Shown here piece by piece: positions 1 through 35,179 of a stretch of DNA of 35,179 bases. The notes beneath the pieces were generated by a model, which saw nothing but the letters and a program-made list of their open reading frames with translations, did not search any database and was not told the origin of the DNA. Every line of letters starts with the position of its first letter. Position 1 is the first letter of the stretch. Location of the stretch: the NCBI GenBank assembly GCA_025454495.1, contig JALOOI010000009.1:1-35179 (forward strand). Reading direction: 5' to 3'. The position numbers and the translations under genes are program-made. The stretch is from Anaerolineae bacterium (GTDB taxonomy: Bacteria; Chloroflexota; Anaerolineae; Aggregatilineales; Phototrophicaceae).

Positions 1-323
1 GCCACCACCAGCGTAAACAGCGCCGCCGTGGCCTGCAACACGCTGGCCAGGCCGCTTTCCACCCGTTCTTCGCCCCACGCGATGAGCAAAAAGGGCAGCG
101 CGTTATTCCCCATGCCGATCACGATCAACGATAGCAGCGTGCGCGGCTGGCGCGGTACATGCTTTTTCAGCAGCACCACCAGCAGCCCCAGCCCGGCCGC
201 GGCGATGCCGGTGCGGATGAGCACCAGATGCAGCGGATGCACTTCGGCCACGCCAATGCGAATCAGCATAAAGGATGATCCCCAGATGAGGGCGACCATC
301 CAGAACGATACCCAGATATTCAT
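1..323 (-). CDS. EamA/DMT-family transporter, N-terminal part (cut by window edge)
   Basis: The reverse strand reads from an ATG at 323 to the window edge without a stop, giving about 107 residues. It begins MNIWVSFWMVALIWGSSF, and the ALIWGSSF stretch in the first membrane helix is typical of EamA (drug/metabolite transporter) proteins. At least three hydrophobic segments are visible, with the conserved second part IRTGIAAAGLGLL and a later NALPFLLIAWGEE stretch. The family consists of ten-helix inner-membrane exporters or permeases for metabolites; the substrate cannot be told from this part. A GGGGAGCAGGT ribosome-binding site lies directly before the ATG. A terminator separates it from the upstream liv operon, so it is probably transcribed on its own. 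The gene is partial only because the window ends. Confidence 0.85.
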   Translation of the reverse strand, partial: MNIWVSFWMVALIWGSSFMLIRIGVAEVHPLHLVLIRTGIAAAGLGLLVVLLKKHVPRQPRTLLSLIVIGMGNNALPFLLIAWGEERVESGLASVLQATAALFTLVV

Positions 324-425
324 ACCTGCTCCCCTCGCTGCGGTGCCTGCCAGATATGTGCAGCATATCATGGCCGGGGCGGCCCGGCACTCCGATTCGT
401 GTCGGGATAGCCTGCCGCGCCACAT

Positions 426-465
426 AAAAACACCTGTCCATCATACGCCCGGAATGGACAGGTGT
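426..465 (-). terminator. Rho-independent terminator of the liv operon
   Basis: A perfect 12-bp inverted repeat (430-441 with 454-465, arm ACACCTGTCCAT) encloses a 12-base loop. On the minus strand it is followed at once by TTTTT (complement of 426-430). It lies about 55 bases beyond the stop codon of the PaaK-like gene and before the EamA gene, so it is well placed to end the liv transcript. Confidence 0.85.
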
Positions 466-520
466 GCTACTGCCAGCGCAGGCCATCCGCGCCGCTGTGC
501 GGGGGTGTCACCGCCGGGGC

Positions 521-1729
521 TTAATTCCAGGTGCGGGCATCCACCACCATACGGAACGATGCGTCGCCGGTGAGGGTGCCGGGGGGCACCAGGTCCACCT
601 GGTCGATGCGCAGGCGCACGGCGGCCCGTGCCAGTTCCTGCACTTTCGCGCCCACCCCGTCATCGGCCGCGCCGTCTTTTAGTTCGATTTTGAGCGTGAC
701 GACATCGTTATGCTCCGGCCGGGTGATGATGGCCTGGAGGCTGGCGATCTGGGGGAACTGCATCATCGCCATGCGCAGTTGATTGGGGTGCAGGAACATG
801 CCGCGCACCTTGATGGCCTCGCCGCTGCGGCCGTACAAACCCAGCAGATGCTGGCCGCCCTCCAGCGGCTCCGGCGCGAGGGCCCCCAGGTCGCCGGTGC
901 CAAAGCGCAGCAGCGGGTACGCCGGGTTAAAGGTGGTCACGACGATTTCGCCGCTGTGGCCTGGTTCCAGGTCTTCGCCGGTTTTGGGGTCGGCAATTTG
1001 CATGTAGATGGACGACACCAGCTTAAAGCCGGGCACGCCTTTGCGCGTGTACCCCAGGAAACCCAGGTCGGCTGTGCCATAGGCGGAAGTCGTCACCATG
1101 CCATAGTCCCCCTCAAACCGCGCCTGCTGGGCCGGGGTGTACGGCTCGGCGGAAAAGAGCGCTTTCCGCAGCGGGTTGGCGGCCGGGGCGATGCCCATCG
1201 CCTCCATTTTGTCCAGCATCGTCATCAGGTAGGAGGGCTGGCCCACAAAGCCGGTCACGCGCAGGGCCAGCACCATCATGATTTGCAGGTCGGTATTGCC
1301 GGGGCCGGAGGGGATGACGGTCGCGCCGCAGCCGCGCAGCCCTTCATCCAGCAGCAGCCCGGCCGGGGTCAGGTGATACATGAAGGTGTTCAGCACGCGG
1401 TCGCCTTTGCCAAAGCCCACGTAGCGGAACGGCTCCAGGCTGGCGGCGGGGTCGGCCGGCGGCGGCTGCGGGTCATAAATGGGGCCGGGCGAAATATAAA
1501 TGCGCGGCAGCGTGTCCGGGTCGATGGTCAAAAAGCCGCCAAAAGGCGGGTTCGCCTGGTGAATTTCCACCAGGTCATCTTTCCGCAGGATGGGGATTTT
1601 CTTCAGGTCAGCGGCGCTCTGGATGTCCGCCGGGGTTAGCCCGGCTTTGTCGAACAGGGATTGAATCGCCGGGGCATGGGCAAACGCATGTGCCACCAGC
1701 TCACGAATACGGGTATTCACATCGGTCAA
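521..1729 (-). CDS. PaaK-like (phenylacetate-CoA ligase family) protein with altered catalytic motifs
   Basis: This 402-residue protein resembles the phenylacetate-CoA ligase (PaaK) branch of the AMP-forming adenylate enzymes. Recognisable core motifs are YGTAD (218-221 region), GTGD (277-280) and GRSGEAIKVRG (300-310). Where PaaK has its Ser/Thr/Gly-rich ATP loop, this protein reads RIYISPGPIYDP (76-87). The C-terminal motif that normally carries the catalytic lysine reads GTLTGDASFRMVVD with no lysine. It may therefore bind an acyl or CoA ligand without making an adenylate, or represent a divergent enzyme. The start is a TTG at 1729 with a GGAGG six bases upstream; no ATG lies nearby in frame. 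It is the last gene of the liv operon, 126 bases after livF. The family assignment is fairly secure; activity is doubtful. Confidence 0.75.
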   Translation of the reverse strand: MTDVNTRIRELVAHAFAHAPAIQSLFDKAGLTPADIQSAADLKKIPILRKDDLVEIHQANPPFGGFLTIDPDTLPRIYISPGPIYDPQPPPADPAASLEPFRYVGFGKGDRVLNTFMYHLTPAGLLLDEGLRGCGATVIPSGPGNTDLQIMMVLALRVTGFVGQPSYLMTMLDKMEAMGIAPAANPLRKALFSAEPYTPAQQARFEGDYGMVTTSAYGTADLGFLGYTRKGVPGFKLVSSIYMQIADPKTGEDLEPGHSGEIVVTTFNPAYPLLRFGTGDLGALAPEPLEGGQHLLGLYGRSGEAIKVRGMFLHPNQLRMAMMQFPQIASLQAIITRPEHNDVVTLKIELKDGAADDGVGAKVQELARAAVRLRIDQVDLVPPGTLTGDASFRMVVDARTWN

Positions 1730-1746
1730 AGGAGGCCTCCTGTACG

Positions 1747-1794
1747 GGTCGCGGTCGCGGTTGCGGTTGGGATCGGGGTTGGGGGCGGGGTGAG
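1747..1794. repeat. Degenerate hexanucleotide tandem array (GGTYGS), distal copy
   Basis: Consecutive 6-base units read GGTCGC, GGTCGC, GGTTGC, GGTTGG, GATCGG and GGTTGG (1747-1782), then decay to GGGCGG and GGTGAG. The array lies just upstream of the ribosome-binding site of the PaaK-like gene. A second array with a related unit lies 30 bases away at 1824-1859. Confidence 0.7.
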
Positions 1795-1811
1795 GCCACC
1801 GGCAGCGGCGG

Positions 1812-1825
1812 CCGGGCCGGCCCGG
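1812..1825. repeat. 14-bp perfect palindrome between the hexamer arrays
   Basis: CCGGGCCGGCCCGG is its own reverse complement. It sits between the two hexanucleotide arrays in the livF to PaaK-like intergenic region. No T-tract follows on either strand, so it is not an evident terminator. Confidence 0.6.
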
Positions 1826-1859
1826 TCACAGTCAGGGTCACAGTCACGGTTACGGTTAG
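1824..1859. repeat. Hexanucleotide tandem array (RGTYAS), running into the livF stop codon
   Basis: Six successive units read GGTCAC, AGTCAG, GGTCAC, AGTCAC, GGTTAC and GGTTAG. The last unit contains the livF stop codon (complement of 1856-1858). On the transcribed minus strand the units read as TRACYG-type hexamers. Tandem hexamers of this sort are prone to change in copy number. Confidence 0.75.
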
Positions 1860-2701
1860 CCCAGCCAGCGCTTGCGGCGTTTGTAGTGCTTCACGTCGCG
1901 GTAGCTTTTGCGCTCGCCCATCTGGTTCAGCCCCAGGTAAAACTCTTTGATGTCTTCATTCTCGCGCAGTTGCGCGGCCGGGCCATCCAGCACGATGCGC
2001 CCGTTCTCCATCACATAGCCATAATCGGCCACGCCGAGCGCGGCGCGGGCATTCTGTTCCACCAGCAGCACGGACATGCGTTCCCGCGTGTTAATCTCGC
2101 GGACGATCTCAAAAATTTCCTGCACCAGCATGGGGGCCAGGCCCAGCGACGGCTCATCCAGCATCATCAGGCGCGGGTGGCCCAGCAGCGCCCGGCCGAT
2201 GACCAGCATTTGCCCTTCGCCGCCGGAAAGATAGCCGCTGACGCGCTTACGCAGGTCACGCAGGCGCGGGAAGTAGTGGTACACGCGCTCAATATCGTTT
2301 TTAAAGGCGCTGCCGCCCTGGTACGTCATGGAGCCGATGCGTAAATTTTCTTCCACGGTTAAATGCCGGAACAGCGGCCGGCCTTCGATCACCTGGATCA
2401 CCCCGCGGCGCACGATGTCTTCCGGGCTGTAAATGTCCAGCCGCTGCCCCTGCCAGGTAACATTACCGCGGGTGATCTCGCCGGCTTCGCTGCGCAGCAG
2501 CCCGCTGATGGCTTTCAGCGTGGTCGATTTGCCTGCGCCGTTGGGGCCCAGCAGCGACACCACCTGCCCGGCCTCCACCTGGAACGAAATGCCGCGCAGC
2601 ACCAGGATCACGCTGTTGTACACCACTTCAATATTGTTCACCGACAGCACCGCTTCGCCATCGGCGGCATCCGTTTTGCGTTTGGTCTGCACCTGCTCCA
2701 T
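1856..2701 (-). CDS. livF: Branched-chain amino acid-type ABC transporter ATP-binding protein LivF
   Basis: This 281-residue cytoplasmic ATPase energises the LivH/LivM permease. It has Walker A GPNGAGKST (52-60), the signature LSGGEGQ (158-164), Walker B RLMMLDEP (about 177-184) followed by SLGLAP, and an H-loop-region VEQNAR. The sequence following Walker B and the IEGRPLF stretch fit LivF rather than LivG. Compared with the roughly 235-residue E. coli LivF it has an N-terminal extension of about 18 residues and a basic C-terminal tail ending KRRKRWLG. The start is the ATG at 2701. It follows the substrate-binding-protein gene after a 160-base gap holding a strong hairpin. The HAAT family transports branched-chain or other amino acids, amides, urea or small carboxylates; the substrate is not determined here. 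Confidence 0.93.
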   Translation of the reverse strand: MEQVQTKRKTDAADGEAVLSVNNIEVVYNSVILVLRGISFQVEAGQVVSLLGPNGAGKSTTLKAISGLLRSEAGEITRGNVTWQGQRLDIYSPEDIVRRGVIQVIEGRPLFRHLTVEENLRIGSMTYQGGSAFKNDIERVYHYFPRLRDLRKRVSGYLSGGEGQMLVIGRALLGHPRLMMLDEPSLGLAPMLVQEIFEIVREINTRERMSVLLVEQNARAALGVADYGYVMENGRIVLDGPAAQLRENEDIKEFYLGLNQMGERKSYRDVKHYKRRKRWLG

Positions 2702-2763
2702 ACATCATCCTGTCACATCTTCAGGCGGCCGGGGCCGGCTCGCCCGGCTGAATTCTGTGAGCG

Positions 2764-2812
2764 CCGGGCCGGCCCCCGGTACGGGCGCGTTGCTCGCACC
2801 GGGAGGGCCCGG
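2764..2812. other. GC-rich intercistronic hairpin between the substrate-binding-protein gene and livF
   Basis: The outer arms CCGGGCC (2764-2770) and GGCCCGG (2806-2812) and the inner arms CCCGGT (2775-2780) and ACCGGG (2798-2803) form a strong stem with a small internal loop and a 17-base apical loop. There is no T-run on either strand. It may be an mRNA-stabilising or partly terminating structure that uncouples the amount of binding protein from that of LivF. Confidence 0.5.
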
Positions 2813-2861
2813 GGCCACCCGCCGGCACTGTCCGCAGTACCGGGGGGCGGCCGTCGCCGGC

Positions 2862-4244
2862 TTATTCGCCGCCAGGGCGCAGATCCGGCGCAGGGGCGAA
2901 ATCGGTCAGCGGCACCAGCACCGGCACATAGATATTGGTGCCATCGTCGCGCGGGATCTTCAGCGCATCGTCGCCGGAGGTCGCCAGACCACTCATATCG
3001 GCATTGGCGAAGCCCATCATGGCGATGCGGTTTTCGGTGACGGCCCGCAGTTCGCCGCCGGCAAAGCTGATGTTGTACATGCCCAGGGGCGAGTAATCGA
3101 TGTTATCCATCGTTTCTTTGATGGCCGCGCCATCCACTGCGTCCAGGCTGCCCACGCGGTTCACCGTCTGGATGTACAGCTCGGTGTAGAAATCCACCAG
3201 CGTAAAGCCCAGGATGTAGGCGATGTTGCGGGTCGGCAGTTCGCGGGCGTTGGCATCGGCCTGTTCGGTGATGAACTGCACACCGGGCTGATTCACCTCT
3301 GACCACCACTGGAAGGGCAGGCTGCCCACGATGCCATTCACGGCCGGCAGACCATCGGAGCCGATGGAGGTACGGCTGAGCAGGCCCACCGACGTATCCA
3401 GCGCCCAGTTCACGCCCGCCAGGCGCACATCATCTTCCAGCCCCAGGTCAACCACGGTCTTGGCCACCAGGAAGGGGCCGCTGGCCAGGGTGTTGGTGTA
3501 CAGGATGTTGGCCCCGGCATCGGTCAGGTTCAGCACCTGGCCGCTGATGTCGGTATCGGTGGGCAGGAAGATTTCCGGCGTTTCGAGGATGGTCACGCCC
3601 TGTTCAGCGCAGTAAGCGATGGTTTCCGGCGTGAAAGCCGCCTGCCCGAAGGCCCCGGGCCAGCTAATGTAACCGATCACCGGCTCATCGGCATACATGT
3701 CCATCGGGTCGGCTGCCACAAAGTCGCAGAAGGAGCCGATCTGGTCGCCATACAGCGGGTTGGTGGCATAAATCCAGCCGGGGGTGCGCCCGTCTTCACC
3801 ATACAGCCCTTCCACCGACCCGGCAGAGATGATGACCGGAATCTGGTCTTCTTCCACCTGGGTACGCAGCAGTTCGGCATCGGCCGAGGCATACAGCACC
3901 ATCACATCCGGTTTGGGGTCCAGCGTGCTGTAGTAATCGTAGTGCGCCTGGGTCTGCGCCGGGTCGCCGCCGGTATCGCGGTTATCGGTGGCGATGGTGG
4001 CACCGCAGATGCCGCCATTGGCATTGTAGAAGGCGATGGCATCCGCCAGCCCGGCCAGCAGCGGCTGCGTGATGAACGCAAAGGAACCGCTGATGTCGCC
4101 GAAGTGGTAGATGGTGATGGTTTCCCCGGTCAGGTCTACTTCGCAATCGGTATGCTGGATAAAATCGGGCAACTGAGCGCGGGCCGGCAGCAGCGTGATG
4201 CTCAGCAGCAGGGTTAGCGCCAGCGCAAGGGCAATTTTACGCAT
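2862..4244 (-). CDS. ABC transporter substrate-binding protein, LivJ/LivK type
   Basis: This 460-residue secreted protein belongs to the type 1 periplasmic-binding fold (Leu/Ile/Val-binding protein family). It begins MRKIALALALTLLLSITLL, followed by PARAQ, a signal peptide with an Ala-x-Ala type cleavage site; no lipobox cysteine follows. Typical features of the fold are TITIYHFGDISGSFAFI at the first strand, NANGGICGATI, and VMVLYASADAELL. The ATG at 4244 is chosen over upstream in-frame starts because it begins the signal peptide and has GAGAGG nine bases upstream. It lies between livM and livF. It captures the ligand outside the membrane and delivers it to LivHM. Ligand specificity cannot be inferred from the sequence alone; context with two acyl-CoA-ligase-type genes suggests a carboxylic acid or amino-acid-like compound. 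Confidence 0.9.
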   Translation of the reverse strand: MRKIALALALTLLLSITLLPARAQLPDFIQHTDCEVDLTGETITIYHFGDISGSFAFITQPLLAGLADAIAFYNANGGICGATIATDNRDTGGDPAQTQAHYDYYSTLDPKPDVMVLYASADAELLRTQVEEDQIPVIISAGSVEGLYGEDGRTPGWIYATNPLYGDQIGSFCDFVAADPMDMYADEPVIGYISWPGAFGQAAFTPETIAYCAEQGVTILETPEIFLPTDTDISGQVLNLTDAGANILYTNTLASGPFLVAKTVVDLGLEDDVRLAGVNWALDTSVGLLSRTSIGSDGLPAVNGIVGSLPFQWWSEVNQPGVQFITEQADANARELPTRNIAYILGFTLVDFYTELYIQTVNRVGSLDAVDGAAIKETMDNIDYSPLGMYNISFAGGELRAVTENRIAMMGFANADMSGLATSGDDALKIPRDDGTNIYVPVLVPLTDFAPAPDLRPGGE

Positions 4245-4379
4245 CGTAAATATCCTCTCTGTAGGTTTTAAAAAGCTATCGAAATGACCACATTTAGGCG
4301 GCGTTCCTGATGATCCCTCTCCCCCGGCACTCCTTTCAGCATCTCCCCCGTAGATTGTCGATAAACCCGCCACTGCCGG

Positions 4380-5813
4380 CTAATAGGCATACGGGCGTAT
4401 CTTCCACGCAATTTTCAAAATCTCCCAGCGATAGGCCAGCCCGCGCGGCTCGATGATGAGGAACAGCGCAATCGCCAGCCCGAACAGGGTGGGGCTGAGC
4501 GCCGCCTGAAGATTGACCGCGTTGATGAAAGGCAGCAGGGCGGGCAAAAAGCTGTTCAGGACGGGCAGCAGCGCCGGAATGAGGTACTGGCTGAGCAGGC
4601 TGATGAAGGTGACACCCATCACTGCCCCCAGCGGAAAGCCCGCCCCGCCGATGACCAGCATGGCCAAAAATTCAATCGACAGGGTGAGCGTAAATTTATC
4701 AATGGAGAGGGTGCCGGTATCAAACGCCCACAGCGCCCCGGCCAGCCCGGCATACAGCGAACTGAGGAAGAACGCCTGGAGCTTGTAACTGAAGACATTG
4801 ATCCCCAGCAGCTCGGCGGCCAGGTCATTATCGCGGATGGAGATGAAGGCCCGGCCTACCCGGCTGCGAATGATGTTGCGGGCGACCAGGAACATGAGCA
4901 CGGATACCGGCACAATGATGTAGTACATGGCATTTTGCTGCGAAAAATTCACCGCCTGGTTCACCCGCACATCCAGCCGGTACAGGGTATCGGCGGCCGG
5001 CTCGGCGGTGATGATGTAAATATCCTCCCCGCTGGCGATGAATTGCAGCCCGATCACATTATCCTGTCCGTCGGTGAGGGGCGTGGTGAGCAGCGTTTGG
5101 CCGCTGCGCGTGCTAACGCTGACGCGCGGCGCGGCACCGCTGGAAACAGTCGTCACCCGCACCACGTCCGAAAGAAAGGACGGGTTGCGCTGAAAGATGT
5201 AGCTGGAAGGGGTGCCATTGGTCACGCTGGCGGAATAATCGCTGTAGCTGCTGAATTCGATCAGCGGGGCGGGCACTTCCAGCGGGCGCGAGCCATTGGT
5301 CAGCGGCTCCAGCGGGTAGCGCAGCACCCAGGGGATGATGAACTGGGCGGCCAGGGTGGCCATGGCCAGGTAGAAGCCTTTCACCCGCAGCGACGGAATG
5401 CCGAACAACAGCCCGATCACCCCGGTGAACAGCGCCGCCAGCGGCACCGCCACCCAGAAGGGCAGCCCCAGTTCCCGCGCCATGACGGCCGCGCTGTAGG
5501 CACCGATGCCCATGAAAGCCGCGTGCCCCAGGCTGATCTGCCCGGTGTAACCCATGAGCATGTTGAGGCCCTGCACGGCGATGGCGTAAATGGCAATGCG
5601 GCTGATGAGTCCCACCCACAGCGTCGGCAGCGCCCCGATCTGGATGCTGTTCAGCCACGCGCCGATGGGCCCTTCGATGGTGAGCAGCGGCACCAGCAGC
5701 AGCAGCCCGAAGGCCAGCCACATTTGCCTTTTCTCGCCCCGCGTGCGGTTCAGGGCAATATCCTGGGTGTATTGCGTGTCAAAAACGCCCGACGGGCGAA
5801 TACTGGCAGCCAT
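4380..5813 (-). CDS. livM: Branched-chain amino acid-type ABC transporter permease LivM, with a large extra domain
   Basis: This 477-residue membrane permease is one half of the transport channel. Family motifs include LNMLMGYTGQISLGHAAFMG (about 83-102), GIPSLRVKGFYLAMATL (138-154) and, after the insertion, RSRVGRAFISIRDNDLAAELLGINV, the cytoplasmic EAA-like coupling loop. Between residues about 182 and 290 there is a polar, Ser/Thr-rich, beta-like segment of about 105 residues that usual LivM proteins do not have. By position it should face the outside of the membrane. The N-terminal 30 residues are polar. The start is the ATG at 5813 with AAGGA upstream. It lies 71 bases after livH and about 135 bases before the binding-protein start. 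Confidence 0.92.
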   Translation of the reverse strand: MAASIRPSGVFDTQYTQDIALNRTRGEKRQMWLAFGLLLLVPLLTIEGPIGAWLNSIQIGALPTLWVGLISRIAIYAIAVQGLNMLMGYTGQISLGHAAFMGIGAYSAAVMARELGLPFWVAVPLAALFTGVIGLLFGIPSLRVKGFYLAMATLAAQFIIPWVLRYPLEPLTNGSRPLEVPAPLIEFSSYSDYSASVTNGTPSSYIFQRNPSFLSDVVRVTTVSSGAAPRVSVSTRSGQTLLTTPLTDGQDNVIGLQFIASGEDIYIITAEPAADTLYRLDVRVNQAVNFSQQNAMYYIIVPVSVLMFLVARNIIRSRVGRAFISIRDNDLAAELLGINVFSYKLQAFFLSSLYAGLAGALWAFDTGTLSIDKFTLTLSIEFLAMLVIGGAGFPLGAVMGVTFISLLSQYLIPALLPVLNSFLPALLPFINAVNLQAALSPTLFGLAIALFLIIEPRGLAYRWEILKIAWKIRPYAY

Positions 5814-5884
5814 AAATAATCCTTCTTGTCAAAGCGGCGCATCGCGGCACCGCGCCCCCGGCGGCATCGACCGGGCCGGGGTAT

Positions 5885-7069
5885 TTAAATTCTTTCGATG
5901 CGCTTTTCGCCAAACAGCCCGTCCGGGCGCACCACCAGCACCAGCATCAGCACCACATACGGCGCGAGTTCGGTGCCGGCCTGCGTGCCGGGGAACAAAA
6001 AGTTCGCCCATTCCTGCACCAGCCCGATAATCAGCCCGCCCACCAGCGCCCCGCCGATGGATTCCAGCCCGCCCAGCAGCACGGCCGGGAAGGCCCGCAG
6101 CGCCAGCGCCGGCATATTCAGCGACAGGCTGGTGGCCCCGCCCTGCAACACCCCGCCGACCATGGCCAGCAGCGCCGCGATGCCCCAGGCAATCGCCAGG
6201 ATGAAGCGCACCCGCAGCCCCACCGACCGCGCCAGCTCCTGATTTTCGGCGGTGGCCCGCATGGCCAGCCCCACGCTGGTATAACGGAAGAAAGCCACGA
6301 AGGCCCCAAAGGCCACCAGCGCCAGAATGAAGGTGATGACCAGTTCCGTGCGGATGGTGATGTTGCCGTCGATGACATCTTCAAAGCGGATGGGCGTGGG
6401 AATGCCCAGGCTGTTCAGCCCGGCGAAAATTTGCAGCGGAATTTCCACGCTGCCCCAGGTCATCTGGGTGAGGCCCAGCATAATTTCGCTGACGGCCAGC
6501 GTCATGAGGACGGAGGCAAACAGCGGCTGGCCGATGAGGGGCCGAATGGCGAAGCGCTCCACACACAGCCCGATGAGCACCGCGCCCACCAGCCCGCCAA
6601 TGACCGCGCGGATCAACTGAAAGCCGCTGATCTGCACGGACAGCAGCGCCGTGAGCACCACCACCGCCACCGCGGCCAGCGCCAGGTTGCGCGGGTTTCG
6701 CAGGCTGTCGCGGCCGCCCATCGTCAGCACCATCAACGCCGTGGCCAGCACCAGCGCCCCGGCGGCCAGCGGGTTCACCTGGGCCACGCTGAAGAAGCTG
6801 TAAAACAGCATCGCCCCGAACAGCATCATCAGCCCGTGCGCGAAGTTGAACACGCCGGAGGCTTTGTTGATGATGACGATGCCCAGGGCGATGAGCGCAT
6901 ACACCCCGCCCACCAGCAGCCCGGTGACAGTGGTCATCATCATGCGCGAAACTTTTTTATCCACCAGCAGCGGTTGCAGCAGCAGCAGCGCCAGCACCAG
7001 CCCGCCCACGATCAGCAGCCAGCGCAGTTCGCGTTTGTAGCCCGTGTAAAAATTCGTCAATGCGGTCAA
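5885..7069 (-). CDS. livH: Branched-chain amino acid-type ABC transporter permease LivH (enlarged)
   Basis: This 394-residue membrane permease is the partner of LivM. Family features are GLLVGGVYALIALGIVIINKASGVFNFAHG near the N-terminus (from about residue 50), ERFAIRPL, the coupling loop TSVGLAMRATAENQELARSVG, and FPAVLLGGLESIGGALVGGL near the end. It is longer than the roughly 300-residue norm: about 80 mostly hydrophobic residues, including GGRDSLRNPRNLALAAVAVV, sit before ERFAIRPL and probably add two helices. An extra N-terminal helix (about 16-35) is also present. The start is a TTG at 7069 with AGGGAAA about ten bases upstream; this choice is moderate because a second in-frame TTG follows three codons later. 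The gene is 48 bases after the acyl-CoA synthetase gene. Confidence 0.92.
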   Translation of the reverse strand: MTALTNFYTGYKRELRWLLIVGGLVLALLLLQPLLVDKKVSRMMMTTVTGLLVGGVYALIALGIVIINKASGVFNFAHGLMMLFGAMLFYSFFSVAQVNPLAAGALVLATALMVLTMGGRDSLRNPRNLALAAVAVVVLTALLSVQISGFQLIRAVIGGLVGAVLIGLCVERFAIRPLIGQPLFASVLMTLAVSEIMLGLTQMTWGSVEIPLQIFAGLNSLGIPTPIRFEDVIDGNITIRTELVITFILALVAFGAFVAFFRYTSVGLAMRATAENQELARSVGLRVRFILAIAWGIAALLAMVGGVLQGGATSLSLNMPALALRAFPAVLLGGLESIGGALVGGLIIGLVQEWANFLFPGTQAGTELAPYVVLMLVLVVRPDGLFGEKRIERI

Positions 7070-7117
7070 AGTTATTTTCCCTGTAATAAATGATCTATGA
7101 CCTCAAAAGTGGCCGTT

Positions 7118-9154
7118 TTACAGCGGCCACACGTTCAGCAGGGTTTCCACCACAGCCGTCCGCCCGTCGCGGTATTTCACTTCCGCCCGCACCTGCACCG
7201 AGTCGCGGTCGCCGTACATGGCTTCCAGGATGTCGCCGTATTTTTGCGTCAGGGTGCGGCGCTTCAGCTTGCGCGTGCGCGTCAGTTCGCCTTCGTCGGC
7301 ATCGAAGGCTTTATGCAGGATGACGAATTTCCGCAGCCGGCTGAATTCTGGCAGGCTGGCATTCACGCGCTCCACATCGGCACGGATGAGCTGGGCCACT
7401 TCGGCCTTTTGCGACAGATCGACCATGGTGGTGAAGCTGATGCCGTTTTTCTCGGCGAAGCGGGCCACATTATCAAAATTGATGACGATGATGGCCGTCA
7501 CATAGGGCATGTCAAAGCCGCCGATGGTCATAATATCCTGGATGAAGGGGCTGAACTTCAGGCGGCCTTCGATGTACTGCGGGCTAAAGCTTTGCCCGGT
7601 GGACAGTTCGATCATATCCTTGACGCGCTCCAGGTATACCAGGTGCCCGTCGCTGTCCATATAGCCGGCATCGCCGGTGTGGTACCAGCCTTCTTCGTCC
7701 AGCACTTCGCCGGTTTTATCCGCTGCTTTGTAGTAGCCGCTAAAACGGGCTTCGGTACGCACCAGAATTTCCTGGTCTTCGGCAATTTTCACCTCCACCC
7801 CCGGCACGATCACCCCCACAGTGCCCAGTTTGACATCGCCGGGGATGTGGATGGTGACGTAAGTTTCCGTGGAGGCGTAAAGCTGGCGCAGTTCTACCCC
7901 CAGGGCGCGGAAGAAGCGGATGACATCCGGCGAGAGCATGGCCCCGGCGGTGAGGACGTTGCGGGCCCGCACCAGCCCCAGTTTATCGCGCAGGGGCTGG
8001 AAGACGGCCAGCTCTCCCAGCCAGCGCAGCAGTTGCAGCGTGGGCGGCACCGCCTGGCGATTGTCCTCCAGGTCGATGATGCGATACGCCACCGGCATGA
8101 ACCATTCAAACAGCTTACGGTTAATCCACAGGCTGTCATTCAGCCGGAAGCGCACCTGCCCGGCCAGGTTTTCCCACACGCGGCTGGGGAACAGCAGCCC
8201 CACCGGGGCAATCTCGCGGATGTCAATGGGCACGGTCATGGGGCCTTCGGGAAAATTGACCTGCATCCCGAACATGAGATGCGGCGTAAAGCCAAAGGCC
8301 TGTTCCGTCAGCCAGGCCATGGGGCTAAACGACAGCCAGTTATCCTGGTGGGTGACGCGGTTATAATCAAAATTCATGATGCTGCCATAGGTCAGTTGAT
8401 GATTCGTCACCATGGCGAATTTGGGCAGGCTGGTGGTGCCAGAAGTCATGCTGAGGACGATGCAATCTTCCGGCTGCGTTTCCTCAATGAGCCGTTCAAA
8501 CAGGTGCGGATGGGTTTTCTTATAATCCGCCCCCAGTTCTTCAATATCGGCAAAGCTGGCCAGCCAGGGGTCTTTGTAATTCCACAGGCCGCGGTCTTCC
8601 CAGTAGATGACGCGGCGCACCTGGGGCAGTTGGTCTTTGATGGCCAGCGCTTTATCCACCTGTTCCTGGTCATGCGCCACCAGGAAGGTGGCATCGGTTT
8701 CGGTGAGGGCGTACAGAATATCGCTGGCGGTGGCATCCGAAAAAATGGCGCAGGAACGGGCGCGGGCGCTGTGCGTGGCGATCTGCGTCCAGTACATTTC
8801 CGGGTCATTCTCGCCGATGACGGCCACCGTTTCGTGGGCCCGCAGCCCCAGGCTGACCAGGCCCAGGCAAAAATGGGCGACATGCGTATACACCTCATCC
8901 CAGGTGTATTCCTGCCAGATGCCGTAACGCTTTTTACGCATGGCGATGCTGTCGTGCAGTTCGCGCACGCGCAGCAGAAAATTTTTGGGCAGCGTGTTGC
9001 GGTCTTCGGTGGGGTAGGGTGGCGCTTCCTGCTGCATCCGGCTGCGGTACACGGTGCCTGGTTTGGTGGGGCGATGCACCACGCCGTCCACCAGGGTCCG
9101 CAGGCGGCTGCCCTGGGCCGGCGCGGCCGGGGATGGTTGGGTAATGGCTGCCAT
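7118..9154 (-). CDS. Long-chain acyl-CoA synthetase-like AMP-forming ligase (FadD15 type)
   Basis: This 678-residue cytoplasmic enzyme should convert a carboxylic acid, ATP and CoA to acyl-CoA, AMP and pyrophosphate. The catalytic motifs are intact: P-loop MTSGTTSLPK (236-245), YASTET (426-431), YHTGD (491-495), the YLERVKDMI hinge (507-515), and LTRTRKLKRR (624-633) with the C-terminal lysine. The length and overall motif spacing match the large long-chain acyl-CoA synthetases. The ATG at 9154 has a GGAGG ten bases upstream. It follows livG by only 5 bases, and ligases of this kind are repeatedly seen between livG and livH in other bacteria. I infer that it activates the acid imported by the transporter, but chain length or aromatic preference cannot be read from the sequence. 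Confidence 0.9.
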   Translation of the reverse strand: MAAITQPSPAAPAQGSRLRTLVDGVVHRPTKPGTVYRSRMQQEAPPYPTEDRNTLPKNFLLRVRELHDSIAMRKKRYGIWQEYTWDEVYTHVAHFCLGLVSLGLRAHETVAVIGENDPEMYWTQIATHSARARSCAIFSDATASDILYALTETDATFLVAHDQEQVDKALAIKDQLPQVRRVIYWEDRGLWNYKDPWLASFADIEELGADYKKTHPHLFERLIEETQPEDCIVLSMTSGTTSLPKFAMVTNHQLTYGSIMNFDYNRVTHQDNWLSFSPMAWLTEQAFGFTPHLMFGMQVNFPEGPMTVPIDIREIAPVGLLFPSRVWENLAGQVRFRLNDSLWINRKLFEWFMPVAYRIIDLEDNRQAVPPTLQLLRWLGELAVFQPLRDKLGLVRARNVLTAGAMLSPDVIRFFRALGVELRQLYASTETYVTIHIPGDVKLGTVGVIVPGVEVKIAEDQEILVRTEARFSGYYKAADKTGEVLDEEGWYHTGDAGYMDSDGHLVYLERVKDMIELSTGQSFSPQYIEGRLKFSPFIQDIMTIGGFDMPYVTAIIVINFDNVARFAEKNGISFTTMVDLSQKAEVAQLIRADVERVNASLPEFSRLRKFVILHKAFDADEGELTRTRKLKRRTLTQKYGDILEAMYGDRDSVQVRAEVKYRDGRTAVVETLLNVWPL

Positions 9155-9159
9155 AGGGG

Positions 9160-9927
9160 TTAGCCCTCCTGCCCAAGATACGCTTTGATGACGCGCTCAT
9201 TCTGCCGAATTTCGTCCGGGGTGCCTTCGCCGATTTTTTCGCCAAAATCCAGCACCACGATCCGATGCGAAATATCCATCACCAGGCCAATATCGTGCTC
9301 AATGAGCATGATCGTCGTCCCCTGGCGCTCGTGAATGTCCAGGATGAAGCGGGCCATATCCTCTTTTTCTTCCACGTTCATACCGGCCATCGGTTCATCC
9401 AGCAGCAGCAGGCTCGGCTCCACCGCCAGCGCCCGCCCCAGTTCCACGCGCTTGCGCAGCCCGTAGCTGAGCGCCCCCACGCGCGATTTACGAATGCTCT
9501 CCAGCTCCAGGAAGTCGATGATGTCTTCCACGCGGCGGCGATGGGCGATCTCTTCGCGCTCGGTGTGCCCTTTGAACAGGGCGGCCGTCAGCAAATTGGT
9601 GGTCATGTGGATGTGCCGGGCGGCCATCAGGTTATCCAGCACGGTGGCGTTGGTGTAGAGGGCGATGTTCTGGAACGTGCGCGAAATGCCCAGGCGGGCC
9701 CGCTGTGAGGGGGGAATGCGGTTCAGGCTGCGGCCTTCCAGCAGGATGTTGCCTTCCTGCGGATGATAAAAGCCGGTGATGCTGTTGATGAGGCTGGTTT
9801 TGCCCGCGCCATTGGGGCCGATGACGGCCAGAATTTCGCCATCGTAAACATCGAATTGAATATTACGCAGGGCTTTGATGCCGCCAAAGCGCAGCGAAAC
9901 ATTCTGAATTTGTAACTTTGCCGGCAT
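9160..9927 (-). CDS. livG: Branched-chain amino acid-type ABC transporter ATP-binding protein LivG
   Basis: This 255-residue ATPase has exactly the usual LivG length. Walker A is GPNGAGKTS (37-45), with the following NSITGFYHPQEGNI and the GISRTFQNIAL stretch typical of LivG. The signature region reads LSYGLRKRVELGRAL, with Tyr in place of the second Gly-neighbour of the canonical LSGGQ. Walker B is LLLLDEPMAGM, and MLIEHDIGLVMDIS carries the H-loop. The ATG at 9927 was preferred over in-frame codons up to 9972 because MPAKLQIQNVSLRF aligns with family N-termini and GAGG lies eight bases upstream. It is the first gene of the seven-gene operon; direct repeats lie in its upstream region. Confidence 0.93.
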   Translation of the reverse strand: MPAKLQIQNVSLRFGGIKALRNIQFDVYDGEILAVIGPNGAGKTSLINSITGFYHPQEGNILLEGRSLNRIPPSQRARLGISRTFQNIALYTNATVLDNLMAARHIHMTTNLLTAALFKGHTEREEIAHRRRVEDIIDFLELESIRKSRVGALSYGLRKRVELGRALAVEPSLLLLDEPMAGMNVEEKEDMARFILDIHERQGTTIMLIEHDIGLVMDISHRIVVLDFGEKIGEGTPDEIRQNERVIKAYLGQEG

Positions 9928-9975
9928 AAACGAACCTCGTAAAAAAGAATGTACTTTGTAGTGCTGACGCAATTT

Positions 9976-10048
9976 TGCCGGTATGCCGGTATCAGATGCA
10001 GTTCAATGGTGGCAGCAGCGGCAAATATCTTTATATTGGCAAATATCT
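9976..10048. promoter_or_regulatory. Direct repeats upstream of the liv operon (possible operator)
   Basis: Two 11-base copies of GGCAAATATCT lie at 10020-10030 and 10038-10048, an 18-base period. Closer to livG, TGCCGGTA occurs twice in tandem (9976-9983 and 9984-9991). This AT-richer stretch lies in the 167-base gap between the hydrolase stop and the livG start, where the operon promoter should be. No convincing -35/-10 pair was found, so the regulatory role is inferred only from repeat geometry and place. Confidence 0.45.
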
Positions 10049-10094
10049 ATGACTGAGAGTAACCGGAATTGTGCGGTTATGGATGAGACACGGG

Positions 10095-10934
10095 TTAATG
10101 ACTGGTGAGCCACGCCTGTATGTCCGCCAGGGGCTGCGCCCGGTCGCGCTCATTAAAGATTTCGTGGCGCATACCGGCATACATGCGCCGCGTTTTATCC
10201 GCCGAGGCGGCCCGTTCATAAAGGAGGTGGCTGCCGGAAACCGGGGTGATTTTGTCGTCTGCGCCATGCAGGATGAGCAGCGGCAGCGTGATTGCGCCGG
10301 CGCGGGCCCGCAGCGCCTGCCCGGCCTGGAGCAGCCCGAAGCCCATGCCCACGCGCCACCAGCCATGATACACCAGCGGATCGGCGGCGTAGGCCTGCAC
10401 CACGGCCGGATCGGTGGAGAGTTCGGCAGGGGGCACGCCGGGCAGCAGCGGCAGGGTGGGAACCACGGACTGGAGGAGGCGGCCGACGTGGCGCAGGGCG
10501 GCCGGCACGGTTTCATCGCCATTCACCGCACAGCCGGATAAAATGAGGCCGTTCAGATCACGGTTGCCCCCGCAGTCCAGCGTAAAGGCCAGGGCCAGCA
10601 GCGTGCCCATGCTGTGACCGATCATGAAGCGTTTTAGCCCCGGCTGCTGTGCGCTCACCTGCGCAAAATAGCCCTGTAGATCGTTGACGGCATCGTCCAG
10701 CCGGGCGAAATAGGCCCGGCGGCCCTCGCTGCGCCCGTGCCCGCGATGATCCAGCCCGTAAACGGCAAAACCGCTGTGCAGCAGCGCCTGCGCCACCGGC
10801 TCATAGCGCCCGATATGCTCGCCGTAGCCATGCACCAGAAAAACCAGCCCGCGGGGCGGGCCGGCCGGCTGCCAGGCCACGGTGTGCAGCCGCAGCTGAT
10901 CGGTGGTGATGAAGGTGCCTGTTTGCGCGGTCAT
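10095..10934 (-). CDS. Alpha/beta hydrolase of the monoacylglycerol lipase/lysophospholipase type
   Basis: This 279-residue serine hydrolase has the oxyanion-region motif LVHGYGEH (33-40), LDHRGHGRSEGRRAYF (61-76), the nucleophile elbow GHSMG (Ser108), an acid in HGADDKITP (likely Asp227) and His257 in GMRHEIFNE. The combination HGYGEH plus DHRGHGRS is typical of monoacylglycerol lipases and lysophospholipases (Hydrolase_4 family), which release fatty acids from glycerides. There is no signal peptide, so it is probably cytoplasmic. The ATG at 10934 is preferred over upstream in-frame codons because of AAGGA nine bases upstream and because the upstream residues are low-quality sequence antisense to nothing conserved. 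It is the last gene after the TPR-kinase and FHA genes, 43 bases behind FHA. The natural substrate is unknown. Confidence 0.88.
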   Translation of the reverse strand: MTAQTGTFITTDQLRLHTVAWQPAGPPRGLVFLVHGYGEHIGRYEPVAQALLHSGFAVYGLDHRGHGRSEGRRAYFARLDDAVNDLQGYFAQVSAQQPGLKRFMIGHSMGTLLALAFTLDCGGNRDLNGLILSGCAVNGDETVPAALRHVGRLLQSVVPTLPLLPGVPPAELSTDPAVVQAYAADPLVYHGWWRVGMGFGLLQAGQALRARAGAITLPLLILHGADDKITPVSGSHLLYERAASADKTRRMYAGMRHEIFNERDRAQPLADIQAWLTSH

Positions 10935-10977
10935 GGGGGCTGTCCTTTCTGAACAGGGATTAAACCAGGGTGGCGGC

Positions 10978-11373
10978 TCAGCCGTAGGACAGCGGCACAT
11001 CCAGCCGCAGCCAGGTACGCCCCACGCGGAACAGCGTCCCCGGCCGCAGTTGCACGCGCCCTTCCAGCGGGTCAGTTTCTTTTTCGACAAAGGTACCGTT
11101 GCGGCTGCCGCCATCTTCCAGCCAGAAATTGAGCAGCATGGGCGAAGTCATGCTGTCGCTGGCGGTCACGGCGCGGGCCGTGCAGCCCAGGCGGGCGTGC
11201 AGCCGCGATACCTGATTATCAAACTTCATCAGCACATCGCAGCCTTCGCGCCGGCCAATGGTGATGATGCGCTGTTTGCCCGGCTCTGGCTGCTCAAACG
11301 TGAGGGTTTTGCCGTCCAGCGGGCCACTCATAAACGTGATGGAGATTTCTCCCCGGCGCTTGTATGACGACAT
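10978..11373 (-). CDS. Small FHA-domain protein
   Basis: This 131-residue protein is almost entirely one forkhead-associated domain, which binds phosphothreonine peptides. The three signature elements are present: GR at 40-41 (TIGRREGCDV), SRLH at 56-59 and NG at 92-93 (GSRNGTFVE). The closing strands FRVGRTWLRLDVPL are also recognisable. About 12 extra residues between the second and third motifs (CTARAVTASDSMTSPM) make this loop longer than usual. The ATG at 11373 has GGAGAGGG just upstream; a GTG 18 bases earlier has no such site. It starts 24 bases after the TPR-kinase stop, so co-transcription is likely. I infer that it reads threonine phosphorylation by that kinase. Confidence 0.92.
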   Translation of the reverse strand: MSSYKRRGEISITFMSGPLDGKTLTFEQPEPGKQRIITIGRREGCDVLMKFDNQVSRLHARLGCTARAVTASDSMTSPMLLNFWLEDGGSRNGTFVEKETDPLEGRVQLRPGTLFRVGRTWLRLDVPLSYG

Positions 11374-11397
11374 GGCTTCCCTCTCCTGCACGGATGG

Positions 11398-14300
11398 TTA
11401 TTCGCGGCGCTTCATTTTATCACGGACGGCCTGGAGTTTGTCCCGCGAGAAATCGTGCTGCGGGTTCAGTTGCAGCGCCCGCCGGAAGGCGCTTTCGGCT
11501 TCTTCCAGGCGCTCATGATGATCCAGCGCTTCGCCATAATTGTGCCAGAACCACACCTCACCGGGATCATATTTCACGGCGTGCTGGTAGCACACCAGCG
11601 CTTCCTCCCAGCGATGCAGGGCCGCCAGGCACATGCCTTTGCCGTTCCAGGCCCAGGCGTAGGTGGTATCCAGCGCCAGCGCCTGATGATAACTTTCAAT
11701 GGCGGTATCGAAGCGATACAGGCGGCGCAGCACCTGCCCGCGGCGGGCCCACACGGTGGGGTTATGCGGCGCGATGGTCAGCGCGTCTTCGGTGGTTTTC
11801 AGCGCCTCTTCGCGCCGGCCCATCTCCAGCAGCACCACCACCCGGTTGATGTAGTACCAGGTGACGGCCGGCTCCGCCTGGATCGCCTGATCGTAACTGC
11901 TGACGGCTTCCTCCAGCCGGCCCAGTTCGCGCAGGGTTAGCCCGCGCCCGTTCCAGGCCCAGCCCGACCGGGCATTGAGGCGCACGGCTTTGTTGTAGGC
12001 GGCCAGGGCTTCTTCCAGCCGCCCCAGGGTTCGCAGCACCTGGCCATATTTCATCCAGCTTTCGGTGTGCTGCGGGTCGGCTTCCAGGGCGCTGGAGAGC
12101 GCTTCGGCGGCCTGTTCGTTTTCGCCCAGGTGCATCAATTCTTCGGCATAATTATGCCAGTACCACACGTCCCGGTCATCCAGCGACAGCGCCACCTGAA
12201 AGCAGTAGAGGGCTTCTTCGTGCTGGTTCAGGGCGCTCAACGTCAGCCCGCGCCCGCTCCAGCCCCAGGCGTAATCCGGCTCCAGTTCCACGGCGCTGGT
12301 ATAGCTTTGCAGGGCTTCGTCCAGCCGGTTCAGCCGGCGCAAAATTTGCCCGTGCTTGGCCCAGATGTGGGCGCTGCGGCTGTTCAACCGCAGGGCGCGT
12401 TCCAGCGCCTGCAGGGCCTCGTCATAGCGATGCAGGGCAATCAACACATCCGCCTGGCGATAGGGGTAGGAGGGCTTATCCGGCTCATGGAGGGCGGCCT
12501 GCTGGTAAGCGTGCAGCGCTTCTTCGTACTGTTCGCCGGCTTCCAGGGCGATGCCCAGTTCATTCCATGCCCAGGCATAATCCGGCGTGAGGTCGGTGGC
12601 CTGGCGCAGGGCGGCCAGCGCGTCGTCCAGCCGGCCCATGCTGCGTAAAATGCTGCCATGCAGCGCCAGGCTGCGGGCATAGGTGGGGTTGATGGCGATG
12701 GCCTGTTCCAGCAGCGGCAGGGCTTCGGCGGTGCGGTTCAGCAGGTGCAGCGCGTTGGCCTGGTTGTAAATGTACCAGTCGCGGCCCGGGTGCAGGGCGG
12801 CGGCCTGGCGGTAGCACGTCAGCGCTTCCTCGTAGCGGTGCAGTTGTTCCAGCACCATCCCCTTACCGTTGATGGCCCAGTCAAAATGTTCATCCAGCTC
12901 GATGGCCCGTTCATAGGCATCCAGCGCTTCGGGGAGCTGGCGCAAATAGCGCAGCACCTGGCCCAGCTTGCCCCAGGACATGGCATGAAGCGGATCAACG
13001 CGGGTGGCTTCGCGGGCGGGGGCCAGCGCGTCCTGGTAGCGGCGCAGGTCAACCAGGGTTTCCGCCAGGTTGTACCAGTGCCACACGATCTCCGGCTGGT
13101 AGCGGGTGGCCCGCTTAAAGCTGAGGATGGCATCGCTGGTGCGGCCCAGGCTTTTCAGGGACAGCCCGCAGCCGTTATGCGCCCAGGCGTAATCCGCCTG
13201 GAGGGCAATAGCCCGTTCATAGGCCACGACGGACTCTTCATAGCGGCGCAGGTGGCGCAAAATTTGCCCGATGCGGGCATGGCTGTTGGCATGGCGCGGA
13301 TCCACCTTCAGCCCGCGCTGGAGCATGGTGATGGCTTCTTCGCGCTGGCCCAGTTTGTCCAGCAGGTCGCCCCGGTTGTACCAGTACCACACGTCATTGG
13401 GGTTTAGCTCGGTGGCGGTGGTGAAGCAGGTGATGGCCTCCTGCGGGCGGCCCAGGCGATCCAGAATGATGCCGCGGCCGTTGTGGGCCCAGGCGTAATC
13501 TGGCTGGATGGCCAGCGCTTTATCATAACAGGCCAGGGCTTCTTCGTGGCGTTCCAGCAGGCGCAGCGTGCGGGCCCGCCGGGCCCAGGCCCAGGCGTAA
13601 TCCGGTTGCAGGCTGATGGCCTGGTCATAGGCGGCCAGCGCTTCTTCCAGCCAGCCCAGTTCCGTCAGCGAATAGCCTTTGTCCATCAATTCCCGCGCCT
13701 GAAGCTGGATGCCATCCATCTCCAGCGGCGGCAGGGTGCCAATCTGCGCCACGTAAATATCGGAGAGCGTGGTGACGATCTCCTGCCAGGACTGCGGGCG
13801 CTCGGCGGGTTTTTTGGCCATGCAGCGCAAAATGAGCGTTTGCAGCGCGGCCGGCATGGGCTGCGGCAGATCGGGGATGATGACGGGCTGGCGGGTGTGG
13901 GCTTCGCGCCAGGCTTTTACCCCGTGGGCCTGAAAGGCATGGCGGCCCACCACCATTTCATACAGCACCGTGCCAAAAGCATAAATATCGGAACGGCTGT
14001 CCACCTGGCTGGCCGTCTCGAACTGCTCCGGGGACATGTAGGGCGGGGTGCCCACCAGGGCATTCAGGCGCGTTAGCCGGGCATCGCCTTCGCCCGCGTC
14101 GCCGGCATCGCCGCCTTCCGGCAGGCGGGCCAAATCCAGCGAGCGCACCAGCCCAAAATCGGTAATCTTGGCGATGCCGTCATGCGTCACCAGCACGTTG
14201 CCGGGCTTAATATCGCGGTGCACCAGCCCCGGAATTTTGCCGGTGGCGTGCTGCATCCCCAGGGCGATGTGCAGCCCGAATAACAGGCTGTGCCGCAGCG

Positions 14301-15450
14301 TCAGCCGGTTATGGTCGATCCAGCTACGCAGGTCTACGCCCACATTTTCCATCCCGCTGATGTGCTCCAGGAAAATATAGGGGCGCTGTTGAATTTTCTG
14401 GGCCAGCTTGGCATGGACGATGTGCGCGTGACGATCCAGCTTAATCCACAGGTAGGCTTCCTGTTCAAAGCGGGCGACGGCTTTTTCATTGTCCAGAAAG
14501 CGGCGCTGAAAGGTTTTGATGGCGATGGGTTCGCGCTTTTCGTGATCGTAGCACAGGTACACCACGCCCATCCCGCCGCTGCGCACATCCACAATTTCGT
14601 AGCGGTCTTCCAGGCGCTGGCCCACCCGGAATTCGCCATCGTCAGCGGCCTGGCCGGCCCGCACCGGCTTGAGGCTGATCTGGCGGGCGGGGCTGCTGCC
14701 GGGCGCTTCTTCCATGGAGGTAAATTCGCCGTGGGGAATTTCGACACTTTCGCCGGCCTTGGTTTCGGACACCGGCGCGGGCGGCGGCTGCGGCTCCACA
14801 ATGGCCGAGGAAGCCGCTTCGCCGGACGGCTTAAGCCGCGTTTCGGACACATCGCTGAACACTTCGGCGTTGCCCGCGCCGGCGCGGGTTTCGCGGCTGG
14901 TGGCCACCGAATCGAACTGGGTTTCATCCGACGTGCTGCCGGAGAGGGTGCTTTTGCCGGGGCTGGCGTAGGCCTGCAACAGGCGGGCCCGGCTGCGCTC
15001 CGGGACGGTGGGCGCGGGCAAATCGTCGCCTTCATCCGCGGCGATCACCCACAGCGCCACCGCCAGGTTGCGCTGCGAGGGGTAATCCAGCGCCATACGG
15101 ATGACCCATTCGCCAAAAGCATCCATGGCGCGGCGGGCAAAGGTGCGGTCAACATCGTTTTTGGCCATGGCCAGCGCCCGACCCCAGGCGATGAGGACTT
15201 TGCCGGCGTAAAAAATGCGCAGGCGATTTTCCTGGCTTTGCACGCGCCCGGCGCACAGGTCGCCGAGCCAGAAGTAATAATCAATATTGTTCAGCCGCAG
15301 CGCCAGCCGGCCGGTTTCGCTGATGTCCGGGGCGGGGTCGGTGGCGAAAGGATCGCTTTTATCGCCATCATGGCGCTGGCGCAGCAGGCGGCGGAGTTCT
15401 TCCTCACTGGCGAGGAGGGGGCGGCGACCGGTCTGGGGTGGTTTTATCAT
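11398..15450 (-). CDS. Serine/threonine protein kinase with 22 C-terminal TPR repeats
   Basis: This 1350-residue cytoplasmic protein has three parts. Residues 1-150 form a helical region of unknown type, followed by a Ser/Pro/Glu-rich linker (about 150-275). The kinase domain spans about 284-565: glycine loop RSGGMGVVY (290-298), Lys312 in IAIKTF, catalytic HRDIKPGN (411-418), DFG (431-433), and GTPPYMSPEQF (467-477). All catalytic residues are present, and the activation loop carries an extra Gly/Ala/Asp-rich insert (446-457). From 585 to 1332 there are 22 contiguous 34-residue TPRs, then an 18-residue cap. No membrane segment is seen. The ATG at 15450 has GCCAGG directly abutting it, a poor ribosome-binding site, so the start is less certain. 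The FHA and hydrolase genes follow closely; clpC lies upstream behind a terminator. Confidence 0.93.
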   Translation of the reverse strand: MIKPPQTGRRPLLASEEELRRLLRQRHDGDKSDPFATDPAPDISETGRLALRLNNIDYYFWLGDLCAGRVQSQENRLRIFYAGKVLIAWGRALAMAKNDVDRTFARRAMDAFGEWVIRMALDYPSQRNLAVALWVIAADEGDDLPAPTVPERSRARLLQAYASPGKSTLSGSTSDETQFDSVATSRETRAGAGNAEVFSDVSETRLKPSGEAASSAIVEPQPPPAPVSETKAGESVEIPHGEFTSMEEAPGSSPARQISLKPVRAGQAADDGEFRVGQRLEDRYEIVDVRSGGMGVVYLCYDHEKREPIAIKTFQRRFLDNEKAVARFEQEAYLWIKLDRHAHIVHAKLAQKIQQRPYIFLEHISGMENVGVDLRSWIDHNRLTLRHSLLFGLHIALGMQHATGKIPGLVHRDIKPGNVLVTHDGIAKITDFGLVRSLDLARLPEGGDAGDAGEGDARLTRLNALVGTPPYMSPEQFETASQVDSRSDIYAFGTVLYEMVVGRHAFQAHGVKAWREAHTRQPVIIPDLPQPMPAALQTLILRCMAKKPAERPQSWQEIVTTLSDIYVAQIGTLPPLEMDGIQLQARELMDKGYSLTELGWLEEALAAYDQAISLQPDYAWAWARRARTLRLLERHEEALACYDKALAIQPDYAWAHNGRGIILDRLGRPQEAITCFTTATELNPNDVWYWYNRGDLLDKLGQREEAITMLQRGLKVDPRHANSHARIGQILRHLRRYEESVVAYERAIALQADYAWAHNGCGLSLKSLGRTSDAILSFKRATRYQPEIVWHWYNLAETLVDLRRYQDALAPAREATRVDPLHAMSWGKLGQVLRYLRQLPEALDAYERAIELDEHFDWAINGKGMVLEQLHRYEEALTCYRQAAALHPGRDWYIYNQANALHLLNRTAEALPLLEQAIAINPTYARSLALHGSILRSMGRLDDALAALRQATDLTPDYAWAWNELGIALEAGEQYEEALHAYQQAALHEPDKPSYPYRQADVLIALHRYDEALQALERALRLNSRSAHIWAKHGQILRRLNRLDEALQSYTSAVELEPDYAWGWSGRGLTLSALNQHEEALYCFQVALSLDDRDVWYWHNYAEELMHLGENEQAAEALSSALEADPQHTESWMKYGQVLRTLGRLEEALAAYNKAVRLNARSGWAWNGRGLTLRELGRLEEAVSSYDQAIQAEPAVTWYYINRVVVLLEMGRREEALKTTEDALTIAPHNPTVWARRGQVLRRLYRFDTAIESYHQALALDTTYAWAWNGKGMCLAALHRWEEALVCYQHAVKYDPGEVWFWHNYGEALDHHERLEEAESAFRRALQLNPQHDFSRDKLQAVRDKMKRRE
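11455..13698 (-). repeat. 22 tandem TPR-coding repeats with a three-repeat (about 306 bp) super-period
   Basis: The 34-codon units occur without gaps from residue 585 to 1332 of the kinase. From the third unit on they fall into three alternating classes: A (AWAxNGxGxxL), B (VWYWYNxxxxL) and C (AxSWxKxGQxLRxL). The order A-B-C recurs six times and ends with a further A-B (7 A units). The first two units are B-like and C-like. Confidence 0.9.
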
Positions 15451-15519
15451 CCTGGCTAACCATAACTGTATACGGGTTCATGAGCTAACGCAGAGTATAA
15501 CGCAAACGTGGATGAAACC

Positions 15520-15543
15520 AAAAACACCCGGCCGCGGGCCGGG
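15520..15543 (-). terminator. Rho-independent terminator after clpC
   Basis: CCCGGCC (15527-15533) and GGCCGGG (15537-15543) form a 7-bp stem with a 3-base loop. On the minus strand the stem is followed by TG and then TTTTT (complement of 15520-15524). It lies about 33 bases beyond the clpC stop, indicating that the downstream TPR-kinase gene is started from its own promoter, in 15451-15519. Confidence 0.8.
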
Positions 15544-15575
15544 CAGGGTGGGGGCGGGGTGGCCGTGCGCCGAAA

Positions 15576-17948
15576 TTACTCGGCACCGGCCCCGGTGCGG
15601 GCCCGAAAATCAATGGTATTGTCGGCGGTACGCAGCGCCACGATGGTATCGCCGGCCTGAAAGCGATCTTCCACGATGGCGCTGCTCAGCGGCCGCGTCA
15701 GCATTCGTTCCACCGCCCGCCGCAGCGGCCGGGCCCCGTTCACCGGGTCATAACCGGCATCCAGAATCAGGCTGCGGGCTTCGTCGGTCAGTTCCAGGCG
15801 CATCTTCTGGGTGGACAGGCGCTGATGCAGATCGCGCAGTTGCAAATCCAGAATGCCGCTTAAATCCTGGCGCGTCAGCGAGCGGAAAGTGACGACTTCA
15901 TCAATCCGGTTGAGGAATTCCACCCGGAAGAACTGGTGCAAATGCGGCGAAAAATCCGGCTCGGCATCGTCCATTTTGCCAAAGCCCATGCTTTTGCTGT
16001 TCTCGCGGGTGCCCACGTTGCTGGTCATGATGAAGACGGACTGCCGGGCATCCACCGGGCGGCCGTGCGCGTCGCTGAGGCGGCCGTCGTCAAAAATTTG
16101 CAGGAACAGGTCGAACACTTCCGGCGCGGCTTTTTCGATCTCGTCCAGCAGCACCACGCTGTAGGGGCGGCGGCGCAGCGCATCGGTCAACTGGCCGCCG
16201 CGGCTGCTCTCTTTGTAGCCGGGGGGCGAACCAATGAGGCGGGCGACGGTGTGCGCGTCGTGAAATTCGGACATATCCAGCCGGATGATGGCTTCTTCGG
16301 TGCCGAACATGAAGGCCGCCAGCGCCTGGGCCAGTTCCGTTTTGCCCACGCCGGAGGTGCCCAGGAACAGGAAGACACCAATGGGACGGTTGGGGTCATT
16401 CAGCCCGGCGCGGGCCGTCTTAATGGCATCTGCCACGATCCGCACCGCCCGATCCTGCCCGATGACCCGCGCCCGCAGCGCCGGTTCCAGCCCGGCCAGC
16501 CGCCGCCGGTCATCCTGCGTTAGCTCGGTGACGGGGATGCCCGTCCATTCGGACAGCACGCCGGCAATATCGGATGCCTGCACTTCCAGTATTTCGCCGG
16601 TGTCATCCGGCGCGACGGTGCGAATGGTGACGCGGGTGCAGGCTTCATCCAGCAAATCCAGCGCTTTATCCGGCAGGCGCTTATCCGGCAGGTAGCGCAC
16701 CGACATATGCACGGCGGTATCAATGGCGGCGGGCTGGATGGTCACTTTGTGATGCAGTTCCAGCCGTTCCCGCTGCCCGCGCAGGATGGTAATGGCATCT
16801 TCTTCCAGCGGCTCATCCACATCAATGGTGCGAAAGCGGCGGGCCAGCGCCGGGTCCTGGGCGATGGCGCGGCGGTATTCTTCGTGGGTGGTGGCCCCGA
16901 TGCACATAATTTCGCCGCGGGCCAGCGCCGGTTTAAGGATGTTGGCCGCATCCAGATTGCTATCAATGGTATCGCCCGCGCCGACGATGGTGTGAATTTC
17001 GTCGATGAACAGGATGATGGTGCCGGAGCGCTTCACTTCGTCCACAATGCCAATCAGGCGCTCCTCGAACTGGCCGCGCAGGCTGGTACCGGCCACCAGC
17101 GTCCCGATCTCAATTTGCACGATGCGCTTGTTCAGCAGCGGGGCGGGGGCGGTTTTGCGGTGGATGGCATAGGCCAGGCCTTCCACGATGGCCGTTTTGC
17201 CCACGCCGGCATCGCCCAGCAGCAGCGGGTTGTTCTTTTTGCTGCGGGCCAGCGTGCGGGCCACCGCGCGAATTTCGGTATCGCGGGCGACGGCCTCGCC
17301 GATGCGCCCGGCCGCCGCCTGGGCCGTCAGGTCGCGCCCGTAACGATCCAGCAGCGGGGTCATCGGCAGGCTGCTGCTGTCCAGCCGCGGCCGCGGCGGC
17401 ACCAGTTCCGACTCCGAAAAATCCAGCCCGATGTCACTATCACTTTCCCACAGGTTATCCACATCATCCGGGATGCCCACCGGCGGGTGCTCTTCGTCGT
17501 GCTGCTCGCTGATGAGCCGCTGCAACCACAGATTGAGGTCAAAGCCCATCTCCACCAGCTTACGCACCGGCACGCCTTCGCCTTCTTGCAGCAGCGCCAT
17601 CACCATCTGGTCTTCTTCCACCACGGCCCGGTTATCCTGCTCCGCCAGGAAGATGGACAGCGACAGCACCATGGCCGTGCGCGGGGTGAGGGGCAGCACT
17701 TCGCCCACCGGCCCCTCAGAAGTGCCCACCTCGCGGCGAATTTCGTTGCGTACCTGGCGCGGATTCATCTCCGCCCGGCGCAGCAGCTCGCAGGTGAAGC
17801 CGTTTTCATTGCGCGTGGCGGCAATGAACAGATGTTCCGTGCCGATGTAATTATGCCCCAGGCGGCGGGCTTCATCGGCCGCTGCATTCAGCAGGGCGGT
17901 GCAGCGCTCACGGATCTCTTTTTCGGGAATATCGGGTGAAGGTGTCAA
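15576..17948 (-). CDS. ClpC-like AAA+ unfoldase lacking the middle (M) domain
   Basis: This 790-residue Hsp100 ATPase has a Clp N-domain (about 7-145), AAA1 with Walker A GDAGVGKT (245-252) and Walker B ILFIDE (312-317), and AAA2 with Walker A GTSGVGKT (530-537) and Walker B VVLLDE (598-603), plus the C-terminal D2-small region with NGARPLRRAVERML. The tripeptide MGF (654-656) stands where the ClpP-binding loop of ClpA/ClpC lies, so it probably feeds substrates to ClpP. Between LLDEACTRV (432-440) and ASDIAGVLSEWTGIPV (458-473) only about 17 residues remain, so the coiled-coil M-domain that ClpC uses for adaptor control is absent, as in ClpA. The start is a TTG at 17948 with GAGGAAG five bases upstream. 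A terminator follows the gene. Calling it ClpC or ClpA is partly a matter of convention. Confidence 0.92.
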   Translation of the reverse strand: MTPSPDIPEKEIRERCTALLNAAADEARRLGHNYIGTEHLFIAATRNENGFTCELLRRAEMNPRQVRNEIRREVGTSEGPVGEVLPLTPRTAMVLSLSIFLAEQDNRAVVEEDQMVMALLQEGEGVPVRKLVEMGFDLNLWLQRLISEQHDEEHPPVGIPDDVDNLWESDSDIGLDFSESELVPPRPRLDSSSLPMTPLLDRYGRDLTAQAAAGRIGEAVARDTEIRAVARTLARSKKNNPLLLGDAGVGKTAIVEGLAYAIHRKTAPAPLLNKRIVQIEIGTLVAGTSLRGQFEERLIGIVDEVKRSGTIILFIDEIHTIVGAGDTIDSNLDAANILKPALARGEIMCIGATTHEEYRRAIAQDPALARRFRTIDVDEPLEEDAITILRGQRERLELHHKVTIQPAAIDTAVHMSVRYLPDKRLPDKALDLLDEACTRVTIRTVAPDDTGEILEVQASDIAGVLSEWTGIPVTELTQDDRRRLAGLEPALRARVIGQDRAVRIVADAIKTARAGLNDPNRPIGVFLFLGTSGVGKTELAQALAAFMFGTEEAIIRLDMSEFHDAHTVARLIGSPPGYKESSRGGQLTDALRRRPYSVVLLDEIEKAAPEVFDLFLQIFDDGRLSDAHGRPVDARQSVFIMTSNVGTRENSKSMGFGKMDDAEPDFSPHLHQFFRVEFLNRIDEVVTFRSLTRQDLSGILDLQLRDLHQRLSTQKMRLELTDEARSLILDAGYDPVNGARPLRRAVERMLTRPLSSAIVEDRFQAGDTIVALRTADNTIDFRARTGAGAE

Positions 17949-17983
17949 GTCTTCCTCACTGCCAGGACTGCGTGAATGTTTTT

Positions 17984-18009
17984 ATTATACCTGAAAACCG
18001 TGAAACGGT
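17984..18009 (-). promoter_or_regulatory. Probable clpC promoter (-10 TATAAT) with adjoining dyad
   Basis: On the minus strand a perfect TATAAT (complement of 17984-17989) lies 36 bases before the TTG start of clpC. Immediately upstream is the short dyad ACCGT-GAA-ACGGT (17997-18001 and 18005-18009), in the region between -10 and -35. No good -35 hexamer was recognised. The dyad may be an operator. Confidence 0.5.
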
Positions 18010-18077
18010 AGACAATTAACTGTAATAAATTTTCCAGTATCTGGCGTGGCAGGGGTTTCGCCGGGTTGATTTTGCGC

Positions 18078-18083
18078 TATAAT
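18078..18083 (+). promoter_or_regulatory. Probable -10 element of the transmembrane kinase gene
   Basis: A consensus TATAAT lies 79 bases before the kinase ATG in the divergent 213-base gap with clpC. The stretch 17 bases upstream does not show a clear -35 hexamer. Confidence 0.4.
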
Positions 18084-18161
18084 CACGACTGTTGATTGCA
18101 TCTGCCCGGCCAAACCGGGTGTGCTGCTGTGCTGAGTGCGGCCTGCTGATGGGAAAAATGC

Positions 18162-20297
18162 ATGTCCTCCAATGACCCGTTGATCGGGAAAAAACTGGGC
18201 GATTATCTGATTGAGGGAATACAGGGCACCGGCGGCATGGCGCGGGTTTACCGCGGCTTTGATGAAAAGCTGGAGCGCTACGCGGCCGTGAAAGTGATTG
18301 AGCCTCAACTGATCGCCAGTGCAGAGGAGGAGGAATACCGCGAGCGTTTCCTGCGCGAAGCGCGTTCCATCGCCCGCTTAAGCCACCCGCGCATCGTGGG
18401 CATTTATCAATTCGGGCAGTATGACAGCCTGTATTACATTGCGATGGAATATATTGAGGGGCGCAACCTGCGCGAAATGCTGAAAGGCTACGCCCGCGAA
18501 GAAGGCTACCTGCCCCCGCCCACCGCGCTGCAAATTCTGGAAGATATTGCCGCCGCGCTGGATTATGCCCATCGTCAGAACATCATCCACCGCGATGTGA
18601 AGCCCTCCAACATCATCGTCAACAGCGAAGGCAATGCCATCCTCACCGATTTTGGGCTGGCGTTGAATGCGCTGGAAGGCACCATCGGCAATACCTTCGG
18701 CAGCGTGCATTATATTGCCCCGGAGCAGGCCATTTCGTCGGCGCAGGCCGTGGCCCAGAGCGATCAATATTCGCTCGGCATCATCGCCTATGAGATGTTC
18801 ACCGGCCGCGTGCCCTTCGACGATGCTTCGGCGATGAGCGTGGCCCTCAAACACATCAGCGATCCGCCGCCGCCCCCGCGCGATGTGAACCCGGCGATCC
18901 CGTCCGAAGTGGAACGGGTGTTGATGAAGGCGCTGGATAAAGACCTGCACAAACGCTATACCACCTGTGCCGATTTTGTGCGGGCGCTGCAAAATGCCTA
19001 TGCCACCGCCGGCAGCGAACCCGCGCCGCTGACGGCCGCGCCGCGTAAAGACCGTACCACCGCGTCCATTCCGCGCCCGGTGCCGGCCGGCAAAGACGGC
19101 GAGGACGACGCGCCCACCATCACCGATACGCGCAGCCGCCCGGCCAGCCTGGCCAGCCGCGCCGAAGCGGATGGCAAACCGGCGGCGGCTCCGTCCACGA
19201 ACAGCCGGACCGGGCTGCTGGTGGTGGGGGCGCTGCTGCTGGTGCTGGTCATCGCCGGCGTGGTGGTGCTGCCCGGCCTGCTCACGCCGCCGGTGGATGT
19301 GGGCGCAACTGCCACCGCCGATGCGGCCGCGGCGCTGGTGGCGCTGGCCGGTACGGCCACCATGCAGGCGCAGGAAGAACTGGCCATCGCCGGCACGACG
19401 AGCGCCCGCCAGACAGAGACGGCCGCCGCGCAGTTGACGGCCGATGCCGCGGCCGCGCAAACGCAAACCCGCACCGCGGCCGATGCCGTGCTGACGCAAA
19501 CCGCCCAGGGCACGGCGCAGCAGCAGTCCACCGAAACCGCGCAGGCCATCATCGAATCGGCCATTGGGGCCACCGCGGCCGCCCGCCAGACGCTGACGGA
19601 AGCAGCGCGGGCCGCGGCTTCACAGACGGCGGCGGTCGAAACTGCCACCGCGGCCGCGCAAATCGTCCCGCCCACGGCCACATCGTCGCCCACCGCCAGC
19701 TTGACCCCCACCGATACGCCGTCGCCGACACCTTCGCTCACCCCCACGCCGACGGAGACCCCCACGGCCACCTTTACGCCCAGTCCCACGCTCACGCCGT
19801 CCAGCACGCCCACCTTTACCCCCACGCCCACGCCGGGCCTGGACATGCTGAATGCGGATGATGCCCGGGTGCTGCTGGTGTACGATGGCCGCGGCCTGGT
19901 GCTGTACAATCGTGATCGCCGGAATTTGACTTTCGCCGAGCTGACCGACCTGGAAATTCATCTCTATGAGCTGAATGAACAGGGCGAAATGGCCGAAGCC
20001 TTCGTCTTTGAAGCCTCGTCGTGGAATGTCGCCAGCCGCGGCCTGTCCGCCGGTAACTGCCTGCTGGCGTTTGATACCAGCGCTTTCCGCCAGTACCCGC
20101 CGGGTGAGCCGCCCACCGATATTTGCCGGCTGATCTCGGCGTTTCGCGGGCTGCGCCAGGCCTTCTGGCTGAGCAGCAGCGCCCCCCAGGGGGCCTATTT
20201 TGAAGTGCGCCGCGGCCCGGTGGATGTCATCGCCACCTGCCCGGCCATCATCCCGCAGACGCGCAGCCAGCGCCGCTGCCTGGTCAATTTACGCTGA
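18162..20297 (+). CDS. Transmembrane serine/threonine protein kinase with Thr/Pro-linked ectodomain
   Basis: This 711-residue protein has a cytoplasmic kinase domain (about 14-280): GTGGMARVY (22-30), Lys44 in AAVKVIE, HRDVKPSN (143-150), DFG (163-165) and APE (186-188), all intact. A Pro/charged juxtamembrane region follows, then one membrane helix (350-374, GLLVVGALLLVLVIAGVVVL). Outside the cell come an Ala/Thr/Gln-rich stalk (about 381-502), a TPTPT-type linker (503-558), and a compact C-terminal domain (559-711) beginning LDMLNADDARVLLVYDG with four cysteines (633, 655, 693, 706) that could form two disulfides. It lacks PASTA repeats. The domain's ligand is unknown to me. The ATG at 18162 has only a weak GGGAAA upstream. 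A terminator follows 7 bases after the stop; clpC is divergent. Confidence 0.93.
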   Translation: MSSNDPLIGKKLGDYLIEGIQGTGGMARVYRGFDEKLERYAAVKVIEPQLIASAEEEEYRERFLREARSIARLSHPRIVGIYQFGQYDSLYYIAMEYIEGRNLREMLKGYAREEGYLPPPTALQILEDIAAALDYAHRQNIIHRDVKPSNIIVNSEGNAILTDFGLALNALEGTIGNTFGSVHYIAPEQAISSAQAVAQSDQYSLGIIAYEMFTGRVPFDDASAMSVALKHISDPPPPPRDVNPAIPSEVERVLMKALDKDLHKRYTTCADFVRALQNAYATAGSEPAPLTAAPRKDRTTASIPRPVPAGKDGEDDAPTITDTRSRPASLASRAEADGKPAAAPSTNSRTGLLVVGALLLVLVIAGVVVLPGLLTPPVDVGATATADAAAALVALAGTATMQAQEELAIAGTTSARQTETAAAQLTADAAAAQTQTRTAADAVLTQTAQGTAQQQSTETAQAIIESAIGATAAARQTLTEAARAAASQTAAVETATAAAQIVPPTATSSPTASLTPTDTPSPTPSLTPTPTETPTATFTPSPTLTPSSTPTFTPTPTPGLDMLNADDARVLLVYDGRGLVLYNRDRRNLTFAELTDLEIHLYELNEQGEMAEAFVFEASSWNVASRGLSAGNCLLAFDTSAFRQYPPGEPPTDICRLISAFRGLRQAFWLSSSAPQGAYFEVRRGPVDVIATCPAIIPQTRSQRRCLVNLR

Positions 20298-20303
20298 GGC
20301 GGG

Positions 20304-20330
20304 CGGGGCAGGGACGGCCTGCCCCGTTTT
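20304..20330 (+). terminator. Rho-independent terminator of the transmembrane kinase gene
   Basis: CGGGGCAGG (20304-20312) pairs with CCTGCCCCG (20318-20326) in a perfect 9-bp stem with a 5-base loop, followed by TTTT. It begins 7 bases after the kinase stop codon and ends only 4 bases before the methyltransferase ATG. Confidence 0.85.
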
Positions 20331-20334
20331 ATTC

Positions 20335-21069
20335 ATGTCACCGCTGACCATTCCCCCGGCCCTCCAGGCTCCATTAGACGATATTTCGTCCTCGCTGCGC
20401 CGTTTTTATGTGGATGAATTTCAACTGCGCCACGCGCCGGCCCTGCTGCCGGGGCGGGCGGTGCTGGATGTGGGCGGTACGCGCCTGCACAAACGCGGTG
20501 TCTTCAATGCCGATGCCCTGGCCGGCCGCGTGACCTACCTCAATTTGCTGGCGGACAAAGCGCCGCATGTGCTGGCGGACGCGGCCGCGCTGCCCTTCGC
20601 CCCGGCGCTGTTCGATGTGGTCATCTGCTCCGAATTGATGGAGCATATCCCGCAGCCGCAGCCGGTGCTGGCCGAAGTCTTCCGGGCGCTGCGCCCCGGT
20701 GGGACGCTGCTCATCAACGTGCCGTTTTTGTTCCGGCTGCACGGTGATCCTTACGATTTTGCCCGCTATACGGACACCTGGTGGCAGATGACGCTGGCCC
20801 GGACGGGCTTTACCGACATCACCATTGAGCGCCAGGGAGCTTTCTGGAGCGTGCTGGTGGATATGCTGCGGGAATGGCTGCACCAGCAGCACAAACAGAA
20901 GCGGCTGCGCTATACCGGGCGCGTGCTGCGGCCCCTCATGGCCCGGCTGAAGCGGCGGGCGCTGCACCAGGACAGCCAGCCGCAGGTGCGCCAGCATCCC
21001 ATCTTCGGCAGTTACACCACCGGCTTCGGCATTCTGTGCCGTAAACCCCCCGCGCCACCCCCGGACTAA
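20335..21069 (+). CDS. Class I SAM-dependent methyltransferase (Methyltransf_11 type)
   Basis: This 244-residue protein has the Rossmann-like methyltransferase core: motif I VLDVGGTRLHKRG (where most enzymes have GxGxG), YLNLLADKAPHVLADAAALPF for motif II/III, VVICSELMEHIPQPQPVL for motif IV, and RALRPGGTLLINVPF for motif V. The following FRLHGDPYDFARYT is often seen in methyltransferases of polysaccharide or lipid modification, but the substrate cannot be named. The ATG at 20335 begins MSPLTIPP; no ribosome-binding site is seen because the kinase terminator occupies that place, so either the transcript is leaderless or the true start lies downstream. In-frame codons further upstream run through the kinase gene and were rejected. 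A promoter-like site for the next gene follows. Confidence 0.82.
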   Translation: MSPLTIPPALQAPLDDISSSLRRFYVDEFQLRHAPALLPGRAVLDVGGTRLHKRGVFNADALAGRVTYLNLLADKAPHVLADAAALPFAPALFDVVICSELMEHIPQPQPVLAEVFRALRPGGTLLINVPFLFRLHGDPYDFARYTDTWWQMTLARTGFTDITIERQGAFWSVLVDMLREWLHQQHKQKRLRYTGRVLRPLMARLKRRALHQDSQPQVRQHPIFGSYTTGFGILCRKPPAPPPD

Positions 21070-21076
21070 GCGCGTC

Positions 21077-21105
21077 TGCTGCCCGGCAGCAATTGCGTGT
21101 ATAAT
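21077..21105 (+). promoter_or_regulatory. Dyad next to a consensus -10 box upstream of the P-loop kinase gene
   Basis: TGCTGC-CCG-GCAGCA (21077-21091) is a perfect dyad ending 8 bases before TATAAT (21100-21105). The TATAAT lies 37 bases before the ATG at 21143. The dyad would cover the -35 to -20 region and may be an operator; it has no T-run and is not an evident terminator. Confidence 0.45.
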
Positions 21106-21142
21106 CCCCGCCGGCAGAATGTACACAGCAGGTTGAGGCGGC

Positions 21143-21718
21143 ATGACGCAGGCAATACACCCGATACGAACCCTGGCGCTGGTGGGGATGCCCGGCGCGG
21201 GCAAAACTTTATGTGCCCGCCATCTGGAACAGCGCGGCTTTTTTCAATTTCGCTTCGGCGGCATCGTGGAAGATGAAGTGGTGCGGCGCGGCCTGCCGGT
21301 CACGCCGGAAAATGAGCGCATCGTGCGCGAAGAATTCCGCGCCCAGGAAGGGATGGATGCCATCGCCCGGCGGGCGCTGCCGTCCCTGCGCCAGGCGCTC
21401 ACGCAGCAGCGCGTCATCGTCATTGATGGCCTGTACAGCTTCAGCGAATATCGCACTTTGCACCAGGAACCGGGTGCTGCCATGCTGGTGGTGGCCATCG
21501 TCGCGCCCAGGGCGCTGCGTTATGCCCGCCTGGCGGGCCGCCCGGTGCGCCCGCTGACGCATGAAGAAGCTGAACGCCGTGACTGGCAGGAGATCGAACG
21601 GCTGGAGAAGGGCGGCCCCATCGCCATTGCCGATTATACGCTGGTGAACGACGATGCCGAGGCCGATTTGCTGGCCGCGCTGGACGGCCTGCTGGCCCGC
21701 CTGGGCATCGCGCCGTAG
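21143..21718 (+). CDS. P-loop nucleotide kinase-like protein (UPF0200/dephospho-CoA-kinase-like)
   Basis: This 191-residue cytoplasmic protein has a Walker A motif GMPGAGKT (15-22) right after the first strand, then FRFGGIVEDEVVRRGL, VIDGLYSFSEY (Walker-B-like with IDG) and a lid-like arginine-rich segment RYARLAGRPVRP. The arrangement resembles UPF0200-type P-loop proteins and more distantly dephospho-CoA or adenylate kinases. A specific phosphate acceptor cannot be assigned. The ATG at 21143 is supported by GAGGCGG just upstream. It is convergent with the cheR-type gene; only 6 bases separate the stops, and I see no terminator between them. Confidence 0.8.
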   Translation: MTQAIHPIRTLALVGMPGAGKTLCARHLEQRGFFQFRFGGIVEDEVVRRGLPVTPENERIVREEFRAQEGMDAIARRALPSLRQALTQQRVIVIDGLYSFSEYRTLHQEPGAAMLVVAIVAPRALRYARLAGRPVRPLTHEEAERRDWQEIERLEKGGPIAIADYTLVNDDAEADLLAALDGLLARLGIAP

Positions 21719-21724
21719 CCGGCC

Positions 21725-23122
21725 TTAATCTTCATCCAGCCGGGCGACGAGCAGCGCATCCAGCGTGGCGGCCGTCATATCGCTCAGGTCAGAGACATAA
21801 TCATGCGGGGCCAGCGCGATGAGCGCCCGGCGGGCGTTGCGCCACAGCCGGCTGGCATCCGGCAGGTTGCCGGCGGCCGCCTGTAAACTGCCCAGTAAAT
21901 AGGCCGACATCACATGCCCCCGGTCACAGTAGAGCGCCGCCCGCAGGGCTTCGCGGGCGCTGGCGGTGTTGTGCTGTTCCAGGTGCAGCATGGCGCGGAT
22001 GTAGTGCGCGTCTGCCAGCAGCGGGTCATAACTGAGGGCGGCATCCAGATGGGCCTGCGCTTCTGGCAGCGCCTGGCGGCCGGCGAACAGGAAGGCCAGC
22101 AGCGCATGGGCGCGGGCATGGGCCGGGTACTGCGCCAGCAAATCCATCAGGTGGCGGGCCGCTTCCTCCTGGCGATCCGTCTGGATGGCGCGGACGGCAT
22201 CAATATAGGCGCTCTCGCGGGTGAGGGCGAAGGGCACCGGGGTACTCTGCCCGTGGGTTGCCGGCGGCTCATAGTCAATGCGCCCGGCTTCACCGGCGGC
22301 CAGCGGTTTCTGGTAGATGGGCGTGCCGGGGAAGATGTGCAAATGCCAGCGCTCACGTTGAAAGCGAATGGCCTCCGCCTGGCCCAGCAGCAGCCAGCCG
22401 CCCGGCACCAGCGTCCTGAACAGCGTTTCCTCCACCTGCTGAATGCTGTCTTTCTTCAGGTACAGCAGCACATTGCGGCAGAAAATAATATCGCAGGCCG
22501 GCAGGGGCGCGGCGGCCAGAATGTTCGCCCGCTGCCAGCTCACCAGTTTTTGAATCTCCGGCTTAATCATGGCTCCGCCGCTGACCGCCGTAAAATAGCG
22601 TTTTTCAAAACCGATGCCGGTATGCCGAAAAGACCACTGGCGGTAAACGCCTTTGCGGGCCGCTTCGATGGCGCGACCATTGATGTCCGTCCCCAGGATG
22701 GTGATCGACCAGGCGGGCAGGTCGGTCAAAAATTCCTGGAGGGTGATGGCCACGGAATACGGTTCTTCGCCGGAGGCACAGCCGGCACACCAGATGACCA
22801 GTTCTTTGCGCTGCTGGCGGCGCTTTTCCAGCGTCAGCGCCGGTAAAATGGTCTGGCGCAGCAGCGTAAAATGATCTTTGTCGCGCAGGAAGTAGGTTTC
22901 GCCAATCGTCAGCGTGCTGATGAGCGCCTGCCATTCCGCCGACGATTCCGGCTGGCTTTCCAGGCGGCGCACCAGGTGCGCTAAATTACCGCCGGCCAGC
23001 CGTTCCAGCAGCGGCACACACTCCGCCTGAAAATGCGCCGCAATATTCAGCCCGATGCGCTGTTCAATAAGCTGGACGGCTTTCGCCAGTGCCGGATGCC
23101 GCGGCTGCCAGGTGCTGCTCAT
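21725..23122 (-). CDS. CheR-type protein-glutamate methyltransferase with C-terminal TPRs
   Basis: This 465-residue protein has a CheR N-terminal helical domain (about 10-75), then the SAM-binding methyltransferase core: GETYFLRD (74-81), WCAGCASGEEPYSVAI (111-126), ILGTDINGRAIEAARKGVY (142-160), DIIFCRNVLLYL (211-222) and VPGGWLLLGQAE (239-250). Residues from about 305 to 445 form several TPR-like helical pairs (for example AHARAHALLAFLFAGRQALPEAQAHLDAAL split over two repeats). Enzymes of this family methylate glutamates of chemoreceptors, or of other signalling proteins when coupled to TPRs. No receptor, CheA or CheB gene is in the window. The ATG at 23122 is the first Met before the conserved domain, but no ribosome-binding site is evident; a TTG at 23200 is an alternative. 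Confidence 0.88.
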   Translation of the reverse strand: MSSTWQPRHPALAKAVQLIEQRIGLNIAAHFQAECVPLLERLAGGNLAHLVRRLESQPESSAEWQALISTLTIGETYFLRDKDHFTLLRQTILPALTLEKRRQQRKELVIWCAGCASGEEPYSVAITLQEFLTDLPAWSITILGTDINGRAIEAARKGVYRQWSFRHTGIGFEKRYFTAVSGGAMIKPEIQKLVSWQRANILAAAPLPACDIIFCRNVLLYLKKDSIQQVEETLFRTLVPGGWLLLGQAEAIRFQRERWHLHIFPGTPIYQKPLAAGEAGRIDYEPPATHGQSTPVPFALTRESAYIDAVRAIQTDRQEEAARHLMDLLAQYPAHARAHALLAFLFAGRQALPEAQAHLDAALSYDPLLADAHYIRAMLHLEQHNTASAREALRAALYCDRGHVMSAYLLGSLQAAAGNLPDASRLWRNARRALIALAPHDYVSDLSDMTAATLDALLVARLDED

Positions 23123-23269
23123 GGGATGGCGCGTAAACCCTGTCTCCCGCCGGGCGCGGGGAATACGGTACAATGAAACAACACGCCTATCATAACACAA
23201 ACCGGCGTGCTGCCTGGCGGGGCTTTTGGCCGGGTCATCACTGGATCATGGTGAGCAGGGAGAAAGCGT

Positions 23270-26200
23270 TTGTTCAGGCGAGATCAGGCAGGGATACTGC
23301 TGCTGGTGCTGCTGCTGATGGGCATACCCGCGCTGGCACAATCGCCGCTGGTGCCGGGGGCCGCGCCGGATGCGGCCCGCATTACCCTGGCGGCCGGGGC
23401 CACCCCGGAGGATGTGATCGTCACCGGCGCGGACGGGGCGGTCTTTCCGCGGGCGCTGGTGTTCATTCGCAATCTGCTGACGGGCGAAACCGTGCGCGTG
23501 ACGGCCAGCCCGGCCGGGGCCTTCAGCGCCACGCTGCGCGGTACGCCGTTTGGGCCCTATCTCATCAGCCCGGCCGCCACCGCGCCGGACAATGTGCCCG
23601 CGGCCCCCGGCGATTTGCCCGGCGGCCCGGCCGTACTCATCCACCGCGATTTACCGCCCACCCCCGGCAGCGCCCGCGTGCCTTTCAGCACCGGCGGCAC
23701 GCTGGCCCGCGGGGCGGCCATCTGGCTGGCCGAGGGCGACATCGCCGCCACCCGCTATGCCCCCGGCGATACGCTGCAACTGACGCTGGAGGTGCGCCTG
23801 CTCGTCCCGGAGGCAGATGCCGCGCTGGCGCTGCAAATGCGCGGCCAGCTTGGCCTGCTGCCGCTGTACCGCAGCGATGGTTTTCCGCTGTCCACCACCG
23901 CCGAAACGGGCAACGGCTGGTCGTCCACCCTCACCCGTACCGGGCTGGCGGTGGATAATTTGCAGCAGGAATGGCTCCTGGGCGAATCGGTGCCGGTGGC
24001 CGCCGTCCGCGAAGGCGACCAGGTGCGGTTTACGCTCACTTTTGCCGTGCCGCTGCCGCCGGATTTGCCGGCCGGGATGTATGCGCCGGTGTTCACCGGG
24101 CTGGCGCAGGTGGGCAACAGCGAACCCTTTGACTGGTACGATAACGTCGTCTTCAGCACGGCCGGCAGCGGCGGCCCCGGCACCTCGCGCACGCGCCTGC
24201 CGCTGGTGCTGACGGTGGGCACGGTGGCCCCGCCGGGGATGCTGTGGACGCTGCTGGAAGAGGCCGTCACCGATGGCGGCAGCGGGGCGCTGCCCACCGC
24301 GGCCGCCCTGTTCAACAGCGCCGCCCGGTCGAACCGGGTGCGTTACCCCGCGCCCACGGTCATCGTCCCGCCGGGCAATTACCCGCTGGAGCCGTATTTA
24401 CCGGCCCTGCTGCCCAATCGCTATGATGTGCTGCCGCTGCCGGCGCTGCCGCTGGCCCTGCCCGGCGGCGAAGTGACCATCACCGTCACCCGGCCCGATG
24501 CGCGGGTGGATCGCTCGCCCACGCTGCCCTTTGAGCAACTGGTTCTCTCCTCGCCGGCGCTGGATGAACGCACCCGCCAGGGCAGCACCACGCCCATGAA
24601 CCTGGCCCGGCTCACCACGCTGGATCCGTTGTTTTCCGCGTATCCCTTCGATGTCGATGGCATCTACGACATTGCCCTCAATGGCGCGGTTAACGACACG
24701 TCCGGCCATCGTTACAGCGTGACGGCCGCTTACCGCGTGCTGGTGGCGCAGCCGCTGGCGCTGTATCCGGCGGTGCTGCCCGGCACGCCCTTCACCGAAG
24801 GCGATACGTTCCAGCCCGGCCTGACCGTTGCGCCGGGGAGCGCGGCGGAAGTGACGGTGACGCTGCGCTTCTTCCCCCTGGGCAACCTGGAGCCGGTGAC
24901 GCGCACTTTTACCGGGCGGGCCACCCGCAACGGTTATTTTTACAGCCCGGAAACTTTCGTGTTTGAAGGCGCGGGTGAATATGTGGTGGAGTATGAGGTG
25001 CGCTATACCGACAGCGCCGGGCGGCTGTGGGCCGCCAGCCAGCGCAGCGCCGGCGTGGTGGCCGGGGCGGACAGCGGCCTGACGGCCCGCGGCCGGCGCG
25101 GCCTCGAAGGCTACACCCGCAGCCCGCAGGCCTGGTTTGATATGGCCGTGTACCCGGTGGACGCGCCGGGGCTGCCGGCTTTCCTCTACTTTCCCTATTA
25201 TGCCGGCGATGTGCTGTACCTGCCGGACAATGCCACCAGCGGCATCCGCCCCATTGTGCAGGTGCAGGACAATTACGGCCAGTACACGCAGTTCCTGCGC
25301 GCGAATCATGCCGGTTTCGCCTCGCCGGAAGGCAGCCTGGAACGCCTGATTGCGCTGGATGCGCTGCCGGTGCTGTATGCGCCGGGCACCTATGCCTACA
25401 TCAGCGCCGTCCGCCCGGATGTGACTGTGGCCCAGTTTGTGCAGGGCGATGCCGATGGCAGCCTGCCGGTACGCCGCGATAATGAGGATGTGCTGGCCGC
25501 GCAGATCGGCGCGGGGGCCCAGGGCCAGCGCCCCGGCGATTATATCTTCCTGTTCGGCGGGGTGGTTACGCCGCAGGACAGCGCCACCTATGCCGCGCTG
25601 GCCGTCATCACCGCCGCCGACGATACCGCCCGCGTGCTGCCGCCCTTTAGCGCCCCGCTGCTCACGCGCGGCGGCCAGCCGGTGACGATGTTCCTGCACC
25701 CCACGGGCACCCGCCCCGGCCAGGTGCTGGCGGTGGGCCATACCCTGTCGGTGATGGGCCAGGTGGCCCCCACGCTGCCGCTGACGGTCGCTGTCGAGGT
25801 CACTGCGCCCTCCGGCCGGGTGCGGGCGTTCAGCGGGCCGGCCAGCGCCACCGGCTATTTTTATGTCCCCGCGGGCGATTTTATGGTGGATGAGCCGGGC
25901 GTGTGGACGGTGACGATCACCACCGGCTACGCCGGCCCCATCTCCACCGGGCTGCTGGAAGCGCCTTACCCGGCCGCCACCCAGCGCTATACCGTGTACG
26001 TCACCGACGATGAAGCGGCCACGCTGACGGTGAACCAGCCGGACGAAGTGGCCATTACGCCGGGGAACGCGGTGCCCTTTGTAATCACCATCCCGCGCGG
26101 CTGGACGAATGTGCAGGCCTACTATACCGTGGCCACGCCGGCGGCGGTGCTGGCGGAAGGCCGGCTGACCCCGGCCAGCGGCCAGGTGACATATTCCTAC

Positions 26201-26377
26201 AGCCCGGCCACGCTGGCGCGGGATAATCCCACGCTGGAAACCCGCGGCACGGGACTGAACGGGGTGGATGTGGTGCGGATCACCTTTGCGGTTACGGCCA
26301 CCGATGAGAATGGGCAGCCCATCGTCCGTACTCGCCTCATCACGCTGATGACGGATCGGCTGCTGGTGCTGCGCTGA
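23270..26377 (+). CDS. Large secreted beta-rich protein of unknown function
   Basis: This 1035-residue protein begins with a signal peptide (MFRRDQAGILLLVLLLMGIP then ALAQ). Residues about 48-85 (DGAVFPRALVFIRNLLTGE) resemble the carboxypeptidase-regulatory/SpaA-like beta-sandwich type. Two later segments, about 495-600 and 805-905, look like related Ig-like domains: both carry a GYFY strand (555 and 862) followed by F-x(5-6)-G-x-(Y/W)-x-V. The rest is Thr/Ala/Pro-rich beta-strand sequence with few cysteines. There is no C-terminal membrane anchor or sorting motif. The start is a TTG at 23270 with AGGGAG about eight bases upstream; GTG and ATG codons nearby are out of frame. The cytochrome-propeller gene follows after 47 bases, so they are probably co-transcribed. 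Function is unknown to me; an exported surface or structural role is only inferred. Confidence 0.88.
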   Translation: MFRRDQAGILLLVLLLMGIPALAQSPLVPGAAPDAARITLAAGATPEDVIVTGADGAVFPRALVFIRNLLTGETVRVTASPAGAFSATLRGTPFGPYLISPAATAPDNVPAAPGDLPGGPAVLIHRDLPPTPGSARVPFSTGGTLARGAAIWLAEGDIAATRYAPGDTLQLTLEVRLLVPEADAALALQMRGQLGLLPLYRSDGFPLSTTAETGNGWSSTLTRTGLAVDNLQQEWLLGESVPVAAVREGDQVRFTLTFAVPLPPDLPAGMYAPVFTGLAQVGNSEPFDWYDNVVFSTAGSGGPGTSRTRLPLVLTVGTVAPPGMLWTLLEEAVTDGGSGALPTAAALFNSAARSNRVRYPAPTVIVPPGNYPLEPYLPALLPNRYDVLPLPALPLALPGGEVTITVTRPDARVDRSPTLPFEQLVLSSPALDERTRQGSTTPMNLARLTTLDPLFSAYPFDVDGIYDIALNGAVNDTSGHRYSVTAAYRVLVAQPLALYPAVLPGTPFTEGDTFQPGLTVAPGSAAEVTVTLRFFPLGNLEPVTRTFTGRATRNGYFYSPETFVFEGAGEYVVEYEVRYTDSAGRLWAASQRSAGVVAGADSGLTARGRRGLEGYTRSPQAWFDMAVYPVDAPGLPAFLYFPYYAGDVLYLPDNATSGIRPIVQVQDNYGQYTQFLRANHAGFASPEGSLERLIALDALPVLYAPGTYAYISAVRPDVTVAQFVQGDADGSLPVRRDNEDVLAAQIGAGAQGQRPGDYIFLFGGVVTPQDSATYAALAVITAADDTARVLPPFSAPLLTRGGQPVTMFLHPTGTRPGQVLAVGHTLSVMGQVAPTLPLTVAVEVTAPSGRVRAFSGPASATGYFYVPAGDFMVDEPGVWTVTITTGYAGPISTGLLEAPYPAATQRYTVYVTDDEAATLTVNQPDEVAITPGNAVPFVITIPRGWTNVQAYYTVATPAAVLAEGRLTPASGQVTYSYSPATLARDNPTLETRGTGLNGVDVVRITFAVTATDENGQPIVRTRLITLMTDRLLVLR

Positions 26378-26424
26378 ACCGGCGCACCGGCCGCTGTACT
26401 GGCACACATAACGGGATAATCTCT

Positions 26425-28116
26425 GTGACACACTGGCGTAATCTTCTGGTATGGATGGGGCTGCTGCTGCTGGCGCTGCCGCTGGTGGCCCAGTCCGATG
26501 AGCCGCTGCCGCTGTATGCGCTGCCGGCCGGCACCCCGGCCCGCACGGCTTCCAGCCTGGTTTTTTTGCCCACCGGCCGCCTGGCCGTGGCCGACCCCCT
26601 TACCGATACGGTAGCCCTGGTGGAGCCGGCCACCGGCACCATTGAGCAGGAAATCACCGTCGGGCGCGATCCGCGCAGCCTCATGCTGACGGAGGACAAT
26701 ACCCGGCTGCTGGTGGTCAATCGCGGGGAGGGCACGCTGTCCGTCATTGATCTGGCGGCCGGGGCCGTGACGGCCACCTATCCCCTGGGCACGCTGCCGG
26801 TGAACGGGGTGCTGTGCAGCGCCACCACCGCCTGCATCGCGCTCCAGGGAGCCGCGCAGATCATCGTGCTCGACATTAACGATGGCCGCATCATCACCCG
26901 CATCGACACGCCGCCGTTCCCCACCGGCCTGGCCCGCTGGGGCGACTTTGTGTACGTCACCCACTTCTGGACGGGCGACCTGAGCCTGATCTATTTGCCG
27001 GCCGGCCGCGTGGTGCAAACCCTGGCCACCGGGCGCGACAGCGGCCTCTCGGCCTCGCTGGAACTGGATACCCGCGCCGGGCTGGCCTACCTGCCACAGA
27101 GCCGCCTGAATGCCGATCTGCCGCAGGTGCCGTTTGATGCCCGCGTGCTGCCGGTGGTGCAGGTGGTGGACCTGGCGACGATGCAGGTGCGCCCGGAACT
27201 GCGCCTGGAATTGAACCTGATTGATCGTCCGGTGCATCTGCCTTTCACCGTGCGCCTGAACACTGACCGCGATCGCCTGTATGTGCTGAACGCCGGCAGC
27301 GATGATTTATCCGTGATCGACCTGGACACGCGGCGGGGGGCCGGTTTCGTGCGCCTGGGGGCCAACCCCCGCGCCATGCTCTTCAGCCGTGATGGCCAGT
27401 CGCTGCTGGTGCACAACACGCTGGATAGCACGCTGTCCGTCGTCAGCCTGCGTTTCCTGAATGTGCAGGACAATTACCCGGTGACGCTCCAGACCGTGCC
27501 GCTGCAAACGCGCATCGGGGCGCGGCTGTTCCACACCGCCACCGACCCGCGCCTGAGCGCCGGCAGCAGCCTTTCCTGCGCCGCCTGCCATTTTGATGGC
27601 CTGTCCGATGGCCGGGTGTGGGAGGGCTTTAACACCCCGCTGCTGGCCGACCTGGCGAATACGCTGCCGCCCTATGGCTGGATCGGCACCTGGGGCGACC
27701 TGACCGCGCTGGAAGAGCATGTGCGCCTGGCCCAGGCGGGCACCGGCCTGCGCCAGGATGTGGTCGATTTTGATGCGCTGCTGGCCTATGTGCGGGCGCT
27801 GCCGGCCACCGCCAGCCCGTATCAGCAGCCGGCCGAGCTGATTCAGCGCGGGGCTGCGGTGTTTGCCGGGCTGCAATGTGCCACCTGCCACAGCGGCGAG
27901 CGCGGCAGCGATGGCCGCGCCTATGATGTGGGCACCGGCGGCCGCTACCGTACCCCGCCGCTGCGCGGGCTGTGGCTCAGCGCCCCCTATTTACACCACG
28001 GCGCGGCCGCCACCCTGCGCGATGTGTTCACCACCGGGCAGGGCACCCATCGCCTGCCCGCCAGCGTCCCCGATGCCGATGTCGCCGCCCTGCTGGCCTA
28101 CCTGCTCAGCCGCTGA
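26425..28116 (+). CDS. Secreted YVTN beta-propeller fused to a di-heme cytochrome c peroxidase-like domain
   Basis: This 563-residue exported protein starts with a signal peptide (about 1-22, ending PLVAQ). Residues about 40-345 are a beta-propeller with YVTN-like blades, such as LLVVNRGEGTLSVIDLA, LYVLNAGSDDLSVIDLD and LLVHNTLDSTLSVV. The C-terminal 200 residues hold two heme c sites, CAACH (385-389) and CATCH (485-489), then TPPLRG (510-515) and YLHHGAAATLRDV (522-534), which are characteristic of MauG/di-heme cytochrome c peroxidase relatives. It probably handles electrons or oxidises a partner outside the cell. The start is the GTG at 26425, with GGGATAA upstream; it begins the signal peptide. 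It lies 47 bases after the large secreted-protein gene. No cytochrome c maturation genes are visible here. Confidence 0.9.
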   Translation: MTHWRNLLVWMGLLLLALPLVAQSDEPLPLYALPAGTPARTASSLVFLPTGRLAVADPLTDTVALVEPATGTIEQEITVGRDPRSLMLTEDNTRLLVVNRGEGTLSVIDLAAGAVTATYPLGTLPVNGVLCSATTACIALQGAAQIIVLDINDGRIITRIDTPPFPTGLARWGDFVYVTHFWTGDLSLIYLPAGRVVQTLATGRDSGLSASLELDTRAGLAYLPQSRLNADLPQVPFDARVLPVVQVVDLATMQVRPELRLELNLIDRPVHLPFTVRLNTDRDRLYVLNAGSDDLSVIDLDTRRGAGFVRLGANPRAMLFSRDGQSLLVHNTLDSTLSVVSLRFLNVQDNYPVTLQTVPLQTRIGARLFHTATDPRLSAGSSLSCAACHFDGLSDGRVWEGFNTPLLADLANTLPPYGWIGTWGDLTALEEHVRLAQAGTGLRQDVVDFDALLAYVRALPATASPYQQPAELIQRGAAVFAGLQCATCHSGERGSDGRAYDVGTGGRYRTPPLRGLWLSAPYLHHGAAATLRDVFTTGQGTHRLPASVPDADVAALLAYLLSR

Positions 28117-28153
28117 AGGCCCCGGCACCGCCCCTCAACCCCCATCCTGACCG

Positions 28154-28179
28154 CGGCCGGCCCTCTCAATTGCCGGCCG
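28154..28179 (+). terminator. Hairpin after the propeller-cytochrome gene (possible terminator)
   Basis: CGGCCGGC (28154-28161) pairs with GCCGGCCG (28172-28179) around a 10-base loop. It lies about 38 bases after the stop codon. The following bases are GGGGGCATTCTC with no T-run, so intrinsic termination is uncertain. Confidence 0.4.
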
Positions 28180-28196
28180 GGGGCATTCTCTGCTAA

Positions 28197-28238
28197 GATA
28201 AATGCAGGATAAGCATATCCTGAATGTGGGATAAATGC
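28197..28238. promoter_or_regulatory. Operator-like palindrome flanked by direct repeats
   Basis: CAGGATA-AGCA-TATCCTG (28205-28222) is an 18-base perfect dyad. It is bracketed by two identical copies of GATAAATGC (28197-28205 and 28230-28238). The cluster lies about 75 bases before the ATG of the small membrane protein, in an otherwise GC-rich gap. The geometry is that of a dimeric repressor or activator site; the regulator is not known. Confidence 0.5.
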
Positions 28239-28313
28239 GCCGGGCACCATCATGCCTGCACACCGGTCGATCACCCCGCCGCTGCCACATCCACCATCAC
28301 CAACGGAGGTTGT

Positions 28314-28868
28314 ATGGCTTTCCTGGCGAAGAAGAAGAAACGCCCCGCGCCGGCCCGCAGCACAGCATTCTGGCAGGTGGCGCTGCTGTGCCTGACCATG
28401 GGCACCTTCAGCGCTCTGTACCTGGGCGCAAAAACGCACCTGGCCGCCCTGCTGCCCGATCCAGCCGCACGGGTGGAGATCAGCGTGCGCGGCCGCGTGA
28501 CCGATGCCGCCGGGCAGCCGCTGGCGTTTCAGGCGGTGCGGGTGGAGGTTAACATGCCGCTGTGGACGGATGCCGGCGGCTTTGAGCTGACGGACAACGG
28601 CGACGACAGCTATTTTGCCGGGGTGGTGTATCCGCGTACCGGCCGAACCGGCTGTTTGACCGGCCGCCTGCTGGTGGAGGGCTATCCCCCGCATACCTTT
28701 GAGTTCGGGCTGGAGGAGGTGAACTGGGGTGCGTCCCTGAACCTGCACATGGTGGCGGCCGCCGATAGCCTGACGACGCAGGCGCTCATTGACCCGTCCC
28801 GGCACAGCCCGCCCGGCACCGCCCGCCCGGCGCTGCTGCCCCGGTGTGTGCTGCCGGCGCTGCGGTAG
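28314..28868 (+). CDS. Membrane-anchored small protein with a predicted extracytoplasmic beta domain
   Basis: This 184-residue protein begins MAFLAKKKKRPAPARS, a basic cytoplasmic tail, followed by one membrane helix (about 21-43, FWQVALLCLTMGTFSALYLG). The part outside reads VEISVRGRVTDAAGQPLAFQAVRVEV, the pattern of a transthyretin- or carboxypeptidase-regulatory-like beta-sandwich, and has two cysteines (one in the Gly/Thr-rich TGCLTG, one near the C-terminus in RCVLPAL). The ATG at 28314 is supported by GGAGG five bases upstream; longer in-frame reading from 28224 has no such site and runs through a low-complexity His/Ala stretch. It follows the propeller-cytochrome gene by about 200 bases and has its own operator-like dyad upstream. 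I do not recognise a specific family. Confidence 0.75.
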   Translation: MAFLAKKKKRPAPARSTAFWQVALLCLTMGTFSALYLGAKTHLAALLPDPAARVEISVRGRVTDAAGQPLAFQAVRVEVNMPLWTDAGGFELTDNGDDSYFAGVVYPRTGRTGCLTGRLLVEGYPPHTFEFGLEEVNWGASLNLHMVAAADSLTTQALIDPSRHSPPGTARPALLPRCVLPALR

Positions 28869-28874
28869 TATAAT
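28869..28874 (+). promoter_or_regulatory. Consensus -10 box upstream of hyuA
   Basis: TATAAT begins at the base after the stop codon of the preceding gene and lies 13 bases before the ATG at 28888. If used as a -10 box, transcription would start only about 6 bases before that ATG, or about 34 bases before the alternative ATG at 28915. No clear -35 hexamer was seen. Confidence 0.4.
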
Positions 28875-28887
28875 CATCCCGGAGTGA

Positions 28888-30897
28888 ATGCGACGGGAAA
28901 GTGGGCAGCCCTGTATGCTGGTCGGCGTGGATATTGGCGGAACTTTTACCGATCTGGTGCTGAGCGATGGCGGGCAGCTTAAAATTCATAAGCTGCTGAG
29001 CACCCCGGCCAACCCGGCCGAGGCCATGCTGCTGGGGCTGGCGCAGATCACCCCCGGCGGGCTGGAGGGACTGACGCAGGTCGCGCATGGCTCCACCGTG
29101 GCCACCAATGCCATTCTGGAACGGCGCGGCGCAAAAACCGCCCTGCTGATGACCGCCGGCTTCCGCGATGTGCTGTTCATCGGCCGGCAGAACCGGCCGC
29201 AGTTGTACGCGCTGCACCCACAGCTACCACCGCCGCTCATCCCGCGCTCGCTGTGCTACGATGTCCCGGAACGGCTGGATTATCGTGGCGAGGTGCTGCT
29301 GCCGCTGAACCTGGCCGCGCTGGATGCCATCCTGGATGACCTGGCCGCGCAGCAGGTGGAAGCGGTGGCGGTGTGTTTCCTCTACAGCTTCATCAACCCG
29401 GAGCATGAGCAGCAGGTACGGGCCCGCATTCTGGAGCGCGGCCTGCTGCCGGCCTGGCAGGTGGCGTTATCCTCCGAAGTGCTGCCGGAATTCCGCGAAT
29501 ATGAACGCGCCAGCACGGTGGCGCTGGAAGCCAGCGTGCGCCCGGTGATGGCCCGCTACATCCACCGCCTGCGCCAGGCGCTGCCGGCCCGCTGCGGGCT
29601 GCGCATTATGAAATCGGACGGCGGGGTGATGAGCGCCGACAGCATCACCGAACATGCGGTGCAAACGGCGCTCAGCGGCCCGGCCGCCGGGGTGATTGGC
29701 GCGTTCCAGGTGGCCAAGCTGGCCGGCTATGACCGGGTGATTACGCTGGATATGGGTGGCACCTCCACCGATGTGGCGCTGTGCCCCGGCGAAACCACCT
29801 TTGCGCCCGAAGGCCTCATCGACGGGCTGCCGGTGCGGGTGCGCCTGCTGGATATTGAAACCATCGGCGCGGGCGGCGGCAGCCTGGCGCGGGTGGACGC
29901 GGGCGGGGCGCTGCGCGTGGGGCCGGAGAGCGCCGGGGCGCTGCCGGGGCCCATTGTGTATGGCCGCGGCGGCCAGCACATCACCGTCAGCGATGCCAGC
30001 GCCATCCTGGGGCGGCTGGATGCCGATCATTTCCTGGGTGGCAGCCTGCGCCTGGATGTGGATGCCGCGCTGCGGGCGCTGGCCGCCCTGGCGGAAAAAA
30101 CCGGCCTGGAGGTCATCGAAACCGCCCGCGGGGTGATTGAGGTGGCCAACGCCAGCATTGAACGGGCCGTGCGCCGCGTGTCGATTGCCCGCGGGCACGA
30201 CCCGCGTGATTTTACCCTGGTGGCCTTTGGCGGCGCGGGGCCGCTGCACGCCTGTGAGGTGGCGCAGCGCCTGGGCATGGCCCGCGTGCTGGTGCCGCGC
30301 CATCCGGGGGTGCTGTGCGCCCTGGGGCTGCTGCTGGCCGATGTGCGCGTGGAAAAAAGCCTGCCGGTGCTGGCCACCGCCAGCCGCGGGCTGGTCGCCC
30401 GGCTGCGGGCCACCCAGGCCGAACTGCTGGCCGCCGGCCGCAGCGCCCTGCGGGCCGAAGCCATCCCCGATGCCGCCATGCACTTCCGCGTGCTGCTGGA
30501 TATGCGCTATGTGGGCCAGGCCTACGAACTGACCATCCCCTTTGAGGGCGATGTGGTAGCCAATTTTCACCAGGCGCACCACGCCGCCTACGGCTATGCG
30601 CTGGAGGCGCGGCCGGTGGAGATCGTCAATATGCGGATGCAGGCCACCGGCACCATGCCCCGCCCGGCGCTGGAATCGCGGCTGCCGGTGGCGGCGGCGG
30701 CGACCCCGGCCTTCCTGGGCGATAAGCCCACGCCGGAAGGGGGTACCCTGGCGCTCTATGACCGGGAAAAGCTGCTGCCGGGGATGCACTTCCACGGCGA
30801 AGCCCTGGTATTTCAACTGGATGCGACGACGTACCTGCCCGCCGGCTGGCAGGCCCACGTGGATGGCTATTATAACCTGGTGCTGGAACCGACCTGA
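28888..30897 (+). CDS. hyuA: Hydantoinase/oxoprolinase (HyuA-type) ATP-dependent subunit A
   Basis: This protein of 669 residues belongs to the HyuA/HyuB family of ATP-dependent amidohydrolases and carboxylases (N-methylhydantoinase, 5-oxoprolinase, acetone/acetophenone carboxylase). The A subunit has an ASKHA-type nucleotide-binding fold: GVDIGGTFTDLVL at the N-terminus, STVATNAILERRG with the following TALLMTAGFRDVL, then LDMGGTSTDVALC in the middle, and FGGAGPLHAC in the C-terminal half. The start at 28888 (MRRESGQPCM) has GGAG three to four bases upstream; an ATG at 28915 directly before LVGVDIGG is a good alternative and matches family N-termini better. The partner hyuB gene begins about 600 bases on, with a convergent DUF456 gene between them. 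The substrate (hydantoin, oxoproline or another cyclic amide) is not resolved. Confidence 0.9.
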   Translation: MRRESGQPCMLVGVDIGGTFTDLVLSDGGQLKIHKLLSTPANPAEAMLLGLAQITPGGLEGLTQVAHGSTVATNAILERRGAKTALLMTAGFRDVLFIGRQNRPQLYALHPQLPPPLIPRSLCYDVPERLDYRGEVLLPLNLAALDAILDDLAAQQVEAVAVCFLYSFINPEHEQQVRARILERGLLPAWQVALSSEVLPEFREYERASTVALEASVRPVMARYIHRLRQALPARCGLRIMKSDGGVMSADSITEHAVQTALSGPAAGVIGAFQVAKLAGYDRVITLDMGGTSTDVALCPGETTFAPEGLIDGLPVRVRLLDIETIGAGGGSLARVDAGGALRVGPESAGALPGPIVYGRGGQHITVSDASAILGRLDADHFLGGSLRLDVDAALRALAALAEKTGLEVIETARGVIEVANASIERAVRRVSIARGHDPRDFTLVAFGGAGPLHACEVAQRLGMARVLVPRHPGVLCALGLLLADVRVEKSLPVLATASRGLVARLRATQAELLAAGRSALRAEAIPDAAMHFRVLLDMRYVGQAYELTIPFEGDVVANFHQAHHAAYGYALEARPVEIVNMRMQATGTMPRPALESRLPVAAAATPAFLGDKPTPEGGTLALYDREKLLPGMHFHGEALVFQLDATTYLPAGWQAHVDGYYNLVLEPT

Positions 30898-30903
30898 GCC
30901 GCG

Positions 30904-31404
30904 TCAGCGGGCCGTGCTGATGACCGATACCAGAAACACCCCCACGATCAACAGCGCGAAGACGAATTCGGCGATCATGCCGTAAACGATCAATTTGAGG
31001 GCGGTGCCGCTGCTGCGGAGGGCGGCCGCCGCCTGGCGCTGCTGAAGATACTGCACGATGAACACCGCCAGCACCCCGCCCACAATCGACCCGATCAACG
31101 GCAGGGGGATGAGCAGGCCGCCCACGATGAAGCCCACGAAAAAAGCCACCAGCCCGGCGCACGACAGCGTCCGCCCGCGCAGCCCCAGCAGCGGCATCCA
31201 CAGTGCCGAGGTGGAACCGCACACCATGAGCAGCGTCATCAGCAGGGCCGCCGGCGGCGTGATGCGCTCAAAGCCGGTGAGCGCCGCCACCACCAGCGCC
31301 AGCGCCCATTGCAGCGCCGAAACCGGCACCGCCGGCACCAGAATCAGCCCCAGGCTGACCAGCATCAGCCCCGTAGCCACCAGAATCAACAGCGACTCGC
31401 CCAC
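30904..31404 (-). CDS. DUF456-family small integral membrane protein
   Basis: This 166-residue protein has four or five hydrophobic helices and the DUF456 core PLPLIGSIVGGVLAVFIVQY plus the earlier GLILVPAVPVSALQWALAL. The function of the family is unknown. The start is put at the GTG at 31404 (reads MGESLLILVATGL): it has AGGAG five bases upstream, while the first in-frame GTG at 31410 overlaps that site. It is encoded antisense between hyuA (convergent, stops 6 bases apart) and hyuB (divergent, starts 97 bases apart). Confidence 0.78.
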   Translation of the reverse strand: MGESLLILVATGLMLVSLGLILVPAVPVSALQWALALVVAALTGFERITPPAALLMTLLMVCGSTSALWMPLLGLRGRTLSCAGLVAFFVGFIVGGLLIPLPLIGSIVGGVLAVFIVQYLQQRQAAAALRSSGTALKLIVYGMIAEFVFALLIVGVFLVSVISTAR

Positions 31405-31467
31405 ACGCACTCCTTTGCTCAGGCACTATACGCGGCCGCCCCGGTCTGCGTCGCAGCCGTTTCATGG

Positions 31468-31473
31468 TATCAT
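31468..31473 (+). promoter_or_regulatory. Possible -10 box of hyuB
   Basis: TATCAT lies 28 bases before the hyuB ATG in the 97-base divergent gap with the DUF456 gene. A separate promoter here is expected because the reversed DUF456 gene separates hyuB from hyuA. No clear -35 was seen. Confidence 0.3.
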
Positions 31474-31501
31474 CAAACTGCACCCGTCCCAGGAGCCTGG
31501 C

Positions 31502-33061
31502 ATGACTGTTGATGCGATTTCGCTGGAAGTGTTCAAAAATCTGTTCATCGGCGTGGCCGAAACGATGGGCGTGACGCTGCAACGGGCCAGCTTTAGCCCC
31601 AACATCCGCGAGCGGCTGGATTTTAGCTGCGCCGTGTTCGACGCTGCCGGGCGTATGGTGGCCCAGGCGGCGCACATTCCGGTGCATCTGGGCAGTATGC
31701 CCGCTTCGGTGGAGTATGCGCTGCGCTCGTTTGAACGCCTGAATCAGGGTGATGTGGTGGTGCTGAATGATCCCTATCGCGGCGGTACCCACCTGCCCGA
31801 TATTACGATGGTGTCGCCGGTCATCGCCGGCGGCGAGGTGGTTTTTTACGTGGCCACCCGCGCCCATCATGCCGATGTCGGCGGCATGTCGCCGGGGTCG
31901 CTGCCGCTGAGCACGGAATTGTACCAGGAAGGGCTGATTATCCCGCCGGTGCTGCTGCGGCTGAGCGGCTGGATGAATGAAGGGGTGCTGCACCTCATCA
32001 CCGCCAACAGCCGCAACCCGGAAGAACGCCTGGGCGACCTGGAGGCGCAACTGGCGGCGCATCGCAGCGGCGAAGAGCGCCTGCTGGACATGCTGGCCCG
32101 GTATGGCGTGCCGCCCACCCTGGCCCACGCCGAAGCGCTGCTGGCGTATGCCCTGCGGATGACGGAAGCGGTCATTGCAGACATCCCCGATGGCACTTAT
32201 ACCTGTACGGATGCGCTGGAGGGCGACGGCCAGCGCGAAATGGAGATTCCCATCCGCGTGGCGGTGACGGTGCAGGGCAGCCGAATGCACGTCGATTTTG
32301 CCGGCAGCGCGCCCCAGGTGGCCGGCAACGTGAACGCCGTGCTGGCCATCGTGCGCTCGGCGGCGTGGTACTGCGTGCGCCTGCTGGCCGCCGAAGATGT
32401 GCCGGTGAATCACGGGTGTTTTGTGCCGGTGACGGTGGAAGCCCCGGCCGGCAGCGTCGTGAACCCCTATTTCCCGGCGGCGGTGGCGGTGGGCAATACC
32501 GAAACCGGCCAGCGCGTGGTGGATGTCGTCCTGGGGGCGCTGGCCCAGGCGCTGCCGGACAAAATTCCGGCGGCCAGCCAGGGCAGCATGAACAACGTCA
32601 CCATTGGCGGGCAGCAGCGCGGCCGGGCTTACGTGTACTACGAAACCATCGGCGGCGGGCACGGTGCGTCCCCGGCGGGGGAGGGCCTCTCCGGCCGGCA
32701 CAGCCACATGACCAACACCCGCAATACCCCGGTGGAAGCGCTGGAATACACCTTCCCGCTGCGGGTGTGGCAGTATGCGCTGCGCGATGGCAGCGGCGGT
32801 GAGGGCCGCGAGCGCGGGGGCGATGGCATCGTGCGGGAGTATGAATTTTTGTCGAAGGCCACGCTCACGCTGAACACCGAGCGCCGCCTGCGCCGCCCCG
32901 GCGGGCTGCACGGGGGCGGGCCCGGCCAGCCCGGCCTCAACCGGCTGCTGCGCCAGGGCAAAGAAGTGCTGGTCGGCGGTAAATACACCACCACCATGCA
33001 GCCCGGTGAGCGCCTGGTCATTAAAACGCCCGGCGGTGGCGGCTGGGGCCGGCCGGAATAA
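31502..33061 (+). CDS. hyuB: Hydantoinase/oxoprolinase (HyuB-type) subunit B
   Basis: This 519-residue protein is the B subunit partner of HyuA in the hydantoinase B/oxoprolinase family. Recognisable stretches are RASFSPNIRERLDFSCAVFD (near the N-terminus), QAAHIPVHLGSMPASV, VVVLNDPYRGGTHLPDIT and ATRAHHADVGGMSPGS, where acidic and His residues of the B subunit active site lie, and the C-terminal GGGGWGRPE ending. The ATG at 31502 (MTVDAISLEVFKNLF) was chosen because GGAG lies seven bases upstream and family proteins begin with this IxLEVFKN motif; the open frame extends upstream without a start of comparable quality. The protein should act with HyuA on a cyclic amide or related compound with ATP hydrolysis; the substrate is not determined. 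Confidence 0.92.
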   Translation: MTVDAISLEVFKNLFIGVAETMGVTLQRASFSPNIRERLDFSCAVFDAAGRMVAQAAHIPVHLGSMPASVEYALRSFERLNQGDVVVLNDPYRGGTHLPDITMVSPVIAGGEVVFYVATRAHHADVGGMSPGSLPLSTELYQEGLIIPPVLLRLSGWMNEGVLHLITANSRNPEERLGDLEAQLAAHRSGEERLLDMLARYGVPPTLAHAEALLAYALRMTEAVIADIPDGTYTCTDALEGDGQREMEIPIRVAVTVQGSRMHVDFAGSAPQVAGNVNAVLAIVRSAAWYCVRLLAAEDVPVNHGCFVPVTVEAPAGSVVNPYFPAAVAVGNTETGQRVVDVVLGALAQALPDKIPAASQGSMNNVTIGGQQRGRAYVYYETIGGGHGASPAGEGLSGRHSHMTNTRNTPVEALEYTFPLRVWQYALRDGSGGEGRERGGDGIVREYEFLSKATLTLNTERRLRRPGGLHGGGPGQPGLNRLLRQGKEVLVGGKYTTTMQPGERLVIKTPGGGGWGRPE

Positions 33062-33127
33062 GCCGCAGAAAGAGGCTGCACTAAGACCTGCGCCCGCTTT
33101 CCGCAGGGCAGGCGTGGGGCAGCAATA

Positions 33128-33165
33128 TATTGATTTACCTTATAATACGAATATAGCAATCAATA
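33128..33165. promoter_or_regulatory. Dyad around a TATAAT box upstream of the two-TM protein gene
   Basis: TATTGATT (33128-33135) and AATCAATA (33158-33165) are perfect inverted arms 22 bases apart. A TATAAT (33141-33146) lies in the middle, about 65 bases before the ATG at 33211. The stretch is AT-rich compared with the GC-rich surroundings. A regulator binding both arms could control the promoter. Confidence 0.45.
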
Positions 33166-33210
33166 ATAGTAAATAACCTGTAAAAAGCGTGATAAGCCCT
33201 GGGAGGGGAA

Positions 33211-34233
33211 ATGTCCGTCACAACCATAGACGTGCCGGGGATGGTGCGTCGTTCTAACCGAAATGTGCTTTTATTAACGCTGGTCGGGTTCATTATTCTG
33301 GTGGTGGGGGTGGTGCTGGCCGCGCCGTACTGGCTGCGGCAGTTTTCGGGCCCGTTCCCCATGACCATGGCCGAAGTGATCGCCACCACGCCGGAGAGCC
33401 TGCCGCTGTACAACGTCGTCATCACCGGCGACCAGATGCTGGACACCGGCTATGAGGAATACACCACCACCAACGGCGTGCGTACCTCCACCGATGCCTA
33501 TTTCGGCGGGCTGCTGCTGGGCGAAAAAATCCTGGTGGTGCGCGTGGGCAGCACGGTCGATGAAACCCGCACGGAATATCAGGGCAGCCTGTTGATGCCG
33601 GCCAGCATCAGCAAAGAAGTGCTGGACGACATCAACGCCGAAGAACCGGAAATCCGCGAGTTCCTGCTGCCCTTCGTGCTGGATGCCAAAGACGAAAAAG
33701 ATGCCTGGACGATGGGCGCGGTGGCGCTGGTGGTGCTGCTGCTGGCGGTGCTGTACGGGCTGTTCCAGTTCTTCGCCCGCAGCCGGAACATCAACAAGCA
33801 TCCCATTATGCAGGGGCTGGCCCGCATGGGCGACCCGGAGCAGGTGCTGAGCGAAGTCAACAATGAGCTGCTGGTCAGTGAGCAAAAATCGACCTTTCCC
33901 GGCCTCAGCTTCACCCGTAACTGGCTGGTGTACAGCAAGGGGAATGCGCTGGAAGCCGTGCGCCTGGGCGATGTGATGTGGGTGTACCGGCAGACCGTCA
34001 CCGGGCGCGGCGGCACACAGCATTTTGTCCATGTGTATGATCGCTACAATCGGCTGATTGCCATCCCCGGCAAAGAAAACCAGGTGAATGAGGTGATCGG
34101 CGCGGTGGTGGGGCGGGCCCCGTGGGCCATCGGCGGCTACAGCGAAGACATCAAAAAAGCGTGGAATACGGGGCGGGCCAATTTCATCGCCACGGTGGAC
34201 GGCCGCCGGCAGCAGGGGGCGCGGCCGCAGTAA
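33211..34233 (+). CDS. Membrane protein of unknown function with two TM helices and a C-terminal cytoplasmic domain
   Basis: This 340-residue protein has two membrane helices (about 19-41, LLLTLVGFIILVVGVVLAA, and about 170-190, VALVVLLLAVLYGLFQFF), with a loop of about 125 residues between them. A polar C-terminal domain (about 200-340) contains VMWVYRQTV and HFVHVYDRYNRLIAIPGKE, in which predicted strands resemble a PH-like fold. I do not recognise a named family. The ATG at 33211 has GGGAGGGG directly upstream. No adjacent gene on the same strand suggests a function; the region upstream carries an AT-rich dyad and promoter-like box, and a GC-rich hairpin follows. Confidence 0.8.
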   Translation: MSVTTIDVPGMVRRSNRNVLLLTLVGFIILVVGVVLAAPYWLRQFSGPFPMTMAEVIATTPESLPLYNVVITGDQMLDTGYEEYTTTNGVRTSTDAYFGGLLLGEKILVVRVGSTVDETRTEYQGSLLMPASISKEVLDDINAEEPEIREFLLPFVLDAKDEKDAWTMGAVALVVLLLAVLYGLFQFFARSRNINKHPIMQGLARMGDPEQVLSEVNNELLVSEQKSTFPGLSFTRNWLVYSKGNALEAVRLGDVMWVYRQTVTGRGGTQHFVHVYDRYNRLIAIPGKENQVNEVIGAVVGRAPWAIGGYSEDIKKAWNTGRANFIATVDGRRQQGARPQ

Positions 34234-34282
34234 GCCGGCCGCAGCAGGAGCTGCGCCGGTACCGAGACGACGTTCTCCGTCT

Positions 34283-34308
34283 GCCGGGGCCACAGGGCTG
34301 GCCCCGGC
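34283..34308. terminator. GC-rich hairpin between the two-TM protein gene and hsp20
   Basis: GCCGGGGCC (34283-34291) and GGCCCCGGC (34300-34308) make a perfect 9-bp stem with an 8-base loop, 50 bases after the stop codon. No T-run follows on either strand, so termination is possible but not certain. Confidence 0.45.
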
Positions 34309-34386
34309 GGCGTTGTCCCCGCCCGCCCGCCTTCTTATACAATTCCGACGCAGCGCATAAATGATTCCGATATTCCCGGTGTAGAG

Positions 34387-34412
34387 TGAGAGTATCTCGA
34401 TCATTGAGAGTA
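34387..34412. promoter_or_regulatory. Direct repeats upstream of hsp20 (possible operator)
   Basis: TGAGAGTA occurs at 34387-34394 and 34405-34412, an 18-base period. Between them TCTC (34395-34398) and GAGA (34406-34409) give a weak dyad. The stretch lies about 20-45 bases before the hsp20 ATG, at the expected place of a stress-response operator or 5' leader. Not an exact match to CIRCE. Confidence 0.4.
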
Positions 34413-34430
34413 AATACAGAGGAGGCGTTT

Positions 34431-34877
34431 ATGCTCATCCGTCGGACTCCGGTCAATTCACCTTTTGCCCGCATGATAGATCGCATGATTGAACATGCGG
34501 CCCGCGACCGCGACCTGACCCCGTTTGTCGATTTCGTCGGCGAAGATCTGGCGGTGGCGGTGGATGTGGCGGAACATGAAAAACATTACGCCGTGACCGC
34601 CAATTTGCCCGGCGTGCCCGCCGAGGCTATCGAGATCAACCTGGATGATAACGTGCTGACGATCAGCGCGGAAGTGCAGCAGGAGCACCAGGCAGAAAAA
34701 GGGCGGCTGCTGGTGCAGGAACGGCATTATGGTCGCTTCAGCCGCAGCGTGCGCTTCCCGTCCCATGTGACGGCCGAAGGCGTGGAAGCCACCCACAAAG
34801 ATGGTTTGCTCACGCTCATCGTGCCCAAACTGGCCAATGGTGGCGCAAAACGCATCAGCATCAGGAACAACGCCTGA
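34431..34877 (+). CDS. Small heat-shock protein, Hsp20/alpha-crystallin family
   Basis: This 148-residue chaperone holds unfolding proteins in a refoldable state. The alpha-crystallin domain is clear: VAVDVAEHEKHYAVTANLPGV begins it (split over strands), DNVLTISAEV follows, then RHYGRFSRSVRFP, and GLLTLIVPK ends it. The C-terminal ISIRNN holds the IxI anchor typical of the family. The N-terminal arm is short and basic (MLIRRTPVNSPFARM). The ATG at 34431 has GAGGAGG six bases upstream; an upstream in-frame start has none. It has its own terminator at 34912-34943 and a repeat-bearing upstream region, so it is probably monocistronic and stress-regulated. Confidence 0.95.
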   Translation: MLIRRTPVNSPFARMIDRMIEHAARDRDLTPFVDFVGEDLAVAVDVAEHEKHYAVTANLPGVPAEAIEINLDDNVLTISAEVQQEHQAEKGRLLVQERHYGRFSRSVRFPSHVTAEGVEATHKDGLLTLIVPKLANGGAKRISIRNNA

Positions 34878-34911
34878 GCGCGAACTGACCGCCGGCCCCC
34901 GCCGCTAACCG

Positions 34912-34943
34912 AAGCCGCCCGCGACCTCTCGCCGGCGGCTTTT
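34912..34943 (+). terminator. Rho-independent terminator of hsp20
   Basis: AAGCCGCC (34912-34919) pairs with GGCGGCTT (34934-34941), with an inner GCGA/TCGC stem (34921-34924 and 34929-34932) and a 4-base loop. One C-C mismatch separates the two stems. TTTT at 34940-34943 ends it. It lies 35 bases after the stop codon. Confidence 0.88.
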
Positions 34944-35017
34944 GCTGCTGGTCGCGGGCGGGGCGTGATGCTACAGTGGTGGCCATGGACCACCGGCGGG
35001 ACTGAAGGAGGCTGTGG

Positions 35018-35179
35018 ATGCGGCGCTGGATCATCATCGGGGCAGTGTGTGCCATGAGCGGGGTCGCCCTGGGGGCGTTTGGGGCGCACGGGCTGGCGCA
35101 GCTCCTGGCCGCGCATGACCGCGCCGGCACGTACCAGACGGCCGTGCAGTATCACCTCATTCATGCGCTGGCGCTGCTG
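35018..35179 (+). CDS. DUF423 family membrane protein, N-terminal part (cut by window edge)
   Basis: From the ATG at 35018 the frame stays open to the window edge (54 residues). It starts MRRWIIIGAVCAMSGVALG, then AFGAHGL, and later YQTAVQYHLIHALALL. The AFGAHGL motif and the tyrosine/histidine pair before the hydrophobic helix are characteristic of DUF423 (YgdD-like) inner-membrane proteins of unknown function, usually about 120 residues. An AAGGAGG lies seven bases upstream. It is separated from hsp20 by the strong terminator, so it has its own transcription. Confidence 0.85.
   Translation, partial: MRRWIIIGAVCAMSGVALGAFGAHGLAQLLAAHDRAGTYQTAVQYHLIHALALL

Follow-up and report, generated by a model that had tools for sequence, protein, structure and literature searches.

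The window, that is, the whole stretch of 35,179 nucleotides that was analyzed (contig JALOOI010000009.1 of an Anaerolineae bacterium), carries on its minus strand a gene coding for a kinase with a long tetratricopeptide repeat tail (kinase-TPR), flanked by genes for a ClpA-like unfoldase and an FHA-domain protein. Upstream to downstream of kinase-TPR, the features are as follows.

18162..20297 (+), PknB-like kinase, divergently transcribed, often kept beside the Clp gene
15576..17948 (-), ClpA-like double AAA+ unfoldase of 790 aa, upstream of kinase-TPR
11398..15450 (-), kinase-TPR gene, open frame of 1350 aa (Pkinase PF00069, E 2e-33; TPR_1 PF00515, E 8e-130)
14956..15438 (-), N-terminal domain (aa 5-165), predicted helical, conserved in orthologues, without any Pfam match
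14644..14955 (-), variable disordered linker (aa 166-269), pLDDT <50, poorly conserved
13753..14619 (-), Hanks-type Ser/Thr kinase domain (aa 278-566), catalytic residues intact
13495..13698 (-), TPR cap units 1-2, neither A, B nor C
13189..13494 (-), ABC block 1, units 3-5
12883..13188 (-), ABC block 2, units 6-8
12577..12882 (-), ABC block 3, units 9-11
12271..12576 (-), ABC block 4, units 12-14, missing in a 19-unit relative (L170)
11965..12270 (-), ABC block 5, units 15-17
11659..11964 (-), ABC block 6, units 18-20
11455..11658 (-), terminal A-B, units 21-22, followed by a C-terminal helix
10978..11391 (-), FHA-domain protein of 137 aa, 6 bp downstream of kinase-TPR (PF00498, E 5e-12)

The 25 best Pfam matches of the kinase-TPR protein were to kinase, TPR, and TPR-like families only. 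All the hallmarks of a Hanks-type Ser/Thr kinase (catalytic Lys, HRD, DFG, and activation segment) are present, the invariant residues in the orthologue alignment being K312, H411-R412-D413, and D431-F432-G433, and the kinase looks active as far as its sequence tells. Dozens of further kinase-domain matches were found in the genome from which the window comes.

The tail consists of 22 gapless units of 34 aa with the TPR consensus, predicted as helix pairs by AlphaFold2 (aa 585-1332; window 11455-13698, minus strand). Two cap units are followed by three unit classes in the order A, B, C, repeated six times, and then by a last A and B. The coordinates of the array are exactly those given in a preliminary description of this DNA, and the six A-B-C rounds plus A-B and the 102-aa period claimed there were confirmed. 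In a self-comparison of the array, the mean BLOSUM62 score was 1.61 per position at an offset of 102 aa versus 0.81 to 1.00 at 34, 68, 136, 170, 238, and 272 aa, and it was likewise high at 204, 306, and 408 aa. Permutation of the 20 classed units gave a z value of 10.3, with none of 100,000 shuffles reaching the observed value, which rules out a chance order. Average-linkage clustering without labels divided the B units into two clusters and left no unit out of class order. Thus, the class order goes beyond that of ordinary TPRs, as the preliminary description held, and the signatures it gave for the classes were also recovered (W2, N5, and G6 in A; W2, Y5, and N6 in B; W4, K/R6, Q9, and R12 in C).

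Among orthologues, z ranged from 8 to 11 when the full 22-unit array was scored. The control arrays, which were those TPR arrays of the same phylum picked up by the searches, mostly had |z| values of <2.7, so that the ABC order is not a general habit of the TPR proteins of the phylum. The exceptions were L091 and L094 (genomes G417 and G423; open frame of 962 aa), which have a weaker three-unit periodicity (z of ca. 4.5) and a peak at an offset of 204 aa, possibly from a six-unit block duplication. A different pattern was seen in L084 (genome G218; open frame of 2254 aa), whose long TPR array has a period of two units (z2, 4.2).

The TPR positions most informative about class were 2, 3, 5, 6, 9, 12, and 34. 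In TPRs generally, the most variable positions, exposed on the concave face, are 2, 5, 9, 12, 13, 33, and 34, while peptide contacts in HOP involve positions 2, 5, 6, 9, 12, and 13 (PMC1261162). The eight-position concave set takes six of the seven class-informative positions (P = 1.4e-4, an indicative value given that the seven were chosen from the same data). At the contact positions, identity among the consensus units was 0.54 within a class and 0.06 between classes, versus 75% and 67% for the structural positions and 0.55 and 0.46 for the remaining surface positions. The classes therefore differ almost only at ligand-contact positions, as judged by canonical TPR numbering. Orthologues also conserve these positions more strongly than the remaining ones (0.79 versus 0.57; P = 2e-18), which is the reverse of the TPR norm, where contact sites vary most. 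In the pooled orthologues, A units had W2 in 95%, A3 in 94%, N5 in 83%, and G6 in 85%; B units had W2 in 83%, Y5 in 64%, N6 in 85%, D/E9 in 79%, and H34 in 69%; and C units had W4 in 95%, A5 in 84%, K/R6 in 91%, Q9 in 80%, R12 in 99%, and Y34 in 81%. The placement of the class residues on the ligand-contact face, proposed in the preliminary description, thus holds by canonical numbering and across the order. Its further statement that one face of the superhelix repeats every three TPRs is imprecise: a TPR superhelix has about seven to eight units per turn, so equivalent sites three units apart spiral round its inside and do not line up.

Structure prediction with AlphaFold2, fed with a 33-row alignment, gave a continuous TPR solenoid (mean pLDDT, 96.5; pTM, 0.68). 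The nearest solved fold was the TPR superhelix of OGT (1w3b; Z, 35.9; rmsd, 4.8 over 388 residues), and a BBSome subunit and designed consensus TPRs were also close. Sharing a fold with OGT does not by itself show function. OGT and SPINDLY (GT41) are, like kinase-TPR, enzymes fused to a long TPR superhelix, and they hold the backbone of the substrate peptide by Asn residues at inner-layer TPR positions 5 and 6 (PMC9715652). The Asn residues of classes A and B occupy these same two positions (N5 in 83% of A units and N6 in 85% of B units), where Asn is not typical of C units, and might amount to a GT41-like ladder. However, the Asn of the GT41 proteins is mostly at position 6 along the array, whereas here N5 is confined to class A and N6 to class B, and the enzyme is a kinase, the 25 best Pfam matches including no GT41 catalytic domain. 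We know of no three-unit classes in the TPR arrays of OGT or SPINDLY.

At the DNA level, units of the same class were 53% identical and those of different classes 46%, with no change with distance along the array. Tandem Repeats Finder reported no 306-bp array in the DNA, where short matches of 60 to 75% at 306-bp spacing remain. Hence, the periodicity was clear in protein (102 aa) and only faint in DNA (306 bp). The low and flat same-class identity, together with the negative Tandem Repeats Finder result, rules out recent block copying. Relatives of the kinase-TPR protein occur throughout the order (97 of 154 genomes in a scan with the N-terminal and kinase parts). Those in the alignment (33 sequences including that of the window, covering all 22 units with indels of only 1 to 3 residues) were 49 to 70% identical to the window protein, the broader figure being 48 to 70% overall. 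Exactly 22 units were found in at least 43 relatives, ten of them counted directly outside the alignment; therefore, no block copying is going on now. The best match of a unit of the window was the same-place unit of the relative in 515 of 704 comparisons. This correspondence and the coverage of all 22 units in the relatives indicate, from sequence comparison, that the array was complete before these families split.

The number of units varied in the divergent family f7, with 22 in G546, 19 in G543 and G545, 18 in G541, G048, and G053, 15 in G547, and 13 in G042 (some units without a score in the scan were assigned from their spacing). The 19-unit array of L170 maps to units 1-11 and 15-22 of the 22-unit frame and lacks exactly one ABC block (12-14), a clear case of the three-TPR step in copy number that the preliminary description had named as support for block copying. 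The 13-unit form corresponds to two caps, three ABC blocks, and A-B, with weak class order, while the 18- and 15-unit forms are one unit off the three-step rule. L170 (z, 5.2) and two of the three 18-unit forms (z, 4.4 and 3.8) had a significant class order, and the order was weak (z, 0.9 to 1.7) in the 13-unit, 15-unit, one 18-unit, and one 19-unit members. L170 thus supports three-unit copy-number steps, with exceptions. The proposed growth of the array by copying blocks of three fits this step, but no such copying is visible today and the 18- and 15-unit forms break the rule. In a free tree, f7 was placed at the base, and f7 as a single clade was not rejected (p-AU, 0.84); this topology fits either a gain or a loss of ABC blocks. 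In the wider class, we found only more distant kinases with other repeats, none of which showed ABC order or had the cognate Clp or FHA gene beside it. Some of them (L190 and L193-L198) had repeat hits spaced 40 residues apart, not 34, perhaps of another repeat type.

Throughout the order, family f7 included, the genes are found repeatedly in the arrangement Clp, kinase-TPR, FHA. Counting as cognate a Clp match of over about 480 bits (generic Clp paralogues scored ca. 350 to 370), we found the Clp in all 97 kinase-positive genomes and in only 5 of the 57 kinase-negative ones among the 154 scanned, which are related, so that the counts are not independent. These five were G002, G028, G468, G471, and G544, the first four being fragmented or incomplete assemblies in which the kinase may be missed. 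Kinase and Clp were lost jointly in most of genus g17, in genus g19, in G014 and G058, and in families f2, f5, and f6, and both were kept in G006, G010, and G003 despite lying far apart or on different contigs. Within g17, G510 (8.5 Mb) had both genes and the other listed members had neither. The linkage to Clp and FHA, missed by the preliminary description, is the best clue to function; neighborhood and co-inheritance indicate a common pathway, which is not the same as contact. The divergent PknB-like kinase (18162-20297, plus strand) has a long low-complexity region and is possibly part of the same pathway. Downstream, at 4380-9972 (minus strand), there are genes resembling the branched-chain amino acid ABC transporter genes LivG, LivH, and LivM and an acyl-CoA ligase gene, linked to the cluster only in some relatives. 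A defense system was discarded, PADLOC hits being generic kinase, TPR, and AAA matches.

Besides a Clp_N domain, the Clp neighbor has two AAA+ domains whose Walker motifs are intact. Judged by its length, it would lack the long middle domain of ClpB, a resemblance to ClpA. An (L/M/I)GF tripeptide was present in 17 of 17 aligned Clps, and a loop of this GF type is where Clp ATPases dock on ClpP (PMC8745299). Clp_N, two AAA+ domains, and this loop together place the protein in the ClpA/ClpC type. The genome has one ClpP match, and the presence of this protein and of a docking-type loop makes the Clp neighbor a putative ClpP partner. The core of the FHA domain (GR, SRxHA, and NGT) is conserved in the downstream protein.

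The components have several counterparts in known systems. The nearest analogue of the triplet is found in PLS-class PPR proteins, helical arrays of ordered triplets of distinct motif types that act in RNA editing in plant organelles (PMC5066490); their L and S motifs have 35-36 and 31 aa, respectively, whereas all units here have 34 aa and the TPR consensus and belong to a bacterial kinase, so that membership of this class was rejected. Bacterial Hanks-type kinases with TPR tails also join a PknB-like kinase to TPRs, but none of those tested outside the orthologue group had a comparable ABC order, and no class-level relative had the cognate Clp-FHA neighborhood. In type VI secretion, a kinase (PpkA), an FHA protein (Fha), and a Clp-type ATPase (ClpV) act together. 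However, nothing at the kinase-TPR locus points to a secretion apparatus, and the Clp has a ClpP-type loop; its score against the TssH/ClpV model TIGR03345 was 667 bits, below the cutoff of 885. Neither TPR super-repeats nor this kinase-Clp-FHA set was found in the literature searched, which included few subscription journals. TPR, kinase, Clp, and FHA are known kinds of protein; what seems new against that literature is the three-class super-repeat with class identity confined to the contact face and its tie to Clp and FHA.

We tentatively favor, with a confidence that stops a little short of even, kinase-TPR being a phosphorylation-controlled substrate receptor for the Clp unfoldase, with about six near-equivalent peptide sites of three TPRs each. 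The tail would be a superhelical receptor of ancient origin, with an inner groove that recurs in steps of three TPRs. Asn5 of the A units and Asn6 of the B units would probably fix the main chain of a polypeptide in extended form, and Trp2, Tyr5, Gln9, and Arg12 would make class-specific side-chain contacts. Given some six near-equivalent sites, the putative ligand is probably long and repetitive or has several copies of one motif. The N-terminal kinase would then phosphorylate either a partner or the client held by the array. The phosphothreonine might be the docking site of the FHA protein, and the ClpA-like AAA+ protein could unfold the client and pass it to ClpP. We infer the receptor half of this model from sequence statistics and published structural precedent, and the kinase/FHA/Clp half from gene linkage and co-inheritance. 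Not every member seems to need exactly six sites in a strict geometry, since members of f7 with weak class order still keep Clp and/or FHA neighbors. Nor do we favor an exact correspondence between the six blocks and a hexameric Clp, given that the block number varies in f7.

The same periodicity could have other causes. We consider it rather unlikely that the array serves as a scaffold along some periodic structure, be it a filament, an array protein, or a protein carrying regular motifs, and is read out as a signal by the kinase, with Clp as a target or regulator in the pathway and not as a partner to which clients are handed. Class-specific contact residues recurring every 102 aa and a kinase that looks active would suit such a role, and there is a precedent in nebulin, where simple repeats make up a larger unit believed to fit the period of its partner (PMC7109182), albeit with a different fold, a seven-module unit, and a muscle filament. 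However, the conserved neighborhood offers no obvious periodic partner, the block number varies in one family, and the tight co-inheritance with an unfoldase would be left unexplained. It is less probable still that A, B, and C are packing classes, with Trp2, Trp4, Tyr34, and their neighbors alternating for a fixed superhelix that has no repeated ligand site. Although the classes also differ at positions 3 and 8, outside the contact set, and the aromatic-rich signature could pack between neighboring A helices, structural positions are barely class dependent (0.75 versus 0.67) and contact positions almost completely so (0.54 versus 0.06), and polar or charged residues (N5, N6, K/R6, D/E9, Q9, and R12) are among the most class-specific ones, with R12 in C conserved at 99%.

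Least probable by far is a frozen relic of block duplication without functional periodicity. The 19-unit relative that lacks exactly one block and the faint 306-bp period of the DNA are what such a relic might leave behind, but its similarity would have decayed evenly over positions, whereas the contact residues are near-invariant in relatives 48 to 70% identical while same-class DNA identity is 53% and flat. Returning to the receptor model, one more specific version of it is possible, if doubtful: the three unit types may form a repeating triplet for recognition, a TPR equivalent of the P-L-S triplets of PPR proteins. The inner groove would then follow a periodic polypeptide in register, and the array would serve a kinase-controlled Clp unfoldase module, specific to one order of Anaerolineae, as its receptor.

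The array is a natural template for the design of long TPR superhelices with repeated peptide sites. Since its contact positions are class specific, near-invariant, and periodic, the hypothesis of a repeated ligand can be put to the test directly with a single soluble protein. That kinase-TPR is inherited together with Clp and FHA points to an undescribed link, in Chloroflexota, between Ser/Thr phosphorylation and regulated unfolding or proteolysis.
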